From the NCBI RefSeq assembly GCF_010686655.1, contig NZ_JAAGVY010000003.1, forward strand, positions 124,001-188,000: a DNA stretch of 64,000 nt. The letters are read 5' to 3'. Shown here one piece after another: positions 1 through 64,000 of the stretch. This DNA comes from Cryomorpha ignava (lineage in GTDB: Bacteria; Bacteroidota; Bacteroidia; Flavobacteriales_D; Cryomorphaceae). Position 1 is the stretch's first letter. Every line of letters starts with the position of its first letter. Under the pieces are notes generated by a model. It had not been told where the DNA came from. It saw only the letters and a list, made by a program, of their open reading frames with translations, and searched no databases. A program made the position numbers and the translations under genes.

Positions 1-55
1 AAAAGTTCGAAAGATCGATATTAAGTAAGCATCATTAATTTTGATTGGTTGGAAG

Positions 56-87
56 TGCGGGAGTGTTAAAGCTTCCGCATTTTTTTT
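56..87 (+). terminator. Rho-independent terminator of the gene upstream of the window
   Basis: TGCGGGAG (56-63) pairs with CTTCCGCA (72-79), with one G-T pair and an 8-nt loop, and is followed by eight Ts. It probably ends a gene lying left of the window, so the DnaJ-type gene at 202 starts its own unit. No promoter matching the TAnnTTTG consensus is clear between 88 and 201. Confidence 0.65.
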
Positions 88-201
88 GAGATATAATTGA
101 GATTCTAAGAGCAAGTCGTCAATTAAAACGACATTTGCTTCTTTAGTAATTTAAATTGTGGCAACAGAATGTTTGCTTTTGTATAAATAAGCAGATTAGA
201 A

Positions 202-1113
202 ATGAACTATAAAGACTATTACGAAACTCTGGGAGTGGAGAAGAAGGCTCCACAGGCCGATATAAAAAAGAAGTTTAGAAAACTTGCTATTAAGTTTCAC
301 CCTGATAAAAATCCGGATGACGCCAGTGCCGAAGCAAAGTTTAAAGAAGTAAACGAGGCATACGAGGTGCTTGGCGATCCAGAAAAGCGTAAAAAGTACG
401 ACGAATTAGGGTCCAACTGGAAGCAATATGAGAATTTTCAGAATGCAGGCGGAAGGCAGCAAGGTGGTCGTCAGCGCACCTATCAGTACTCCGGCGATTA
501 CGGAGACTATTTTGGGAGTTCAGATGGAGGCGGTTTTTCCGATTTCTTTAATTCTTTCTTTGCTGGAGGCGGTTATCAGGGCACTGGTAGCGCTTTTGGC
601 GGGCGTTCTCGCCAACCAGCGCGACCGGCCAATTCTCAGGCTACGCTTCCGCTAAACTTTCAAGAGGCTTTTAGTGGTGTGGGGAAAGTGGTGGAGCTTG
701 ACGGAAAGAAAATTAGATTGAACATTAAGCCCGGAGTAAAAAACGGACAGAAGCTTAAAGTGACCGGTAAAGGAAGAAACGGGGGTGACCTTATTATTAC
801 TCTTCAGGTTCCTTCGCCAACAGGATATGAGTTATCCGGCCTTAATCTGACAAAAAAAGTTGACATTGATTTATATACTGCCGTGCTTGGCGGTAAAGCA
901 GAAGTAGATACGCTCCACGGTAAAATAAATATGCCTGTTGCTAAAGGAACTCAAAGCGGCAAGAAGCTAAGGCTAAAAGGAAAAGGAATGCCAGATTACG
1001 ACAAGCAAGGCAGCTTTGGCGACCTTGTTATAGAAGTGCAAATTAAAGTTCCTGAAAACTTAAGCGAGAAAGAGGTAGACCTCTTTAAGGAGTTGGAGAA
1101 GATTAGATCTTAA
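202..1113 (+). CDS. cbpA: DnaJ-class co-chaperone, CbpA type
   Basis: Cytosolic Hsp40 co-chaperone that delivers clients to DnaK and stimulates its ATPase. Residues 1-70 are a J domain with the HPD tripeptide at 33-35. A Gly/Ser/Phe-rich linker (about 75-140) follows, then the two beta-rich C-terminal substrate-binding domains (about 150-295). There is no cysteine zinc-finger domain, which separates it from DnaJ proper and fits CbpA; at 303 aa it matches E. coli CbpA (about 306). The ATG at 202 begins directly with the conserved J-domain start. It stands alone between two terminators (56-87 and 1118-1141) and has no grpE or dnaK next to it. The family is certain; the nucleoid-binding role known for E. 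coli CbpA is not shown here. Confidence 0.93.
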
Positions 1114-1117
1114 AACA

Positions 1118-1141
1118 AAAGCCCCGCACTCGCGGGGCTTT
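1118..1141 (+). terminator. Strong Rho-independent terminator after cbpA
   Basis: A perfect 10-bp stem, AAAGCCCCGC (1118-1127) with GCGGGGCTTT (1132-1141) and loop ACTC, begins 4 nt after the cbpA stop codon. Confidence 0.85.
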
Positions 1142-1151
1142 CTAGTTCCTG

Positions 1152-1190
1152 TATCCCCGCGATTAAGTATCCCCGCGATTCATCGCGGGG
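1152..1190. repeat. GC-rich direct and inverted repeat between convergent genes
   Basis: TATCCCCGCGATT occurs twice in tandem (1152-1164 and 1168-1180). The second copy is the left arm of a 9-bp perfect hairpin, CCCCGCGAT-TC-ATCGCGGGG (1171-1190). It lies between convergent cbpA and the M13 peptidase gene. It shares the CCCCGC core with the preceding terminator and may be a terminator for the minus-strand gene or a small dispersed palindromic element. Confidence 0.5.
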
Positions 1191-1242
1191 GCAATTGGGC
1201 CCAGAGTTCACTTCATGGGCATCTCCTTTCATCGCAAAGTCT

Positions 1243-3297
1243 CTACCAAATTGTAGTCCGAATACTATCCGGACGGTACAATTTACTATCAGCAGTAACC
1301 CCAAATGCATCGTAAAATTCCGGCATATTAGAAAGTGTTCCATTCACCCGGTACAATTCGGGCGAGTGCGGATCTGTGTTTACGCGAAGCAGCATTCTTT
1401 CGTCTGTATTTTTCATTCGCCATACGGCAGCAAAAGCCAAAAAGAAACGCTGATCGGGTGTGAGTCCATTTATCTTTTCTGCACCTTTACCTTGGTCTGT
1501 TTTCTTAAAAGCAGCGTACGCAATTGCAAGTCCGCCGTTATCGGCAATATTTTCACCTTGAGTCAGTTCACCATTTAGCGAAACGGAATCAAGCACTTGG
1601 TAATTGGCGTACTGCTCTACAACGCGATTTGTTAGTTCTGTAAAATTTTCGCGGTCAGCTTCTGTCCACCAGTTGTTCAGATTTCCATTCAGGTCATACT
1701 GACTTCCCTGATCGTCAAATCCGTGAGTCATCTCGTGGCCAATTGCCGCTCCGATAGCACCATAATTTAGCGCGTCATCGCCATTGGGGTAGAAAAACGG
1801 CGGCTGAAGAATTCCTGCCGGAAATACGATCTCGTTAAATGAAGGATTGTAGTACGCATTTACAGTAGGTGCCGACATTCCCCATTCGGTTTTATCAACA
1901 GGCTTGCCTAGTTTTTCGATATTTTCCTTGTAATGCCATGCGCCGATATTCTGCATATTGGCAATAGCCGAATCTCTGCTTACTTCCACGCCGGAATAAT
2001 CTTTCCATGTATCGGGGTAACCAATTTTCTTAGTAAAAGCATCCAATTTTTCAACGGCTTTGGTTTTTGTAGAATCGCCCATCCACGAAAGTGCCTGTAT
2101 GCGCTCGCGATAGGTGTCCTGAAGATTGTCAACCAGTTTTACCATGTAGGTTTTGGCCGATGGTGGAAAATATTCTTTTACATATATTGCACCCAAAGCA
2201 TCGCCAAGTTGGCTGTCTACAATTCCCGAAGCGCGTTTCCATCTCACTTCTGGTTCTTTTTGGCCACCTAAATGACGCGAATAGAAATCAAATTGTGCAT
2301 CTGCGAAAGGCTGACTCAAAAGCGACGCATATCCCTTTATATAATGAAATGCCAGATAATCTTTCCAGGTATCAATAGGCTCTGAAACTATGAGTTGTGA
2401 TAGGTTTTTGTAAAACTCGGGCTGTCCTACAAGCACCGTATCCACATCTACACCTAGTTTGGCTAGATTGGTTTCCCAATTCATGTTTGGCGACAGCTTC
2501 TGAAATGCAGCAGTTGACATCAGATTGTAATTTGCCTGCGGGTTGCGCAGATCTACCGGACTTTTTGACGCTTCAGCCATTTTTGTTTCCAGTGCGAGAA
2601 TTTTTCCAGTTTTAGATTTCGCCTCTTTTTCATCAACACCACTCAATGCAAACAGCTTTGCGATATACGCTTTATACTTCTCTCTTGTAGCAGCGCTTTC
2701 ACCGTCTTTTTTGAAATAATAATCGCGGTTCGGAAGTCCAAGACCGCCCTGATTCAAATTGAATCGCTGCACTTCACTGTTTTTATCATCAGGCGATACG
2801 TAGGCACTGAACATGGTTCGGTCGCCGGCAATATACTCCTTCACCACTTCAGACATAAGATCCTCTTTAGATTTTACAGAAGCTATGCGATCCAGAACCG
2901 GTCGTAGCGGGTCGATGCCCGCTTTTTCTATGCTTACGGTATCCATGAGACTTGCGTAAAGATCGCCTATCATTTGCGTAGCAGAACCTTTCGGCGAATC
3001 TGTAATATTAGCACAAGAATCAAGAATGTGATGCATGTTCTCAAGAGCCTGGTCGCGAACTATATAAAACGATCCCCAGCCGGTTTTTGAAGCTGGTATT
3101 TCGGAGTTTTTCATCCAGGTTCCATTCGCGTAAGCGAAAAAATCATCTGCAGGATTTACCGAAGTATCTCGAGCCGCAAGATCAAGAATTTCTTCAATTC
3201 TTTCCTCTGTATTTTCTTTTGATTTTTCGTTCTGACACGATGAAATAAGGGCTGCAAAAAGTACTGCCACGGCAATGTTAAGCTTCGTTTGAAACAT
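1243..3297 (-). CDS. M13 family metallopeptidase (neprilysin/PepO-like) lipoprotein
   Basis: Zinc endopeptidase that cuts peptides outside the cytoplasm. An ATG at 3297 gives a lipoprotein signal (MFQTKLN..., hydrophobic stretch, SSC lipobox) and a 684-aa protein. An ORF extension to 3342 adds 15 residues ahead of the signal and is unlikely. The zinc motif HEMTH is near residue 520, and the third ligand lies in the ENIADNGG segment near 580; the NAYY...N family motif is also present. The length is normal for M13 (about 650-700 aa). It is monocistronic. A -7 box in minus sense (TATTTTTG, 3319-3326) lies 22 nt before the start, and a GACATT-AA-AATGTC palindrome lies just upstream of that. The physiological substrate is unknown. 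Confidence 0.93.
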   Translation of the reverse strand: MFQTKLNIAVAVLFAALISSCQNEKSKENTEERIEEILDLAARDTSVNPADDFFAYANGTWMKNSEIPASKTGWGSFYIVRDQALENMHHILDSCANITDSPKGSATQMIGDLYASLMDTVSIEKAGIDPLRPVLDRIASVKSKEDLMSEVVKEYIAGDRTMFSAYVSPDDKNSEVQRFNLNQGGLGLPNRDYYFKKDGESAATREKYKAYIAKLFALSGVDEKEAKSKTGKILALETKMAEASKSPVDLRNPQANYNLMSTAAFQKLSPNMNWETNLAKLGVDVDTVLVGQPEFYKNLSQLIVSEPIDTWKDYLAFHYIKGYASLLSQPFADAQFDFYSRHLGGQKEPEVRWKRASGIVDSQLGDALGAIYVKEYFPPSAKTYMVKLVDNLQDTYRERIQALSWMGDSTKTKAVEKLDAFTKKIGYPDTWKDYSGVEVSRDSAIANMQNIGAWHYKENIEKLGKPVDKTEWGMSAPTVNAYYNPSFNEIVFPAGILQPPFFYPNGDDALNYGAIGAAIGHEMTHGFDDQGSQYDLNGNLNNWWTEADRENFTELTNRVVEQYANYQVLDSVSLNGELTQGENIADNGGLAIAYAAFKKTDQGKGAEKINGLTPDQRFFLAFAAVWRMKNTDERMLLRVNTDPHSPELYRVNGTLSNMPEFYDAFGVTADSKLYRPDSIRTTIW

Positions 3298-3318
3298 TTT
3301 TATTTTTTTGATGTGGTG

Positions 3319-3351
3319 CAAAAATAAGAGGAATGCCGACATTAAAATGTC
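3319..3351 (-). promoter_or_regulatory. Candidate promoter and palindromic operator of the M13 peptidase gene
   Basis: On the minus strand, TATTTTTG (3319-3326) fits the Bacteroidota -7 consensus TAnnTTTG. Twelve nucleotides further upstream, 3338-3351 is GACATTAAAATGTC, with arms GACATT/AATGTC, where a -33 element would lie. The GACATTAAAA half also occurs in the repeats upstream of the fic gene. There is no clear TTG -33 element. Confidence 0.35.
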
Positions 3352-3406
3352 ATTTAAAGAATTCTGGTTTCCCGATTGATAAATTGGGAATCCAACGAAT
3401 AGAAAG

Positions 3407-3988
3407 TTAAAATGTCCATGTTTCTTCGCCTACAAATTCATCTTGCGCCATTCTTTTGCGATCAGATTTCTCCGATTTTTCTAAATCATCGGGAAGGTCA
3501 GATACATCGCCGCCGTAGTAACCCATTGCGACAGCTGTGGTAATGTGGTAATCGTTGGGTACTTGATATGTTTTATGAGCCTTTTGCCAATTAACCCCTG
3601 CCATCGAATGCACGGCGATGCCCATAGATTCGGCTTGAATAGATAGGTTTCCCATTGCGAGTCCAAGATCGTGTAGTGCGTGAAAATTCTCTTTTCCGCT
3701 ATCAAAGGTCTTTTTATAGGCAGTAAGCATCAAAACAGGAGCGTTTTTACACCATTTCTTATTGAAATCGGCTAGGTGTTCAAAAATTTCGTTGTAGGTA
3801 TCAGAACCTTTGTGGGCGTACATAAACCTCCAGGGCTGGCCATTGTTAGAACTTGCTGCCCAGCGAGCTGCTTCAAAAAGTTTTTTTAAGGTCTCAGTTT
3901 CTACTGCCTTATCGGCAAATACGCGGGGACTCCAGCGGTTTGCAAGTAAAGGATAAATCTCGTGCTCTGTGTTTGCTTTCTTCTTCAT
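3407..3988 (-). CDS. Nitroreductase family protein (FMN-dependent oxidoreductase)
   Basis: 193-aa flavoprotein of the nitroreductase superfamily: a small cytosolic homodimer that binds FMN and uses NAD(P)H to reduce nitro compounds, quinones or related electrophiles. The family hallmarks are visible: an N-terminal RWSPR segment, the AARWAASSNNGQPWRF FMN-phosphate region near residues 40-55, and a C-terminal GYYGGD segment near residues 155-160. It starts at the ATG at 3988 and stands alone, separated from fic by 318 nt that contain a 7-nt repeat tract. The substrate cannot be told from the sequence. Confidence 0.9.
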   Translation of the reverse strand: MKKKANTEHEIYPLLANRWSPRVFADKAVETETLKKLFEAARWAASSNNGQPWRFMYAHKGSDTYNEIFEHLADFNKKWCKNAPVLMLTAYKKTFDSGKENFHALHDLGLAMGNLSIQAESMGIAVHSMAGVNWQKAHKTYQVPNDYHITTAVAMGYYGGDVSDLPDDLEKSEKSDRKRMAQDEFVGEETWTF

Positions 3989-4051
3989 ATATAAATTTTT
4001 CTGTTTTTTATAGTATTGGTAACACGAGATAGGAGAGAAGGTTTGTAATTT

Positions 4052-4100
4052 AGCTTTTAGCTTTTAGCCTTTAGCTGTTGGCTTTTAGCTATTGGCTTTG
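4052..4100. repeat. Seven-copy degenerate heptanucleotide array (RGCYNTT)
   Basis: Seven consecutive 7-nt units: AGCTTTT, AGCTTTT, AGCCTTT, AGCTGTT, GGCTTTT, AGCTATT, GGCTTTG. The period is exactly 7. It lies in the 318-nt gap between the nitroreductase and fic genes; I see no gene or clear promoter in the rest of that gap (3989-4306). Confidence 0.8.
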
Positions 4101-4306
4101 CGCAGCAGCGTAAAAATCTAAAAATGCGAGGCAACAGCACAATGGAAATAGTTATCCTTATAAGGTAGAAATGAAATACCATAAAAGTAAGGAGGCAGAG
4201 CTAAATCGCGCGAGTGTGACGGTGGTGAGATTGGGGGTTGGTTCTTTTGTTGGTTACTCCTTCGTGGAATGGCTTTTTTGATTTAATTTTTCATCATAGA
4301 AAGTTT

Positions 4307-5437
4307 TCATTTCGATAAAATACTATAGAGTTCTAGGTTCAGGTAATAATGATGTCCACCAATTACCCTTTTTTCCAAGATCATCATATCGCATAATTTG
4401 TTCAGATAATCACGCGCCGTGTTTTCAGAATAGAGCCCCGCATCTACTAGGTGCTTCACTTTACTATAAGGTTGAGTAAAAAGCAATTCAATAAACTGAA
4501 CCGGCTTTTGGAAAGTGGTCTTATCCTTTATTACATAATCCAGAATTGAATCCTTTGCCGAAACTATTTCATTGATTTTATCAAATGTAATGTTTGATGT
4601 TTGCTCTATTGCTTTTAGCATAAACAGAAGCCATTCCTTCCAATTCCCCCTTTGAGTAACTCCAATTAATCCTGAGTAGTAATCTGTCTTGTTATCGAGA
4701 ATGTACTTGCTTAAAAAGAGAATAGGTAGATCTAATAGGTTTTTATTAGTCAAATAATTGATGTTCAATATTCTGCCTGTTCTCCCGTTTCCGTCTCGAA
4801 AAGGGTGAATAGCCTCAAATTGGTAATGAGAAATAGCCATTTTCAGCAAATAGTCAATCTTAAATTGGCCATCATCATTTAAAAAGTCAGTCAAATTTCT
4901 TAGCTTCTCTTGTATTACTTTTTGACCTTTTGGTGGTGTGTATATCACTTGTCCGGCATTTGGCCCGGTGCCACCCTGTTTTATGGTGGTATTCGTAAAA
5001 TCCGGTCGAATGTTATCTTTGGATTGTTTTATTTCCTGAAATACATTTATAAAATATTCCTGATCAAATTCCCCTTTTTTATCTAAGTAATGATAGCCCG
5101 ACCAAAGTGCTTCTCTGTAACGTAATACTTCTTTCGGTGCCCCCGTTAATTCAGAATCCTGGTCACTAAAAGCCTTATAAAGTTCATCGTCTGTGGTGAA
5201 AATATTTTCAATTTCACTTGATGCCTTTGCTTCTTGGAGGCTTATGGTATTGATCAGTATTCCTTGATTTGGGATCACAGCACTTCTTCCTTGCAGGCGT
5301 GCAAGAGCAGCTTTGGCATCTCCAAGTTTCTCTGCTATGTCAATAGTGCGATAGAGCTCTTCTTTAATTGGAAGCGGCGGCAAGTCGTTCCAGGGTGTAT
5401 TTCTATCAGGATTTATTTTGTAGAGAATTTCTGCCAT
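4307..5437 (-). CDS. Fic family protein AMP-transferase with C-terminal winged helix
   Basis: Adenylylates (AMPylates) hydroxyl side chains of target proteins in the cytosol. 376 aa. The N-terminal Fic_N-like region carries the inhibitory-helix motif S-x3-E-N (Ser73, Glu77, Asn78), the N-terminal (class II) arrangement known from Shewanella SoFic, so self-inhibition is expected. The active-site loop HPFRDGNGRTGR near residue 211 has every catalytic residue (H, D, G-N-G, R). The C-terminal ~70 residues look like a winged helix, as in SoFic-like proteins. It is a single gene preceded by a -7 box and a duplicated repeat element, which suggests self-regulation. No toxin or antitoxin partner is adjacent. 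The target is unknown. Confidence 0.92.
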   Translation of the reverse strand: MAEILYKINPDRNTPWNDLPPLPIKEELYRTIDIAEKLGDAKAALARLQGRSAVIPNQGILINTISLQEAKASSEIENIFTTDDELYKAFSDQDSELTGAPKEVLRYREALWSGYHYLDKKGEFDQEYFINVFQEIKQSKDNIRPDFTNTTIKQGGTGPNAGQVIYTPPKGQKVIQEKLRNLTDFLNDDGQFKIDYLLKMAISHYQFEAIHPFRDGNGRTGRILNINYLTNKNLLDLPILFLSKYILDNKTDYYSGLIGVTQRGNWKEWLLFMLKAIEQTSNITFDKINEIVSAKDSILDYVIKDKTTFQKPVQFIELLFTQPYSKVKHLVDAGLYSENTARDYLNKLCDMMILEKRVIGGHHYYLNLELYSILSK

Positions 5438-5469
5438 AAAAATTTACTTTTGGAGAAAAAAGTGTTTCG

Positions 5470-5477
5470 CAAATATA
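5470..5477 (-). promoter_or_regulatory. -7 promoter box of fic
   Basis: On the minus strand this reads TATATTTG, a full match to TAnnTTTG, 33 nt before the fic start codon. The -33 region falls on the first repeat box at 5493-5506. Confidence 0.5.
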
Positions 5478-5492
5478 GCAAAGTAAACTTTA

Positions 5493-5619
5493 GTAGACAT
5501 TAAAAAAGACTATTTCTAATGTTTACTCGCTTTTAGGCATTAAAAATACATGAAATTCAACATGTAGACATTAAAAAGTGTGAATTTTAATGTTTACTCC
5601 ATTTTTGGCATTAAAAATT
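5493..5619 (-). promoter_or_regulatory. Tandemly duplicated 71-bp operator-like element upstream of fic
   Basis: Two copies of a composite unit are offset by exactly 71 nt. Each unit has three boxes in alternating orientation: GTAGACATTAAAAA (5493, 5564), AATGTTTACTC (5518, 5589) and GGCATTAAAAAT (5536, 5607). That makes six related boxes, with the nearest on the expected -33 position of fic. No gene lies in 5438-5649. The arrangement suits a multi-site operator, perhaps bound by the winged helix of Fic itself; that binding is inference. Confidence 0.55.
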
Positions 5620-5649
5620 GACCGACGTGATGCAAAACTTTTACCCTAA

Positions 5650-6408
5650 CTAAAGCTGAAAATAAAAATCATCAACATTCTGTCGATAATCTTCATACTT
5701 CTTCTTATTAAAAACAAAATACTGCGCGGGTTTATGGGGTACGCCAATTTGTTTTTCTTCCAGCGGGATGAGAAAATCTTTTTTCAAAATCTTTCTTCTG
5801 AAATTGCGCTTGTCGAGGTCGGTGCCAAGGATGGCTTCGTAAAGGTGCTTAAGCTGACTTAGCGTAAATTTTTCGGGGAGAAGCTCAAAACCAAGCGGTT
5901 CGTATTTGCTCTTAAACTTGAGCTCTTTCAGTCCGGCCTCAATAATTTCAAGGTGGTCAAAACCTAACGTTGGCAAGTCGTCAATATCGTACCAAAAAGC
6001 TTCTTTGGCAAAGCTGCTCGCGTGGAGCTCGTACTGATCTATTTTGATTAGCGAATAATAAGCGACTGTAATTACGCGTGCATCGGGCTCGGCTCGGATT
6101 GACTTTAACCATTGAAGGTCAGATTCTTTATTGAGTCTGTCGGGATTGCCAAAAGATCCGAATTGCTCCAGATAAATATTCTTCAAGCCTGTAAGCTCTT
6201 TGAGTACCCGGTCGGCTGCCTGATCGAGATTTTCATCAGTTTTTATCAAGTTTCCCGGAAGGGCATAAACCTTTTCAGATTCGGCGCCAGGTTCCTGCCC
6301 TCTATCTATCAATAAAACTTTCAGCTTCTCGCTATCAAACCCGAATATAACGCAATCTACCGATACATTCGGATTTAGTTTTGTTTCACTTACGGATTTT
6401 AAGCCCAT
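5650..6408 (-). CDS. Nudix-derived transcriptional regulator, NrtR/AraR family
   Basis: Two-domain DNA-binding regulator: a Nudix fold that senses a ligand (about residues 15-150) and a C-terminal winged helix (about 170-250) with the family NFRRK motif. The Nudix box is degenerate. The G-x(5)-E-x(7)-R-E-U-x-E-E-x-G-U pattern has one extra residue, the paired acids are largely lost (RVLKELTGL) and metal-dependent hydrolysis is doubtful. This is typical of family members turned into pure regulators, such as AraR of Bacteroides. The start at 6408 (MGLKSVSETKLNPN, 252 aa) sits just before the conserved VSVDCVIFGFD strand; an upstream ATG at 6453 would add 15 residues. It is divergent from pfkA across a palindrome, so control of sugar catabolism is inferred. 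Confidence 0.85.
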   Translation of the reverse strand: MGLKSVSETKLNPNVSVDCVIFGFDSEKLKVLLIDRGQEPGAESEKVYALPGNLIKTDENLDQAADRVLKELTGLKNIYLEQFGSFGNPDRLNKESDLQWLKSIRAEPDARVITVAYYSLIKIDQYELHASSFAKEAFWYDIDDLPTLGFDHLEIIEAGLKELKFKSKYEPLGFELLPEKFTLSQLKHLYEAILGTDLDKRNFRRKILKKDFLIPLEEKQIGVPHKPAQYFVFNKKKYEDYRQNVDDFYFQL

Positions 6409-6468
6409 ATATTGCGGATTTTCGTTCCTTTGTAGAGCCCGCGAAAATATCAATAAATTCTTGTTTTT

Positions 6469-6504
6469 TTGCCATCAAATCTACTAAGTGTTATATTTAC
6501 ACTT
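6469..6504 (+). promoter_or_regulatory. pfkA promoter with overlapping palindromic operator
   Basis: TTG at 6469-6471, a 20-nt spacer, then TATATTTA (6492-6499) is a near-consensus promoter. The inverted repeat AAGTGT-N7-ACACTT (6486-6504) has the -7 box at its centre, a position suited to repression. It sits between the divergent Nudix regulator and pfkA. A close match lies upstream of the MFS transporter (27638-27656). Confidence 0.5.
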
Positions 6505-6522
6505 TAATTCTTAAACTATTCT

Positions 6523-7503
6523 ATGGGTTCAATTCGTAAAATTGCAGTATTCACTTCGGGAGGCGATGCGCCGGGAATGAATGCGGCAGTTAGAGCAGTG
6601 GTACGCACCGCAATTTTCAATGATTTACAAGTAGCCGGAATTTACCGCGGTTTTGAAGGCTTAATTGAAGGTGATATTGAGCCACTATCGGCTCGATCTG
6701 TAAATCATATTTTGCAACGTGGTGGCACTATTCTTAAATCGGCCCGAAGCAAAGATTTCAAAACAAAGGCGGGTCGTGCCAAAGCTTTTGAGAAATTAAA
6801 ATCGAATGGAATTGATGCCCTTGTGGGAATAGGAGGCGATGGAACCTTTGCAGGAGCGCATGTATTCAACAAAGAATTTGATTTTCCTTTTATTGGGATA
6901 CCAGGCACCATCGATAACGACTTGGTAGGAACAGATTTTACGATTGGTTTTGATACAGCATTGAATACTGTAATTGATGCCGTAGATAAAATTCGCGATA
7001 CTGCAGCCTCACACAACCGCCTGTTTTTTGTGGAAGTTATGGGGCGCGATGCCGGATTTATCGCGGCACATGCGGGTGTAGCTTCTGGTGCACTTGCTGT
7101 CCTTATTCCCGAAAGGAATATGTCAATAGCCGACCTGGTAGAACGCCTAAGCGAAGCGCGCCGACACAATAAAACGTCGAGTATTGTGATTGTGGCAGAA
7201 GGCGGTAAGAGTGGAAATGCCACTGAAATTGCCACTAAAGTAAATGAACTAGCTCCTTATTACGAAACGAAAGTTACTATATTGGGGCATATACAGCGGG
7301 GTGGAAGTCCATCGTGCTTTGATAGAAACCTGGCAAGCAGACTGGGTGTGGCATCCGTTGAAAAACTGATACAAGGAGAACGTGATTGTATGGTGGGAAT
7401 GATTAATCAAAAAGTTGTTTCAACCCCATTTGCGGAAGCTATATCAGACAAATTGACGATTGACCCCGAGCTGCTTAGAATTGCCGATATACTTTCAATT
7501 TAA
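6523..7503 (+). CDS. pfkA: ATP-dependent 6-phosphofructokinase
   Basis: Phosphorylates fructose-6-phosphate to fructose-1,6-bisphosphate, the committed step of glycolysis, in the cytosol. 326 aa, normal for the bacterial ATP-PFK. Seen: SGGDAPGMNAAVRA (from residue 12), the GGDGT nucleotide loop whose Gly marks the ATP-type rather than PPi-type enzyme, the catalytic GTIDND segment near residue 130, MGRDAG, and GHIQRGG near 255. It heads a tight run with the sugar kinase (21-nt gap) and pgmB. Expression is probably controlled through the palindrome over its promoter. Confidence 0.97.
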   Translation: MGSIRKIAVFTSGGDAPGMNAAVRAVVRTAIFNDLQVAGIYRGFEGLIEGDIEPLSARSVNHILQRGGTILKSARSKDFKTKAGRAKAFEKLKSNGIDALVGIGGDGTFAGAHVFNKEFDFPFIGIPGTIDNDLVGTDFTIGFDTALNTVIDAVDKIRDTAASHNRLFFVEVMGRDAGFIAAHAGVASGALAVLIPERNMSIADLVERLSEARRHNKTSSIVIVAEGGKSGNATEIATKVNELAPYYETKVTILGHIQRGGSPSCFDRNLASRLGVASVEKLIQGERDCMVGMINQKVVSTPFAEAISDKLTIDPELLRIADILSI

Positions 7504-7524
7504 TCTTAACCTAAGAAAAAAACT

Positions 7525-8397
7525 ATGCTTTTAATTGCTGATAGCGGTTCTACAAAATGCGACTGGCGCCTTGTGGACGAAGATAAAACCTACCGCGATT
7601 TTAAATCTTTAGGTATCAATCCTTATTTTCACAATGAGGAAGTGATTGAAGCCGAGCTGAAAAAGGTAGAGCCATTAATAGAAAATGCCGACAAGGTTAC
7701 AGCTGTGTTTTTTTACGGCGCAGGCTGCTCTTCTACCGAGTTGAAGCGGATTGTTGATCGCGGGCTTAGCCGGATATTTGAAAAAGCACAGATTTATGTA
7801 GATCACGACCTTGTGGCTGCAGCCTTTGCCGTGTACGACGATGAGCCTTGTATAGCCTGCATTCTGGGCACAGGTTCTAATTCATGCCATTTTGATGGAG
7901 ATATTGTGCGCGAAGAAGTACCGGCTCTCGCATATATTTTGGGCGATGAGGGAAGTGGTAGCTATTTTGGCAAAAAACTATTAACCGATTTTCTGTATAA
8001 AAAACTACCTGACAATATTCACCAGGCACTTATTAAAGAGTTTGACCTGAATAAAAACACCATAATGGATCGGGTGTATAGAACCCCACACGCCAATGTG
8101 TATCTTGCGTCGTTTATGCGGTTTATTTCCAGCTTCAGATCAGAGCCTTACGTACGTGACATGATTCGCGAAGGACTCGAAAAGTTTATCGATATTCACG
8201 TAAAGTGCTTTCGCGATTCAGGAAAAGTAAAAACCCATTTCGTTGGTTCGGTGGCCCACTATCAAGAAGATATACTTAAAGAAGTAGCGGCAGAAAAAGG
8301 CATCATAGTGGGCAATATTATCAAGCAGCCCATTGAAGGCTTGTACGAACACCATGTAAAAAACTATTTTTCTAAAATCCCTTTTAAAACATCTTAA
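7525..8397 (+). CDS. BadF/BadG-type sugar kinase, N-acetylglucosamine-kinase-like (candidate glucokinase)
   Basis: ASKHA-fold ATPase that phosphorylates a sugar or amino sugar; 290 aa. Motifs: phosphate-1 loop DSGSTKCDWR (residues 6-15), FYGAGCSS near 70, GTGSNSC near 118 and LGDEGSGS near 145. Bacteroidota members are usually called GlcNAc kinase. Here it sits between pfkA and pgmB (2-nt gap) and upstream of maltose phosphorylase, which releases free glucose, so glucose is the likelier substrate; that is inference from context. A paralog with the same motifs lies at 40462-41304. Start ATG at 7525, directly before the first beta strand. Confidence 0.8.
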   Translation: MLLIADSGSTKCDWRLVDEDKTYRDFKSLGINPYFHNEEVIEAELKKVEPLIENADKVTAVFFYGAGCSSTELKRIVDRGLSRIFEKAQIYVDHDLVAAAFAVYDDEPCIACILGTGSNSCHFDGDIVREEVPALAYILGDEGSGSYFGKKLLTDFLYKKLPDNIHQALIKEFDLNKNTIMDRVYRTPHANVYLASFMRFISSFRSEPYVRDMIREGLEKFIDIHVKCFRDSGKVKTHFVGSVAHYQEDILKEVAAEKGIIVGNIIKQPIEGLYEHHVKNYFSKIPFKTS

Positions 8398-8399
8398 TA

Positions 8400-9050
8400 A
8401 TGGCATTTATTAGAGCTTGTATTTTTGATTTGGATGGTGTACTTGTTGACACTGCTCACTATCATTACCTTGCATGGAAACGCCTGTGCAATGAGCTGGG
8501 GTTTGACCTCACCGAAGATGAGAATGAAGAACTGAAAGGAATCAGCAGAGTGGAATCGATGGAGATATTGCTAAAAAATGGAGGTGTTAGTTTATCTGAT
8601 GCCGACAAAAAGCACTATATGGATCTCAAAAACGAGTGGTATCTCGAATATGTTGATACAATGTCCGGCGGAGAAGTTTTGCCGGGAGTGGTTCCTTTTC
8701 TTTATGATGTAAAAGAATCAGGAAGAAAAATAGTGCTAGGCTCGGCGAGTAAGAATGCGGTTAAGATTTTAACGAGAGTTGGTCTTGTTAATCTCTTTGA
8801 TGATATAATTGACGGAACGAAAGTTACCAAAGGCAAACCACATCCACAGACTTTTAAACTTGGGGCGCAGGCTGCCGGAGTGAAACCCAAAGAATGTGTT
8901 GTGTTTGAAGATGCGGCGGCGGGAATAGAAGCGGCTCTTGCTGCTAAAATGTATGCCGTGGGAGTGGGAAATCCTGAAATTTTGAAAAAAGCACATCGGA
9001 TTATTCCGGGATTTCAACAGGTGAAGATTGATATGCTGAAGGAACTTTGA
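8400..9050 (+). CDS. pgmB: Beta-phosphoglucomutase
   Basis: HAD-superfamily enzyme that converts beta-glucose-1-phosphate to glucose-6-phosphate. 216 aa. Motif I FDLDGVLVDTAHYHY (residues 8-22) has the nucleophile Asp, the acid/base Asp and the His characteristic of beta-PGM. Then come the helical cap, motif II (LGSASKNA), motif III Lys (GKPHP) and the acidic motif EDAAAGIEAA. The 2-nt gap to the kinase and the GH65 maltose phosphorylase next downstream match the usual pairing, since GH65 makes beta-glucose-1-phosphate. A 7-nt repeat tract begins 9 nt after its stop. Confidence 0.93.
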   Translation: MAFIRACIFDLDGVLVDTAHYHYLAWKRLCNELGFDLTEDENEELKGISRVESMEILLKNGGVSLSDADKKHYMDLKNEWYLEYVDTMSGGEVLPGVVPFLYDVKESGRKIVLGSASKNAVKILTRVGLVNLFDDIIDGTKVTKGKPHPQTFKLGAQAAGVKPKECVVFEDAAAGIEAALAAKMYAVGVGNPEILKKAHRIIPGFQQVKIDMLKEL

Positions 9051-9059
9051 GAGCCGAAA

Positions 9060-9094
9060 AGTCACGAGTCTCGAGTCGCGAGTCTCGAGTCGCG
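9060..9094. repeat. Five-copy heptanucleotide array (AGTCNCG)
   Basis: Units AGTCACG, AGTCTCG, AGTCGCG, AGTCTCG, AGTCGCG in perfect 7-nt register, just after pgmB. The same unit family (AGTCACG, AGTCGCT, AGTCTCT) builds the larger array at 29012-29123. Confidence 0.85.
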
Positions 9095-9196
9095 AGTGAG
9101 AATAAGATGTGGTAAAGGGGCGAGAGAATAATTTAGAATTCAATCTCGGCGGCCTTCGCAGACTCTTGTGCAGAGGGAATCCCTATGAAACGGTTA

Positions 9197-9204
9197 TAAA
9201 TTTG
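9197..9204 (+). promoter_or_regulatory. -7 box before maltose phosphorylase
   Basis: TAAATTTG is a full TAnnTTTG match 24 nt before the ATG at 9228. No TTG lies at the proper distance upstream, so it may be a weak or activated promoter that separates this gene from pfkA-kinase-pgmB. Confidence 0.3.
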
Positions 9205-9227
9205 AAGGTTTATTTTTTAATAAAGAA

Positions 9228-11534
9228 ATGAAAGAACATTATAAAGAAGACGCCTGGAGCATTATAGAAGAAGGATTTCATGCCGAAATGCAAAAGTCGT
9301 CTGAAAGTATTTTTAGCCTTGGAAATGGTCGGATGGGCCAGCGGGCAAATTTTGAAGAGGATTATAGCGGCGAAAGCCTTCTTGGGAATTATGTGGGTGG
9401 AGTTTACTACCCCGATAAAACACGTGTAGGCTGGTGGAAAAATGGGTATCCCGAGTATTTTGCGAAAGTGCTCAATGCTGCCAATTGGATTGGAATACGG
9501 GTTACCGCAAATGGTGAATTGCTCGATTTGGCGACCGCAAAAGTTTCAGAATTCCGGCGTGAGCTAAATATGAAGGAAGGCTATCTGCACCGGACGTTTA
9601 CAGCAGAATTGCCAAATGGTATTAAGCTTAAAGTTGATGCCAGGCGGTTTTTGAGCATGCAGGTCTTTGAAGCCGGACTTATTCGCTATAGCGTTACCCC
9701 ACTTAACTATTCGGGCGAGATTGAATTTGGTTGCTATATCGATGGTGACATTAAAAACGAGGACTCAAACTACGATGAAAAATTCTGGGCAGAGGTGACC
9801 CGCGAAACTGGAAATGATACGTCTGCCCTGATCATTCGCACCAAAAAACTTGATTTTCACGTGTGTACAGCCCAGAAAATTGTGCTTACAAAAAATGGCG
9901 AGAATCAGACTTTTACAAGTATAGCGACCGAAAAGGAAAAATATGTAGAGAACCTAATTTCTGTAAGCGCTACCGAAGGCGATGAAATAGTAGTTTATAA
10001 ATACGCTGCCAACGTTTCTTCGCTCAATCACGATAAAAGTGAATTGATGAATCAGGCGATGCAAGTAGTGTCGCGCTGCTCGGTAGATGGTTTTGATGAG
10101 ATGCTCGAAGATCAGAAAAATGCCTGGGCCGAGCGCTGGAAAATGAACGATATTGTAATTGAAGGCGATGTGGCAGCACAGCAGGCTATTCGGTTTAATA
10201 TTTTTCAGCTCAACCAGACTTATACAGGCGATGATGCACGCTTAAATATTGGCCCTAAAGGCTTTACGGGCGAGAAATACGGTGGAAGTACCTATTGGGA
10301 TACAGAGGCTTATTGCCTGCCATTTTACATGCTTACAGCAGGACAAGATGTAGCTAAAAATCTCTTACTCTACCGCTACCGTCAGCTTAATAAGGCTATT
10401 GAAAATGGCGAAAAGTTGGGCTTTAAAGCGGGTGCAGCTCTCTACCCTATGGTTACCATGAATGGTGAAGAGTGCCATAATGAGTGGGAAATAACTTTTG
10501 AAGAAATTCACCGAAATGGCGCCATTGCCTACGCCATTTACAATTATATAAAGCACACCGGCGATTCCGGTTATCTCATGGAAGGCGGGCTGGAAGTGCT
10601 TTTGGCAATTTCCCGATTCTGGAGCCAGCGCTTTAACTGGAGCGACCACAAAAAGCAGTACGTAATGCTCGGCGTTACAGGGCCAAATGAGTACGAAAAC
10701 AACGTAAACAACAATTGGTACACCAATTATATAGCCCGATGGACAATGCAATATACCATGGAGTGCATGGAATACTGTCGCGAAGATTCGGGTTTCTGGA
10801 ATGAATTTATTCAAAAAACCAGCTTTGTTAACGACCAGGAGCTTACGCAATGGCGTAAAATTGTAGACAATGTATATGAACCTCGGTTAGAAGGGAGCAA
10901 TATTTACCTTCAGCAAGATGGATATTTAGATAAAGAAGATCGCTTGGCCGAAGATTTAGATCCACAGGAGCGACCTATAAATCAGCACTGGAGCTGGGAT
11001 AGGATTTTGAGATCGGTGTTTATTAAACAAGCCGATGTGCTTCAGGGAATGTACTTCTTTGAAGATGATTTTAGCGAAGAGGTAATTCGCGATAATTTTA
11101 ATTATTATGAACCTAGAACGGTGCATGAGTCTTCCCTTTCGCCATGTGTGCACTCGGTCATAGCAAGCAAACTCGGAATGGAAGAGAAGGCTTATGAAAT
11201 GTACCTCCGCACGGCGCGCTTAGACTTAGATGATTACAACCACGAAGCGGATGAAGGTTTGCATATTACCTCCATGGCCGGCACGTGGATAGCTGTAATA
11301 GAAGGTTTTGGGGGCAAGCGTGTACACGATGGAATTTTGAGTTTTGATCCTGTAATACCTCCACAATGGGACTCGTATCGGTTCAACCTGGTTTACAGAA
11401 ATGTAATAATCCGGGTAGGCGTTTCCGCAAATGGCGTTTCGGTAAAAACAGAATCTGATGGCGAACTGGAAATATTGATTTACGGCAAGTCGCACAGGCT
11501 TACTGCCAATAACCCCATAAATGTGGAAAGATGA
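9228..11534 (+). CDS. GH65 family maltose phosphorylase (glycoside hydrolase family 65)
   Basis: Cytosolic phosphorylase that splits an alpha-glucobiose with phosphate into glucose and beta-glucose-1-phosphate. 768 aa, normal for GH65: N-terminal beta-sandwich (about 1-270), (alpha/alpha)6 barrel (about 320-690) and a small C-terminal beta sheet. The catalytic acid is Glu488 in TGPNEYENN, at the position of the known maltose phosphorylase acid; phosphate-site residues lie near the HESSLSPCVHS segment (about 635). No signal peptide. Maltose is the most likely substrate given pgmB and three amylases nearby, but kojibiose, nigerose or trehalose enzymes of GH65 cannot be excluded. It overlaps the next gene by 4 nt. 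Confidence 0.92.
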   Translation: MKEHYKEDAWSIIEEGFHAEMQKSSESIFSLGNGRMGQRANFEEDYSGESLLGNYVGGVYYPDKTRVGWWKNGYPEYFAKVLNAANWIGIRVTANGELLDLATAKVSEFRRELNMKEGYLHRTFTAELPNGIKLKVDARRFLSMQVFEAGLIRYSVTPLNYSGEIEFGCYIDGDIKNEDSNYDEKFWAEVTRETGNDTSALIIRTKKLDFHVCTAQKIVLTKNGENQTFTSIATEKEKYVENLISVSATEGDEIVVYKYAANVSSLNHDKSELMNQAMQVVSRCSVDGFDEMLEDQKNAWAERWKMNDIVIEGDVAAQQAIRFNIFQLNQTYTGDDARLNIGPKGFTGEKYGGSTYWDTEAYCLPFYMLTAGQDVAKNLLLYRYRQLNKAIENGEKLGFKAGAALYPMVTMNGEECHNEWEITFEEIHRNGAIAYAIYNYIKHTGDSGYLMEGGLEVLLAISRFWSQRFNWSDHKKQYVMLGVTGPNEYENNVNNNWYTNYIARWTMQYTMECMEYCREDSGFWNEFIQKTSFVNDQELTQWRKIVDNVYEPRLEGSNIYLQQDGYLDKEDRLAEDLDPQERPINQHWSWDRILRSVFIKQADVLQGMYFFEDDFSEEVIRDNFNYYEPRTVHESSLSPCVHSVIASKLGMEEKAYEMYLRTARLDLDDYNHEADEGLHITSMAGTWIAVIEGFGGKRVHDGILSFDPVIPPQWDSYRFNLVYRNVIIRVGVSANGVSVKTESDGELEILIYGKSHRLTANNPINVER

Positions 11535-13918
11535 TAAAACAACTCGGTATTTTGGCGCTTGCTGTTCTTATTTTTGGATGTAGCGATGAGGATAAAATGA
11601 ACGCGAAAAAAGAGATTATTTCTGGAAGTGATATCGTGGGGTTGGCAAGTCCGATAAAACTGAGTTACGATTCTACCACTGTTTTTTTGCTCGATTATTT
11701 TCAAGATGCTGCAAAAATTGATAGCGTAATCCTTCCGGCAAATGCCGAGTACAGCTTTGATAAAGAAAAGGCTACCATTGAAATTACCGATTTTGAAAAT
11801 GGAGATCCGCTTTCGCTGCTTTCTGTGATTTACAGCGGTAAGCAATACGATATTCCGGTTTTTAAAAGTAGAGATTTGCCTTTTAGGTACACCTATGAAT
11901 CAATGAACCCGGGAGCCGGAAAAATTGCGCTAAAAGGAAATTTTAATGGATGGAATCAAGCGGCAACACCGTTGCAAAAAGATGATGATTCTTGGTCGGC
12001 AAATTTGATTTTGGAGCCGGGGCTTTACGAATATCTGGTGGTAGAAGATGGAAAGGAAATGCTCGACCCAAATAATCCCAATAAGAAAGACAACGGACAG
12101 GGTGGGTTTAATTCCACTTTTCGGGTGGGCTCGGATACCGGGGTGCCGCATATTTCAACCTATGGTTTTTTGGGAGATTCAATTGTTATTCACTTCCCGA
12201 GTGATCTGGAAAATCCTTTCATTTTTTGGAATAACCACCGCCTCGATACTGCCTGGTACCGCCGCAATGGCGATCGCTTAAGTATTGATTTGCCTGCCGC
12301 TTCTGCGGAAGCGCAACGATCTGATTTACGCGTTTTTGCACACAATGGTGAGCAGCGAACCAACGATATTCTCATTCCACTTCAAAAAGGAAAACCGCTT
12401 GAAAATCCGACTGACTTACCGCGTAGCGATAAGCAAAAGCTGGCCATGTATTTTATGATGGTAGATAGGTTTGTAGATGCAGACAAAGAAAATGACCTTC
12501 CGGTAAATGATCCCGAAATACTCCCTCCGGCAAATTATTATGGAGGTGATCTAGAAGGAGTAGATGCTAAAATAAAAGACGGTTACCTCAAAGATTTGGG
12601 AATGAACACAGTTTGGCTTTCCCCCATTGCCCAAAACCCGCTTGGCGCATACGGACTTTGGGATAAAGGTGGAGTGCGAAGCAAGTTTTCAGGATACCAC
12701 GGCTACTGGCCAATCTCTTCTTCGCAGGTTGATTTTAGATTTGGCGATGCCCAGATACTCGAAAAGTTGATTGATCGCGCCCATAATAAGGATATGAACG
12801 TAATACTTGATTATGTGGCAAACCACGTGCACGAAGAGCATCCCGTTTATAAGCAACATCCCGATTGGGCTACAAATTTATACCTTCCCGATGGCTCGCT
12901 AAATACCGAAAAATGGGACGAGCACAGACTTACAACCTGGTTTGATACTTTTATGCCAACCCTCGATTTTAGCAGGCCAGAGGTGATTGACGCCATGACA
13001 GATTCTGCTCTTTTTTGGTTTCAGAATTATCAGCTCGACGGGTTTCGGCATGATGCTACAAAGCATATTCAACTTGAGTTTTGGCGCGAGCTTACCCGAA
13101 AATTGAAGTATCAAGTAATATTGCCCAATAACAGACCTGTTTACCAAATTGGAGAGACCTACGGAAATGCTCAATTAATTGATAGTTATGTGGGTAGCGG
13201 TCTCCTCGACGCCCAATTTGATTTTAATCTTTACGATGCAGCAGTTGGCGCTTTCGCGAAAGACGATGGCTCGATTGAAAACCTGAATCGGGTATTAAAT
13301 CAAAGTCTTTCGGTATATGGAAATCATCACTCGATGGGAAATATCTCTGGAAACCAGGATAGAACCCGTTTTATTTCCTACGCAGATGGTTCCGTTGATT
13401 TTGGCGAAGACCCAAAACTCGCCGGATGGACTCGGAAAATTGAAATAAAAGATAATATTGGCTACAGCCGTCTGGCCATGCTCCACGCGTTTAATTTTAC
13501 GATTCCCGGTGTGCCGGTAATTTACTATGGTGATGAAATAGGGATGCCCGGAGCAAACGATCCCGACAATCGCAGGATGATGCGCTTTGGTAAGGATCTA
13601 AATAAAAAAGAATCAGAGTTACTCAAAACCGTTACTAAAATTGCCAACCTCCGTCAAGAAAAAATGGCTCTGCTTTACGGCGATTTGGTGGTGCTGAATG
13701 CTGGTGAGAAGGAGTTTGTTTATTTGCGAAATTACTTTAAGAAAACAGCTATTGTGTTTTTTAATACATCGCGAAAATCAAATACGATATCTGTGGAAAT
13801 TCCCGAGTATTATTCATTGGAAAATATCAAAGCCAATTTTGGTCACAAAATAAAAATCGATGGCAGAAAAATAACTATTGAGCTGCCGCCGGTTTCGTAT
13901 GAAATCCTAACCAATTAA
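11531..13918 (+). CDS. GH13 alpha-amylase family lipoprotein with N-terminal CBM48-like domains
   Basis: Starch or maltodextrin hydrolase anchored in a membrane: MIKQLGILALAVLIFGC is a lipoprotein signal. 795 aa. An Ig-like domain is followed by a CBM48/E-set segment (ALKGNFNGWN near residue 135) and a GH13 barrel from about 310. Conserved regions: DYVANH near 425, GFRHDATKH with the nucleophile Asp near 506, and GETYG acid near 540. The fourth reads GNQD near 607 instead of NHD, so the usual transition-state His is Gln. It overlaps the GH65 gene by 4 nt and is followed 1 nt later by another GH13 gene, implying one transcript. Neopullulanase/cyclomaltodextrinase-like activity is likely but unproven. 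Confidence 0.9.
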   Translation: MIKQLGILALAVLIFGCSDEDKMNAKKEIISGSDIVGLASPIKLSYDSTTVFLLDYFQDAAKIDSVILPANAEYSFDKEKATIEITDFENGDPLSLLSVIYSGKQYDIPVFKSRDLPFRYTYESMNPGAGKIALKGNFNGWNQAATPLQKDDDSWSANLILEPGLYEYLVVEDGKEMLDPNNPNKKDNGQGGFNSTFRVGSDTGVPHISTYGFLGDSIVIHFPSDLENPFIFWNNHRLDTAWYRRNGDRLSIDLPAASAEAQRSDLRVFAHNGEQRTNDILIPLQKGKPLENPTDLPRSDKQKLAMYFMMVDRFVDADKENDLPVNDPEILPPANYYGGDLEGVDAKIKDGYLKDLGMNTVWLSPIAQNPLGAYGLWDKGGVRSKFSGYHGYWPISSSQVDFRFGDAQILEKLIDRAHNKDMNVILDYVANHVHEEHPVYKQHPDWATNLYLPDGSLNTEKWDEHRLTTWFDTFMPTLDFSRPEVIDAMTDSALFWFQNYQLDGFRHDATKHIQLEFWRELTRKLKYQVILPNNRPVYQIGETYGNAQLIDSYVGSGLLDAQFDFNLYDAAVGAFAKDDGSIENLNRVLNQSLSVYGNHHSMGNISGNQDRTRFISYADGSVDFGEDPKLAGWTRKIEIKDNIGYSRLAMLHAFNFTIPGVPVIYYGDEIGMPGANDPDNRRMMRFGKDLNKKESELLKTVTKIANLRQEKMALLYGDLVVLNAGEKEFVYLRNYFKKTAIVFFNTSRKSNTISVEIPEYYSLENIKANFGHKIKIDGRKITIELPPVSYEILTN

Positions 13919-13919
13919 T

Positions 13920-15293
13920 ATGAAAAATACTTTTTTAGTCGCATTGATTTGCTGTATTGCAGCATCGTGCGGAAATGCGCCAAAAGAAAAATCTGAATCT
14001 GAATCGATGGAGAAGAAAGCCGACACTGTTTCGCATGCCGAATGGTCGAAAAACGCTACGATTTACGAAGTAAATATTCGTCAATACACACCCGAAGGCA
14101 CATTTAGTGCGTTTGGCGAAAGCCTGCCCAGACTAAAAGATATGGGTGTGAAAATACTCTGGCTTATGCCGATAAATCCGATAGGTGAAAAAAATAGAAA
14201 AGGTACAAAGGGAAGCTACTATTCGGTGCGCGATTACAAAGGCATAAATCCCGAATTTGGAAATTTAGATGATTTTAAATTACTTGTAAAAGAAGCGCAT
14301 GATCTTGATATGAAGGTGATTATAGACTGGGTAGCAAATCACAGTGCGTTTGATAATGTGTGGACAGAAACCAACAAAGATTGGTACGAACTCGATTCTG
14401 TTGGAGCGCTAATGCCTCCTCACGGCACCGATTGGTGGGATGTTGCTCAATTAAATTACGATAATGCAGAAATGCGATTGGCAATGATAGATGCCATGCA
14501 ATACTGGTTAAAAGAAGCAGACATCGATGGTTTTAGATGCGATGTAGCCGAGATGGTTCCAATGGATTTTTGGATTACTTGCCGCGATTCACTTGATAAA
14601 ACCAAGCCAGGCGTTTTTATGCTCGCCGAAGGTCAACACCCCGAATTGCACCAGGCATTTGATATGACCTACGCCTTTGAGTTTTTGCATCTGATGAACG
14701 GCATTGCAAAAGGTGAAAAAGAATTGTCTGAAATAGACAGTTTTCTCAAAGAAGAAAAAGTAAAATACAGCCCCGAGGATTACCGAATGTTTTTTACCAC
14801 CAGCCACGACGAAAATTCGTGGAATGGAACCGTATTTGAACGCTACGGAAAGGGGCATAAAGTGTTTGCAACCCTCGCTTTTACCATTGCGGGAATGCCT
14901 ATGGTTTACAGCGGTCAGGAAGCGGGACTGGATTATGCACTTGAGTTTTTTGAGAAAGATTCCATTAAATGGGGCGATATTAAATTGAATGATTTTTATT
15001 CAAAACTTCTCAACCTGAATCGTGAAAACAAAGCAATGTGGAATGGCGAATACGGCGGAGAACTTACCCGTTTAAAAACAGATGCTGATGAAGCCGTTTA
15101 TGCCTTTTCGCGGAAGCGTGAAAACAATGAAGTTGTAGTAATTTGCAATTTGAAAGACACCTACGTAAAAACAAAATTTGATTCTGTTCCTTCCGGAGAT
15201 TTTAAGCCGCTTTTTGATCAGGAAAGTCTTGAATTGATTGGCAAAAACGGCTTAGAACTGGCGCCTTATGGGTTTCATGTATTTTATCGGTAG
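13920..15293 (+). CDS. GH13 alpha-amylase family lipoprotein
   Basis: Small alpha-amylase of 457 aa with a lipoprotein signal (MKNTFLVALICCIAASC). The GH13 barrel begins directly after a short charged linker. Conserved regions: DWVANHS near 138, GFRCDVAEM with the nucleophile near 206, LAEGQH acid near 236 and TSHDENS near 295 (Ser-His-Asp in place of Asn-His-Asp). A short C-terminal beta domain ends at AP-YGFHVFYR. It lacks the N-terminal modules of the preceding enzyme, so it probably acts on short maltodextrins in the periplasm or at the surface. Last gene of the GH65-GH13-GH13 run. Confidence 0.9.
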   Translation: MKNTFLVALICCIAASCGNAPKEKSESESMEKKADTVSHAEWSKNATIYEVNIRQYTPEGTFSAFGESLPRLKDMGVKILWLMPINPIGEKNRKGTKGSYYSVRDYKGINPEFGNLDDFKLLVKEAHDLDMKVIIDWVANHSAFDNVWTETNKDWYELDSVGALMPPHGTDWWDVAQLNYDNAEMRLAMIDAMQYWLKEADIDGFRCDVAEMVPMDFWITCRDSLDKTKPGVFMLAEGQHPELHQAFDMTYAFEFLHLMNGIAKGEKELSEIDSFLKEEKVKYSPEDYRMFFTTSHDENSWNGTVFERYGKGHKVFATLAFTIAGMPMVYSGQEAGLDYALEFFEKDSIKWGDIKLNDFYSKLLNLNRENKAMWNGEYGGELTRLKTDADEAVYAFSRKRENNEVVVICNLKDTYVKTKFDSVPSGDFKPLFDQESLELIGKNGLELAPYGFHVFYR

Positions 15294-15698
15294 GTTGTAA
15301 ATGGGATTGAGACAATTCTGTAAACTGAAAGGGTTTGTATAAATTCTCTTATCCATAGGAAAGTCATTCGATAAATCCGCAATTAGTGTAGGATAATAAC
15401 TTTTAATATTTGGATGCGCTGCAAATAGAATGAGTTTAGATTTTGAAAGGAGAATAACTTTATTGTTTTGAGAAAATTTTTGACATCTAATTAGTGAGAG
15501 CTAAGTTTCTCTCATTTTGAAACTTAAAACGTTAAACAATCATAAATATTATTTATTTTTCACATATTTCAACACTTTGAAATTGAGTTGCTTGCGAAAA
15601 ATTGGCTAATGATACGCGCCGATCTCAAGAGGAGCAGTTTATAAAAAAGTATTTTTTTTTAACTAATTTTAGAGTTCATTCTTAAAACCTTTATAACC
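15294..15698. other. 405-nt AT-rich gap without a supported gene
   Basis: No reading frame with recognisable protein features on either strand. A short inverted repeat, TGAGAG-N8-CTCTCA, lies near 15500. No TAnnTTTG promoter with a proper -33 partner was found for the downstream gene. Confidence 0.4.
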
Positions 15699-16207
15699 AT
15701 GGAATATTCTAAATTGAAGCCACAAGCCACAAGCCACAAGCCACAAGCCACAAGCCACATTACTTTTTATTAATCTTCTTTTTAATATTTGGAATTGTTC
15801 AAATTCAAGCTCAGCAGGATTTTATAATACCTGCGGAACTTGCCAAGAGAGATTCAGTTTTGCCACGTTCTATTACGGCAGCAGAAGTGTATCAGAATTT
15901 TGATGACTTAATGCAAAGTCCCGACACCAACTTGGCGCACGCGAAAAAAGTTGCTCAACGCTGGATGGCATACAGTATGCCGTACTTAAATGTTGACTCG
16001 GCCACAGGTGCGCTGACAAATAAACCTTTCAACGATGCTATGAAAGCTATTTACACTAGTCCTTTACAATGTGGTGAAGCTGATTTAGCAAGTTGGGAGA
16101 GTGATGGTCCAAAATTCATACCTGATTGGCTTTTTCAAGGGCGCTTTTATGAGTTGCTTCAAGATGGAAGTAAGTTGAAAGGTGGTAAGTTTATTATTAA
16201 GCACTAA
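15699..16207 (+). CDS. Secreted protein of unknown function, out of frame through a repeat tract in its signal peptide (possibly phase-variable)
   Basis: From ATG 15699 the frame reads MEYSKLK, enters six tandem AAGCCAC units (15717-15758) and stops at 15771. The coding body is two positions out of that phase: a hydrophobic signal core (YFLLIFFLIFGIVQIQAQQ, from 15761), then about 130 residues to 16207, including AAEVYQNFDDLMQ and a C-terminal GGKFIIKH. No ATG or GTG lies in the body frame between 15713 and 15859; the TTG at 15860 would drop the signal. With one, four or seven units the ATG joins the signal core in frame (one unit gives MEYSKLKPHYFLLIFF), so six units is an OFF length. The body matches no family I recognise. 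Translation currently needs another start or a repeat-length change. The next gene begins 5 nt downstream. Confidence 0.6.
15717..15758 (+). repeat. Six perfect tandem AAGCCAC units inside the signal-peptide coding region
   Basis: Exactly 42 nt of identical 7-nt units between the start codon and the hydrophobic core of the gene at 15699. Because 7 is not a multiple of 3, each unit gained or lost by slippage shifts the downstream frame. Confidence 0.9.
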
Positions 16208-16212
16208 AGAGA

Positions 16213-17748
16213 ATGTCAGTTTTGAAGAAGATGATTCTTGGCGTACTGGTATTTATCAGTTTAGGTCTACTAAACCAAGTGGTTTCACAACAACCTACAT
16301 ATACCATTGATGAGAATTTTAATACGGGGGAGCTATTCCGAGATGGCTCTTCCGTTGCTGATTTTCTCATTTTAGATGATGGCAGATATTTGGTTGGAGG
16401 TGGTTTTTCAAATTATGGTGTAAGTCCTGTGGAAGGGTTTGGAATGATTTTTAGTAATGGCGCTTGGGATAATAGCTTTATAACAGGAATTTGTAGCCCT
16501 ATTGAGATTATTTTGCAAGAGGATGGATTTGTCTTTCCGTACATAACGAATCTCTTTAAAGTAACTATGGATGGTGATTTTTGGAGCTCAGCACATGGCG
16601 TTTTTTGGCCAGAATATAATATTGGTGGCACTTTTAGCCCTTATAACGTAGCGCGTGCTTGGGATGTTTATCAAATGGAAGATGGTGATTTATTGATTGG
16701 AGGTGCTATTTCTAGTGATACACTGCAACCTAATTTATTTCGAGGCATCACACGTATCCACGCAGATGGCACTCACGACCCAACCTTCCCAATAATAAAT
16801 ATTACACCAAATAATTCTTCGGGAGCTGTGCGAGAGATTTTTCATGCGCCAAATGGGAGTTGGTACATTTCAGGAAGTTTTACGGCCATAAATGGGCATG
16901 AAACCAACCATGTAGCCAAGCTTACAGCAGAATTTACAGTTGACACTACATTTGTTTCACCATTTATGTATGACGGTCCTGTAAATTATACCGAAGATAT
17001 AATTTTAATAGATGAACAGAGTCGGGTATGGGTAAGTGGGTATGACATGCGCTTACTGGAAAACCCAAATGACACCATTCAGCTTTGTAGGCTATTGCCT
17101 GATGGAGTGTTAGATTCAACATTTCCTTTAATCAAGCTAAAGGGTGTATATCCAGATTCTTGGATGACTTGGAAACCAAGTTACGCGAGAGGTGCTAGTG
17201 AACTTGAAGATTACCCAGGGAATTATTTGATTTATGGTTCGTTTAGCCATTACAATGATACAATACAGCCCTGTATTACTGTAATTAATGATGCTGGAGT
17301 GATACAAGATAATTTCTTTCAGGGAGAGGGTGCTACTAAATATACACCTTTTGATGATGATGATTTTATTTACCCTGCTGTTACTATTGTAGAGCAATTA
17401 GAGAATGGCGATTTGCTTGTCGGTGGTGGTTTTAGTGAGTTTATGGGGCAAACACATCACAGCGTCGTAAAGCTTACGCAAGGTTTTGTTGGAGTAGAAG
17501 AAACTAAACAAAAAATTGATATTAAAACCTATCCCAACCCGGCAAGTGATAATCTACATATTTCTCTTCCAACAGGCAGAGCCATCAGTGGCAACATTTA
17601 CAATGCCGTAGGGATGCAGGTCTTAGATTTTCCATTTGTTAATAGTCAAACACAAGTTGATATTCGCAAACTCGAAGTGGGTATTTACTTTGTAAAAGTT
17701 CAATTGGAGAATGGGCAAATAGCATTTGGGAAGTTTATTAAACAGTAG
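16213..17748 (+). CDS. T9SS type A sorting domain protein with delta-60-like repeats
   Basis: 511-aa exported protein. A signal peptide at residues 1-26 (SLGLLNQVVSQ) is followed by about eight blocks in the style of delta-60 repeats (DDGRYLVGGGFSNYG, NGSWYISGSFTAI, NGDLLVGGGFSEF) that probably form a beta-propeller. A T9SS type A C-terminal domain follows (about 437-511: YPNPASDNLHISLP ... GIYFVKVQLENG). It should pass the inner membrane by Sec and the outer membrane by T9SS, then be released or lipid-anchored. Its tail is almost identical to that of the next gene. Ligand and function are unknown. It follows the out-of-frame gene by 5 nt and precedes the next by 9 nt. Confidence 0.85.
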   Translation: MSVLKKMILGVLVFISLGLLNQVVSQQPTYTIDENFNTGELFRDGSSVADFLILDDGRYLVGGGFSNYGVSPVEGFGMIFSNGAWDNSFITGICSPIEIILQEDGFVFPYITNLFKVTMDGDFWSSAHGVFWPEYNIGGTFSPYNVARAWDVYQMEDGDLLIGGAISSDTLQPNLFRGITRIHADGTHDPTFPIINITPNNSSGAVREIFHAPNGSWYISGSFTAINGHETNHVAKLTAEFTVDTTFVSPFMYDGPVNYTEDIILIDEQSRVWVSGYDMRLLENPNDTIQLCRLLPDGVLDSTFPLIKLKGVYPDSWMTWKPSYARGASELEDYPGNYLIYGSFSHYNDTIQPCITVINDAGVIQDNFFQGEGATKYTPFDDDDFIYPAVTIVEQLENGDLLVGGGFSEFMGQTHHSVVKLTQGFVGVEETKQKIDIKTYPNPASDNLHISLPTGRAISGNIYNAVGMQVLDFPFVNSQTQVDIRKLEVGIYFVKVQLENGQIAFGKFIKQ

Positions 17749-17757
17749 AAATCAAAA

Positions 17758-18624
17758 ATGATGAAATATTTAGCAATAATTATTCTTTTTTTTAGTCTTT
17801 CAAGAGCTGCTGCACAAAACGATTCTTTAATGCCAAATTTGACAGCGCATTATAGAGTTCTTTGCTTTACTGATTCACCATGGGATGTTGAACAGGACAT
17901 ATTTTTTTCTAATCCCAATCCGGCTTATGACACCGTAGATGTTTACAACCAATATGATGAGCTGTACGCCAAACTATATATGGACACACTAAAAGTTTGG
18001 ATTAAGAGAATAGATTATATTGATGATTGCTATGTTGGTTGGCCGGAAGATTTTACCAATGAATGGGAATTGCTTTATGATTTTGGACTTGAAGTGGGTG
18101 ACACAGCGTATTCACCGTATTTCGATATAGGTATAATCACATCCATTGAAGAAATACAAGTTCAAGGTCAAATTCGTAAGAAGTTTATAATTAACGAAGG
18201 AATTAATGCTTACATACAAGGGATTGGTGACACACGACACCCGTTCTATCCTAAGATGTATATGTTTGAAAACAACTATAAAACATGTACATCTCAATTG
18301 AATTATATAGGCCCTTCACCAATTGATAGCATTACATTTTCACCCGATTGCAATGGCGAAATTCTATCTACAAGCCACATGGAATTAATAAATTTTAATA
18401 TTTACCCCAACCCGGTAAGTGATAAATTACATATTTCGCTTCCGGCAGGTGTTGCTATAAGTGGCAGCATATACAACGCCGTAGGGATGCAGGTGTTAGA
18501 TTTTTCTTTTGTCAATAGTCAAACACAAGTAGATATTCGCAAACTCGAAGTCGGCACTTACTTTGTAAAGATTGAATTAGAGAATGGCAAAGTGGGTATA
18601 AACAAGTTTGTGAAAACAAGATGA
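17758..18624 (+). CDS. T9SS type A sorting domain protein of unknown function
   Basis: 288 aa. Signal peptide MMKYLAIIILFFSLSRAAAQ. A middle part of about 190 residues with no recognised domain, rich in Asp and Tyr and with six cysteines, is followed by a C-terminal sorting domain (about 215-288) beginning NIYPNPVSDKLHISLP. The sorting domain differs from that of the preceding gene at about 15 positions while the bodies are unrelated, which points to recent copying of the tail. It is probably cotranscribed with the gene before it. Confidence 0.8.
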   Translation: MMKYLAIIILFFSLSRAAAQNDSLMPNLTAHYRVLCFTDSPWDVEQDIFFSNPNPAYDTVDVYNQYDELYAKLYMDTLKVWIKRIDYIDDCYVGWPEDFTNEWELLYDFGLEVGDTAYSPYFDIGIITSIEEIQVQGQIRKKFIINEGINAYIQGIGDTRHPFYPKMYMFENNYKTCTSQLNYIGPSPIDSITFSPDCNGEILSTSHMELINFNIYPNPVSDKLHISLPAGVAISGSIYNAVGMQVLDFSFVNSQTQVDIRKLEVGTYFVKIELENGKVGINKFVKTR

Positions 18625-18697
18625 ATGGAATTTTGAAGACGCAAAAAAGTGTAGATTTTGTATTTTTAAAACATAATGAAACCAAATTCGTGAAAAC

Positions 18698-20356
18698 ATG
18701 AAACTTTCTATACTCATCCTTATTTCTTTATTTGCTGCTCAAGCAGTTGTTGGCCAAGATTGGCAACCCATTTACTTAAATGAAACTTTAAACTATCAAT
18801 CCTCTGCCAGTCCGGATGAGCCAATCGGTGTATTTGCAAGCGATCTGTCCGAAAATGCTGATTCGTCTGATGTTAGGTTAACACTCGATACCGATACTTT
18901 AGACGAATGTGACTGCGAGTCCATCTGTTTTCGCTTAAAAGCTGACTTTCTGCAAAGCAGTTTGGCCTATTTATCCGGTGGTGTTTTAGTGTTTCAAAAT
19001 CCTGATACCTTTTACATCCATACACAAGCCAATACTGGCGATTCATGGGTTTTTGAGAGTGATAATGCAGGAAATGAAATTATGGCTACTGTGTCTTCGG
19101 CTACTGCAGTAGAGGTGCTAGGTCAAGAAGATAGCTTGAAGGTTATCTCGCTTGGAACAGACGAGGAAATTCATTTATCAAAATTTCATGGTATTACAAA
19201 ATGGATTAGCTCAACAGATACGCTTGTGCTAACTTCTATTCCTAAAAGAGAATTGGGAAGCGCTTATCTCACAAAAGCAGAAGTTTATGATTTTAATGTT
19301 GGAGATGTGTTTTGCTATGTTACGGATGATAAAGACTTTACTCCCAATGAAGGGCCTTCAACGGAAACAACCATAAAATACAGACGGATACTCCGATTTG
19401 AAGTCCTAAATATTTCAGAAAATGATAGTATAAGAGAAATAGAATTTTCTTTAAGTGGAATTCGGAAATCATTTAGTCAGTATAATTCCGGGCCTCCAAA
19501 CATTTCACAGAGCTATTTTACTGATACTGTTCTTTCAATTATTAATCTCTCATCACATGAAAATATGTTTGAGTTGCCTTTGAATAAATATTGGTATCGC
19601 GGTGCATATATAAATCCGAATGAAGATTATTGGGCGATTGGTGAGCATGATGCCTTTTTTCAAGAATCTGAAGATCCCTTTATGGATCCTCAAAGTGCAA
19701 AAATGGTTCATTTAAATGCCGAAATGTTCAATGATCTGAAGATGTTGAGCTTCGGAATGAAAAATGTTGATTTAGGATTTGATTCCGAAACTACTATTTT
19801 GGAACTTCTGGATATTGAAATGTATTTGGAAGCGAATAAAGATTTTATTACATATTGTGAGAATTGGCAAAATTATGAGGCAGACCCCTACATACCAGGT
19901 GATACACTGTATGATTTATTTGAATCTTACAGAGATGACTTTAAAATGAGTGCTGAAGGTATTGGTGTCGTGGTTTATTATGGACAGTTCATGTATAGCA
20001 TCGGACCTATAGCTACTTTTAAATCATTCTTAACCGGGTACAAAAAGGGAGAAGAAACCTATGGTTATGTACCCGAGATAATAGACCTTATTTCTGTGGG
20101 AACTGCTGACCTTTCTGCCCCTATCAACTTTTCGGTATTTCCGAATCCAGCGACCAGCTCTATTCAAGTGGCTTTGCCATCATCAGAATCCGGTCAATTA
20201 GAAATTTTCGATATTTCGGGTAGAGTGCTGTTTACAATGCCACTTAATTCTGAAAGAGTAGAAATGGATATCAATCAATATCCACCTGGTGTTTACCTTA
20301 TTCGTGTAGAAACTCAAAATGGAATTGGCGTCAAGAAGATTGTTGTTTCACGTTAA
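18698..20356 (+). CDS. T9SS type A sorting domain protein of unknown function
   Basis: 552-aa secreted protein. Signal peptide of about 19 residues ending AVVGQ; a large body with no domain I recognise, acidic and with two neighbouring CDC-type cysteines near residue 65; a sorting domain of about 75 residues (FPNPATSSIQVALP ... GVYLIRVETQNGIGVKKIVV). Its sorting domain is clearly different from the two before it. The 73-nt gap upstream and 50-nt gap downstream allow either one operon or separate transcripts. Confidence 0.8.
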   Translation: MKLSILILISLFAAQAVVGQDWQPIYLNETLNYQSSASPDEPIGVFASDLSENADSSDVRLTLDTDTLDECDCESICFRLKADFLQSSLAYLSGGVLVFQNPDTFYIHTQANTGDSWVFESDNAGNEIMATVSSATAVEVLGQEDSLKVISLGTDEEIHLSKFHGITKWISSTDTLVLTSIPKRELGSAYLTKAEVYDFNVGDVFCYVTDDKDFTPNEGPSTETTIKYRRILRFEVLNISENDSIREIEFSLSGIRKSFSQYNSGPPNISQSYFTDTVLSIINLSSHENMFELPLNKYWYRGAYINPNEDYWAIGEHDAFFQESEDPFMDPQSAKMVHLNAEMFNDLKMLSFGMKNVDLGFDSETTILELLDIEMYLEANKDFITYCENWQNYEADPYIPGDTLYDLFESYRDDFKMSAEGIGVVVYYGQFMYSIGPIATFKSFLTGYKKGEETYGYVPEIIDLISVGTADLSAPINFSVFPNPATSSIQVALPSSESGQLEIFDISGRVLFTMPLNSERVEMDINQYPPGVYLIRVETQNGIGVKKIVVSR

Positions 20357-20406
20357 GATGAATTAAGCAAATAGTGTATTAGTAACACTTATAAAGACAT
20401 TACGAA

Positions 20407-21351
20407 ATGAAAATCCGATATCCATTACTCCTTATTCTATTGTTAATGGCCGTTGGTGCCCAAGCACAAACTGCGCTACTACAACAAGGCAATCAATGGT
20501 ATTATAACGTGTATTGCCTTATAATGCCAAATTGTGGATATACCAATTACAGTGTGGGGCAAGACACACTTATAAATGACGTATCGGGAACTATAGTCCA
20601 TGAAAGTTCGCTTCAAGAATTGGCAACGGAACCTGAATCTGAAATTATTATTCTTCGGCAATCAAATGATACGGTTTTCAAGTATTCACCGGAAGCCCAA
20701 GTGTGGCATACACTATATGACTTTGGCGCTCAGCCCGGCGATATTTGGGATATACAATCTGAGACCTACGTAGGTTACGGAGAGGAAGATCAGCCCGAAA
20801 CATTCAGAATAACGGTAGATTCTATCGATCAAATAGTTATTGGTCAAAATACGCATCGGGTAATCTACACCTCGGCCTGGAGTGATGGCATCGTACCCAG
20901 CGATTTTCACTTCGGTAATAATGGCGGTCGAATCATTGAAGGTATCGGACCGGTTGATCAGGCGCATGGGCTCATTGGTCAAAGTGTTTTTGAGATGTTA
21001 CCGCTACAGAATCCGAGTTTTGCGTGCTTCCTGAACAATGATGAATTAATTTGGGGAAGTGACAGCAGTCCGTGTAATGCGCTTTCGGTAGAAGGGATGA
21101 AACCAAGCTTAGCCAAACTTAACATCTATCCCAACCCTGCATTTGAAAGTTTTCAAATTGAATTACCGGATAAATCTGCCGTTTTACAATTTTACACTAC
21201 TGATCATAAATTACAAAAGATCGTTGAACTCAGCGGAAGATTTCAACATACATCTATCTCGCTTGAAGGCTTGACACCCGGTTTTTACATTATACGCCTC
21301 ATCGATCAAGATGGTAAAGTTATGGGTTACAACAAGATGGTGAAATTATAG
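20407..21351 (+). CDS. T9SS type A sorting domain protein of unknown function
   Basis: 314-aa secreted protein. Signal peptide MKIRYPLLLILLLMAVGAQAQ. The body begins LLQQGNQWYYN and has a YDFGAQPGD motif; the body of the protein at 17758 has a comparable YDFGLEVGD, so the two may share a fold. C-terminal sorting domain from about residue 240 (NIYPNPAFESFQIELP ... GFYIIRLIDQDG). Last of five consecutive genes for exported proteins. Function unknown. Confidence 0.8.
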   Translation: MKIRYPLLLILLLMAVGAQAQTALLQQGNQWYYNVYCLIMPNCGYTNYSVGQDTLINDVSGTIVHESSLQELATEPESEIIILRQSNDTVFKYSPEAQVWHTLYDFGAQPGDIWDIQSETYVGYGEEDQPETFRITVDSIDQIVIGQNTHRVIYTSAWSDGIVPSDFHFGNNGGRIIEGIGPVDQAHGLIGQSVFEMLPLQNPSFACFLNNDELIWGSDSSPCNALSVEGMKPSLAKLNIYPNPAFESFQIELPDKSAVLQFYTTDHKLQKIVELSGRFQHTSISLEGLTPGFYIIRLIDQDGKVMGYNKMVKL

Positions 21352-21422
21352 GATAGCTTTATTTCTCCTAAGCTGCAAGTTCTTAAAAGTGAAGGTCGAA
21401 ATTTTGAAATCATTTCGGTAAG

Positions 21423-21764
21423 TTACAAATGCTTTCGGACTGTTGACTTCTTAATTCTACGCGTATTCTCAGTAACTTTTTGAACTTTAGTATTTTCTAA
21501 AGAGAGCAAGGAAATATCAAGTGCTTTTTCTATTTCTACAAGTGTATCGACAGTAAAGTTATGTGTTCCTGAAAGCCATTTGGTTATTACAGATGGGTTT
21601 TTTTGACCTACAGCTTCCATAAAATCTTTATTGTTCCACTTCTTACTTTTGAGAACTTTAAATATTCTGGAAGCAAGTATCATTTTAGCGTCAGTCTTTG
21701 CCTGATCTATTGGCGATATTTCCGCTAATAATTCAGCTAGTATATTTTTTTTTGTATTATTCAT
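21423..21764 (-). CDS. HTH (XRE-type) antitoxin-like protein
   Basis: 113 aa from ATG 21764; a TTG at 21788 in the same frame would add 8 residues overlapping the upstream gene. The central part is a helix-turn-helix (about residues 40-95: WNNKDFMEAVGQKNPSVITKWLSG) like Xre/HigA antitoxins, with a basic C-terminus. It lies directly downstream of a toxin-like gene on the same strand whose frame is broken (21778-22272), so it was the second gene of a toxin-antitoxin-like pair. The HTH frame itself is intact. It may still repress its own promoter. Confidence 0.8.
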   Translation of the reverse strand: MNNTKKNILAELLAEISPIDQAKTDAKMILASRIFKVLKSKKWNNKDFMEAVGQKNPSVITKWLSGTHNFTVDTLVEIEKALDISLLSLENTKVQKVTENTRRIKKSTVRKHL

Positions 21765-21777
21765 TGCCGCATTTTTA

Positions 21778-22272
21778 TTATATATCAATGTCTATATCAA
21801 ATTCGAAATCTCCTTCAAGCTCAATTGCGTTATCAGAAAAAGCCAACTCTTTATATCGCATTAGCTCTCCCATGTGCGTTGAAATAGATCGAAGAAAGTA
21901 ATTTGTGTTTTGAAGCATATCATCTTTTTGTAAAGAACGTATGGATTTCGATTTAAAACCTCCACTTCCAACTATAAGTACACCTTTTCCGAATCTAATA
22001 CAATAGAGGCGAAGGTTGCTATTAGGTTTGTCGTAAAGAGCTCTCCTGGTTTTCCTTCTTTTGTTTTAAAGAAATACTCCTCTGCTCCCTATCGATTTTA
22101 AACGTTTTAGTATATCAATGGTTTCATTTTTAAACTTTTACGTAAATTCTTCTAAAAATAATTCCAGTAGACTATCTTTTAGAAAATCATCATTTTCATC
22201 TGCAAGAATGATCGAGTAGATTGATGCTTTTTTCCCACTGAGCAATTTAATTTTAACGAGTTTGCATTTCAT
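21778..22272 (-). pseudogene. Disrupted toxin-like gene partnered with the HTH protein
   Basis: Read from ATG 22272 on the minus strand: MKCKLVKIKLLSGKKASIYS, then an in-frame TAA at 22138-22140. It continues in the same frame as KFKNETIDILKRLKSIG to a second TAA at 22066-22068. There the next ~10 residues (KTKEGKPGE) make sense only in another frame, before the original frame resumes with ALYDKPNSNLRLYCIRFGKG, VGSGGFKSKS and a clean end at 21778. So there is one nonsense mutation and a compensating pair of indels. Intact length would be about 164 residues. It resembles small Bacteroidota proteins that precede HTH antitoxins; the family name and activity are not known to me. Confidence 0.7.
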
Positions 22273-22844
22273 TTTGATATTGTACAAATGTAGATAATTT
22301 CACTTAAAAGTGAAATTAAAAATCAAAATTTGAACTTTATTAACTACTTAATGAGTTGGTAGGAGGTTCAAAATTATAAAATTAAGCAGATACATGCGTC
22401 ATTTTTCGAAAATGTAGGAATAGTTTTGGATTCTGCAATATGCCTCTCAAATATCTATAAACTAATTAGATTAAGGGAATTCAGAGATTTGTTTGCATAT
22501 TATATAGTTTCGCTGATAATATCCCACTTTATGATTCGAAAGTCGATATTATTATAACTTAAGTGGTGTTGTGAGCCAATCAAAACCTGCTGTAGAAGCG
22601 GGTTTATTTCTGAATTTCGGAATGAAACTTTATTCATGTTTAAAATATTTTTTTCCAAATGAAATGCCACCTGTATAATTTGCACTTGAGAAATTATTCT
22701 AAAGAGAATTGCGCAAAAAAATAGTATATCCACCTTTTCAAATTTAGGGATAGTATATGTAGTTGAACTATATTTGGCCGTGGAGATTGGATAGCCTTGA
22801 GGAATAAAGAGGCATGAAGATAATCGAATTAAAATGAAAAAAAC
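22273..22844. other. 572-nt intergenic region before mgsA
   Basis: AT-rich and without a supported gene on either strand. A TATATTTG box at 22769-22776 fits the -7 consensus and would give mgsA a leader of about 60 nt; no TTG element lies at the right distance. The rest may be decayed flank of the toxin-like locus. Confidence 0.4.
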
Positions 22845-23216
22845 ATGAAACTCGCCATAATTGCACACGATGGAAAAAAAGCCGAAATGGTTCGTTTTCT
22901 AACAGATCATCATGAATTTTTACAACGCAACGATGTACAACTGGTAGCTACAGGTACCACCGGAATGCACGTAGAGCGCGCAGGACTCGACGTGCAAAAA
23001 GTAGCTTCAGGGCCGCGTGGTGGCGATGCGCAAATAGCGGCAATGGTTACAGAAGGTGCCATAACAGCAGTGTTCTTTTTTCGTGATCCCCTTGATCGAC
23101 ACCCCCATGAGCCCGATATTGCCATGCTTATGCGGATATGTGATGTGCATAATGTACCTTTGGCAACCAACCCGGCCACGGCCGAATTGATAATAAAAGG
23201 ATTTGAACAACCGTAA
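22845..23216 (+). CDS. mgsA: Methylglyoxal synthase
   Basis: Converts dihydroxyacetone phosphate to methylglyoxal and phosphate, a non-phosphorylating bypass that relieves sugar-phosphate stress. 123 aa, close to the family norm (about 150 with tails). Motifs: an N-terminal IAHDGKKAEMV strand-loop, GTTG phosphate loop, SGPRGGDAQIAA (catalytic Asp) and FFRDPLDRHPHEPDIAML. Twelve nucleotides upstream of the aldolase gene, so the enzyme that makes dihydroxyacetone phosphate and the one that drains it are expressed together. Confidence 0.94.
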   Translation: MKLAIIAHDGKKAEMVRFLTDHHEFLQRNDVQLVATGTTGMHVERAGLDVQKVASGPRGGDAQIAAMVTEGAITAVFFFRDPLDRHPHEPDIAMLMRICDVHNVPLATNPATAELIIKGFEQP

Positions 23217-23227
23217 AAATAGTTAAG

Positions 23228-24298
23228 ATGAATAAGAAATTTCGTTCAGGAGTGCTTCATGGTCAAGAAGTTACCGATCTGCTAAATTATGCCAACCAAA
23301 ATGATTTTGCACTGCCCGCCGTTAATGTCATTGGAACCAATTCTGTAAATGCTGTTTTGGAAACTGCCCGCGACCTCAACTCACCGGTTATGATTCAATT
23401 TTCGAATGGAGGTGCACACTTTTTTGCCGGAAAAGGCCTTAGCAATGAAAACCAAAAAGCCGCTGTAGCAGGCGGTGTGAGCGGTGCGCTTCACGTACAC
23501 GAAATGGCAAAAGCATACGGTGTGCCAGTAGTATTGCATACAGATCATGCTGCCAAAAAACTCCTTCCGTGGATTGACGGATTACTCGATGCCGGCGAAG
23601 CTTATTACAAGAAAAACGGCCAGCCGCTTTACAGCTCGCACATGCTTGATCTTAGCGAAGAGCCCATTGAAGAAAACATTGAAACCAGTGCACGCTATTT
23701 TGAACGCATGAACAAAATGGGCATGACTCTAGAAATAGAACTTGGTGTAACAGGCGGTGAAGAAGATGGCGTGGACAATTCAGATGTGGATAGCTCAAAG
23801 CTTTATACACAGCCCGAAGAAGTGGCTTATGCTTACGAAAAGCTAAAAGCTATTTCAGATAATTTTACGATTGCCGCCGCTTTTGGAAATGTACACGGAG
23901 TTTACAAACCCGGAAACGTTTCGCTGAAACCCATTATTCTTAAAAATTCGCAAGATTATATTATCAAGAAATTCAATACCGGTGAGCAGCCTGTAAACTT
24001 TGTTTTTCACGGTGGTAGCGGTTCTTCGCAAGCCGAAATCCGCGAAGCAATATCTTATGGTGCCATTAAAATGAATATCGATACCGACATGCAATGGGCA
24101 TATTGGGATGGCGTAAAGAATTACTACAAATCAAATGAAGGATTTTTGCAATCGCAAATCGGAAATCCTGATGGCGATGACAAACCGAATAAGAAATACT
24201 ACGATCCACGCGTGTGGTTGCGCAAAGGCGAAGAGACTTTTGTTCAACGACTTAAACAAGCCTTTGAAGATTTGAATTGCGTAAATAAAAACGCTTAA
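23228..24298 (+). CDS. fbaA: Class II fructose-bisphosphate aldolase
   Basis: Zinc-dependent aldolase that cleaves fructose-1,6-bisphosphate into dihydroxyacetone phosphate and glyceraldehyde-3-phosphate. 356 aa, the long (type A) class II form. Seen: LHTDHAAKK with the catalytic Asp and zinc His near residue 105-110, a glutamate zinc-site region ELGVTGGEEDGV near 172, and the phosphate/cation loops FHGGSGSS and MNIDTDMQW near 260-290. Second gene of mgsA-fba-pgi. Confidence 0.95.
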   Translation: MNKKFRSGVLHGQEVTDLLNYANQNDFALPAVNVIGTNSVNAVLETARDLNSPVMIQFSNGGAHFFAGKGLSNENQKAAVAGGVSGALHVHEMAKAYGVPVVLHTDHAAKKLLPWIDGLLDAGEAYYKKNGQPLYSSHMLDLSEEPIEENIETSARYFERMNKMGMTLEIELGVTGGEEDGVDNSDVDSSKLYTQPEEVAYAYEKLKAISDNFTIAAAFGNVHGVYKPGNVSLKPIILKNSQDYIIKKFNTGEQPVNFVFHGGSGSSQAEIREAISYGAIKMNIDTDMQWAYWDGVKNYYKSNEGFLQSQIGNPDGDDKPNKKYYDPRVWLRKGEETFVQRLKQAFEDLNCVNKNA

Positions 24299-24313
24299 TC
24301 TTCTTCGATTTTT

Positions 24314-25957
24314 ATGCTGCCCAAAGTTTCCTTTGCCGATACGGACTCATATAAGATTTTAAAAGATCATGCCGCGCGCATGAATAATATTTCCATGCGC
24401 CAGCTTTTTAAGCAAGATCAAGATAGGTTTAAAAAGCTTACTTCATGCTTTGAAAATATTCTGCTTGATTATAGCAAGAATAAAATAGATGATGCGGTGA
24501 TGAGCACTCTTACTGATTTGGCAAAAGAGTGCAAACTCAATGAGGCCATTGAAGCAATGTTTTCGGGAGCGGAAATCAATGAAACAGAGGGCAGAGCTGT
24601 TTTGCATACGGCACTCCGTACGCAAAGTGATGCCCCAATTATAATTGACGGCGAGAATATTATTCCTGAAATACGTGCGGTTCAAAGCCAAATGAAATCC
24701 TTTTCTGAAAAGGTGATTTCTGGGCAGTGGAAAGGATTTACGGGTAAACCAATCCAGCACATTGTAAACATTGGAATTGGCGGATCTGACCTTGGGCCGG
24801 TCATGGTTACCGAAGCGCTCAAAGCGTATTCAAATCATCTAAAACTGCACTTTGTAAGCAATGTTGACGCAACGCATATTGCTGAAGCCTTTAAACTTAT
24901 AGATCCTGAAACCACGCTTTTCATCATTGCTTCCAAAACTTTTACCACACAGGAAACAATGACCAATGCGCACACAGCCCGAAAGTGGTTTTTGGAAAAT
25001 GGTGGTTCTGAAAAAGATATTGAACAGCATTTCATTGCACTTTCTACCAATGTGGAAGCTGTGCAGAAATTTGGTATTCACCCCGATAACATGTTCCGCT
25101 TTTGGGATTGGGTAGGAGGGCGGTATTCGCTTTGGTCGGCTATTGGACTTTCCATTTCGCTGGCTATTGGTTATGATAATTTTTCGGATTTGCTGAAAGG
25201 TGCTGCCGCAATGGATACCCATTTTCGCGAAAAGCGCACGGCAAGTATGCCAGCCGTTTTGGCCTTGCTCGGAATCTGGTACAATAATTTTTTCGATGCT
25301 CAAAGTCAGGCTATTTTGCCTTACGATCAGTACATGCACAGATTTGCCGCCTATTTTCAGCAGGGCGATATGGAGAGTAATGGAAAGTCTGTTGATAGAA
25401 ACGGAAAAACAGTCTCTTATCAAACCGGTCCGATTATTTGGGGAGAGCCCGGCACCAATGGGCAGCACGCATTTTATCAGCTTATTCATCAGGGTACGAA
25501 GTTCATTCCCTGCGATTTTATTGCACCGGCTCAAAGTCAAAATCCCATCGGCAATCACCACGTAAAGTTAATGGCAAACTTCTTTGCCCAAACAGAAGCT
25601 TTAATGAATGGCAAAACATCGGCGGAAGCCAAAACCGACCTTGAAGCAGCAGGAAAATCACCCAAAGAAATAGAAGAGCTATTGCCACACAAGGTTTTTG
25701 AGGGTGACAATCCCACAAATTCTATTCTTGTTAAGAAAATAAATCCCCATACCCTCGGTAGCCTTATAGCCATGTACGAACACAAAATTTTCGTGCAGGG
25801 TGTTATTTGGAATGTGTACAGCTTTGACCAATGGGGCGTAGAGCTTGGAAAAGTGCTGGCTCAAAAAATTCTTCCAGAACTCGAATCATCCGAGCTGGTA
25901 AATTCGCACGATGCGAGTACAAATGGACTTATCAATGCCTTTAAGGCAATGCGCTAA
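24314..25957 (+). CDS. pgi: Glucose-6-phosphate isomerase
   Basis: Interconverts glucose-6-phosphate and fructose-6-phosphate. 547 aa, standard for the E. coli-type enzyme. Both family signatures are visible: [11 protein letters not shown] near residue 155 and [13 protein letters not shown] near 270. The base-catalyst Glu region ([16 protein letters not shown]) near 380 and the C-terminal Lys region ([13 protein letters not shown]) near 500 are present. It follows fba by 15 nt and links the glucose-6-phosphate from maltose breakdown to pfkA. Confidence 0.97.
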
Positions 25958-26061
25958 GTATCGTTTATCACCATTTTTGAAACAAGTTTTTTGTTAAGGT
26001 CGTATGAAATTGCGAAACCTTGCACGTCGAAAGACAAGCTAAGAAACGAAAAACTAAAACG

Positions 26062-27504
26062 ATGAAAAAAATTTTACTCCCCTTGTTTATGGGTGCGGTG
26101 GCTTTTTCTGCCAATGCGCAAATTAGTAATGGTGATTTTGAAAGATGGGACAAAGTGCTTCTATTTCAACATCCTTCCGGGGCTTCAGCAACGATGAGTT
26201 CAAATTATGAAACCTATTTTGATAATGGGCTTCTCAATGTTACCAAAGAAGAAGTAAACGGTAATTCCTTTGTGCGAATAGAAAATATTATGGGTACAGA
26301 AAATGTACAGCCGGGATTTTTTATTTTTGGGAAAGTTCCTTCTGAGGATATGGTGTTTAGCGCCGGCAATCCAATTTCGGATGTCAATATGACCGGTATA
26401 TCAATGGACTTAAATTACGATATGCTTGATCGTGAAGGTTTTGTAATTGTGCAATTTAAGAACGGAAATACTCCCGTAGGCGAAGGGAATTATGGCCCGG
26501 GAACCTATTTTTTTCCTATTTCGGGAAGTCAGGATTGGAGCAATACTGAATTTTTATTTGACAATCCTATAGATCCGTCAGCAAATACCTGCGTCGTCGC
26601 TCTTGCATCTGCAGATCTTATTAATGAGGATTTGCCATTTGCCGAAGGTTCCTTTATGGAGGTTGATAATATCGCTTTTATAGGTTCGGAAAGTACTTTT
26701 CAAGGAGGCGACTTTGAATTCTGGTCGTATGTGGAGCCACTATACGTGCCGGGCGATTGCTATGTAGATATACATCCATTCGATCAAAATTACCAGAAAT
26801 CTCTTGATTCGTATCAAGGTTCATTTGCCCTTAGATTGAATTCAACGTTGCGCAATGATAATGTAGATGTGGGATACGCGCTAATGGGAGAGAAAAATGA
26901 AGAAGGTGGGATTGCACCAACTATCGCATTGGGCGATATGACTATTTTATCATTTATGTATTATTATTTAGCACAGGACGATATGGGAGAAGCCAAACTT
27001 GTGTTTTACAATGAGTCTAGCGGTAGCTATACACCCGTTTACGAACATAGCATCGAGCTCACATCAAATGAAAACTATCAACTAATTGAATTTCCATTTG
27101 GAAATGAATTAGAGGAGCAGGAGATCGTTGCAACTCATATGAGTATTGAATTTAAATCGAGTATTGAGACAGAAAACATAACGGCAATAGACGGCAGTGT
27201 TCTTTTACTCGATAACGTTAGCCTTGGTAATGCACTCGGACTAAATCCGGCGATGACTAAACAATCTCTTAGACAGGTGAGGTCGTATCCAAATCCAACT
27301 ATGGGGAGAGTAGTGTTTAATTTTGGTACAAATAGAGCCGGTTACTATCGTGTTTACAATCAACTTGGTAGCCAGGTTGCTATACGTGAATTTAGTAGTA
27401 CAAAAGAAGTTGTTTTTGATTTGTATCCTTATCCTTCAGGCGTTTACACCTTTAGGTTTTTCCATAATGCCGGAACAGATTACGCACGCGTAATTCGCGA
27501 ATAA
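26062..27504 (+). CDS. T9SS type A sorting domain protein with two related beta modules
   Basis: 480-aa secreted protein starting at ATG 26062 (MKKILLPLFMGAVAFSANAQ signal); the frame is open back to 26020, but that adds residues before a perfect signal. Two successive modules both begin with a [N/G]GDFE.W motif (residues about 24 and 215), like carbohydrate-binding jelly-roll domains of Bacteroidota surface proteins. C-terminal sorting domain from about 410 (SYPNPTMGRVVFNFG ... GVYTFRFFHNAGT). Followed by a strong terminator. Role unknown; adhesion or glycan binding is plausible. Confidence 0.82.
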   Translation: MKKILLPLFMGAVAFSANAQISNGDFERWDKVLLFQHPSGASATMSSNYETYFDNGLLNVTKEEVNGNSFVRIENIMGTENVQPGFFIFGKVPSEDMVFSAGNPISDVNMTGISMDLNYDMLDREGFVIVQFKNGNTPVGEGNYGPGTYFFPISGSQDWSNTEFLFDNPIDPSANTCVVALASADLINEDLPFAEGSFMEVDNIAFIGSESTFQGGDFEFWSYVEPLYVPGDCYVDIHPFDQNYQKSLDSYQGSFALRLNSTLRNDNVDVGYALMGEKNEEGGIAPTIALGDMTILSFMYYYLAQDDMGEAKLVFYNESSGSYTPVYEHSIELTSNENYQLIEFPFGNELEEQEIVATHMSIEFKSSIETENITAIDGSVLLLDNVSLGNALGLNPAMTKQSLRQVRSYPNPTMGRVVFNFGTNRAGYYRVYNQLGSQVAIREFSSTKEVVFDLYPYPSGVYTFRFFHNAGTDYARVIRE

Positions 27505-27572
27505 TAAGGCGATTTATCGCAGAAGCTTTCAGGGTTTTCCAAATTATATTGGTCACTGACGGCAACAAGTTT

Positions 27573-27611
27573 ATAGGGAAGAGATCTTTTAGATCTCTTC
27601 CCTATTTTTTT
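27573..27611 (+). terminator. Strong Rho-independent terminator
   Basis: Perfect hairpin GGGAAGAGATCT (27576-27587), loop TTT, AGATCTCTTCCC (27591-27602). It is extended by ATA/TAT pairs on the outside and followed by a T run, 70 nt after the T9SS gene. Confidence 0.85.
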
Positions 27612-27637
27612 ATGGCTGCATTATCATTTCTGTTTTT

Positions 27638-27656
27638 AAGTGTATATATGACACGA
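27638..27656 (+). promoter_or_regulatory. Candidate Nudix-regulator operator upstream of the MFS transporter
   Basis: AAGTGT-ATATATG-ACACGA, the same 6-7-6 layout as AAGTGT-N7-ACACTT at pfkA, with 10 of the 12 arm positions shared. It lies 46 nt before the ATG at 27702 and just upstream of a weak -7-like TATCTTG (27670-27676). Confidence 0.4.
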
Positions 27657-27701
27657 AGACATTTTTTTCTATCTTGCCCGCATCTTTTAAAGAGTTAGAT
27701 T

Positions 27702-29003
27702 ATGCAGCAAAAGCCACGCCTCGGATTTTGGGAAATTTGGAATATGAGTTTTGGATTCCTCGGAATTCAATTTGGTTTTGCACTTCAAAATGCCAATGTA
27801 AGTCGCATATTTGAAACACTTGGTGCCAGTAAAGATGCCCTGCCTATTCTTTGGCTCGCTGCGCCCGTAACAGGTTTGCTCGTGCAGCCAATAGTCGGCT
27901 ATTATAGCGACCGCACCTGGAACAAGCTCGGTAGAAGGAGGCCGTTCTTTCTCGCCGGCGCCATTCTCGCTTCGTTTGCACTTATCGTTATGCCCAATAG
28001 TCCCACTCTGTGGATTGCCGCCGGTACGCTTTGGCTCATGGATGGTTCTATCAATATTTCAATGGAACCATTCCGTGCTTTTGTAGGCGACAAATTACCG
28101 GATGATCAGCGCACAAAAGGTTTTGCCATGCAGAGCTTTTTTATCGGTACCGGTGCAGTAATCGCTTCGATGCTTCCCTATATTTTTACCAATTGGTTTG
28201 GTGTGAGTAATACAGCACCCGAAGGTATTATTCCCGATTCGGTACGTTACTCATTCTATATTGGAGCAGCAGCGTTTCTGGGGGCTGTGATATACACGAT
28301 TGTTAAAACCAAAGAATATCCGCCGGAAGATATGGAAGCATTTCTGGCAGAGAAAGCTGAAAAGAAAGGAGTGTTTAGTGGATTGAAAGAAGCTTTTCTC
28401 GGTATTTTCTCAATGCCAAAAACCATGAAGCAGCTGGCATTCGTTCAGTTCTTTTCCTGGTTTGCGCTTTTCGCCATGTGGATTTATACAACGAGCGGCG
28501 TTACCAGTCATATTTATGGAACCGACGATACCACATCGGCATTATATAATGAAGGAGCCGATTGGGTTGGTGTTCTTTTCGCTATTTACAATGGCGTGGC
28601 TGCAATTTTTGCTTTTATACTACCTGTATTTGCCAAACTTACCAATCGAAAAATTACCCATTTGGTTTGCCTTTTCGCCGGTGGAATTGGGCTGATTTCC
28701 ATTTTTTACATAACCGATCCTGCTATGCTTTTTCTTCCAATGATAGGTGTGGGAATAGCCTGGTCAAGTATACTCTCCATGCCTTATGCCATGCTGGCGG
28801 GTGCCTTGCCGGCAAATAAAATGGGCTATTATATGGGAGTTTTCAATTTCTTTATCGTCATTCCACAGATTGTGGCTGCAAGTATTTTGGGCTACTTACT
28901 CAAAACATTTTTCGGCAATGATTCGATTTATGCTTTGATAATTGGCGGAGTTGCCATGTTTTTAGCGGGCCTTCTTACGCTGCTTGTTAAGGATACGGAT
29001 TAA
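27702..29003 (+). CDS. MFS sugar transporter (SLC45/GPH-like), probably maltose or glucose importer
   Basis: 433-aa inner-membrane permease with about 12 transmembrane helices. The cytoplasmic loop between TM2 and TM3 carries YYSDRTWNKLGRRRPF (about residues 66-81), the MFS motif of sugar:cation symporters related to sucrose/maltose carriers. It lies between the glycolytic mgsA-fba-pgi run and a GH13 gene, so uptake of maltose or short maltodextrins is likely; proton coupling is inferred from the family. It is the only sugar transporter seen near the amylases. A terminator precedes it and a 7-nt repeat array starts 8 nt after its stop. Confidence 0.85.
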   Translation: MQQKPRLGFWEIWNMSFGFLGIQFGFALQNANVSRIFETLGASKDALPILWLAAPVTGLLVQPIVGYYSDRTWNKLGRRRPFFLAGAILASFALIVMPNSPTLWIAAGTLWLMDGSINISMEPFRAFVGDKLPDDQRTKGFAMQSFFIGTGAVIASMLPYIFTNWFGVSNTAPEGIIPDSVRYSFYIGAAAFLGAVIYTIVKTKEYPPEDMEAFLAEKAEKKGVFSGLKEAFLGIFSMPKTMKQLAFVQFFSWFALFAMWIYTTSGVTSHIYGTDDTTSALYNEGADWVGVLFAIYNGVAAIFAFILPVFAKLTNRKITHLVCLFAGGIGLISIFYITDPAMLFLPMIGVGIAWSSILSMPYAMLAGALPANKMGYYMGVFNFFIVIPQIVAASILGYLLKTFFGNDSIYALIIGGVAMFLAGLLTLLVKDTD

Positions 29004-29011
29004 ACTTTTTG

Positions 29012-29123
29012 AGTCGCTAGTCTCTAGTCGCTAGTCTCTAGTCGCTAGTCTCTAGTCGCTAGTCTCTAGTCGCTAGTCTCTAGTCGCTAGTCTCTAGTCG
29101 CTAGTCACGAGTCGCTAGTCACG
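29012..29123. repeat. Sixteen-copy heptanucleotide array (AGTCGCT/AGTCTCT)
   Basis: Sixteen 7-nt units fill exactly 112 nt. AGTCGCT and AGTCTCT alternate for thirteen units, then AGTCACG, AGTCGCT, AGTCACG follow; a degenerate AGCCGCC comes next. It begins 8 nt after the MFS gene. The unit is shared with 9060-9094. Confidence 0.92.
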
Positions 29124-29440
29124 AGCCGCCGCTGCGAAGGGTATCCACCCTTCGCCAATTATTGTGATGACGTATTTTGAACATAGTCCGAAAGGACGCC
29201 CAGGCTAGCGTCCCGTTGAAAACCCGTAAAAACCAAAGGTTGGGGCTAGGCTGATTTTCTTCTGGCCTCTCGCCAGGCTTTCTGTTTCATAGATGGATTT
29301 TGCAAATTCACAGGATGTTTGGATGTGATTTCTAAATGGTTTTAATACCACTAAACCTGGCGAGACACCGGGCAAGGCGTCTCCAACCGGTAAGCTTGGC
29401 GACCGCGAAACCAAAAACCAAGCACCAAAAACCAGAAAAC
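29124..29440. repeat. Hairpin-rich intergenic region with a second heptamer tract
   Basis: No gene supported. A perfect 9-bp hairpin, GCGAAGGGT-ATCC-ACCCTTCGC (29134-29155), and a GGACGC...GCGTCC hairpin near 29195-29215 are visible. Two inversely related stretches (CTCGCCAGG near 29270 and CCTGGCGAG near 29355) flank about 85 nt. Units AACCAAA, AACCAAG, CACCAAA, AACCAGA occupy 29409-29436; the same words occur next to the large array at 63394-63435. The downstream GH13 gene points toward this region and may terminate here. Confidence 0.5.
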
Positions 29441-31318
29441 CTACCTCACTTCCCAGATAAAAGTCTCAAACGGTGCGATTTCTATTTTGTCGTCAATCGC
29501 CTTTTCTTCTCCATTTAAATTCCGAAGGAGGGATTTTCCATCCAGCAATTCTGCATAGTTCGATCTCAAAATAATTCGTTTCTCTTGAGAAGTGTTTACT
29601 GCCACCATCACTAAATCGCTGCCGCTGTGACGAAAATAAACGTACAATCCATCAACGGGTATGAATTGTGTGGTTTTACCTTCATAAATGGCAGCATTGG
29701 TTTTGCGGAAATCGGAAAGCGATTTTATGTAGTCGTAAATTTCATTTTCAACTTCTGATCGACCTTGTGGTGTAAACTTATTGAGTGAGTCGCCCTGCCA
29801 GCCACCCATAAAATCTTCACGTATTTTGCCGTGTCCTTCTGTTTCGCGCATCAGTGTTTCGGTGCCGTAATAAATGCTTGGAATGCCCCGCATGGTAAAC
29901 ATCAGCGCAAGACCCATTTTCATTTTGCGGATATCGCCATTTACATATCCAAAAAACCGCGCCAAATCGTGGTTATCCAAAAAGGTGACCATGTTTTCAG
30001 GCTGTTCGTAAATGTAGTCTGCGGCAAGCGTGTAGTACAGCTTACTTATACCTTCAGTCCAGTTTTGCTCTTTGGTAAGCGCGTCATTAATGGCGTAGTA
30101 TAACTGAAAATCGGTTAACCCATCCAGGGAATTTTCTTCCGGAGCCAATCCATTTCCTATAAACCAGCCCTGAACTGTCGAGCCGTGCACCCACGTTTCT
30201 GCAAAGAGAAAAATATCCGGAAAATCCTCTTTTACCTGCTTAGCCCATTCGCGCATAAAATCTTGGTCGGGATAGGCGTAAGTATCAATCCGTAAGGCAT
30301 CAATTTGGTACTTTTCAATCCACCAAAGCGTTTGCTGAATCAGATATTTTGCCAGAGTCTCATTTTTTTGATTCAAATCGGGCATGTGTTTGTCAAACCA
30401 GCCATCGGTAAAAACGTTTTTTTCATTCGCGGAAGCGTACCTATCCATAAGTAATGGGGCGCGGTAATTCGTGCGGGTATAGGTATTCCAAAAGTGAAAC
30501 CACGAAGAGTCCGGTAAATCTTTAAACAGGTAATGTTCGTTGCCAATGTGGTTATAAACCACATCTTGAATCAATTTCATACCACGGTTGTGCAGCGAGT
30601 CAGAAAGTGCAGCGTAGAGGGCATTTGTACCAAAACGCTTATCAATTTTATAATAATCGGTAAAGGCGTATCCGTGGTAAGATTCCTCGGGTTGGTCATT
30701 TTCGAGCAGTGGGTTTGGCCAGAGTGCGGTCATTCCTAATTCTTGTATATAGTTCAGATTATTGATTATTCCCTGTATATCTCCTCCATGTCTTTCGTAG
30801 GGTTCGGCTCTGTTTGCGCCTGTTTGGTTCATATCTTCAAAGCTGTCGTTGCCGAGATCGCCATTGGCAAATCTATCGGGTGTAATTAAATAAATCGCAT
30901 CTTTTTGATCAAGCCCCCGGTTATGGGCTTTTCGTGCATCGAGTCTGTAATCAACTGCAAACTTCCCGGCCTTTCCGCTACTTTCTATTGTTATCGTTTG
31001 GGGTTTCGCTTTCGCGGAAATGGACAGGTGGAGAACGACATAATTTTTGCCGGGAAGGATATTCACGCTTTTTAGAGTTACGTTTTCTGAATTATTTTTA
31101 ATTGAAAACGAATTTGCAGAAACGCCTTTTTGGTGAATAAGAATTTCAAGATTTTCATCGGCCATTCCCACCCACCAGTTTGGAGGGTCGATGTGTTGAA
31201 ATTGTTTCGATTTGGCTAGTTCGATGTCGCTCTTCTCTGCTCTACACACAAAATTGTCGAATATGAGTAGTGTGAATACAAGGATGAATAAAAACTTATT
31301 TGTTTGATATGTAGTCAT
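29441..31318 (-). CDS. GH13 alpha-amylase, SusA-like neopullulanase/cyclomaltodextrinase
   Basis: 625-aa exported enzyme. Signal peptide of about 28 residues (FLFILVFTLLIFDNFVCRA). N-terminal cyclomaltodextrinase-type domain (about 35-125: PPNWWVGMADENLEILIH), then a GH13 barrel with DVVYNH near 253, ALRIDTYAY near 343 (nucleophile Asp), FAETWV near 372 and FLDNHD near 450; all catalytic residues are in place. C-terminal beta domain to residue 625. The Cys at about 25 is not in a clear lipobox, so a periplasmic location is more likely than a lipoprotein. Divergent from the starch-binding-like gene across 117 nt, so the two are probably controlled together. Confidence 0.92.
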   Translation of the reverse strand: MTTYQTNKFLFILVFTLLIFDNFVCRAEKSDIELAKSKQFQHIDPPNWWVGMADENLEILIHQKGVSANSFSIKNNSENVTLKSVNILPGKNYVVLHLSISAKAKPQTITIESSGKAGKFAVDYRLDARKAHNRGLDQKDAIYLITPDRFANGDLGNDSFEDMNQTGANRAEPYERHGGDIQGIINNLNYIQELGMTALWPNPLLENDQPEESYHGYAFTDYYKIDKRFGTNALYAALSDSLHNRGMKLIQDVVYNHIGNEHYLFKDLPDSSWFHFWNTYTRTNYRAPLLMDRYASANEKNVFTDGWFDKHMPDLNQKNETLAKYLIQQTLWWIEKYQIDALRIDTYAYPDQDFMREWAKQVKEDFPDIFLFAETWVHGSTVQGWFIGNGLAPEENSLDGLTDFQLYYAINDALTKEQNWTEGISKLYYTLAADYIYEQPENMVTFLDNHDLARFFGYVNGDIRKMKMGLALMFTMRGIPSIYYGTETLMRETEGHGKIREDFMGGWQGDSLNKFTPQGRSEVENEIYDYIKSLSDFRKTNAAIYEGKTTQFIPVDGLYVYFRHSGSDLVMVAVNTSQEKRIILRSNYAELLDGKSLLRNLNGEEKAIDDKIEIAPFETFIWEVR

Positions 31319-31376
31319 TTAGGTCTTTTTCGATGATTTGATTGAGCTAAAAATTTTTGATTTGCCTAATTTAGAT

Positions 31377-31404
31377 TAAATTTGTTAGTGTTAAAAGGAC
31401 AATA
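31377..31404 (+). promoter_or_regulatory. Promoter -7 box and weak operator before the starch-binding-like gene
   Basis: TAAATTTG (31377-31384) is a full TAnnTTTG match, with TTTTTG 17 nt upstream. Immediately downstream, over the expected transcription start, lies TAGTGT-N7-ACAATA (31386-31404): the same spacing as the pfkA and MFS palindromes, but only the GTGT/ACA core is kept. Confidence 0.35.
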
Positions 31405-31435
31405 AGTCTTTTTCGAAACCTTAAAAAGTAATAAA

Positions 31436-33139
31436 ATGAAGAAAATTTACCTTTTGGCACTCTCTGCTATTTTCGGTGCATCCGCAATGGCACAGGTGAG
31501 TGTAACATTTCAAGTGGATATGAACGGACAAACCGTTTCTCCAAACGGAGTTCACGTAGCTGGAGCTTGGCAATTGGAAGCCGGATTTCCTGATGATTGG
31601 CAGCCAGGAACTGCTGAAATGACCGATGATAACTTAGATGGAATTTACTCTCTTACAGTAGATGTTCCGCCGGGAACTTACGGCTTTAAATATGTAAATG
31701 GTAATGCATGGGGTAGTGACGAAAATGTCCCAGCGATTGCTAGAATCGGTAATGACCGTGGTTTTGCAGTTACAGGTTGGCATGCGGATAACGGCGGTTT
31801 AACCTTGCCTGCTGTAATTTATGCAGGTGCAGCGCCTGAAGGAATGATTCCTGTTCGATTGGTTACCAATGTTTCTCAGGTAACCGAAGTTTCTCCTCTT
31901 GGTGTTCATGTAGCGGGTGATTTAATTACGCCTACGTGGGAGCCAGAGTATGGAACTGCAATGATGATCAACCCTGATGAGTATGCATATATAACTTATG
32001 TTGATGAGCCTGGTACATATGAATATAAATTTTTTAATGGAGATTTTTGGGGCACGGATGAATGGAATGGATTTGGTCAAGATGAATTACCTTTTTGTGC
32101 GAATGGCGATTTAAATAGAACCTTAGAAGTCGTAGCAGGTGGGGTGTCAACTCCGGCATATTGCTTCGAAGCTTGCGAAACTTGTGCTGAACCAAATGTA
32201 ATTCTCACAGTGGATATGAGTAACGAGACTGTTACAAATGGCGAAGTTTTTGCGGCAGGCTCTTTTAATGGATTTTCTGATGAATTAATGACAGACAATG
32301 GCGACGGCACTTACACTATTGAGCTGCTTTTGTTACCAGGAATTTATCAATTTAAATTTAAAAATGGAAGTGGAGGTTGGGAAAATGTCCCATCATCATG
32401 TCAAGGAGATGGCACAGACAACCGTGATTTTACTGTAGTAGAAGATGAGATTTTTTCTCTTACACGATGCTTTGAGCAATGTGTTGAAGACTGTATTCCA
32501 TATCCGGATCCATCAGACATTACCTTCCGAGTTAACATGGAAGATGTTGCAGCTATTTCACCCGATGGAGTTTGGGTAATGGGTAGTTTTACAGAACCTG
32601 ATTGGCAAGGTGGTGCCACTCAAATGACTGATCTTGATGCCGACGGAATTTATGAAGCAACATTCGAAGGTGTTTCTGGTTCAGCTGACATATCTTATAA
32701 GTTTGCAAATGGTGATCCAAATGTGGTGGCATCTGAAGAAAACGGAAATTTCGCAGCAGGAGGATGTGGAGTTGCTACTGACATTGGTGGCTTTAACAGA
32801 ACTCTGGTAAGAACAGGAGAAGCGATGGTACTTGATATTGTATGTTACAACGCCTGTGTTAATTGCAATTTAGTTGGTTTGGAAGAAATTGGTCTTGGAG
32901 AAGTAAATCTTTTCCCGAATCCATCGAATGGGGTAACTTACTTAGATGTTCAAAATCCAAACGGATATACCTTAATAATGAGTATTGTAGATATCACGGG
33001 TAAAACGGTTCGTGAAAACGTAGTTTTGAATTCAACACGAAACGAAATCAATACTAAAAACCTTAATGCAGGGATTTACTTCCTGAATATTGTAAATGAG
33101 CAGAATGAGCGCTCAGTTTACAAGTTGATGGTGAGATAA
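31436..33139 (+). CDS. Secreted protein with four starch-binding-like repeats and T9SS tail
   Basis: 567 aa. Signal peptide of 19 residues (SAIFGASAMAQ). Four tandem Ig-like/CBM20-48-like modules start near residues 21, 140, 257 and 370. Each holds a V-F-x-V-D/N-M opening strand, an H/V-x-V-A/M-G-x-[W/F] strand and a G-x-Y-x-[F/Y]-K-[F/Y]-x-N-G strand, with paired cysteines after modules 2-4. A type A sorting domain occupies about 490-567. The modules resemble glucan-binding domains of pullulanases, and with the divergent SusA-like amylase a role in holding starch at or outside the cell is likely. It may do the job of SusE/SusF but is exported by T9SS rather than as a lipoprotein. Confidence 0.82.
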   Translation: MKKIYLLALSAIFGASAMAQVSVTFQVDMNGQTVSPNGVHVAGAWQLEAGFPDDWQPGTAEMTDDNLDGIYSLTVDVPPGTYGFKYVNGNAWGSDENVPAIARIGNDRGFAVTGWHADNGGLTLPAVIYAGAAPEGMIPVRLVTNVSQVTEVSPLGVHVAGDLITPTWEPEYGTAMMINPDEYAYITYVDEPGTYEYKFFNGDFWGTDEWNGFGQDELPFCANGDLNRTLEVVAGGVSTPAYCFEACETCAEPNVILTVDMSNETVTNGEVFAAGSFNGFSDELMTDNGDGTYTIELLLLPGIYQFKFKNGSGGWENVPSSCQGDGTDNRDFTVVEDEIFSLTRCFEQCVEDCIPYPDPSDITFRVNMEDVAAISPDGVWVMGSFTEPDWQGGATQMTDLDADGIYEATFEGVSGSADISYKFANGDPNVVASEENGNFAAGGCGVATDIGGFNRTLVRTGEAMVLDIVCYNACVNCNLVGLEEIGLGEVNLFPNPSNGVTYLDVQNPNGYTLIMSIVDITGKTVRENVVLNSTRNEINTKNLNAGIYFLNIVNEQNERSVYKLMVR

Positions 33140-33166
33140 TATTTCCTTTGTTTTTTCTTTACTAAG

Positions 33167-33200
33167 AAGAGCGATCTGTATACAGGTCGCTCTTTTTTTT
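33167..33200 (+). terminator. Rho-independent terminator
   Basis: AAGAGCGA-t-CTG / CAG-g-TCGCTCTT hairpin with TATA loop, followed by a run of Ts, 28 nt after the starch-binding-like gene. The rest of the gap to 33495 holds no supported gene; a short CCCC-N6-GGGG hairpin lies near 33230. Confidence 0.85.
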
Positions 33201-33495
33201 AATTCCACAGTTTTTAGATGAATCAATCCCCACTTTCGGGGAATTTTATATTCAGTTTTTAATATTTTACATTCCCCTATTTCATCTATTTTTTAATTTC
33301 AGACGACTACGTCAGTCAAATTCTCCTTTTTGAAGCAGTCTGTAAAATATTATTAGTTAGCCTTTTAAATACTGTTTTGATTGAAATATTGAACAGAAAT
33401 TGGTGCTCCGTCTATTTGTATATTTATTAGGAATACAATTTTCGGTATTGCATTTGCCTAACTAAAACCATATTAACCATCAAAAATAAAATATT

Positions 33496-33651
33496 ATGAT
33501 TACATGGATTATAGTCTTCGCAGTATTAGCACTCATATTTGCCGTATTAGGCTTTGGAGGAATTGCTAGTGGATTTGCAAGTATTGCAAAAATCATTTTT
33601 TACATCTTTCTAGTTGTACTTATAATTACACTTATCTCAAGTGCCTTTTAG
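33496..33651 (+). CDS. DUF1328 family small membrane protein (YtjA-like)
   Basis: 51-aa protein, ATG 33496 to TAG 33651. The sequence opens MITWIIVFAVLALIFAVLGF and continues GGIASGFASIAKIIFYIFLVVLIITL: two transmembrane helices separated by the conserved GFGGIAxGxAxIAKI segment of DUF1328. Members are short inner-membrane proteins found across bacteria, often linked to envelope stress; no biochemical role is established. It has its own terminator (33680-33726). The length matches the family (50-60 aa). Confidence 0.88.
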   Translation: MITWIIVFAVLALIFAVLGFGGIASGFASIAKIIFYIFLVVLIITLISSAF

Positions 33652-33679
33652 GTAATTTAGAAAACCAATAAAACTATTA

Positions 33680-33726
33680 AACCCTTCTCATCCGAGACAT
33701 CACTGTCCGGAGGGGAAGGGTTTTTT
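33680..33726 (+). terminator. Terminator after the DUF1328 gene, possibly bidirectional
   Basis: AACCCTTC (33680-33687) pairs with GAAGGGTT (33715-33722), with an inner TCCG/CGGA stem and a T6 tract. A second hairpin, TTCGAAG-ATAC-CTTCGAA (33740-33757), lies between it and the convergent lpdA stop and may end lpdA transcription. Confidence 0.75.
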
Positions 33727-33769
33727 AAATGGTGTTTTTTTCGAAGATACCTTCGAAAAATATCAAAAT

Positions 33770-35158
33770 TTAAATATGAATTACCTCATCATAAGCTGCT
33801 GCAGCGGCTTCCATAATTGCCTCGCTCATAGTAGGGTGAGGGTGAATGGTTTTAATGATTTCGTGTCCTGTAGTTTCAAGTTTTCGGATAGAAACCAATT
33901 CGGCAACCATTTCGGTAACATTAGCGCCTATCATATGGCCGCCCAATAGCTCACCGTATTTAGCATCGAAAATAAGCTTTACAAATCCATCGCTGTGGCC
34001 GGCTGCTTTCGCTTTTCCGGAAGCTGAAAATGGGAATTTTCCAACTTTTATTTCATGGCCGGCTGCTTTCGCTTCTGCCTCTGTCATACCCACGCTTGCC
34101 ACTTCGGGCATACAATAGGTACAACTTGGAATGTTGCCATAGTCAATCGGCTCAACTTTCTCGCCTTTAATCTTCTCAACACATAAAATTCCTTCGGCGC
34201 TGGCTACGTGTGCCAAAGCCGGCCCCGGAATGCAATCGCCGATGGCGTAGTATCCGGGAATATTGGTTTTATAATATTCGTCAACAGTAATAAAACCACG
34301 ATCTGTAGCAATGCCCACTTCAGCCAGGCCAATTTTTTCGGTGTTTGGGGTTACGCCTACTGCGCTAAGTACTACATCGCATTCTACTACTTCAGTACCT
34401 TTCTTTGTTTTAACGTGTACTTTACAGCCAGTTCCCGAAGTGTCAACTTTATCTACACTGCTGCCAAGCATTATTTTAATGCCATTTTTCTTGAAAGTTC
34501 GGGCAAGTTGTTTTGAAACTTCCTCATCTTCGCGCGGCACCACATTGTCTAGAAATTCCACAATGGTTACTTCTGTACCTAAGGTGCTGTAGAAATATGC
34601 AAATTCACAACCTATTGCACCACTTCCCATAACAACCATTTTCTTGGGTTGCTTCTCCAGTGACATGGCTTTGCGGTATTCTATTATTTTCTTTCCGTCT
34701 AGCTTAATGTTCGGCAATTCTTTGGCGCGAGCTCCGGTTGCAATAATAATGTTTTCGCCTTCTACCGTGCTTTTCTTGCCGTCGTTATCAGTAACTTCAA
34801 TTTTTTTACCGGGCTTAAGCATTCCTTCGCCCATTATTACATCTACTTTATTCTTTTTCAGAAGAAAAGTAACGCCTTTGTTCATTCCGTCGGCTACGCC
34901 GCGGCTGCGTTTGATGATTTCACCAAAATCTGCTTTTGGCGAAGCTATTGAAATGCCGTAATCTGCAGCATGGTTTATATAATCAAAAACATTTGCGCTT
35001 TTTATAAGTGCTTTGGTAGGAATACAGCCCCAGTTTAGGCATATACCACCCAATGATTCGCGTTCTATTACAGCGGTTTTGAGTCCAAGCTGGCTTGCGC
35101 GAATGGCAGCTACATACCCTCCCGGGCCACTACCTAAAACTATAACGTCGTATTTCAT
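33770..35158 (-). CDS. lpdA: Dihydrolipoyl dehydrogenase
   Basis: E3 flavoenzyme of the pyruvate and 2-oxoglutarate dehydrogenase complexes and glycine cleavage system; reoxidises dihydrolipoamide and makes NADH. 462 aa, normal length. FAD loop GSGPGGYVAA (residues 9-18), redox disulfide Cys40/Cys45 in GGICLNWGC, NAD loop MGSGAIGCEFAYFY near 180, and the C-terminal HPHPTMSEA with the active-site His-Glu pair. It stands alone, with no E1/E2 genes nearby. An inverted repeat, GTGAAT-N9-ATTCAC (35219-35239), lies 61 nt before the start. Confidence 0.97.
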   Translation of the reverse strand: MKYDVIVLGSGPGGYVAAIRASQLGLKTAVIERESLGGICLNWGCIPTKALIKSANVFDYINHAADYGISIASPKADFGEIIKRSRGVADGMNKGVTFLLKKNKVDVIMGEGMLKPGKKIEVTDNDGKKSTVEGENIIIATGARAKELPNIKLDGKKIIEYRKAMSLEKQPKKMVVMGSGAIGCEFAYFYSTLGTEVTIVEFLDNVVPREDEEVSKQLARTFKKNGIKIMLGSSVDKVDTSGTGCKVHVKTKKGTEVVECDVVLSAVGVTPNTEKIGLAEVGIATDRGFITVDEYYKTNIPGYYAIGDCIPGPALAHVASAEGILCVEKIKGEKVEPIDYGNIPSCTYCMPEVASVGMTEAEAKAAGHEIKVGKFPFSASGKAKAAGHSDGFVKLIFDAKYGELLGGHMIGANVTEMVAELVSIRKLETTGHEIIKTIHPHPTMSEAIMEAAAAAYDEVIHI

Positions 35159-35218
35159 TTCGGTTCTTTTTTTCTCATTATTGCGGTGCGAAATTAAGAA
35201 TAATCCCGACTTTTAAAG

Positions 35219-35239
35219 GTGAATACGGCCACGATTCAC
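35219..35239 (-). promoter_or_regulatory. Inverted repeat upstream of lpdA
   Basis: GTGAAT-ACGGCCACG-ATTCAC, perfect 6-bp arms. The position suits an operator, but no -7 box was recognised and no second copy was seen in the window. Confidence 0.2.
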
Positions 35240-35407
35240 ATCAATTGGGTCAAATGAGATTGTCAAAGAGAGCGGCTATTCGTCAATCTGCCAGCTCTGC
35301 GGTTTGATTTCTGACAATTTTATTTTATGCTCAACAATTATTTCCTTTTGGGATGGCATTTTCTGAAATAATTAAATCAAATTTGTTAAGTACCAAATTC
35401 TACAAGA

Positions 35408-35953
35408 ATGAACCAAGTAACTTCAAACCTGTCAATTCGCGAAATCCGCGAGTCAGACATATCGCTCATTGCGGACTATTGGTTAAAATCTGATCTTGAA
35501 TTTCTAAAGAGTCTTGGTGTAGATTTGAAGAAATTACCCGAAAGGGAAGGCCTTACCACCATGCTGAAAAAGCAAATTGCGCTGCCTTATTCAGAAAAAC
35601 AATCGCTGGCATTAATTTGGGAAAATGATAAAAAACCCATTGGCCATTGCAATGTTAATGGAATTAATTTCGGAAAAGAAGCCACAATGCACCTCCATCT
35701 CTGGAATGTTGAGAACAGAAAAAAAGGAATTGGGGTGTGTCTTTTAAAGCAATCTATTCCCTTTTTTTTCGAAAAACTCAATCTGGAAACCCTGTGGTGC
35801 GAGCCTTACGCGCATAATCCTGCACCGAATAAAACGCTGATGAAGGCTGGGTTTGAATTTGTAAAACGCTATGTTACAATTCCGGGGTCGCTCAATTTTG
35901 AGCAGGAAGTAAATCGGTACCGTTTTCTAATGAGATCTGGAGATGAAAATTGA
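35408..35953 (+). CDS. GNAT family N-acetyltransferase
   Basis: 181-aa cytosolic acetyltransferase of the GNAT superfamily, RimJ/RimL-like. Beta strands and the acetyl-CoA loop are recognisable: LHLWNVENRKKGIGVCLLKQ (about residues 96-115) contains the R/K-x-x-G-x-G/I-x pattern, followed by NPAPNKTLMKAGFEFVKRY (about 140-158), the typical RimJ/L N-x2-S/N-x3-L-x-K-x-GF segment. It acetylates a protein N-terminus or a small amine; which one cannot be told. Monocistronic between lpdA and pyrR. Confidence 0.85.
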   Translation: MNQVTSNLSIREIRESDISLIADYWLKSDLEFLKSLGVDLKKLPEREGLTTMLKKQIALPYSEKQSLALIWENDKKPIGHCNVNGINFGKEATMHLHLWNVENRKKGIGVCLLKQSIPFFFEKLNLETLWCEPYAHNPAPNKTLMKAGFEFVKRYVTIPGSLNFEQEVNRYRFLMRSGDEN

Positions 35954-36033
35954 ACTATTTCAGGTGAATTTAAATAAAGCCAATGCCGTAGGTAGATTTG
36001 AGACCGGCGTTTAAAATATTCCAACCATCTTAT

Positions 36034-36041
36034 TATATTTG
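36034..36041 (+). promoter_or_regulatory. -7 box of pyrR, implying a nearly leaderless transcript
   Basis: TATATTTG matches TAnnTTTG and ends 10 nt before the pyrR ATG, so transcription would start within a few nucleotides of the start codon. No attenuator hairpin fits in such a leader. Confidence 0.45.
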
Positions 36042-36051
36042 ACCCCGCGCA

Positions 36052-36603
36052 ATGAATCCGGTAAATATTCTAAATAGCGATCAGCTCGCCATTACCATCA
36101 CGCGGCTCTGCCAGCAATTGATAGAAAATCACGGCGATTTTGAAAAAACTGCAATCGTTGGTCTTCAGCCACGTGGAGTTTTTCTTGCCAATCGTATTGT
36201 AAAAGTGCTCCACGAGCTTACAGGAGTTTCCAAAATTCGACACGGAGCTCTGGATATTACTTTTCACCGTGACGACTTTCGCCGAAAGGACACACCCGCT
36301 ATTCCGAGTGAGACCCAAATGAATTTTGATGTTGAAGGACTGAATGTTGTGCTTATTGATGATGTGCTATATACCGGGCGCACAATCAGAGCCGGACTAG
36401 ATGCCCTTCTCGCGTTTGGAAGGCCAAGCAGGGTAGAACTTCTCGTGCTGATAGACAGAAGGTTTAGCCGCCACTTGCCGGTACAAGCCGATTATAGAGG
36501 ACGCACCGTAGATGCCATAGCCAGCGAACGTGTATCTGTTGATTGGAAAGAAACCGAAGGAAAAGATCAGGTAACTCTTTACGCCACGAAAAAAGAATTA
36601 TGA
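36052..36603 (+). CDS. pyrR: PyrR: bifunctional pyr operon regulator / uracil phosphoribosyltransferase
   Basis: 183-aa type I phosphoribosyltransferase. The PRPP-binding motif VVLIDDVLYTGRTIRAGLDA covers residues 98-117. The N-terminal part and DITFHRDDF segment (residues 68-76) are typical of PyrR, which in Firmicutes binds pyr mRNA and also makes UMP from uracil. Here it is followed by pyrB with an ATGA overlap. The -7 box sits 10 nt before the ATG, leaving no leader for PyrR-controlled attenuation, so the enzymatic role or another mode of control is more likely in this operon. Confidence 0.94.
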   Translation: MNPVNILNSDQLAITITRLCQQLIENHGDFEKTAIVGLQPRGVFLANRIVKVLHELTGVSKIRHGALDITFHRDDFRRKDTPAIPSETQMNFDVEGLNVVLIDDVLYTGRTIRAGLDALLAFGRPSRVELLVLIDRRFSRHLPVQADYRGRTVDAIASERVSVDWKETEGKDQVTLYATKKEL

Positions 36604-37535
36604 GCAGCTTGAGCGTAAATCACCTATTGGGAATAAAAAATCTTACGCGAGAAGATATTGAGCTCATTTTTGAAACGGCTACTAATTTTAAAGAGGTGAT
36701 AAACCGTCCGATGAAGAAAGTTCCTTCGCTGCGCGATATTACCATTGCCAATCTCTTTTTTGAAAATTCTACCCGAACCAAATTAAGTTTTGAGCTGGCA
36801 GAGAAACGCCTTTCGGCAGATATCATTAATTTTTCGTCTGCATCATCATCAGTTAAAAAAGGAGAAACGCTGATTGACACCGTCAACAATATTCTCTCTA
36901 TGAAAGTAGATATGGTGGTAATGCGGCATCCCAATCCGGGAGCCCATTATTTCTTATCGCAGCATATCGATGCAAGCATTATAAATGCGGGCGATGGAAC
37001 CCACGAGCACCCCACCCAGGCTTTGCTCGATGCTTTTTCGATGCGCGAAAAACTGGGAGATCTGCAAGGCAAAAAAGTGGTAATAGTGGGCGATATTATG
37101 CATTCGCGGGTTGCTTTAAGCAATATTCTCTGTTTGCAGAAGCTCGGAGCTGAAGTGATGGTTTGCGGGCCGACTACACTTATTCCAAAGTACATCGAAT
37201 CTTTAGGTGTAAAGGTGGAACATAATTTAAAGAAGGCACTAATCTGGTGCGATGTGGCAAATATTCTCCGCATTCAATTAGAAAGACAGGATATTGCTTA
37301 TTTCCCTTCGCTTCGCGAATACACGATGATGTACGGAGTAACGATGGAAATTTTAAATTCTTTGAAAAAAGAAATTATTATTATGCACCCCGGGCCTATC
37401 AATAGAGGGGTAGAAATATCGAGTGAAGTAGCTGACAGTAAGCAGAGTATTATTCTCCAGCAAGTAGAGAATGGTGTTGCGATACGCATGGCGGTGCTTT
37501 ATCTTCTTGCAGGAAAAATAGAACGCAATTCATAA
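36600..37535 (+). CDS. pyrB: Aspartate carbamoyltransferase catalytic subunit
   Basis: Joins carbamoyl phosphate and aspartate in pyrimidine synthesis. The start at 36600 (MSSLSVNHLLGIKNLT) overlaps the pyrR stop in ATGA and gives 311 aa, the standard length; a further ATG at 36543 lies inside pyrR and is not used. Motifs: FFENSTRTKLSFELA (residues 51-65, carbamoyl-phosphate loop), HPTQALLDAF near 138, and GPINRGVEI near 268. No pyrI regulatory subunit follows, so it is probably an unregulated trimer or the pyrI gene lies elsewhere. Confidence 0.96.
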   Translation: MSSLSVNHLLGIKNLTREDIELIFETATNFKEVINRPMKKVPSLRDITIANLFFENSTRTKLSFELAEKRLSADIINFSSASSSVKKGETLIDTVNNILSMKVDMVVMRHPNPGAHYFLSQHIDASIINAGDGTHEHPTQALLDAFSMREKLGDLQGKKVVIVGDIMHSRVALSNILCLQKLGAEVMVCGPTTLIPKYIESLGVKVEHNLKKALIWCDVANILRIQLERQDIAYFPSLREYTMMYGVTMEILNSLKKEIIIMHPGPINRGVEISSEVADSKQSIILQQVENGVAIRMAVLYLLAGKIERNS

Positions 37536-37540
37536 ATTAT

Positions 37541-37548
37541 TATATTTG
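37541..37548 (+). promoter_or_regulatory. -7 box before the STAS gene
   Basis: TATATTTG, 20 nt before the STAS start and 6 nt after the pyrB stop, so the STAS gene can be transcribed apart from pyrRB. The 14-nt context TTATTATATTTGAC is shared with the pyrR promoter. No clear -33 element. Confidence 0.4.
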
Positions 37549-37568
37549 ACTTCAATCATCACTTAAAT

Positions 37569-37964
37569 ATGACCGATAAATTTACAGTAATAGAAGGCGA
37601 GCAGTACACAGTTGTTGAATCGCAGGTAGATAAATTAGACTCTTTAAACGCACCAGACATCAAGTCGGAACTGGTATTTTTGATAAAAAGCGGGAAGAAA
37701 AATATTATTGTCGACCTGGAAAAAACCAGATACGTAGATTCAAGTGGTTTAAGTGCATTACTCACCGGAAACCGTCTTTGCAAAGACAACAAAGGAAGTT
37801 TTGTGATTTGTTGCCTGCAACCCTCAGTCGAAAAACTCGTCCATATATCACAGCTCTCATCTGTTTTTGAAATCACTCCTACGCGCAATGAAGCTATTGA
37901 TGTGGTAATGATGAACGAAATAGAGCGTGAGCTTGAAGATGAAAAACAAAAAAAGGATCAATGA
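37569..37964 (+). CDS. STAS domain protein, anti-sigma factor antagonist-like
   Basis: 131-aa cytosolic protein made of one STAS domain (about residues 1-110) plus a charged tail (ERELEDEKQKKDQ). The segment VDSSGLSALL around residues 56-65 is the classical phospho-switch site: the first or second Ser would be phosphorylated by an anti-sigma kinase and dephosphorylated by a PP2C phosphatase. No kinase, phosphatase or sigma factor lies in the window, so the partner is unknown. Its stop overlaps the start of the next gene (ATGA), coupling it to a secreted protein. Confidence 0.88.
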   Translation: MTDKFTVIEGEQYTVVESQVDKLDSLNAPDIKSELVFLIKSGKKNIIVDLEKTRYVDSSGLSALLTGNRLCKDNKGSFVICCLQPSVEKLVHISQLSSVFEITPTRNEAIDVVMMNEIERELEDEKQKKDQ

Positions 37965-38698
37965 AAAAACTTTTACTCTTAACCATTTCTCTCGCCACTG
38001 CAGCTCTTTCATACAGTCAGTGCACGCCTAATACCGATTTTGGCGACGAGCCTTTTGGTGTTGCGCCAGATACTGTCGTGAATTTTGTGTCCGGATCAGT
38101 AAACAACATCTACTCACAACAAATTGATGTTAAGGTTCCCACCGATGGAACCTTTGCTAACGCACCTTTTATTACGGTTGATTCGGCTATGGTAATGGCT
38201 ATTTCCGGATTACCACCTGGGCTTAGTTTAGATTGTGCAGGCAATACTGTTTCTGAGTGTACTTACCTCGCCGGCACTGAAGGCTGTGCAGTAATTTCCG
38301 GAATTCCTACAGCTGCCGGTACTTATGAACTGACTGTTGAATTGTTAGTTTACACCAATTTTAATGCGATTCCATATCCGGTTCCCGGATATCGCATTGT
38401 CGTTGATGGTACGATAGGTTTGGAAGAAAATGATAATCTTGCTTTTAAAATGGAAGACATTCGTCCAAATCCCGCGAATTTATCGGCTAGCCTTTTTCTA
38501 GAATCAAAGCGAAGCGGGAAGGCAGAGTTTCGGGTGTTCGATCTCGTAGGTAAGGAGGTACATTCCAAAGAATTGGTGGTAGTGCAAGGAAGAAATAAGA
38601 TCAACTATAATACTTCTCAATTGCCAGAAGGAGTATATATTTATAGACTCGATGCTTTTGGAGAGTCGATGACGAGCCGACTGGTTATTGTGCACTAA
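37961..38698 (+). CDS. T9SS type A sorting domain protein with Ig-like domain
   Basis: 245-aa secreted protein. Signal peptide of about 19 residues (LLLTISLATAALSYSQ). A putative Ig-like domain (about 45-150) has the pattern ISGLPPGLSLDC ... ISGIPTAAGTYELTV, common in Bacteroidota surface proteins. It contains paired cysteines, and a sorting domain covers 165-245 (IRPNPANLSASLFL ... GVYIYRLDAFGESMTSRLVIV). Translationally coupled to the STAS gene by a 4-nt overlap, an odd partner for an exported protein. Function unknown. Confidence 0.82.
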   Translation: MKKLLLLTISLATAALSYSQCTPNTDFGDEPFGVAPDTVVNFVSGSVNNIYSQQIDVKVPTDGTFANAPFITVDSAMVMAISGLPPGLSLDCAGNTVSECTYLAGTEGCAVISGIPTAAGTYELTVELLVYTNFNAIPYPVPGYRIVVDGTIGLEENDNLAFKMEDIRPNPANLSASLFLESKRSGKAEFRVFDLVGKEVHSKELVVVQGRNKINYNTSQLPEGVYIYRLDAFGESMTSRLVIVH

Positions 38699-38759
38699 GC
38701 GTTTTGCTTATCATCACGAGTTTTTCTATAGAATAATTTCAAAGTCTTAGCTTCGTGTT

Positions 38760-39671
38760 ATGAAATTTGAAGTTACTATTTTGGGCTGCGGATCTGCTAC
38801 ACCCACCTTGCGGCATTGGCCTACGTCGCAACTGGTAAATCACGATGAGCACTATTTTCTTTTTGATTGTGGAGAGGGAGCACAGCTTCAATTGCGCAGA
38901 TACAACATTAAGTTTCAACAGATTAATCATTTGTTTATTACGCACTTACATGGCGATCACTGCTTGGGCTTGCCAGGCTTGCTCAGTACAATGCATTTGC
39001 TAGGGCGTACAAAAGATCTGAACATTTATGCCAATGCGGCACTCCAGGAAGCTATAGAAATTCAGCTTCGTGTTTCTTATTCAAGGCTTCGCTTTCAGCT
39101 TAAATGGCATCCACTTTCTTATGATGAGCCCCAAATTATAATGGAAAATGCCAAGCTTCAGGTAATGAGCTTTCCGCTAAATCATAGGGTGCCTTGCTGC
39201 GGTTTTCGTATTTCTGAAAAGCCAAAACCCAGAAATATGATTCCCCAAATGATCGAGAAATACACTATTCCATTTGTTCGCATTCGGCAAATTAAGGCAG
39301 GAGCAGATTATATTCTCGAAGATGGTACCGTGATTCCAAATGCTGATTTAACCTTAGATCCGGCAGAACCAAAATCGTATGCTTTTTGCACCGATACCGC
39401 TTTCGCGGAGAAAACAATTGATGCGGTACAGGGAGTTGACTTACTTTACCATGAGGCTACATTTCTTGAAAAAGACAGACAAAGGGCTTACGATACTTTT
39501 CACAGCACAGCCAGCGATGCGGCGAGAGTGGCGAATATGGCGGGTGTTGGAAAACTTATACTTGGGCATTTTTCGGCACGATATCACGATCTAAACCCCT
39601 TTTTGGAAGAAGCGGAATCTGTTTTTAAACCAGTGGTACTGGCAAATGAAGGATTGTGCTTTAAGGTTTGA
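38760..39671 (+). CDS. rnz: Ribonuclease Z (tRNA 3' processing endonuclease)
   Basis: Zinc metallo-beta-lactamase-fold nuclease that removes 3' trailers from tRNA precursors. 303 aa, the usual short-form length. Motifs: ITHLHGDHCLGLPGLL (residues about 60-75), the exosite region, an H in FPLNHRVPCCGFRI near 140, CTDTAF near 212, and LLYHEATFLE near 230, with the final His in LILGHFSARY near 270. Stands alone with its ATG right after the beginning of a conserved GCGSATPT strand. Confidence 0.95.
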   Translation: MKFEVTILGCGSATPTLRHWPTSQLVNHDEHYFLFDCGEGAQLQLRRYNIKFQQINHLFITHLHGDHCLGLPGLLSTMHLLGRTKDLNIYANAALQEAIEIQLRVSYSRLRFQLKWHPLSYDEPQIIMENAKLQVMSFPLNHRVPCCGFRISEKPKPRNMIPQMIEKYTIPFVRIRQIKAGADYILEDGTVIPNADLTLDPAEPKSYAFCTDTAFAEKTIDAVQGVDLLYHEATFLEKDRQRAYDTFHSTASDAARVANMAGVGKLILGHFSARYHDLNPFLEEAESVFKPVVLANEGLCFKV

Positions 39672-39691
39672 ATCCTGTGAATAAATTTAAC

Positions 39692-39721
39692 TTTGAATAA
39701 ACATTCTAAGCATTATCTTTG
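39692..39721 (+). promoter_or_regulatory. Consensus promoter of the response regulator gene
   Basis: TTTG (39692-39695), an 18-nt spacer, TATCTTTG (39714-39721): close to the full Bacteroidota housekeeping promoter. The start codon follows 26 nt downstream. Confidence 0.6.
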
Positions 39722-39747
39722 CTATTTAAAAACAATCTAAATAGCAA

Positions 39748-40434
39748 GTGATAAAGGAGCGAAAAATTCGTGTAGCTGTTGCCGATAGCAATAAACTAAT
39801 CATACTTGGTCTGGAGACTGTTCTTGCCAATGTAGCTGATGTAGAACTTGCGGGTCATGCCGAAACCGGAGAAGAACTGCTGACGATGGTAAAGGAAGAT
39901 CATATTGACATTGTTTTAATGGACTTTACAGCTCCAGGTTACAGCCTTGAATTTATTCCCGAAATTTTTAAAATATCGCCCTGTACACGTGTGGTGGCCA
40001 TTACACCAGATCAGGAAGGAACCACAATAATTAATGCGCTAAAAGCCGGTGTAACCAGCTATGTAAAAAAGGATTGCGACCTGGATGAAATTATTTCTTC
40101 GGTACGCGAAACTGCCAAGGGAACAAAATTTTTCTGTGGCCAAATTCTCGAAACTATACGCCGTGTTGAGATTGATCCGGAAGATGCCGATTATAAAAAT
40201 TTTAATTGCGAGCCGGTTCATTTATCAGAACGCGAACAAGAAATTATTACGCTTATCGCCGAAGGCCTCACAAATACGACTATCGCCGAGCAATTATTCT
40301 TAAGTCCGCATACGGTTAATACCCATCGCAAGAATATAATGCAAAAGCTGGGCGTGAAAAATACGGCTTCTATTGTTATGTATGCTGTAAAAGCCAATCT
40401 GGTGAACGTAAATAAATTTCTATTTTCTCGTTAA
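39748..40434 (+). CDS. LuxR/NarL-type response regulator (orphan)
   Basis: 228 aa, GTG start at 39748. Receiver domain (about 8-125) with the phospho-acceptor Asp59 in VLMDF and the switch Lys in SYVKKD near 112. The usual acidic pair after the first strand is reduced to one Asp (VADSNK instead of xDDxx), so metal binding or phosphorylation may be altered. C-terminal LuxR HTH (about 162-222: LSEREQEIITLIAEG ... LFLSPHTVNTHRKNIMQKLGVKN). No histidine kinase is nearby. It ends 27 nt before a sugar kinase gene, across a palindrome. Target genes are unknown. Confidence 0.9.
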   Translation: MIKERKIRVAVADSNKLIILGLETVLANVADVELAGHAETGEELLTMVKEDHIDIVLMDFTAPGYSLEFIPEIFKISPCTRVVAITPDQEGTTIINALKAGVTSYVKKDCDLDEIISSVRETAKGTKFFCGQILETIRRVEIDPEDADYKNFNCEPVHLSEREQEIITLIAEGLTNTTIAEQLFLSPHTVNTHRKNIMQKLGVKNTASIVMYAVKANLVNVNKFLFSR

Positions 40435-40453
40435 ATCTATTTGCATAGATTTG
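40433..40453 (+). promoter_or_regulatory. Palindromic promoter element before the second sugar kinase
   Basis: Perfect 8-bp inverted repeat AAATCTAT-TTGC-ATAGATTT (40433-40452). Its right arm contains TAGATTTG (40446-40453), a full -7 box, 8 nt before the ATG at 40462. So a nearly leaderless transcript and an operator over the promoter are both possible. The left arm overlaps the response regulator stop codon. Confidence 0.4.
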
Positions 40454-40461
40454 CCTCTATT

Positions 40462-41304
40462 ATGATTTTAATAGCCGATAGCGGTTCCACCAAGACAGAC
40501 TGGCGTTTAATAGCCAATAACGGAAAAGTATTTTCGTTTAAAAGTGAAGGTGTAAACCCGTATTTTCACACAAGCACCACTATTACGGAAACCCTTCGAA
40601 GGTTTAATCTACAGCCATTTAATCACTCTGATATCGATGAGGTTTATTTTTATGGTGCCGGCTGTAGCTCAGACAGAAATCGCAAAATTATGGAAACGGG
40701 CTTTCAGCCAGTGTTTACCACTGCTAAAATTCACATTCTTCACGACTTGCTCGGAGCTGCACGTGCACTTTTTCAAAACGAGTCGGGTATAGCGGCAATT
40801 TTGGGAACCGGATCAAACTCATGCCTGTACATCAATGATGAGATTGTATTGGCATTAGGTGGGCAGGGATATATTCTGGGCGATGAGGGGAGTGGCTTGC
40901 ATTTGGGAAGAAAGGTTGTACGCGATTATATGAATGATCTTATGCCGCCCGATATTCTCAAATTGTTCAATGAGACTTATGCCCTTTCCAAAGACGAAAT
41001 AAGCTATGCGGTTTATAAAAAGGAGTTCCCTAACCGATTCCTAGCATCTTTTAGCACTTTTGTATGCGATAACATGCGCCACCCGTATATGCAGGCACTG
41101 GCCGACGATGCTTTTCTAAAGTTTTTTCAGCGCTATGTATCTCAATACCCTGATTATAAAACCTATCCGCTTAGAATCGTTGGTTCAATCGGATTTTTTT
41201 TCAAGGAGCAAATCCAAAAGCAGGCCGATGATTTTGGAATTGTATTGGATAGAATTATCAGAGCTCCAATAGAAGGACTGCTTGAGTACCGCCTCAAAAA
41301 GTAA
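40462..41304 (+). CDS. BadF/BadG-type sugar kinase, N-acetylglucosamine-kinase-like
   Basis: 280-aa paralog of the kinase at 7525, with DSGSTKTDWR (residues 6-15), FYGAGCSS near 67, GTGSNSC near 115 and LGDEGSGLHLG near 142. It starts at ATG 40462; a TTG at 40441 in frame falls in a palindrome and is unlikely. It is not near amylase genes, so it may be the true GlcNAc or MurNAc-type kinase used in cell-wall recycling; an M23 peptidase gene lies convergent beside it, which fits but does not prove that. Substrate unassigned. Confidence 0.82.
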   Translation: MILIADSGSTKTDWRLIANNGKVFSFKSEGVNPYFHTSTTITETLRRFNLQPFNHSDIDEVYFYGAGCSSDRNRKIMETGFQPVFTTAKIHILHDLLGAARALFQNESGIAAILGTGSNSCLYINDEIVLALGGQGYILGDEGSGLHLGRKVVRDYMNDLMPPDILKLFNETYALSKDEISYAVYKKEFPNRFLASFSTFVCDNMRHPYMQALADDAFLKFFQRYVSQYPDYKTYPLRIVGSIGFFFKEQIQKQADDFGIVLDRIIRAPIEGLLEYRLKK

Positions 41305-41316
41305 GCGACTGAAACG

Positions 41317-43059
41317 CTAATAGTTATACTCAAATTGATTCGTGGTAATGTTTCCACAGGCATCTTCCAGTGTTATTTCCAGCGTGTTTTTGCCTTTTTG
41401 AAAATTGCTGTCGCCAACCTTTAGATAAATCATTGCATTCTTTGGTTCATACTTTATTAAAACCCATTCACCGTTAAGGTAGCCATTGTAAGTTTTAACA
41501 CCAGAGCGGTTGTCGCTAATTGTAAACTGCAATTCGGTAGCATTTGTAACCGTTCCCCCTGTTGACCACTTTCTGGCCGAAAGATTTGGGGCGGTAGTAT
41601 CTGCTACAAGCGTAAACTTGCCGAAATCTTTTGATTCGGCTACGTAATAATCTGCAGTAGCAGTACCTGTAATGTACGAAGTTCGCCCAGCTAAATCGCT
41701 GCGCTGTACCAATATTTTGTCCTGGATTTTTTTAGGAATATCTTTCCAGGCAAATTTAATTTCAAAAGCTGACTGAAGCGGAATATTTTCGTTTTGAACG
41801 ATATAATAAGGTGAGTACGAATCTGTAGATTGCATTTGGCGGCTGAACTGAAACCGAAGATCGTTGTAGAGCGCATTGGCCGGAAAGGTGATCTTCACCT
41901 CATCGGCGTACTCAAAATGATTTTCTTGCCCGTATGGAAAGTAAGCATCATAAGGCTCGGGAGCAGGAAGCGAAACCGGTGGCTTTGCGAGTGTGGTAAA
42001 CTCAAATTCTAATTGAGACTCGTTGCCGTACGCATCGGTTGTGAGATAATTTACCTGATGTTTTCCAGGCTTGGTCTCATTTATTACTCCGTCGCTGGCT
42101 GATTTAAAGTCATATATGTCAAGTTTATTTCCCGGTTCTACAAATGATTTATGATAATGCCAATTATTGGTTTTGTACACTTCATAGTCCTTGTAGCTAT
42201 TAATGTTTCTAACTGTTGAAAAGTCGAGCTCGTCAAAACGTGAGGCGCAAATAAGCTCATCATCAACTTTTAAAGCGAGGGTATAAATTCCACATTTATT
42301 TGGATATCCATTTAAAAAATCGAGCGTGTGTAAGGACAGGCCAAAGGCACCATAAACTTTAACATCCTGACCGGCATTTAAATGATATTTTCCAGCATTT
42401 CCGTTTACTACAAAGCTTTGTGCCTCGTGTTTGTTGTTTATGAGTGTAGTGTCGGCTAAGGGGTGAAACCTAACTCCGCGGATACGTGGGGCGATATCGT
42501 CTTTAATATCAAAACCAAAAAGCAAAGGGTTTTGAGGTCGCTCATTATCTGTTTTGCGAATTTCGAAATGCAGATGCGGGCCCCCACTACCGCCAGAATT
42601 TCCGCTTTTGGCGACAATTTCTCCGCGCTTTACCTGAATGGGTGAATCTGGAGTAAAATCTACTGAAAATGATTTGTCAAGATATTGTTGCTTTCGGACA
42701 GCTGCCTCTATTTTAGCGGAATAAGATTGTAAATGCCCGTAAACTGTAGTGTATCCGTTCGGATGATCAATGTAAAGCGCCAGCCCGTAACCCCATGGCG
42801 AAACATTAATGCGGCTAATTGTACCATCTTCTGCAGCGAGCACATTTTGGCCTTCTACGCCTTGGGTTTTTATGTCAATTCCGGTATGGAAGTGATTGCG
42901 ACGTAGCTCGGCAAAATTTCCCGAAAGGTATAAGGGGATGTCAAGGGGTGGGCCAAAAGAAGGAAGTGAATCCTTGGGTTGAACTGAAACATTCGCCGTA
43001 CATACGCACAACTTTGCAGTTGAAAGGCAAACCAAAATGAGTAAAAGGAGCTTTTGCAA
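41317..43059 (-). CDS. M23 family metallopeptidase, murein endopeptidase-like
   Basis: 580-aa exported protein. Signal peptide of about 20 residues. LytM/peptidase M23 domain near the N-terminus: FHTGIDIKTQG (about residues 57-67) gives the first His and Asp ligands, and GGPHLHFEIR near 165 the HxH motif, so it is probably catalytically active. After it come about 380 residues of beta-rich, Ig-like sequence, ending in a segment with GNITTNQFEY. Likely cuts peptidoglycan cross-links in the periplasm. Convergent with the kinase gene, 12 nt apart. Confidence 0.9.
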   Translation of the reverse strand: MQKLLLLILVCLSTAKLCVCTANVSVQPKDSLPSFGPPLDIPLYLSGNFAELRRNHFHTGIDIKTQGVEGQNVLAAEDGTISRINVSPWGYGLALYIDHPNGYTTVYGHLQSYSAKIEAAVRKQQYLDKSFSVDFTPDSPIQVKRGEIVAKSGNSGGSGGPHLHFEIRKTDNERPQNPLLFGFDIKDDIAPRIRGVRFHPLADTTLINNKHEAQSFVVNGNAGKYHLNAGQDVKVYGAFGLSLHTLDFLNGYPNKCGIYTLALKVDDELICASRFDELDFSTVRNINSYKDYEVYKTNNWHYHKSFVEPGNKLDIYDFKSASDGVINETKPGKHQVNYLTTDAYGNESQLEFEFTTLAKPPVSLPAPEPYDAYFPYGQENHFEYADEVKITFPANALYNDLRFQFSRQMQSTDSYSPYYIVQNENIPLQSAFEIKFAWKDIPKKIQDKILVQRSDLAGRTSYITGTATADYYVAESKDFGKFTLVADTTAPNLSARKWSTGGTVTNATELQFTISDNRSGVKTYNGYLNGEWVLIKYEPKNAMIYLKVGDSNFQKGKNTLEITLEDACGNITTNQFEYNY

Positions 43060-43174
43060 GTGTATATTTTTAGAATGACGAATGTAAGAAGGTATAATTT
43101 TATTACTTTACACCCCGTTATAAGATGTAAACAAACTTAGGTGCAAATTATTATACAGAACTGCGGTTTTGAAT

Positions 43175-43205
43175 TTTGGAATGTGCGCCTACAAAATTAC
43201 ATTTG
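43175..43205 (+). promoter_or_regulatory. Consensus promoter of the coiled-coil/zapA/rny cluster
   Basis: TTTG (43175-43178), exactly 19 nt, then TACATTTG (43198-43205): the best promoter in the window. The start codon lies 33 nt downstream. Confidence 0.7.
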
Positions 43206-43238
43206 TACACTTATTGTATTTTTTGCTATTGAAAATGT

Positions 43239-43529
43239 ATGAGCGAGGTTTCGAAAAGAGTATTGTCTATAAAGGGCAAACTTGAAAAGATTGATAAGCG
43301 GTTTGAAAAGTTAAAACAAGAGAACGAAGAGCTTAAACGCGGTAGTTCTGATTTGCAAAGACTGCTTGACGATGAAAAGCGCAAAACACAATCAGTGCAA
43401 AATGAATACAATAGATTAAAATTAGCCAAAACGCTGGTGAGCACATCCGGCGATAAGGCTGAAATGAAGTTCAGAGTGAACGAACTGGTGCGGGAGATTG
43501 ACAAATGCATAGCATTATTAAACAGGTAG
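43239..43529 (+). CDS. Small coiled-coil protein upstream of zapA
   Basis: 96 aa, highly charged, with a long predicted coiled coil over residues 5-60 (KLEKIDKRFEKLKQENEELKR). The tail has the pattern KFRVNELVREIDKCIALLN. No signal or membrane segment. Placed 10 nt before zapA and under a consensus promoter, it is probably a cytosolic partner in cell division, perhaps playing the part that ZapB (an 81-aa coiled coil that binds ZapA) plays in E. coli. No sequence family name is known to me; the role is inferred from shape and position. Confidence 0.75.
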   Translation: MSEVSKRVLSIKGKLEKIDKRFEKLKQENEELKRGSSDLQRLLDDEKRKTQSVQNEYNRLKLAKTLVSTSGDKAEMKFRVNELVREIDKCIALLNR

Positions 43530-43539
43530 AAAATACGCG

Positions 43540-43818
43540 ATGAGCGAACTATCGATAAAAGTAACCATAGCGGGCCGGATATATCCTATCATGGCTAAAG
43601 CTGAAGAGGAAGAGATTGTAAGGTCTGCTGCCAAAAGTGTAGATGACAACATTAAGCACTTGCAGGAGAATTATGCCGTAAAAGATAAGCAGGATTTGCT
43701 TGCTATGACGGCTCTTCAGATGGCTAAAAAGTTACACGAACAAGATACGAAGCATTCAGAATCTGTTGATACAGACGAGCTGGATGCGATAGAGAAACTG
43801 ATTGATTCAATGCTATAG
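43540..43818 (+). CDS. zapA: Cell division protein ZapA
   Basis: 92-aa ZapA: binds FtsZ and bundles protofilaments at the division ring. The N-terminal beta-hairpin domain (SIKVTIAGRIYPIMA, residues 5-19) is followed by helices (EEEEIVRSAAKSVDDNIKHL) and a C-terminal helix for dimer and tetramer formation (LLAMTALQMAKKLHEQ). It lies between the coiled-coil gene (10-nt gap) and rny (62-nt gap). I looked for a 6S RNA in the zapA-rny gap; 62 nt is too short. Confidence 0.9.
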   Translation: MSELSIKVTIAGRIYPIMAKAEEEEIVRSAAKSVDDNIKHLQENYAVKDKQDLLAMTALQMAKKLHEQDTKHSESVDTDELDAIEKLIDSML

Positions 43819-43880
43819 CTTTTGTAAATCTTCCAAATCAATATACTGGCGCGAAAGTGCCTTAACAAGTTAAAATTGAT

Positions 43881-45422
43881 ATGGAAATAACCGATGTACT
43901 AATAGGACTTCTTGCAGGTGTGATAGTGGGCGGGGCAGTAGCCTGGTTTGCACTTAACGCCGTGTTTAACAAGAAGAAAAACTCCATTCTCGAAGAAGCC
44001 GAGAAGGAAGGTGAAGCGATTAAAAAAGAAAAAATGCTTCAGGCCAAAGAGAAATTTTATCAGCTGAAAGAAGATCACGAAAAGGTAATTAAAGACCGAA
44101 ACCGGAAAATTCAAAGTGCAGAAGATCGAATTAAGCAACGCGAAGCTGTTTTGAGCAAAAACTTAGAACACAGCAAGAAAGAAGGTGAAAAGGTGGGCGC
44201 AATAAAAGAAAATCTGGAGCGCCAGGTGGAAGTCATTGAAAACAAACAGAAGGAGCTGGAAAAATCGCATTCACAGAATGTAGAGCGATTGGAGAAAATC
44301 TCTAATATGAGTGCTGTTGACGCGAAAGCCGAACTAACAAAAGCGCTTAAAGACGAGGCGCGTACGGAGGCTATGAGCCACATTAAGGAAATAATTGATG
44401 AGGCAAAGCTCACTGCAGGTTCAGAGGCTAAAAAAGTAATTATTCAGAGCATTCAGCGGCTGGCTACCGAGCATGCTGTAGAAAATTCGGTTTCGGTATT
44501 TAATATTGAAAGCGATGAGTTAAAAGGCCGCATTATAGGTCGTGAAGGACGAAACATTCGCGCAATTGAAGCCGCAACGGGGGTTGAAATAATTGTTGAC
44601 GATACTCCGGAAGCCATTATTTTATCTTGTTTCGATCCCGTACGACGCGAAATAGCGCGCTTGGCATTGCACCAATTGGTTACAGATGGCCGAATTCACC
44701 CGGCGCGTATTGAAGAGGTGGTTAAAAAAGTAACCAAGCAAATTGAAGATGAGATAGTTGAAACCGGAAAACGTACTTGTATTGATCTGGGAATTCACGG
44801 ATTGAATGCGAATCTGGTTCGCATGGTTGGGCGAATGAAATACCGCTCAAGCTATGGTCAAAACCTGCTTCAGCACAGCCGCGAAGTAGCCAACTTAAGT
44901 GCTACAATGGCTTCTGAACTTGGATTGAATACAAAGCTCGCTAAAAGAGCCGGATTGCTGCACGATATTGGAAAAGTGCCAGATGATGAGCCGGAATTGC
45001 CACACGCACTGTTAGGAATGAAGCTCGCAGAAAAGTTTGGCGAGAAACCCGAAGTGTGCAACGCCATTGGAGCTCACCACGACGAGATAGAAATGACCGG
45101 ATTGCTTTCGCCAATCATTCAGGTTTGCGATGCTATTTCTGGTGCGAGACCGGGTGCACGTCGCGAAGTGGTAGAATCGTACATTAAGCGACTACGCGAT
45201 TTGGAAAACATGGCATTGAGCTATCCCGGTGTTACTAAATCGTACGCGATACAAGCCGGTAGAGAATTGCGGGTAATGGTTGAAAGCGATCAGGTAACAG
45301 ATGATCAGGCAGATACATTAAGCTTTGATCTTTCGCAAAGAATACAAACCGAGATGACTTATCCCGGACAGGTAAAAATTACCGTAATTCGCGAAAAAAG
45401 AGCCATTAACTACGCTAAATAA
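43881..45422 (+). CDS. rny: Ribonuclease Y
   Basis: Membrane-anchored endoribonuclease that starts mRNA decay. 513 aa, typical. N-terminal transmembrane helix (residues 5-28), long coiled coil (about 30-200), KH RNA-binding domain (from about 213: [15 protein letters not shown]) and an HD phosphohydrolase domain with [11 protein letters not shown] near 359 and the final Asp in QVCDAISG near 415. Last gene of the coiled-coil/zapA/rny group; the polysaccharide locus starts 4 nt after its stop. Confidence 0.96.
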
Positions 45423-45426
45423 AAGC

Positions 45427-46416
45427 ATGCCCCGCCAATTAAAAAACAGTAAAGTACTCATTACAGGTGGGGCCGGCTTTATAGGTTCCAATCTCTGCGA
45501 CTCGTTTCTGAAGGCCGGTAATACAGTTGTGTGTTTAGACAACCTTGCTACAGGATCTAAAGAGAATATTTCCCATCTGATTTCAGATGGGAATTTTTCG
45601 TTTCTCGCAGGCGATATACGCGATTTTAAAACCTGCAAAAAAGCTATGGAGGGAGTGGATATTGTACTTCATCAGGCAGCTTTGGGAAGTGTACCGCGCA
45701 GTATTAACGATCCGCTTACTTCCAATGAAGTTAATATTACGGGCTTTTTGAATATACTTCATGCAGCCAAGGAAGCAGGAGTGAGGCGCTTAGTTTACGC
45801 AGCAAGCTCAAGTACTTATGGCGATAGCAAGGCACTGCCCAAAGTAGAAGATCAAATCGGAATGCCGCTCTCGCCTTACGCCGTTACCAAATATGTAAAT
45901 GAACTTTATGCCCAGGTTTATGGCAATTTGTTCGGCATGGAAATTATCGGGTTGCGCTACTTTAATGTTTTTGGAAAACGCCAAACCCCGGACGGTGCTT
46001 ATGCCGCTGCCATTCCCAGATTTGTTGAAGCTTTTATAAGGCATCATTCGCCAACCATTCATGGTGATGGCTTGCAAACACGCGATTTTACCTACATAGA
46101 AAATGTGGTGCAAATGAATCATCTGGCCGCAACAGTCGAAAATAAAGAAGCACTTAATCAAGTATACAATGTGGCTTATGGCGAGCGTACAACACTGCTT
46201 GATTTGATTGAAATTATCCGGGAAGCTTTGGTTCCTTTCGATTCAAAAATTTCAGAAGTAGCCCTAGACTTTGGCCCTTCACGAGCAGGTGATGTGCGCG
46301 ACTCGCTTGCAGATGTTACAAAGGCAAAAACCCTTTTGGGATACGAACCATCACATTCTTTAAAAGCTGGAATTGTAGAGGCAATAGATTGGTATTGGGA
46401 TACGTTAAGGAATTAA
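45427..46416 (+). CDS. NAD-dependent epimerase, UDP-GlcNAc/GalNAc C4-epimerase-like (WbpP type)
   Basis: 329-aa short-chain dehydrogenase-fold enzyme. Rossmann loop GGAGFIGSNL (residues 14-23), catalytic SSS...Y-x3-K (AASSSTYG near 124, SPYAVTKYVNELY near 150), LRYFNVFGKRQTP near 177 and a C-terminal substrate region. These features match WbpP/Gne-like 4-epimerases that make UDP-GalNAc (or its uronic acid) for O-antigen. First gene of the surface polysaccharide locus; the 274-nt gap after it has no recognised gene or promoter. Confidence 0.88.
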   Translation: MPRQLKNSKVLITGGAGFIGSNLCDSFLKAGNTVVCLDNLATGSKENISHLISDGNFSFLAGDIRDFKTCKKAMEGVDIVLHQAALGSVPRSINDPLTSNEVNITGFLNILHAAKEAGVRRLVYAASSSTYGDSKALPKVEDQIGMPLSPYAVTKYVNELYAQVYGNLFGMEIIGLRYFNVFGKRQTPDGAYAAAIPRFVEAFIRHHSPTIHGDGLQTRDFTYIENVVQMNHLAATVENKEALNQVYNVAYGERTTLLDLIEIIREALVPFDSKISEVALDFGPSRAGDVRDSLADVTKAKTLLGYEPSHSLKAGIVEAIDWYWDTLRN

Positions 46417-46690
46417 GCTGTTAATTTAATTCTAATGGCTAACTAAAGTGAAGGCTTTCAATGCAGGGTTTTTAAAAACTGATTTTTCTAAAAATCTGGC
46501 GGTCATGTGAGCCGTAAATGCCGCTGTGCAAGCTTTGCGTTCTATTCTCGTTGCATTCTTTTTCTTTTTAAATACTTTTAAATTTTCTCAATTGTTTCAG
46601 TGTTTCGAGATGCATGAAATGAAGAGCTTCAGGATGGTAGAAATCAATGTGTATATTCGCCGCTAATTTGGTTTTAGGGCTAATTAATTT

Positions 46691-47992
46691 ATGAATAAGC
46701 TAAAGGCTTTACTTTTCAGGTCAGATTTTACCAAAAATGTTGCGGTAATGATGTCTGGTAATGGTTTAGCCATTATCTTTCCATTTTTGATGGCACCGCT
46801 TATTTCACGGATTTATACACCAGATGATTTTGCCGGCTTTGAGCTTTTTATCAAAATAGCAGCCTTAATAGCAGTGGTCTCTGCCTTGCGTTTTGAAATC
46901 GCCATACTTTTACCACGAAAACAGGCTGAGGCTGATGCTATTTTCAAATTATCCATTAAGCTACTTCTTTTCATATCAGTTTTATCAGCGGTAATTATAT
47001 GGCCGTGGCGGGAGGAAATTGCTGCGGCTCTCTCAAATTCAGATCTCGCCAATTTACTTTGGTTTGCGCCCTTAGCCGTTTTCTTTATTGGAGGACAGAA
47101 TGTATTGACACAATATGTAATTCGACTTCAAAAGTTTAAAGAAATAGCTTCTAACAAGGTTCTTAGCTCAATTTCTAATAGTGGAACATCATATATACTG
47201 GGACTTTCTGCGCCTATAGCCGGTAGTTTGGTGTTTGGGCAAATTGCAGGAAATGCCATTCCGGCAATTGCATTCTTAAGATTGAAGCCGATAAGAACCG
47301 CGCTGGCAGGTACTTTCACGTCTGATTATTCGGCAAAATATCTTTTTAAAAAATATCGTGACTTTCCGGTTGTTAATTCTGCGCACGCTTTTTTTGACGA
47401 AAGTCAGAAGGCACTACTATTGTTTATCATATCAGCTTATTATGGGGAGATAGTACTCGGTTTATTTGCCTTTGCTTGGCGATATCTCCGCGTACCACTT
47501 CAAGTTTTTGGACACTCCTTATCGCAAGTGCTCAATGAAAAATGGGCGCGTGATTTAAATAATGGAATTGTATTAAAAAAATCTTTGCTTCGCACAAGCT
47601 TGGGATTATTTGCTATTGGATTAATCCCTTTTTCTGTATTGTTCTTTTTTGGGGAACCTATTTTTACTTTCGTTTTTGGTAAAGATTGGACTATGGCAGG
47701 AACTTATGCCGCATATATGGCTCCTTGGTTACTTATTCATTTCGTTATTAGTCCAGTGTCATTTATGCCAGTGCTCTATTTGCGTCAAAAAACAAATTTT
47801 GTTTTTGCCGTAGCAGGAAACACCGTCATACTAATCACAGTAGCAGCAATGAGTTATTTTGAGTATGATTTTAAATCTGTTCTTGCGGCATTAGTAAGTT
47901 TAAACACCTTACTAATGATTTTTGTATTATTTTGGTACTTTACGCTTTCGCGAAATTTGAGACCCGATCACGGCTCGGATTTGGATGCCTAG
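46691..47992 (+). CDS. Wzx-type lipopolysaccharide/polysaccharide flippase
   Basis: 433-aa inner-membrane protein with about 12-13 transmembrane helices of the polysaccharide transporter family (MOP superfamily). It flips undecaprenyl-linked repeat units to the periplasm. The N-terminal segment (NVAVMMSGNGLAIIFPFLMAPLISRIYTP) is typical of O-antigen flippases. No charged catalytic motif is expected in this family. It lies upstream of transferases and a ligase/polymerase, consistent with a Wzx-dependent pathway. Confidence 0.88.
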   Translation: MNKLKALLFRSDFTKNVAVMMSGNGLAIIFPFLMAPLISRIYTPDDFAGFELFIKIAALIAVVSALRFEIAILLPRKQAEADAIFKLSIKLLLFISVLSAVIIWPWREEIAAALSNSDLANLLWFAPLAVFFIGGQNVLTQYVIRLQKFKEIASNKVLSSISNSGTSYILGLSAPIAGSLVFGQIAGNAIPAIAFLRLKPIRTALAGTFTSDYSAKYLFKKYRDFPVVNSAHAFFDESQKALLLFIISAYYGEIVLGLFAFAWRYLRVPLQVFGHSLSQVLNEKWARDLNNGIVLKKSLLRTSLGLFAIGLIPFSVLFFFGEPIFTFVFGKDWTMAGTYAAYMAPWLLIHFVISPVSFMPVLYLRQKTNFVFAVAGNTVILITVAAMSYFEYDFKSVLAALVSLNTLLMIFVLFWYFTLSRNLRPDHGSDLDA

Positions 47993-48031
47993 TAGAGACA
48001 ACATTTTTATGAGCTGAATACTAAAAACTGT

Positions 48032-48604
48032 ATGTTTTCAAAAATTTATAGACGTATTAAAATCGAGCTGGCGCGACGAGTAGGTCCTGTTATGGTAAAT
48101 GGATATAAAAATCCAAATGGTGAAATAGTTAAGCATACTCGATATGGCTCTACAACATATTTTCAAGGAGTTGAAAATACCAAAATTGGCGACCATGTTT
48201 ATATAGCACAGCATTGCTTCATTGATGGATCACGAGGCCTTAAAATTGACGAAGGCTGTCAAATTTGCTCATTCGTTTCTATACTCACTCACAGTAGTCA
48301 TCTTTCTATAAGGCTATACGGTAGTGAATACAAGGGTAGCGATATGAAAGGCTATGTGGTAGGCGCTACAGAGATTGGGGCTTATACTTTTGTAGGGCCT
48401 TATGTTACCATCATGCCAGGCTCAACTATTGGAAAAGGGAGCATTATATCTGCCTATGCCTATGTAAAGGGCACTTTTCAAGATTATGCAATCATAGCTG
48501 GAAATCCTGCAAAAGTGGTTGGTGATACACGTGAACTAGATGCACCTTATTTAGAAAAACATCCCGAATTGCTAACCTATTATAATAATTGGTCACATGG
48601 TTAA
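48032..48604 (+). CDS. Left-handed beta-helix (hexapeptide) acyltransferase
   Basis: 190-aa sugar O- or N-acetyltransferase of the LbH/CapG-WbbJ type. Imperfect hexapeptide repeats run through about residues 45-165 (KIGDHVYIAQHCFIDGS, EIGAYTFVGPYVTIMPGSTI, IISAYAYVKG), ending in a GNPAKVVGD loop. The His near 90 (ILTHSSH) is a likely catalytic base. It adds an acetyl group to a sugar of the surface glycan. Between flippase and glycosyltransferase genes. Confidence 0.85.
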   Translation: MFSKIYRRIKIELARRVGPVMVNGYKNPNGEIVKHTRYGSTTYFQGVENTKIGDHVYIAQHCFIDGSRGLKIDEGCQICSFVSILTHSSHLSIRLYGSEYKGSDMKGYVVGATEIGAYTFVGPYVTIMPGSTIGKGSIISAYAYVKGTFQDYAIIAGNPAKVVGDTRELDAPYLEKHPELLTYYNNWSHG

Positions 48605-48648
48605 AATTTTTTATTCGGTTTATCTTTGGCGTTTAAATTAGCTGACTA

Positions 48649-49710
48649 TTGTTAGAGAAAGCAAATTCATATAAGTTATTAGTTGTTGCTCCCTCTGGAG
48701 CACATTTGCGTAATTTTCTTCATCGTATAGAAAGCGCGAATACCCAAATCCATATTATTACAAGTAAGCCATTAATTTTTGAAACCAAACATCCTGTAAC
48801 TTTCGTTGATTTTACTTTAAAAAATCCACTTAACATATCACCAACTCTTGAAGCAATTAGAAAGGTCTATCAAGAATTCTTGCCAGATATTGTCCATGTA
48901 CATCAATTAAATTCGGTAGCATTCTACACGGTTAAGGCATTGCGAAAGTATAAGGTTCATTTAATTGCAACAGCTTGGGGTTCAGATGTTTTAACGCTTC
49001 CGCAAAAAGGTGTGCTGTATAAAGCTATGGTTAAGTATTCACTCAAACATGCTACGGCCTTTACGTCTGACTCTGCTTTTATGGCGAAACGAATGCGTGA
49101 ATTAGTGCCTAAGCGAAAGCTCGATATTACAATTTGCAATTTTGGCGTATCAGAACCTGTTTATTCCCTTCCTAAAGAAGACATTATTTACGCCAATAGA
49201 TTGCACAAGCCACTTTACAGAGTCGATAAAATTATTGCCGCATTTAAGAAGTTTCTAGACTCGGGGAGTGACAATTGGCAATTGGTTGTGGCTGCCACGG
49301 GTACAGAAACAGAGAAGCTTAAAGCGTTGACGAATCAACTCAAAATAGCAGATAGCGTAAGTTTTGTAGGTTGGCTCGAAAACGATGACAATATGAAGTG
49401 GTATGCCAAGGCAAAAGTCTGGGCGTCTATACCATCTTCAGATGCCACCGCAATTTCGCTGCTTGAAGCGATGTATAATGGTTGTTTTCCGGTAGTAGCA
49501 GATCTTCCTGCCTCGCACGAATGGATTGTAGATGGAGAAAATGGTAGAATCGTGAAAGATGTTGACTCCTCTTTTTTTGAAGAAATTGAAACTGTAGATT
49601 TTGACAGGGTTGCAAAGCGCAATAAATCTATAATTGAACAAGAAGCAACTTACGCTATTAGCGAAAAGAAATTTCAAGACTTACACCGCCGATTACTGGA
49701 ATCAGAATGA
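48649..49710 (+). CDS. Family 4 (GT-B fold) glycosyltransferase
   Basis: 353-aa cytosolic transferase. The N-terminal acceptor domain has HVHQLNSVAFYTV and an AWGSDVL segment (about 85-115). The nucleotide-sugar domain has VSFVGWLENDDNMKWYAKAKVW near 235 and the E-x7-E signature (AISLLEAMYNGCFPVVAD) near 265. The reading frame has no ATG at its beginning; it starts with TTG 48649, as several genes in this locus do. Its stop overlaps the next start in ATGA. Sugar and linkage unknown. Confidence 0.85.
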   Translation: MLEKANSYKLLVVAPSGAHLRNFLHRIESANTQIHIITSKPLIFETKHPVTFVDFTLKNPLNISPTLEAIRKVYQEFLPDIVHVHQLNSVAFYTVKALRKYKVHLIATAWGSDVLTLPQKGVLYKAMVKYSLKHATAFTSDSAFMAKRMRELVPKRKLDITICNFGVSEPVYSLPKEDIIYANRLHKPLYRVDKIIAAFKKFLDSGSDNWQLVVAATGTETEKLKALTNQLKIADSVSFVGWLENDDNMKWYAKAKVWASIPSSDATAISLLEAMYNGCFPVVADLPASHEWIVDGENGRIVKDVDSSFFEEIETVDFDRVAKRNKSIIEQEATYAISEKKFQDLHRRLLESE

Positions 49711-50834
49711 CAAGAATCTGCCACGTTACATCCATTCATAAGGGGTACGACACGCGTATATTTTTAAAAGAATGCCGATCACTAGCGAAGGCAGGATATG
49801 ATGTAAAGTTGGTAGCACCGCACCCCAAAGCCGAATGGGTAGATGGGGTAGATATTGTTGCTGTAAATAGAAAGGGCAAAGGGCGTTTATCGCGCGTACT
49901 GTTTTTTGTGTGGCGGGTTTTCTATGTGGCTCTAAAAACAAAATCAGACATTTATCATTTCCACGATCCCGAATTGGTACCGGCAGGTATAATTTTGCGA
50001 TTGATGGGCAAAAAGGTAATTTTCGATATTCATGAAAATATTGCCCGACAAATAAAGTCTAAGTCTTACCTTCCTTTCAGATTAAAGATATCGAAACTTT
50101 ATGGGGTAGTAGATTGGATTTCTGCAAAATGCTTTTTTATTATTTTGGCGGAATATTCTTACGAGAAAATTTATAGTAAATGGACTAAGAATTATGAAAT
50201 TGTATTGAATATGCCCGATTTTGATTTTTTAATGCCATTTCAAAATACAGAAAGGATTTATAACCAAACCATAGAATTGTACTATGTGGGCGGAATTACA
50301 TTTGTACGCGGTATCGAAACAGTAGTAATTGCCATCAATGAATTGAAGAGCCGCGGTTTCAATGTGATTTTTCATTGCGTGGGTCCCTATGAAGAATCGG
50401 TAATGGAAAAAATAAAAGCTATTCCCGAATTCGAACAAGTGAAGAATGATATTCATTTCTACGGTGCAAAGCGATTGGATCTGGCGCTTGAAATGTCTAA
50501 AAAATGCCATATCGGACTTTCGATTTTGCTCCCCATTGAAAATTATTTAGAATCTTATTCTACTAAGATTTTCGAATACATGGCTATTGGCTTGCCTGTT
50601 ATTACTTCTAATTTTGAGCTGTATCGAAAGGTAATCGAAAAGCATGAATGTGGATTTTGTGTGGATCCGAATGATCCGGTTCTGCTTGCCGATAAGATTG
50701 AATATTTTGCAACGCATAATAATGCCATTTCTGAAATGGGAAAAAATGGTATTGCTGCAGCCAAAGCACATTATAATTGGAAGCATGAGGAAGAAAAATT
50801 GCTTAATCTATATTCCAAGGTTTTATTTCAGTAA
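49707..50834 (+). CDS. Family 4 (GT-B fold) glycosyltransferase
   Basis: 375-aa transferase coupled to the previous gene by a 4-nt overlap. The N-terminal half has a GYDTRIFLKECRSLAKAGYDV opening and FHDPELVPAGIILRLMGKKVIFDIHEN (about 87-113). The C-terminal half carries LYYVGGITFVRGIETVV near 190 and the IFEYMAIGLPVITSNF signature near 288. These are typical of GT4 enzymes in O-antigen and capsule loci. Its end at 50834 marks the boundary with a minus-strand pair of genes. Confidence 0.87.
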   Translation: MTRICHVTSIHKGYDTRIFLKECRSLAKAGYDVKLVAPHPKAEWVDGVDIVAVNRKGKGRLSRVLFFVWRVFYVALKTKSDIYHFHDPELVPAGIILRLMGKKVIFDIHENIARQIKSKSYLPFRLKISKLYGVVDWISAKCFFIILAEYSYEKIYSKWTKNYEIVLNMPDFDFLMPFQNTERIYNQTIELYYVGGITFVRGIETVVIAINELKSRGFNVIFHCVGPYEESVMEKIKAIPEFEQVKNDIHFYGAKRLDLALEMSKKCHIGLSILLPIENYLESYSTKIFEYMAIGLPVITSNFELYRKVIEKHECGFCVDPNDPVLLADKIEYFATHNNAISEMGKNGIAAAKAHYNWKHEEEKLLNLYSKVLFQ

Positions 50835-50927
50835 GCACATTACACTTTAAGGATTGAGTGTAGATTTATGAGAAGGTTTAAAATTTAATAACCAATCGGA
50901 AGAACCACAAAACTGTCCTGCTTTTAT

Positions 50928-52076
50928 CTAGAGTATAAAATGCTGATTTGCATCTAAAAAACCAAAATACTTTTTTAGACTTTTCCGATCTAAAGGAATA
51001 TTGATAATCTGACTTGAAATTTTGGTAGCTACTGGAAAGTCTTCACAATTCAATCCCCAGAGATTGAAATTTGCAGTAACCGGATGTAAAGGTGACACAA
51101 ACCAATCGCCCATAGGTAATCCCGCATTTTCGGCTAAATTCATAAATTCAGCTCTATTGGTTACAAGAATTGGATAAATCAAAAAAGAATGATTTGCTTG
51201 TAAGTCAGAAGAGACATAAGTTTTGCCATGGCTTTTTAAGAAGGCTGAAATCGCTAAGGCATTCGCTTTCCTTCGTTTTAGCACAACAGCTAGTCGTTTT
51301 AGAGATCTTATTCCTTCCCGATGTTGGGTATTACAGCCTTTTTTCAAAAACGCTTCAGGAATTTCGGGAGCTTCTATTTCTTCAGGAGAGGAAGATCCAA
51401 CTACAATTTTCCAAGCGGTAAGTTGTCTATAAAGCTTAAGCAGTAACCAATAGGAAATATCATTGAGAAAGTAGCGCCGAGCTTTGATTAATGCGTTCAG
51501 CATGTGCTTTTCTCTTGTGGTAGGAGTAATTGCTGATCGCTCTAATTCCTGTATTTCAGGCAAATATTTTAAGTTGTTTACCCGCAAGATTCCACCGATG
51601 CCCGTAGAGAATGGTTTATTCCATTGGGTAGAATAGAAGGCGAAATCTGCATAAGATCCATTAGACTTTCCATCATGCATTCCACCAAAGCCATGGGTGC
51701 AATCTTCAATACAAATTATTCCATTTTCGGCACAGTATTCTGAAATGCGCTTTACACTACTGCTAAGCCCATAAGTATTTTGGGTAATAATAACCTTTGT
51801 TTTATCGGTTACCTTCTCTTCTATATCTTCAAATGAGGCGTTGAAACTATGTCTCTCAATATCTACATAAATTGGCGCAGCACCGGTATAAATAATGCTA
51901 TTGGGAACTACTACACAAGTAAATGCCTGTACAATTACCTCATCTCCTTTTCGCACTCCGCAAGCTTTAAGAGCAGTGTACAACCCAACCCTTCCTTTCC
52001 AAAATAAAAAAAGTTGATTGCTATCACATCCAAGAAATGAAGCAATTTCGTTTTTATATGTATTTTCTGTTTCCAA
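50928..52076 (-). CDS. DegT/DnrJ/EryC1 family aminotransferase (minus-strand pair)
   Basis: 382-aa PLP enzyme of the sugar aminotransferase type. The N-terminal GRVGLYTALKACGVRKGDEVIV, the EDCTHGFGG segment near 130 and the PLP lysine (about residue 154, in WNKPFSTGIGG) are present. It would make an amino sugar from a 4-keto or 3-keto nucleotide sugar. It lies 3 nt downstream of a GT2 gene and both run against the rest of the locus, so they form a separate transcript. Confidence 0.85.
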   Translation of the reverse strand: METENTYKNEIASFLGCDSNQLFLFWKGRVGLYTALKACGVRKGDEVIVQAFTCVVVPNSIIYTGAAPIYVDIERHSFNASFEDIEEKVTDKTKVIITQNTYGLSSSVKRISEYCAENGIICIEDCTHGFGGMHDGKSNGSYADFAFYSTQWNKPFSTGIGGILRVNNLKYLPEIQELERSAITPTTREKHMLNALIKARRYFLNDISYWLLLKLYRQLTAWKIVVGSSSPEEIEAPEIPEAFLKKGCNTQHREGIRSLKRLAVVLKRRKANALAISAFLKSHGKTYVSSDLQANHSFLIYPILVTNRAEFMNLAENAGLPMGDWFVSPLHPVTANFNLWGLNCEDFPVATKISSQIINIPLDRKSLKKYFGFLDANQHFIL

Positions 52077-52079
52077 CTT

Positions 52080-53087
52080 TTATGCCCGTAGGTATTTTAA
52101 TGAAAATAGGCCACTTAACGAACCCAAGCCATAAGAAATGTGCAAAACCATAAATGCGAGAAGAGAATATCCAATTGAAGTTCGGGAATTATCTTTAAAG
52201 ATTTTTATAGATTGGCTCAATATCACAGCGCCATATAACCCAAAAGAGATTAGCGCAAGGATCGAAAGCTGTGGCAAGATTAGCGCCGCTAGCAAAGGTA
52301 ATAATATGCTTAATAGAAAAATCAATGGTATAAAATGCCGTAAGCTAAGTGATGAAAACCTCTTAGTAATATACACAGTTTTTATGTTCCAGTTGCCGTT
52401 TCTATAATTGTTTTGAAATAATTTACTAAAGGTCTCTCTTGCGTAATAATAGCATCTCGGTGTTGGTAACAGCAAAATCTTGTAACCCATTGCTAAAATT
52501 CTTTTCGACATTTCTATGTCGTGGTTTCGAATAAGGCGGGTATCATAACCGTTTATAGATTTGAGCAAGTTTGTTTTATATATGCCAAATGGAACTGTAT
52601 CAACATAAGTCGGTATTTTAACTCCCACTCTGAACATTGAATTCCCTACTCCAAATTTATTCGACAATACATGCATGATAGAAAGCGATTTAGGTGTTTC
52701 CGTCAAAACCTTGGTTTCCATCATTCCACCAATTATGTCTGCTTCGTATTTTTCTTCATCAAACAATTGTGTGATTAAGCTAATATAATCAGAATCAAAG
52801 CTTGAGTGAGCACTAGCTATTAAAGTGTAATCGCCCTTTGCATGCGCAATACCTAAATTTAAAGCAAAGGGAGTCTTTTTTTTGTGATTGTCTATTATTC
52901 GTATTTTTCCTGGATGAGTAGCTTGTTTCTTGGCTATTTCGGCTCGCGTGCTATCTGTGCTCATTCCGTCAATAATCAGAATTTCCAAATTCAGACCATC
53001 TGGTTCCTTAAAAAAGGAATCAATACACTGCCCAATGTACTTTTCTTCATTAAAGCAAGGGATTATTACACTCACATTTACAGCCAT
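52080..53087 (-). CDS. Family 2 glycosyltransferase with C-terminal membrane segments
   Basis: 335 aa from ATG 53087 (MAVNVSVIIPCFNEEKY); an upstream ATG at 53111 would add 8 residues ahead of the first strand. The GT-A fold shows IIPCFNEE, DGMSTDST near 40 (nucleotide-binding), ASAHSSFDSDYI near 90 with an SAHSSFD segment in place of the DxD, and RNHDIEMSKRI near 195. Two or three transmembrane helices occupy about 255-330. It resembles ExoA/succinoglycan-type transferases. First gene of the minus-strand pair. Confidence 0.85.
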   Translation of the reverse strand: MAVNVSVIIPCFNEEKYIGQCIDSFFKEPDGLNLEILIIDGMSTDSTRAEIAKKQATHPGKIRIIDNHKKKTPFALNLGIAHAKGDYTLIASAHSSFDSDYISLITQLFDEEKYEADIIGGMMETKVLTETPKSLSIMHVLSNKFGVGNSMFRVGVKIPTYVDTVPFGIYKTNLLKSINGYDTRLIRNHDIEMSKRILAMGYKILLLPTPRCYYYARETFSKLFQNNYRNGNWNIKTVYITKRFSSLSLRHFIPLIFLLSILLPLLAALILPQLSILALISFGLYGAVILSQSIKIFKDNSRTSIGYSLLAFMVLHISYGLGSLSGLFSLKYLRA

Positions 53088-53111
53088 CCAGTTTGGTGTT
53101 TTACAGAACAT

Positions 53112-53430
53112 TGCGTTTCTGCAATTATAAAATGCTCAAGAATCTCCTGCATTTTTAAATGGTCTCTTGTTTTGATTTCTTTTTGAATAAGTATGGTCGA
53201 ACTTTTCATTCTATAACGGAAATTATCTCCTTGAGAAAAGAATATGGATTAAATCAACCAATACCTTTGTGCAAATATAGCCTCGATAAAATGAAAATTA
53301 AAAAGGGATTTTTTCAGTACGACTATGCCCGTTGTGTAATCGAAGGTTTAAAAATGGCTTAATGAAAGGCGAAGCAAGTTTTGTCCATTAAAATTATGAT
53401 CTTTGCTTTTCAAAATGAAATGTAAATAAA
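53112..53430. other. About 320-nt divergent gap inside the polysaccharide locus
   Basis: No supported gene. A plus-strand 67-codon frame (53159-53362) and a minus-strand 43-codon frame ending next to the GT2 start are open but show no family features; either could be a remnant. The gap must hold the promoters of the divergent GT2 and FemAB-like genes, yet no TAnnTTTG box was found. Confidence 0.4.
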
Positions 53431-54366
53431 TTGAACGTATCAAGCGACGTTTCAAAATTTTCGGAAGCAGACGCAAACCTTTTTGCCAATGCCAGTTGGG
53501 CTGCCATGTATGGTGAAGGCATAATGCCAATAGCCATTGGCAACGATGCTGAAACAAAAGCCATTCTCAATTTATTTGTCTATAAAAAAATCGGCAAATC
53601 TGTTTTAATTAATCCTCCTTTTTCGCCTAATTGCGGGTTGAGTATTGCTCAAAATTCATCAAAACGTTTTACTGTCAATTCTGATATTAAGCGAGTTATG
53701 CGCACACTTACCGAATATCTCAACAGCAATTTTGCAAATGCGTATATCGACATTGCATTTCCACCTGAAGTAAAAGATATTCAGCCGTTTTTGCAAGCGG
53801 GTTTTAAACCGGAAATAGCCTATACATACCAGTTAAATCTATCTCCAAGCGATAAAGAAATCCTATCAGCCTTTTCATCAGAACGTCGCAAAAATGTGCG
53901 CGATGCCGAAAAAAACAATCTTCAGGCAGTGCTAAATTCCAATCCCGACGAAGTGGTAGCCTTGGTGAGCGATACGCTGCAACGGTCTGGATTAAAGTAC
54001 GATTGTGAGGTGTTGCGCAGAATGATAAATACAGATTGGACTTTTACTATTTCAATTCGCGATGCATCGCAACTGCTAGCTACAGCTGTAATTGCTTATA
54101 ACAATAATTGCGCTTATTACATTGCAGGTGGTTCTATAAAAAACTTAAGCAATAATGGGGCAGGAGCATCGGCTTTGTGGGAAGCTATTAAAGAATCTAA
54201 AAAATTAAATATTCCCAAGTTTGATTTTTGCGGTTCGTCAGTGCCCGCAATTGAAAGTTTTTTTCGCGGATTTGGTGGTGAGTTAACCCCATTTTTTCGT
54301 GTTAAGAATAACTTTATGTTCTTTGATTTGCTGAAATCATCCAAAGAAAAAATCGCTTCGCATTGA
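53431..54366 (+). CDS. GNAT/FemAB-fold acyltransferase in the polysaccharide locus
   Basis: 311 aa, beginning with TTG 53431. Two-lobed GNAT-like protein: the C-terminal lobe has GGSIKNLSNNGAGASALWEAI (about 232-252) and FDFCGSSVPAIESFFRGFGG near 265-284, the layout of FemAB and related amino-acyl/acyl transferases. The central ERRKNVRDAEKNNL is a typical FemAB-type segment. It probably adds an acyl or aminoacyl group to a sugar. Its stop overlaps the next start (TTGA). Confidence 0.8.
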   Translation: MNVSSDVSKFSEADANLFANASWAAMYGEGIMPIAIGNDAETKAILNLFVYKKIGKSVLINPPFSPNCGLSIAQNSSKRFTVNSDIKRVMRTLTEYLNSNFANAYIDIAFPPEVKDIQPFLQAGFKPEIAYTYQLNLSPSDKEILSAFSSERRKNVRDAEKNNLQAVLNSNPDEVVALVSDTLQRSGLKYDCEVLRRMINTDWTFTISIRDASQLLATAVIAYNNNCAYYIAGGSIKNLSNNGAGASALWEAIKESKKLNIPKFDFCGSSVPAIESFFRGFGGELTPFFRVKNNFMFFDLLKSSKEKIASH

Positions 54367-55625
54367 ATTTAATCCATAAAATAGAATGGTCAAATTGGAG
54401 AGAATTCGCTTTTCCGTCATCAGTGGTCTTGCTGGCATTCTTTATTCCCTTAATCAAATATGGAATTCAAATTCCGATTTTGCTTTTCATTTTATCCTGG
54501 TTTTTTTATCCAAAAGTTCCATTTAAAAAGGTGTGGTGGCCTTTTTTGGTTTTTGGCGGATTCTATATTTTTCATCTCATTGGCATGTTTTATACCGAGC
54601 ATGTAAATTTGGGAATAAACGATCTTACAGAAAAATTGAGCTTGCTGCTCTTTCCGTTTTTCTTTGCTACGGCCAAGCCCATGAATAAAAAGTTTAAGCG
54701 ATATGCCATAATTACATTTGCCATTGGTCTTGCTTTTTCTGTCGTTCTTTCATTTATTATTTCAGGATTTTCCTATGCTAACAGTGGTAATATTCGGGAT
54801 TTTTATATGTCAGAATTCTCACCGATTTTTCACCCTTCTTATATTGCCATGTTTATAAATATGGCAATTGCCATTCTTTTAACGGTTATTACCACACTAA
54901 AATTCAGTAAAATACAACTCGTTTTGCTTTGGGTTTTAATTTTCTTTCTATCGCTTGCATTGGTTTTTCCTACCAGTAAAATGGGGTTTATTATTTTTGT
55001 CTTTCTCATAGGTTACTTTTTATTTAAATGGGCTACACAAAAGGTTTTTTTCAAATTGAATTCGCTATTACTTTTGCTGGTGGGTATTACAACTTTGGTA
55101 TTTATTAAATTTAATCCTGTGGCTCAAAGTCGGGTTAATAGTGCTGTAGAGTTTGCTGATGGAGAAATGAAACCGAATGAAAGCCATCAAATGGAGAGCA
55201 ACGCCGCACGTATTTATGCATGGAAAGCAACGCTTAACGAAATTAAAAAACATCCTTTCGGCGTAGGAACAGGCGATATAAATACCGTTTTAGAAAACCA
55301 CTTTCGTGAAAACGGACTTGAAGAGCTGGCAGACAAAGGCCTCAATCCGCACAATCAGTATTTACAATCAGCAATGGCAATTGGAATTCCGGCTCTACTT
55401 TGGTTTCTTTTTTCATTGCTTTACCCTTTCGGGAAAATAATAAGAACTAAAGATTGGCTATACGCCTTCTTTTTGTGCAGTTTAGCACTAAATCTTTTGG
55501 TAGAGTCCATGCTCGAGAAGCAGAGCGGAATCGTTTTCTTTTCTTTTTTTAATGCGCTCTTTTTCTTTAGCGCTAGTTTAATTTCAAAAAATACAGATAA
55601 TTCAAAAATGAATTTTGAGAAATGA
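54363..55625 (+). CDS. O-antigen ligase/polymerase (Wzy/WaaL-type) membrane protein
   Basis: 420-aa inner-membrane protein with about 11-12 transmembrane helices and one large periplasmic loop (about 260-330) containing NPHNQYLQ, the conserved His-Asn segment of the Wzy_C/O-antigen ligase domain. It either polymerises repeat units (Wzy) or ligates the glycan to lipid A core (WaaL); sequence alone does not decide, and it is the only such gene in the locus. TTG start at 54363 inside the previous stop; its own stop overlaps wecB by 4 nt. Confidence 0.87.
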   Translation: MNLIHKIEWSNWREFAFPSSVVLLAFFIPLIKYGIQIPILLFILSWFFYPKVPFKKVWWPFLVFGGFYIFHLIGMFYTEHVNLGINDLTEKLSLLLFPFFFATAKPMNKKFKRYAIITFAIGLAFSVVLSFIISGFSYANSGNIRDFYMSEFSPIFHPSYIAMFINMAIAILLTVITTLKFSKIQLVLLWVLIFFLSLALVFPTSKMGFIIFVFLIGYFLFKWATQKVFFKLNSLLLLLVGITTLVFIKFNPVAQSRVNSAVEFADGEMKPNESHQMESNAARIYAWKATLNEIKKHPFGVGTGDINTVLENHFRENGLEELADKGLNPHNQYLQSAMAIGIPALLWFLFSLLYPFGKIIRTKDWLYAFFLCSLALNLLVESMLEKQSGIVFFSFFNALFFFSASLISKNTDNSKMNFEK

Positions 55626-56701
55626 AAATCCTAACTATTGTTGGCGCGAGACCCCAATTTGTTAAAGCAGCTGTTTTTAGCCGCGAAGTGGCTAATCATG
55701 CTGATATCGAAGAAGTAATTGTTCATACCGGTCAGCACTTTGATGCGAATATGAGCGCTGTTTTCTTTGACGATATGAGTATTCCGAAGCCAAAATATAA
55801 TCTCAATATCAATAGTTTAGGTCATGGCGCAATGACCGGCAAAATGCTGGAAGGGATTGAGGAGCTGATCTTAAAAGAAAAACCCGATCTGCTGCTGGTT
55901 TATGGCGATACCAATTCAACTCTGGCAGGTGCACTTGCGGCTCGAAAACTTCATGTGAAGGTTGGCCACGTAGAAGCCGGCCTTAGAAGTTTTAATATGG
56001 AAATGCCTGAAGAAGTAAATAGAATTCTAACGGATAGGATTTCAGATGTACTTTTTTGCCCAACAGATTCAGCGATAGCTAATTTAAAAACGGAAGGATA
56101 TGATAATTTTGATATTTCTGTGGTGAAATCAGGTGATGTAATGCAAGATGCAGCTTTGTTTTACGCCCAGTTTTCTGCCGAGAAATCGAAGATGGCTGAG
56201 GTAATGCCTAAAGGTGATTTTGTACTCTGTACCCTACACCGCGCCGAAAATACTGACGATGAAGACAGGCTGAGTGAAATTGTAAACGGACTCAATACCA
56301 TTCACGAATCTATGCCAATTGTGCTGCCGCTACATCCGCGAACCAAAAAGCTTCTCGAAAAATTTGGCCTAAAACTAAATGTGCAAATAATCGATCCTGT
56401 GGGCTATTTTGACATGATAGAACTGCTCAAAAACTGCAAATTGGTGATGACAGATAGCGGAGGATTGCAGAAGGAAGCTTTTTTCTTCAAGAAAAACTGT
56501 GTTACCATGCGCGATCAAACAGAATGGGTTGAGTTGATAGACCACGGTTTTAATACACTCGCTTCCGCGAAAGCGAACGACATAGTAGAAAAACACAGAA
56601 TAATGAGCCGGAAACAGAATGATTTCAATATAGATTTATATGGCGGGGGCAATGCTGCAACCAATATTCTAAAAGAAATAAGACGAATTTTTTCAATGTA
56701 A
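55622..56701 (+). CDS. wecB: UDP-N-acetylglucosamine 2-epimerase (non-hydrolysing)
   Basis: Interconverts UDP-GlcNAc and UDP-ManNAc. 359 aa, typical. GARPQFVKAAVF (residues 7-18), YGDTNSTLAGALAARKL near 98, GHVEAGLRSFNMEMPEEVNRILTDR near 118-142 and TDSGGLQKEAFFFKKNCVTMRDQTEW near 278-303. ManNAc or a ManNAc-derived sugar is therefore likely in the surface glycan; no wecC dehydrogenase is in the window. ATGA overlap with the upstream ligase gene. Confidence 0.95.
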   Translation: MKILTIVGARPQFVKAAVFSREVANHADIEEVIVHTGQHFDANMSAVFFDDMSIPKPKYNLNINSLGHGAMTGKMLEGIEELILKEKPDLLLVYGDTNSTLAGALAARKLHVKVGHVEAGLRSFNMEMPEEVNRILTDRISDVLFCPTDSAIANLKTEGYDNFDISVVKSGDVMQDAALFYAQFSAEKSKMAEVMPKGDFVLCTLHRAENTDDEDRLSEIVNGLNTIHESMPIVLPLHPRTKKLLEKFGLKLNVQIIDPVGYFDMIELLKNCKLVMTDSGGLQKEAFFFKKNCVTMRDQTEWVELIDHGFNTLASAKANDIVEKHRIMSRKQNDFNIDLYGGGNAATNILKEIRRIFSM

Positions 56702-56759
56702 AGTCCGGCGAAGTTCTCACTTTGGTTTTCTTAACTTTGGCATAAATTAAAATGAATTA

Positions 56760-58004
56760 ATGATTCCATTTTCACCACCTCGTATTGATCAGGCTATTAT
56801 AGATGCAGTAACAGATACGCTGCTTTCCGGATGGATTACAACCGGGCCGAAAACCAAAAAGTTTGAGAAAGACATTACTGCTTATACAGATGCCAAAATT
56901 ACTGCCTGTTTTAATTCGGCAACTGCAGGTATGGAGCTCATGTTGAGGTGGTATGGAATAGGTATTGGCGATGAAGTCATTTTGCCCGCTTATACCTATT
57001 GCGCTACAGCAAATGTGGTGTTGCATTGCGGTGCCACACCTGTAATGGTCGATACGTTGCCTGATGGCTTTAACCTCGATCCCCAAAAAGTACGGCAAGC
57101 TGTATCGGAGCGCACAAAAGCGATTGTACCGGTAGATATTGCCGGAACTCCATGCGATTACGACGGATTGTGGGCAATACTTAACGACGCAAAAGTGAAA
57201 GCACTTTTTCATCCCAAAACTGAAGCACAACAAAAACTGGGGCGCATACTCCTTATGGCAGATTCGGCACACGGGTTTGGCGCCAGATACAAAGGAAAAA
57301 TGCTGGGGTCGATTGCCGATGTTACCGCATTTTCGTTTCACGCAGTTAAAAATCTCACTACAGCCGAGGGTGGAGCGGTTTGCTTAAACCTTCCGGAAAA
57401 TTTTGATCACGACGAAATTTATAAAACCCTCACCATTATGAGCTTGCACGGTCAGAGTAAAGATGCCCTCGCCAAAACTCAAAAAGGTGCCTGGCGATAT
57501 GATGTACTTTTTCCGGGGTATAAATGCAATATGACTGATATTCAGGCGGCAATTGGCTTGGTAGAATTAGGCAGATATAATTCTGAAACCACTCCGCGCA
57601 GGCGTGAATTATGCGCTTTGTATCAGCGGGGCCTGGAGAAGTTTGATTGGGCTATTTTACCCGAATTTTCTTTTGATGACGATACGGAAAGCTCGTATCA
57701 TCTATATCAATTGCGCATTGCAGGAGCCACGGAAAGCCAGCGAGATGCGATTATTCAAAAAATTGCAGATAGCGATATTGCGGTTAATGTGCACTTTTTG
57801 CCATTGCCCATGCTTACTGCTTACCGTAATTTGGGCTATATGATGAGCGACTATCCCAATGCCCAAAAGCAATACGAAAATGAAATCAGCCTGCCCCTTT
57901 TCTACAATCTAAAAGATGTGGAAGTGGTAGAAGTGGTTAATGCGGTGAGCAATGCAGTAGCCGAAGTATTAAAACTTGAACATGCTCAGAAGCCTCTTCG
58001 ATAA
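56760..58004 (+). CDS. DegT/DnrJ/EryC1 family sugar aminotransferase
   Basis: 414-aa PLP enzyme. A PTAGMEL-like substrate entry segment (ACFNSATAGMELML) near 50, ADSAHGFGARYKGK near 165, PLP lysine about 197 in FHAVKNLTTAEGGA, and a C-terminal NVHFLPLPML. This is the PglE/ArnB-like class that makes 4-amino-4,6-dideoxy sugars. It overlaps the sugar transferase gene by about 23 nt, and the pair recalls PglE-PglC in bacillosamine pathways, but the required 4,6-dehydratase is not in the window. Confidence 0.9.
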   Translation: MIPFSPPRIDQAIIDAVTDTLLSGWITTGPKTKKFEKDITAYTDAKITACFNSATAGMELMLRWYGIGIGDEVILPAYTYCATANVVLHCGATPVMVDTLPDGFNLDPQKVRQAVSERTKAIVPVDIAGTPCDYDGLWAILNDAKVKALFHPKTEAQQKLGRILLMADSAHGFGARYKGKMLGSIADVTAFSFHAVKNLTTAEGGAVCLNLPENFDHDEIYKTLTIMSLHGQSKDALAKTQKGAWRYDVLFPGYKCNMTDIQAAIGLVELGRYNSETTPRRRELCALYQRGLEKFDWAILPEFSFDDDTESSYHLYQLRIAGATESQRDAIIQKIADSDIAVNVHFLPLPMLTAYRNLGYMMSDYPNAQKQYENEISLPLFYNLKDVEVVEVVNAVSNAVAEVLKLEHAQKPLR

Positions 58005-58578
58005 AATAGCTGCATTGCTTGGCTTGCTCGTATTGAGTCCGTTTTTAATAATCATCGCGCTTGCTATTTCAATCGATTCTCGTGGCGGAGTATTCTTTGT
58101 GCAAACCAGAGTGGGTAAAGATTTCAAACCTTTTGGTCTTTTCAAGTTTCGTACCATGCGTCCATTTGCCGAAAAGGAAGGAAAACTTACTATCGGCAAT
58201 AACGATCCGCGCATTACAACGGTTGGCGCAATTTTACGGAAGGTTAAACTCGACGAATTGCCACAGCTTTTTAATGTGCTAAATGGCACCATGAATCTTG
58301 TTGGCCCCCGACCGGAAGTACTTGAATACGTGGAGCACTACAGCGAAGAACAGCGGAAAGTATTAACGGTTAAGCCTGGAATAACAGATTATGCTTCTCT
58401 GTTGTATTTTAATGAAAATGAAATGCTTGCCCAAAGCGAAAATCCCAAAGAAACTTATTTGAACGTGATAATGCCCGCCAAGCTAAAGCTCAATTTGGAG
58501 TATATTGAAAAGAGAAGTTTCAGTGAAGATTTGAAGATTATTTTTAGGACTGTAATTCGGATCTTCCTGATCTGCTGA
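57982..58578 (+). CDS. Undecaprenyl-phosphate priming sugar phosphotransferase (PglC/WcaJ-type)
   Basis: Transfers a sugar-1-phosphate to undecaprenyl phosphate and so starts repeat-unit synthesis at the inner membrane. 198 aa from ATG 57982 (MLRSLFDKIAALLGLLVLSP); a TTG at 57976 adds two residues. Single N-terminal re-entrant/transmembrane helix (about 8-30), then FKFRTMRPF, ITTVGAILRKVKLDELPQ with the catalytic Asp-Glu pair near 90-95, and NLVGPRPEV near 107. The short form without extra membrane helices matches PglC. Last gene of the polysaccharide locus. Confidence 0.9.
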   Translation: MLRSLFDKIAALLGLLVLSPFLIIIALAISIDSRGGVFFVQTRVGKDFKPFGLFKFRTMRPFAEKEGKLTIGNNDPRITTVGAILRKVKLDELPQLFNVLNGTMNLVGPRPEVLEYVEHYSEEQRKVLTVKPGITDYASLLYFNENEMLAQSENPKETYLNVIMPAKLKLNLEYIEKRSFSEDLKIIFRTVIRIFLIC

Positions 58579-58670
58579 AAAACGGATTAACAAAATAGGC
58601 GGTTTGTTGCAACATTGTTGGAGCAACTATGTAAAACCAATTCATTGTTTACATTTAACGAAACTTTATG

Positions 58671-58678
58671 TATCTTTG
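58671..58678 (+). promoter_or_regulatory. -7 box of the HigBA-like module
   Basis: TATCTTTG matches TAnnTTTG 24 nt before the higB-like start; a TTG lies 23 nt upstream, somewhat far. Confidence 0.4.
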
Positions 58679-58701
58679 AATCAGACTTGATTTGACCAAT
58701 C

Positions 58702-59041
58702 ATGATAAAACGATTTGAAACAATGTTGTTGGCTGAAGCATTTGATTTCATTCAAAAACAAAACCAGAAGACTAGGAATAAGATTTTCCAAAATATTAGA
58801 CGTGCCGAGCGAAGCTCTGATCCTAAATTTTTCAAAAAGCTTACAAATGATATTTGGGAGTTCCGAACTTTATTTTCGGGAATTCAATATAGGCTTTTGG
58901 CATTTTGGGACAAGGAAAATAAGGAAGAAACGCTAGTTTTTGCGACACATGGAGTTTAAGAAAACAAGCAGAGTGGACAAAAAGGAGATTGAAAAAGCTG
59001 AAAAAATTAGAGCCGATTACTTTAAAAACAAAAAGAAATGA
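58702..59041 (+). pseudogene. HigB/Gp49-family toxin gene with a late frameshift
   Basis: RelE-superfamily mRNA interferase-like toxin. The first frame (58702-58959, 85 aa) holds LLAEAFDFIQ, KTRNKIFQNIRRAE, FFKKLTNDIWEFRTLFSGIQYRLLAFWD and ends ATHGV-stop. The expected basic C-terminal tail continues in another frame from 58949 to 59041 (EFKKTSRVDKKEIEKAEKIR). Joined, the protein would be about 114 aa, the family norm, so a +1 or -2 nt change has cut off the tail. The first frame alone lacks the helix that follows the core and may be inactive. The antitoxin gene overlaps the tail by 4 nt. Confidence 0.75.
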
Positions 59042-59325
59042 AAACTTACTCATTAGATGAAGCTGAAGACCTTTTAGTAGGAAAAAAAGGTACTAAAGAA
59101 AGAGACGAATATGAATTTGAGCTAAAACTTGAACTTATCGGCGATATAATTAAAACTGCCAGAATAAAAAGAAACCTCACTCAAGAGCAATTAGGTGAGC
59201 TGGTGGGCGTTAAAAAAGCTCAAATATCCAGACTTGAAAATAGCACAGGAAACGTGACTTTTGAAACTGTGATTCGGATTTTAGACGCTTTGGGTGCGAG
59301 ATTAAGTCTAAATCTTCAAATGTAA
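59038..59325 (+). CDS. HigA-type HTH antitoxin
   Basis: 95 aa. N-terminal helix region (YSLDEAEDLLVGKKGTKERDEYE) followed by an XRE helix-turn-helix (about 35-90: IKTARIKRNLTQEQLGELVGVKKAQISRLEN). It normally neutralises HigB and represses the shared promoter. Its frame is intact and its start overlaps the end of the toxin tail in ATGA, showing the original toxin-first operon order. With the toxin frameshifted it may persist as an orphan regulator. Confidence 0.88.
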   Translation: MKTYSLDEAEDLLVGKKGTKERDEYEFELKLELIGDIIKTARIKRNLTQEQLGELVGVKKAQISRLENSTGNVTFETVIRILDALGARLSLNLQM

Positions 59326-59497
59326 TTCAAGATAGTCGTCTACAGCTTCTTTAAACGCTGTTTTCAATTCGTTCGCGGTAGTCCCTTCAAAAAGTTACTA
59401 AGTCATTTATCCCTTCAATTTTCCCGTAGAAGACATCGTCGTCTGCAGAAAACTTAACCGTGCCGATAAAGTTTTTGTATTTTAGTTTGTCTGGCAT
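59308..59497 (-). pseudogene. HicB-family antitoxin remnant
   Basis: Minus strand from ATG 59497: MPDKLKYKNFIGTVKFSADD, then VFYGKIEGINDLVTF and a stop. One T too many in a T5 run (plus positions 59390-59394) causes it: skipping it gives EGTTANELKTAFKEAVDDYLE, the HicB signature. The frame then ends at 59308, inside the 3' end of the HTH gene, so the C-terminal DNA-binding part is also missing. No hicA toxin is seen next to it. Doubly broken. Confidence 0.75.
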
Positions 59498-59685
59498 AAG
59501 AAGTTTTTAGATTATATCGACGATACATCTAAAAATAAAAGGGCTAAAAAAAATATCGCTATTCCATCGAAAATTCTATGTAATGAAGGTGATTGGATGA
59601 ACATCATCATGCAAAATAAAAGGCCATTATGCGTTTTACGGTTCCAGATTGGTAAAAAGAAGATTCTTATATAGTCTTCACTTTT

Positions 59686-60582
59686 TCAATTAAATTTCAC
59701 AACCGCTTCGAGTAGCTTCTTCAGCTCCTCCACCTTTTCTGGATAGCCCAGCCTGTCATAAGAAAAAACCAAATTATTAATCAATCGAATAATAATTGTG
59801 CGGTTGTCGCATGCTTGATAATATTCGGGTTTTGGGTCGAGTTTAATCTGTTCTAAATACGTCGTTATTTCACTTTTGTGCACAATAGTGCCGCTGCTAA
59901 AAGCATTGAGGTAAAAAAGCACATCAGTCCGGTCGGCTTCCGGATTCGTATGGTTCTCAATAAAATGGATAATATTATTTGGATCTACATATGCCAGCAA
60001 AAAGTGATTTGGCAAGTTTACACCGTAAACCGGAACACCCAAAGATTCGGCTATTACCATATAGATAATGCTCAAAGAAAGCGGATTTCCTTTTTTTGAT
60101 TCCAGAACGGTATTGATATACGAATTCTGGGCAGCGTGAAAATTCTTTTTATTACCTCTAAATCCATGCACATCATAAATAATGTGGTTCATTACCTTCA
60201 CTTTTTCAAGGGCGGTAAGTTCGTCATTGAGTTCCAGCCACACGTCTTGCCTTACTTTCATCAGGTTGGCCTTTACCTCCGTTTCATCTAAATCAGGATA
60301 CTGATAATGCGACACGAGCAGGGCGCCTTCAAAAAGGTCAAGTCCTCCATCGCGCGACCAGCGCTCAAGCGACTTATAAACTGAATCGAACTGGATAATA
60401 TGGATAATATCTTCTATGCGCTGTTGAAATTCATGACCAAAAGAATTTAGCTCCCAAATATTTTCGAGTTGCGGAATGATTGTTTCGCCGTAAGACACGA
60501 TACGTTCCCTCACATGAGCGTAAACAATCTCATCCGGATCGTCAATAAGATTTATTAGCGCATCTATTTCCTTAATATCCAT
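59686..60582 (-). CDS. Transglutaminase-like core2 (SirB1 family) protein
   Basis: 298-aa cytosolic protein. The SirB1/Transglut_core2 domain covers about 80-230, with NSYINTVLESKKGNPLSLSIIYMVIAE near 150-175 and a His in LPNHFLLAY near 190. The Cys of a classical transglutaminase triad is replaced by Ser in this region (PLSLSIIY), so ordinary transglutaminase chemistry is unlikely. The N-terminal 70 residues look helical. Family members are widespread and poorly characterised. Monocistronic. Confidence 0.82.
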   Translation of the reverse strand: MDIKEIDALINLIDDPDEIVYAHVRERIVSYGETIIPQLENIWELNSFGHEFQQRIEDIIHIIQFDSVYKSLERWSRDGGLDLFEGALLVSHYQYPDLDETEVKANLMKVRQDVWLELNDELTALEKVKVMNHIIYDVHGFRGNKKNFHAAQNSYINTVLESKKGNPLSLSIIYMVIAESLGVPVYGVNLPNHFLLAYVDPNNIIHFIENHTNPEADRTDVLFYLNAFSSGTIVHKSEITTYLEQIKLDPKPEYYQACDNRTIIIRLINNLVFSYDRLGYPEKVEELKKLLEAVVKFN

Positions 60583-60684
60583 AGGTGTTGTGCAAATAGA
60601 ATAAAGTTAAATTCTATTGGCTAAAAATAAATGACAGAGCTCCCGAAAATGTGGGGAACTGTTCATTTTATTATCAATGGACTG

Positions 60685-61584
60685 TTAATGGGTGGTAAAT
60701 GCTTCCAGAACCTTGTCAATAAGCTGATCTATAGCAGGTTGATAATCTTTTAAAAACTCATTGCGCAATCTGTTTGCAATCACGGCGCAAACGGTGGTGC
60801 ACTCATGCCCCAGCGCAGAGCCAAGGCCAAAAAGTGCCGAACTTTCCATCTCGTAATTCGCCATGGCCAAATCGTTATACGTAAAGTTTGACATAGCATC
60901 ATTTAGGTTTTGCATTGCGAGCGGCAATCTGAGCTGACGACCTTGAGGGCCATAAAAACCACAAGCGGTAGCCGTAATACCTTGAAAAAATCCTTCCTGA
61001 AAGTAAGCACTTAGGGTAGCGCTACCGCGAATGGCGTATGGACGAAGTCCGTCGATATTCCAGTTTACATGTTCCATAAACTTGCGGGTCAATTCCAATT
61101 CATCTTCTTCGTACGCGCACCCGTAAAAATGCATCACGCCATCCAGACCAATCGCGTAATTACTTTGAATAAAACTTCCTACAGGAATATCGCGACTTAG
61201 TGCACCACAAGTTCCGAGTCGAATGATTTTGAGCGGATTCAGCTTGCCTTTTGCCATCCGTGTCGTCAAGTCAATATTGCGCAAGGCGTCAAGCTCATTC
61301 ATTACGATATCAATATTGTCAACCCCAATTCCTGTACTGAGTACTGTAATTCGCTCATTTCCAATATATCCGGTATGCGTTACGAATTCGCGTTTTGAAA
61401 CCTTGTGCTCAACGGAGTCAAATTTATTCGAGATTTTTGCTACTCGGCCGGGATCACCAACCACAATTATCTTGTCAGCTATTTCTTCAGGTTGAAGCCC
61501 TAAATGATAAACGGCGCCAGCGCTGTCCAAAACCAGCTCAGACGGTGGCATGGCACTTCGTAGGTTTATGTTACATTCTTTCAC
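60685..61584 (-). CDS. Nucleoside phosphorylase (uridine phosphorylase-like)
   Basis: 299-aa member of the PNP/UDP phosphorylase superfamily: splits a nucleoside with phosphate into base and ribose-1-phosphate in salvage. VGDPGRVAKI (about 42-51) is the phosphate loop, STGIGVDNIDIV near 88, LGTCGALSRDIPVGSF near 125 and the ribose-site MESSALFGLG near 240. The closest resemblance is to uridine phosphorylases, but the base specificity loop is not diagnostic. ATG 61584 gives a short N-terminal extension before the first strand. Confidence 0.88.
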   Translation of the reverse strand: MKECNINLRSAMPPSELVLDSAGAVYHLGLQPEEIADKIIVVGDPGRVAKISNKFDSVEHKVSKREFVTHTGYIGNERITVLSTGIGVDNIDIVMNELDALRNIDLTTRMAKGKLNPLKIIRLGTCGALSRDIPVGSFIQSNYAIGLDGVMHFYGCAYEEDELELTRKFMEHVNWNIDGLRPYAIRGSATLSAYFQEGFFQGITATACGFYGPQGRQLRLPLAMQNLNDAMSNFTYNDLAMANYEMESSALFGLGSALGHECTTVCAVIANRLRNEFLKDYQPAIDQLIDKVLEAFTTH

Positions 61585-61622
61585 GAGGGCAAGATAGGAA
61601 AGAAAAGGTTTTTATGAGAAAT

Positions 61623-61937
61623 TTAATGCTTTTCCATTTTCCCAAAAGTCGTATCCAGTAGAGCGGTAAGCTTTGAAATAGCACCCGCAACTGATTGATC
61701 AATTGTGTTGTCAAAACTTGTTACAGCAACAGGTCTCAGGTCTGCAACCCGCGCCTCAAGCATACATCGTTTATCGTTTTCTCCAAATTTGCTCCCGTTT
61801 TCATCAGAAATATGAACTTCCAAACGGGTAATCTTGTCGCCGTATTTTTTTAATGAGTGGGTTAATCTTTCGCTTATTTTTTCCTGAAACTCTTCGCTCC
61901 CGGTAATGTTATTGTCTGTATTAAATTGAATTGTCAT
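61623..61937 (-). CDS. HPF/RaiA family ribosome-associated protein
   Basis: 104-aa short-form ribosome hibernation/stalling factor. The beta-alpha-beta-beta-beta-alpha fold is visible: IQFNTDN, FQEKISERLTHSLKKYGDKITRLEVHISDE, CMLEARVADLRPVAVTSF and a final helix QSVAGAISKLTALLDTTFG. It binds the 30S subunit in slow growth. It lacks the long-form dimerisation domain. Located 38 nt upstream of the phosphorylase gene on the same strand, so both may share a transcript. Confidence 0.87.
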   Translation of the reverse strand: MTIQFNTDNNITGSEEFQEKISERLTHSLKKYGDKITRLEVHISDENGSKFGENDKRCMLEARVADLRPVAVTSFDNTIDQSVAGAISKLTALLDTTFGKMEKH

Positions 61938-62110
61938 GATAATTTTGAATAAATGTAAAATGGATAAATTTCAAAGGGATGTATAAATCTTAACTCCTTA
62001 AGCTTCGTTATTAAACGTGGCCCAGTTATTTTAACCTTTGAATCATTGAAAAGTTTAGAGACAATCAAGTTCTAAAGTTTTCAAAAGAATATTTCAGGGG
62101 CTTGCCAGCA

Positions 62111-62845
62111 TTATTTTGCCGCTTCCGATCCAAATACCTTTTTCAACAAATCGGTAACACGCGCAGCAGGGTTTTCTCTTATTTGCTTCTCTTCGTCCGC
62201 AATGAGTTTGAAGAGTCCGTCAATCGACCGGTTTGTCACATATTCAGTGAGGTCCGGGTCAATTGTTTCGCCACCGGTTAACTGGGTAGCTGAATTGTAT
62301 GCGTTCGCCAGCGGATTCCAGTATTTGGTAAGCTCTACCTGATTCACTGCCTGGCTCACTTTGGGTTCAAATTTATTGAATAGTTCTGCGCTGGTTTTGC
62401 GTCGCAAGTATTCGGTGGCGGCATTGTCGCCACCTTTCAACAATCCAAAAGCGTCTTCTACGGTCATAGATGTTATAGCATTTACGAATATTGGCTTTGC
62501 TTCTTTTACTGCTTGCTCTGCAGCTCTGTTGAGGGTTTCTTCAAACTTGTTAACCTGACTGGTAAGACCCAATTTTAAGGCAGTTTCCTTCACTTTTTCT
62601 GCCTCTTCGGGAAATGGAATGAAAAGTCTTGGGTTTTTATAAAATCCGTCTTTAACGCCCGAAAAGTCTACAGCATAATCTGTTCCTTTCACCAGAGCCT
62701 CCTTGAGTCCGGAAGCAACCTCGCTTGTGGTAAGCGAGCCGCCTTCCCCATATAAAACTTCATTAGCTCCTTCAAGGGTACGTTGTATTTCCTGTTGTGA
62801 ACAACCCATCAATAATATTGCTAAGAGTGGAATAAATTTGCGCAT
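62111..62845 (-). CDS. DUF4197 family lipoprotein
   Basis: 244 aa. MRKFIPLLAILLMGCSQQ is a lipoprotein signal, with the acylated Cys at residue 15. The remainder is almost wholly alpha-helical and matches DUF4197: SGLKEALVKGTDYAV, FIPFPEEAEKVKETALKLG and a C-terminal KLIADEEKQIRENPAARVTDLLKKVF. Function unknown; envelope location expected. A -7 box in minus sense (TACTTTTG, 62871-62878) lies 26 nt before the start. Confidence 0.88.
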   Translation of the reverse strand: MRKFIPLLAILLMGCSQQEIQRTLEGANEVLYGEGGSLTTSEVASGLKEALVKGTDYAVDFSGVKDGFYKNPRLFIPFPEEAEKVKETALKLGLTSQVNKFEETLNRAAEQAVKEAKPIFVNAITSMTVEDAFGLLKGGDNAATEYLRRKTSAELFNKFEPKVSQAVNQVELTKYWNPLANAYNSATQLTGGETIDPDLTEYVTNRSIDGLFKLIADEEKQIRENPAARVTDLLKKVFGSEAAK

Positions 62846-63095
62846 CAGTCGTGGTTTTAAAAATTCACAGCAAAAGTAAGACCAAAAATCGGAAAACTTG
62901 TTCTTGGTGATTTTAAACTATGATATTGAATTAATGATGCTTTTTTGTCATTAATGAGGTACATTTAGGGAAGAAAAAGTCACCAATCACCTTACGACCA
63001 ATGGGAGTGCGTGTGATGGGAGTCCGAAGTGAGCCCATAGGTGACATCAAAACCCACTACTCACTACGCAATAAGCTCTGCCCAATATTCTATGC

Positions 63096-63438
63096 TCAAT
63101 ACCCAATACCCAATACTCAATACCCAATACTCAATACCCAATACTCAATACCCAATACCCAATACCCAATACTCAATACCCAATACTCAATACCCAATAC
63201 CCAATACCCAATACCTAATACCCAATACTCAATACTCAATACCCAATACTCAATACCCAATACTCAATACCCAATACCCAATACCCAATACTCAATACCC
63301 AATACTCAATACCCAATACTCAATACCCACTACACAATACTCAATACCAATACTCAATACCCAATACTCAATACTCAATACCCAATACTCAATAACCAAG
63401 AACTAAAAACCAAAAACCAAAAACCAAACACTAAAAAC
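63096..63438. repeat. Large heptanucleotide array (YCAATAC) followed by AACCAAA units
   Basis: About 42 units of TCAATAC/CCAATAC in 7-nt register from 63096 to about 63393, with a few variants (CCACTAC, ACAATAC, one 6-nt unit). Then six units AACCAAG, AACTAAA, AACCAAA (three times) and CACTAAA follow to 63435. It lies in the gap between DUF4197 and cinA (62846-63453), where no other gene is supported; decayed units begin near 63082. The array ends 16 nt before the cinA ATG, so it occupies the place of the cinA promoter. Confidence 0.93.
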
Positions 63439-63453
63439 ATTTACCTTTGCGTG

Positions 63454-64000
63454 ATGATAGCCGAAATTATTACCATTGGCGATGAAATTCTCATTGGCCA
63501 AACCATCGATACCAATTCTGCCTGGCTGGGTGAGCAGCTTTCTTTACAAGGCATCAGGCTTAATAGAATCGTTACGATCAGCGATGTGCCAGCCGAAATT
63601 ATTCACGCAGTAGACGAATCTTTTTCACGAGCCGATTTAGTACTTATGACAGGCGGCTTAGGCCCAACGCAGGATGACGTAACTAAGGAAACTTTGGCGC
63701 AATATTTTGATACCACCCTCGAAATGCATCAAGAAGTACTTGAAGGAATAACAGCTTTCTTTACATCTCGCGGTCGCGAAATGCTGGAGGTAAACCGCAA
63801 GCAGGCGGAGCTGCCAAAAAATGCCGATATTTTGATGAACGCCCGTGGCACAGCAATGGGAATGTGGTTTGAAAAAAATGGAAAAGTTCTTATTTCTATG
63901 CCCGGAGTGCCTTATGAGATGAAAGGAATCATGCGCGATTTTGGTTTTGAAAAAATTAGAAACTTCTTTCACACCCAGCCCATTATTCACAAAACAGTTC
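63454..64000 (+). CDS. cinA: CinA-family protein, N-terminal part (cut by window end)
   Basis: Partial: 182 codons from ATG 63454, open to the window edge. The MoaB/MogA-like (COG1058) domain is clear: IITIGDEILIGQTIDTNSAWLG (residues 5-26), VLMTGGLGPTQDDVTKE near 65-82, and the LPGVP-type loop MPGVPYEMK near 150-160. Full CinA (about 415 aa) has this ADP-ribose pyrophosphatase-like domain plus a C-terminal nicotinamide-nucleotide deamidase domain, which would lie outside. A GTG at 63451 could add one residue. Its upstream region is filled by a 7-nt repeat array. Confidence 0.93.
   Translation, partial: MIAEIITIGDEILIGQTIDTNSAWLGEQLSLQGIRLNRIVTISDVPAEIIHAVDESFSRADLVLMTGGLGPTQDDVTKETLAQYFDTTLEMHQEVLEGITAFFTSRGREMLEVNRKQAELPKNADILMNARGTAMGMWFEKNGKVLISMPGVPYEMKGIMRDFGFEKIRNFFHTQPIIHKTV

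What the first reader, a model, noticed from the sequence alone, without database searches (positions are those of the whole stretch)
5470..5619. Six-box duplicated element controlling fic
A 71-nt composite unit with three boxes in alternating orientation is duplicated directly upstream of fic, and the first box covers the -33 position of a good -7 box. The Fic protein ends in a winged helix. This suggests a Fic enzyme that senses and represses its own synthesis through cooperative binding.
Basis: partly seen in the sequence, partly recalled or inferred. Interest (0 to 1): 0.55.

Follow-up and report, generated by a model that had tools for sequence, protein, structure and literature searches.

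The report
Fic toxin represses its own gene
A bacterial enzyme of a family linked to defence against viruses appears to switch off its own gene by gripping a regular row of DNA sites at its promoter, because changes in one amino acid of the enzyme go hand in hand with changes in the DNA sites across many relatives.

Summary
Two direct 71-bp units, each with three half-sites of TTTTAATG type, lie between fic and its upstream neighbour. The six half-site centres are at -174>, -152<, -134>, -103>, -81<, -63> from the ATG (spacings 22, 18, 31, 22, 18). The nearest covers the -33 region of a TANNTTTG promoter. Fic is a SoFic-type AMP-transferase (PADLOC SoFic, E 3e-99) with a C-terminal winged helix.

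The same lattice stands upstream of SoFic orthologues across Bacteroidota: an 18/19-bp inverted pair in 67 of 91, against 0 of 1820 shuffles. The half-site sequence changes between lineages together with one residue, 339, at the start of the recognition helix: N with TTAATGT, K with TTACCGT, V/T with TTAGTGT, A/G mostly with TTGATGT. No other column comes close (adjusted mutual information 0.77, next 0.20). Fic's own winged helix therefore most likely reads these boxes, and their place on the promoter implies autorepression.

An autorepressing Fic is known (CccR). In the papers searched I found no self-regulating SoFic, no 71-bp lattice and no one-residue code. Binding, repression, cooperativity and 'sensing' are untested.

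The parts
4307..5437 (-). fic: SoFic-type AMP-transferase, 376 aa; Fic_N, Fic (HPFRDGNGRTGR), inhibitory-type motif SSEIEN, C-terminal winged helix
4388..4426 (-). codons of the recognition helix, residues 338-350 by the model (ENTARDYLNKLCD); residue 339 (N, codon 4421-4423) is the proposed specificity residue, E338 and T340 invariant in 36 aligned sequences
5470..5477 (-). TATATTTG, Bacteroidota-type -7 element of the fic promoter (consensus recalled)
5493..5505 (+). unit 1, box A (GTAGACATTAAAA), centre -63, covers the -33 region
5514..5526 (-). unit 1, box B (GTAAACATTAGAA on the - strand), centre -81
5537..5547 (+). unit 1, box C (GCATTAAAAAT), centre -103
5564..5576 (+). unit 2, box A (GTAGACATTAAAA), centre -134
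5585..5597 (-). unit 2, box B (GTAAACATTAAAA on the - strand), centre -152
5608..5618 (+). unit 2, box C (GCATTAAAAAT), centre -174

Best explanation
The element is the operator array of a self-repressing SoFic enzyme. Fic, probably as the dimer reported for SoFic, inserts the recognition helix of its C-terminal winged helix (residues 338-350) into half-sites of the type TTT-TAATG-TTT. The half-sites are set on a fixed lattice (C> 22 B< 18 A> 30/31, period 70-72 bp). Box A lies on the -33 region; in many orthologues the next C box lies on the -7 element and the last box includes the start codon. An occupied lattice would exclude RNA polymerase and keep a toxic enzyme at a low level. Shown here: the lattice, its conservation, the covariation of residue 339 with the operator, and that the operator lies chiefly at fic. 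Inferred: binding by Fic itself, repression, cooperative filling of the lattice, and the physiological reason (keeping a defence toxin silent).
For: Conserved upstream of orthologues with fixed geometry: <> 18-19 bp pair in 67 of 91, >< 22-23 in 52 of 91; each 0 of 1820 first-order-Markov shuffles, and 0 of 68 regions downstream of fic. Operator class, called from DNA without use of the protein, against residue 339, 96 proteins after removing those at least 97% identical: N with TTAA in 67 of 71 (3 ties, 1 TTGA), K with TTAC in 9 of 9, V/T with TTAG in 6 of 6, A/G with TTGA in 7 of 9. Residue 339 has adjusted mutual information 0.769 with operator class; the next of 376 columns has 0.197 (92 rows). 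On a tree of residues 1-300 only, there are 6 independent pairs on supported branches; over 200 pairings the operator goes the same way in 5.8, the other way in 0.0, no difference in 0.2 (median p 0.031, range 0.031-0.125). Base 4 of the half-site pairs best with residue 339 (0.56, next 0.15); base 9 with 356 and 326 (0.31, 0.29) (columns 301-376). Residue 339 is the second residue of the recognition helix in the model. In 21 chosen genomes the exact inverted pair occurs at 21 places, 17 of them upstream of fic. The two neighbour genes of the window gave no hit in the 80 loci, the operator is there. CccR is an experimentally shown Fic autorepressor (PMC9755527); wild-type SoFic is toxic when expressed (PMC12249575).
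Against: No binding or expression was measured. SoFic DNA binding had not been demonstrated as of 2023 (PMC10628234). Exceptions to the code: L123 (A with TTAG), L059 (G with TTAA), L013 (N called TTGA). L123 is also the only non-N row among the loci fetched later that is not a near-copy of an earlier one, so the code outside N has no clean held-out confirmation. The call pattern was set after the first 80 loci had been looked at. Twenty-four of 91 orthologues lack a detected 18-19 bp pair with exact cores. Only 39 of 91 show TANNTTTG within 15-35 nt 3' of a half-site. The independent-pair test has few pairs. For the K class 7 genomes gave only 4 exact pairs, 2 at fic and 2 elsewhere. Among 37 more distant homologues only 14 have an inverted repeat at p up to 0.05 against 40 shuffles.
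Confidence: 0.86

Rival explanations
1. The boxes are operators of another transcription factor, for example the NrtR/AraR-like Nudix regulator encoded just upstream (5650-6453).
For: An NrtR-type winged-helix regulator is the adjacent gene and ends near the array.
Against: No tblastn hit (E up to 1e-8) of that regulator in the 80 loci, whose flanks are at most 2.5 kb, while the lattice is there. The operator sequence tracks a residue of Fic itself. Other regulators of the genome were not scanned.
Confidence: 0.04
2. Fic binds the lattice but mainly as a store or allosteric brake: DNA-bound dimers are held in an inactive (or deAMPylating) state, and repression is secondary.
For: In CbFic2 the authors propose that DNA binding through the C-terminal domain drives dimerisation and switches activity (PMC10628234); [quoted passage not shown]
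Against: A single chromosomal array would hold few molecules; the boxes are placed on the promoter as an operator would be. Not exclusive with repression.
Confidence: 0.2
3. The inverted repeats act in RNA (terminator of the upstream gene or a leader structure).
For: Each unit can form an A/U-rich hairpin (z -2.0 and -2.9).
Against: No terminator-like site found. The boxes lie upstream of the inferred start of transcription; their sequence covaries with a residue of a DNA-recognition helix; the lattice includes direct (>>) as well as inverted relations.
Confidence: 0.02
4. Chance or recent duplication without function.
For: The half-site alone is common in A+T-rich DNA.
Against: Conservation of geometry across families and in lineages with altered box sequence; 0 of 1820 shuffles.
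Confidence: 0.01

Closest known systems
CccR of Yersinia pseudotuberculosis (PMC9755527; section 10 part 1 and passages seen)
   Same: Fic domain plus C-terminal DNA-binding domain; binds inverted repeats near -35/-10 of its own promoter and represses it.
   Different: One pair of 10-bp repeats 26 bp apart against a 22/18/30 lattice of three or more boxes; the paper gives 29% identity over 45% to SO_4266 (SoFic), and CccR is described as a secreted effector.
SoFic single-gene anti-phage system (PADLOC PDLC03963; structures 3eqx, 3zcn; EcSofic PMC12249575: abstract, introduction, section 2.1 and passages seen)
   Same: Window Fic belongs to the family by sequence and fold (E 3e-99; Z 44.8), with invariant catalytic residues.
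   Different: The paper treats the C-terminal domain as a regulator of toxicity and names a downstream antitoxin AS1; words beginning HTH, winged or transcription do not occur in its main text. An AS1-like gene was not identified here.
CbFic2 of Coxiella burnetii (PMC10628234; abstract and passages seen)
   Different: Random DNA was used; no own-promoter operator appears in the passages seen.
Enzyme-repressors such as BirA (recalled, no call)
   Same: One polypeptide that is both enzyme and repressor of its own gene.
   Different: Unrelated enzyme and operator.

Membership tests
SoFic (class II Fic with SoFic-like C-terminal domain) | Sequence family | tested here: met
   PADLOC SoFic E 3.4e-99; Pfam PF13784, PF02661, PF21248 over cut-off. 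NCBIfam equivalog NF046030 matched at E 4e-108 but below its curated cut-off (361.5 of 550 bits), so a diverged member rather than the named equivalog.
SoFic (class II Fic with SoFic-like C-terminal domain) | Catalytic HPFxDGNGRxxR and N-terminal inhibitory SxxxEN | tested here: met
   Invariant in 36 aligned sequences: H211 P212 F213 D215 G216 N217 G218 R219 R222; S73, E77, N78. Motif names recalled.
SoFic (class II Fic with SoFic-like C-terminal domain) | Fold | tested here: met
   AlphaFold2 model, mean pLDDT 89.6; 3zcn Z 44.8, rmsd 1.8, 358 residues aligned.
SoFic (class II Fic with SoFic-like C-terminal domain) | Protection against phage | not testable with these tools
   Needs plaque assays.
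Fic autorepressor (CccR type) | Inverted repeats on the own promoter | tested here: met
Fic autorepressor (CccR type) | Direct binding and repression | not testable with these tools
   Covariation supports binding; no experiment.
Fic autorepressor (CccR type) | One repeat pair with a 26-bp spacer | tested here: not met
   Lattice 22/18/30-31 instead.
Two-gene toxin-antitoxin module | Cognate antitoxin gene in the operon | tested here: inconclusive
   One 41-codon ORF on the fic strand downstream (4057-4182) and a 23-codon ORF inside fic; conservation untested.

The most novel reading that the evidence does not exclude
SoFic proteins are one-protein toxin-and-repressor switches across phyla: the winged helix reads a promoter lattice through a simple code centred on one residue, and the lattice itself is the trigger. 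When a phage disturbs host DNA, transcription or SoFic binding, repression collapses and the toxin is made or released. Hints beyond Bacteroidota: a Fusobacteriota homologue (L139) with K at 339 has TTTACCA-type half-sites on the same lattice, five of seven matches at -104<, -86>, -64<, -35<, -17>; all four homologues with P at 339 (L148, L150, L153, L158; Pseudomonadota and Bacteroidota) have TGTAAA-type sequence upstream, by eye in L148 and L153.
Probability: 0.2. Interest if true: 0.85.

Novelty: new variant of a known kind. Interest (0 to 1): 0.64.

Why it matters
SoFic is a defence toxin whose wild-type form could not be cloned under a single lac operator, and the regulation of its toxicity is described as needing further work (PMC12249575). 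A conserved self-operator with a readable residue-to-base code gives a directly testable answer, a function for the C-terminal domain, and a natural set of possibly orthogonal repressor-operator pairs.

Tried and rejected
Neighbouring Nudix regulator as the binder: not found beside the orthologues. RNA structure or terminator. Wider regulon in the own genome: the exact inverted pair with 12-13 bases between the cores occurs at fic and once elsewhere (C9:69013), in a stretch without a clear gene start among ORFs of 60 codons or more; with looser spacing also at C25:46214. Search with the whole upstream DNA: only fic. Own second SoFic-like gene (C27:18429, L112): no lattice seen. A universal code over all SoFic relatives: not claimed; in 37 more distant homologues 14 had an inverted repeat with p up to 0.05, and of three distant K residues only L139 has a TACC lattice (L110 none, L112 a single TTACCGT). 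The tandem-repeat finder did not report the 71-bp duplication. Papers: listings showed no paper that I recognised as being on transcriptional self-control of SoFic, and passages of a 2026 review (PMC12894286) name CccR and not SoFic; several SoFic structure entries (9tb0, 9tc4, 9tch, 9tcl) appear without titles, so an account that I could not see may exist. Rows dropped: L070 (131-aa frame) before alignment; 24 near-identical proteins before counts; L010, L095, L129 (ties) and L067 (truncated); L032 (90 bp upstream) where 91 or 95 is given.

Full report
What is in the window. Between fic (4307-5437, - strand) and the Nudix regulator gene whose low end is 5650 lie two direct units 71 bp apart, 82% identical over 55 nt. 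Each has three half-sites. On the fic strand the six centres are -174>, -152<, -134>, -103>, -81<, -63>, that is spacings 22, 18, 31, 22, 18. A TATATTTG element fits the Bacteroidota -7 consensus TANNTTTG (consensus recalled) and starts at -40, so the last box covers the -33 region. The inverted pair is rare (2 in 64 kb with up to 3 mismatches, 0.32 expected), the single half-site is not.

The protein. Fic has Fic_N, Fic and SoFic-like_C domains, matches the PADLOC model SoFic at E 3.4e-99 and the NCBIfam SoFic equivalog below its curated cut-off. In 36 aligned orthologues (of the 80, with the window among the 36) the catalytic and inhibitory residues are invariant. The AlphaFold2 model (mean pLDDT 89.6) has a winged helix with recognition helix 338-350 and wing strands 354-359 and 362-367; the closest solved structure listed is SoFic of Shewanella, 3zcn (Z 44.8).

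Conservation. One search kept 80 of 307 related loci in the genome collection. Searches found relatives in 41 of 394, 16 of 399 and 13 of 395 genomes at their cut-offs (the own genome counted each time; a part became loci). With the window I aligned 120 proteins, 96 after removing those at least 97% identical. An inverted repeat of at least 10/12 stands within 200 bp upstream in 83 of 95, against 57 of 285 shuffled sequences. With class-specific cores the 18-19 bp convergent pair is present in 67 of 91, the 22-23 bp pair in 52, the 30-31 bp direct pair in 30, and the 70-72 bp direct pairs in 36 (>>) and 54 (<<); all are 0 of 1820 in shuffles and 0 of 68 downstream of fic. The class was chosen per locus from the same DNA, so the counts lean upward a little; the shuffles used the same class. 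In many orthologues the lattice runs over the promoter and into the start codon: TTA directly precedes ATG in 33 of 67 loci of the TTAA class and 4 of 7 of the TTAG class, in none of the 9 and 8 of the other two, and 34 of the 39 TANNTTTG elements found among 91 loci lie 22-23 nt from a half-site centre.

The covariation. The core of the half-site differs between lineages, and I called it by a pattern on the DNA. Residue 339 N goes with TTAA (67 of 71; 3 ties; 1 TTGA), K with TTAC (9 of 9), V or T with TTAG (6 of 6), A or G with TTGA (7 of 9; L123 TTAG, L059 TTAA). The rule was noticed, and the pattern set, on the first 80 loci. Of the 40 loci fetched later, 21 are not near-copies: 20 with N, of which 18 fit and 2 are ties, and one with A (L123), which has a non-TTAA box but of the V/T type. 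So the later loci confirm N and do not add clean tests of K, V or A/G. Over 92 rows, residue 339 has adjusted mutual information 0.769 with operator class; the next of 376 columns has 0.197. The neighbours E338 and T340 are invariant in the 36-sequence alignment. On a quick tree built from residues 1-300 the operator class needs 10 changes and residue 339 needs 11; the labels K and V each need two changes on supported branches; there are 6 independent pairs on supported branches, in which the operator goes the same way in 5.8 on average, never the other way (median p 0.031, range 0.031-0.125). Within the half-site, base 4 pairs best with residue 339 (0.56; next residue 0.15) and base 9 with 356 and 326 (0.31, 0.29) (only columns 301-376 compared). 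This is hard to explain unless this Fic domain touches these boxes.

One main target. In 21 chosen genomes with N-type orthologues (not all of those found) the exact inverted pair occurs at 21 places in 16 genomes; 17 places, in 15 genomes, are upstream of fic; the pattern read backwards gave 2 places. In the own genome it is at fic and at one other place (C9:69013). For the K class, 7 genomes gave 4 exact pairs in 3 genomes, two at fic (G547, G363) and two elsewhere (G766, G363). So the operator lies chiefly at fic; weaker sites elsewhere would be missed.

Distant relatives. Relatives at about 45% identity with helix KRQTAA carry TGTCGA/TCGACA boxes with 19 and 21 bp spacings in L104-L108. 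Among 25 plasmid-borne homologues fetched from named records, Ilyobacter (L139, K at 339) has seven TTTACCA matches with up to one mismatch, five of them at -104<, -86>, -64<, -35<, -17>. Of 37 more distant homologues (these 25 and L101-L112) 14 had an inverted repeat with p up to 0.05 against 40 shuffles, and some show none. I treat this as a lead.

Mechanism. The best reading is autorepression by occupancy of a lattice over the promoter. CccR is the experimental precedent for a Fic protein that represses its own promoter through its C-terminal domain (PMC9755527, section 10 part 1 and passages seen). SoFic is toxic: the authors of PMC12249575 report that wild-type EcSofic could not be cloned with one lac operator and was obtained under three (section 2.1), which fits a need for tight control. 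Dimerisation of EcSofic is reported there (passages), and the alternating half-sites fit a dimer, but which two boxes one dimer bridges is unknown. Cooperativity and any signal are inferences.

Novelty. A self-repressing Fic is known; a SoFic with a conserved 71-bp lattice and a one-residue specificity code was not seen in the listings of the searches of the held library. PMC10628234 states that SoFic DNA binding had not been shown to date, 2023 (passage). Recent SoFic structure entries could not be read.

Noticed in passing
G000:C27:18429-18656 (L112): A second SoFic-like gene in the same genome, helix VSRKTAAKYL, without a visible lattice upstream.
   Followed up: partly
genomes G364, G187, G266: Two SoFic paralogues, one close to the window's Fic and one of about 46% identity, lie about 1 to 14 kb apart on opposite strands; their upstream boxes would be expected to differ.
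   Followed up: no
window 5650-6453: NrtR/AraR-like Nudix winged-helix regulator directly upstream of fic, beside a phosphofructokinase-like gene (6523-7503, name recalled from its sequence); its target was not studied.
   Followed up: no
orthologous loci, start of fic: The fic start codon often lies inside the last half-site (TTAATG), so operator and initiation codon share bases: 33 of 67 TTAA-class loci.
   Followed up: partly
L088, L092: Two orthologues with N339 use TTAAGGT boxes and a different outer flank (CTAACCTTAAAA or close to it), so a second variable base is not explained by residue 339.
   Followed up: partly
G000:C9:69013-69039 (L161:1214-1240): A lone inverted pair with cores one base further apart than at fic, in the own genome, in a stretch without a clear gene start.
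   Followed up: partly
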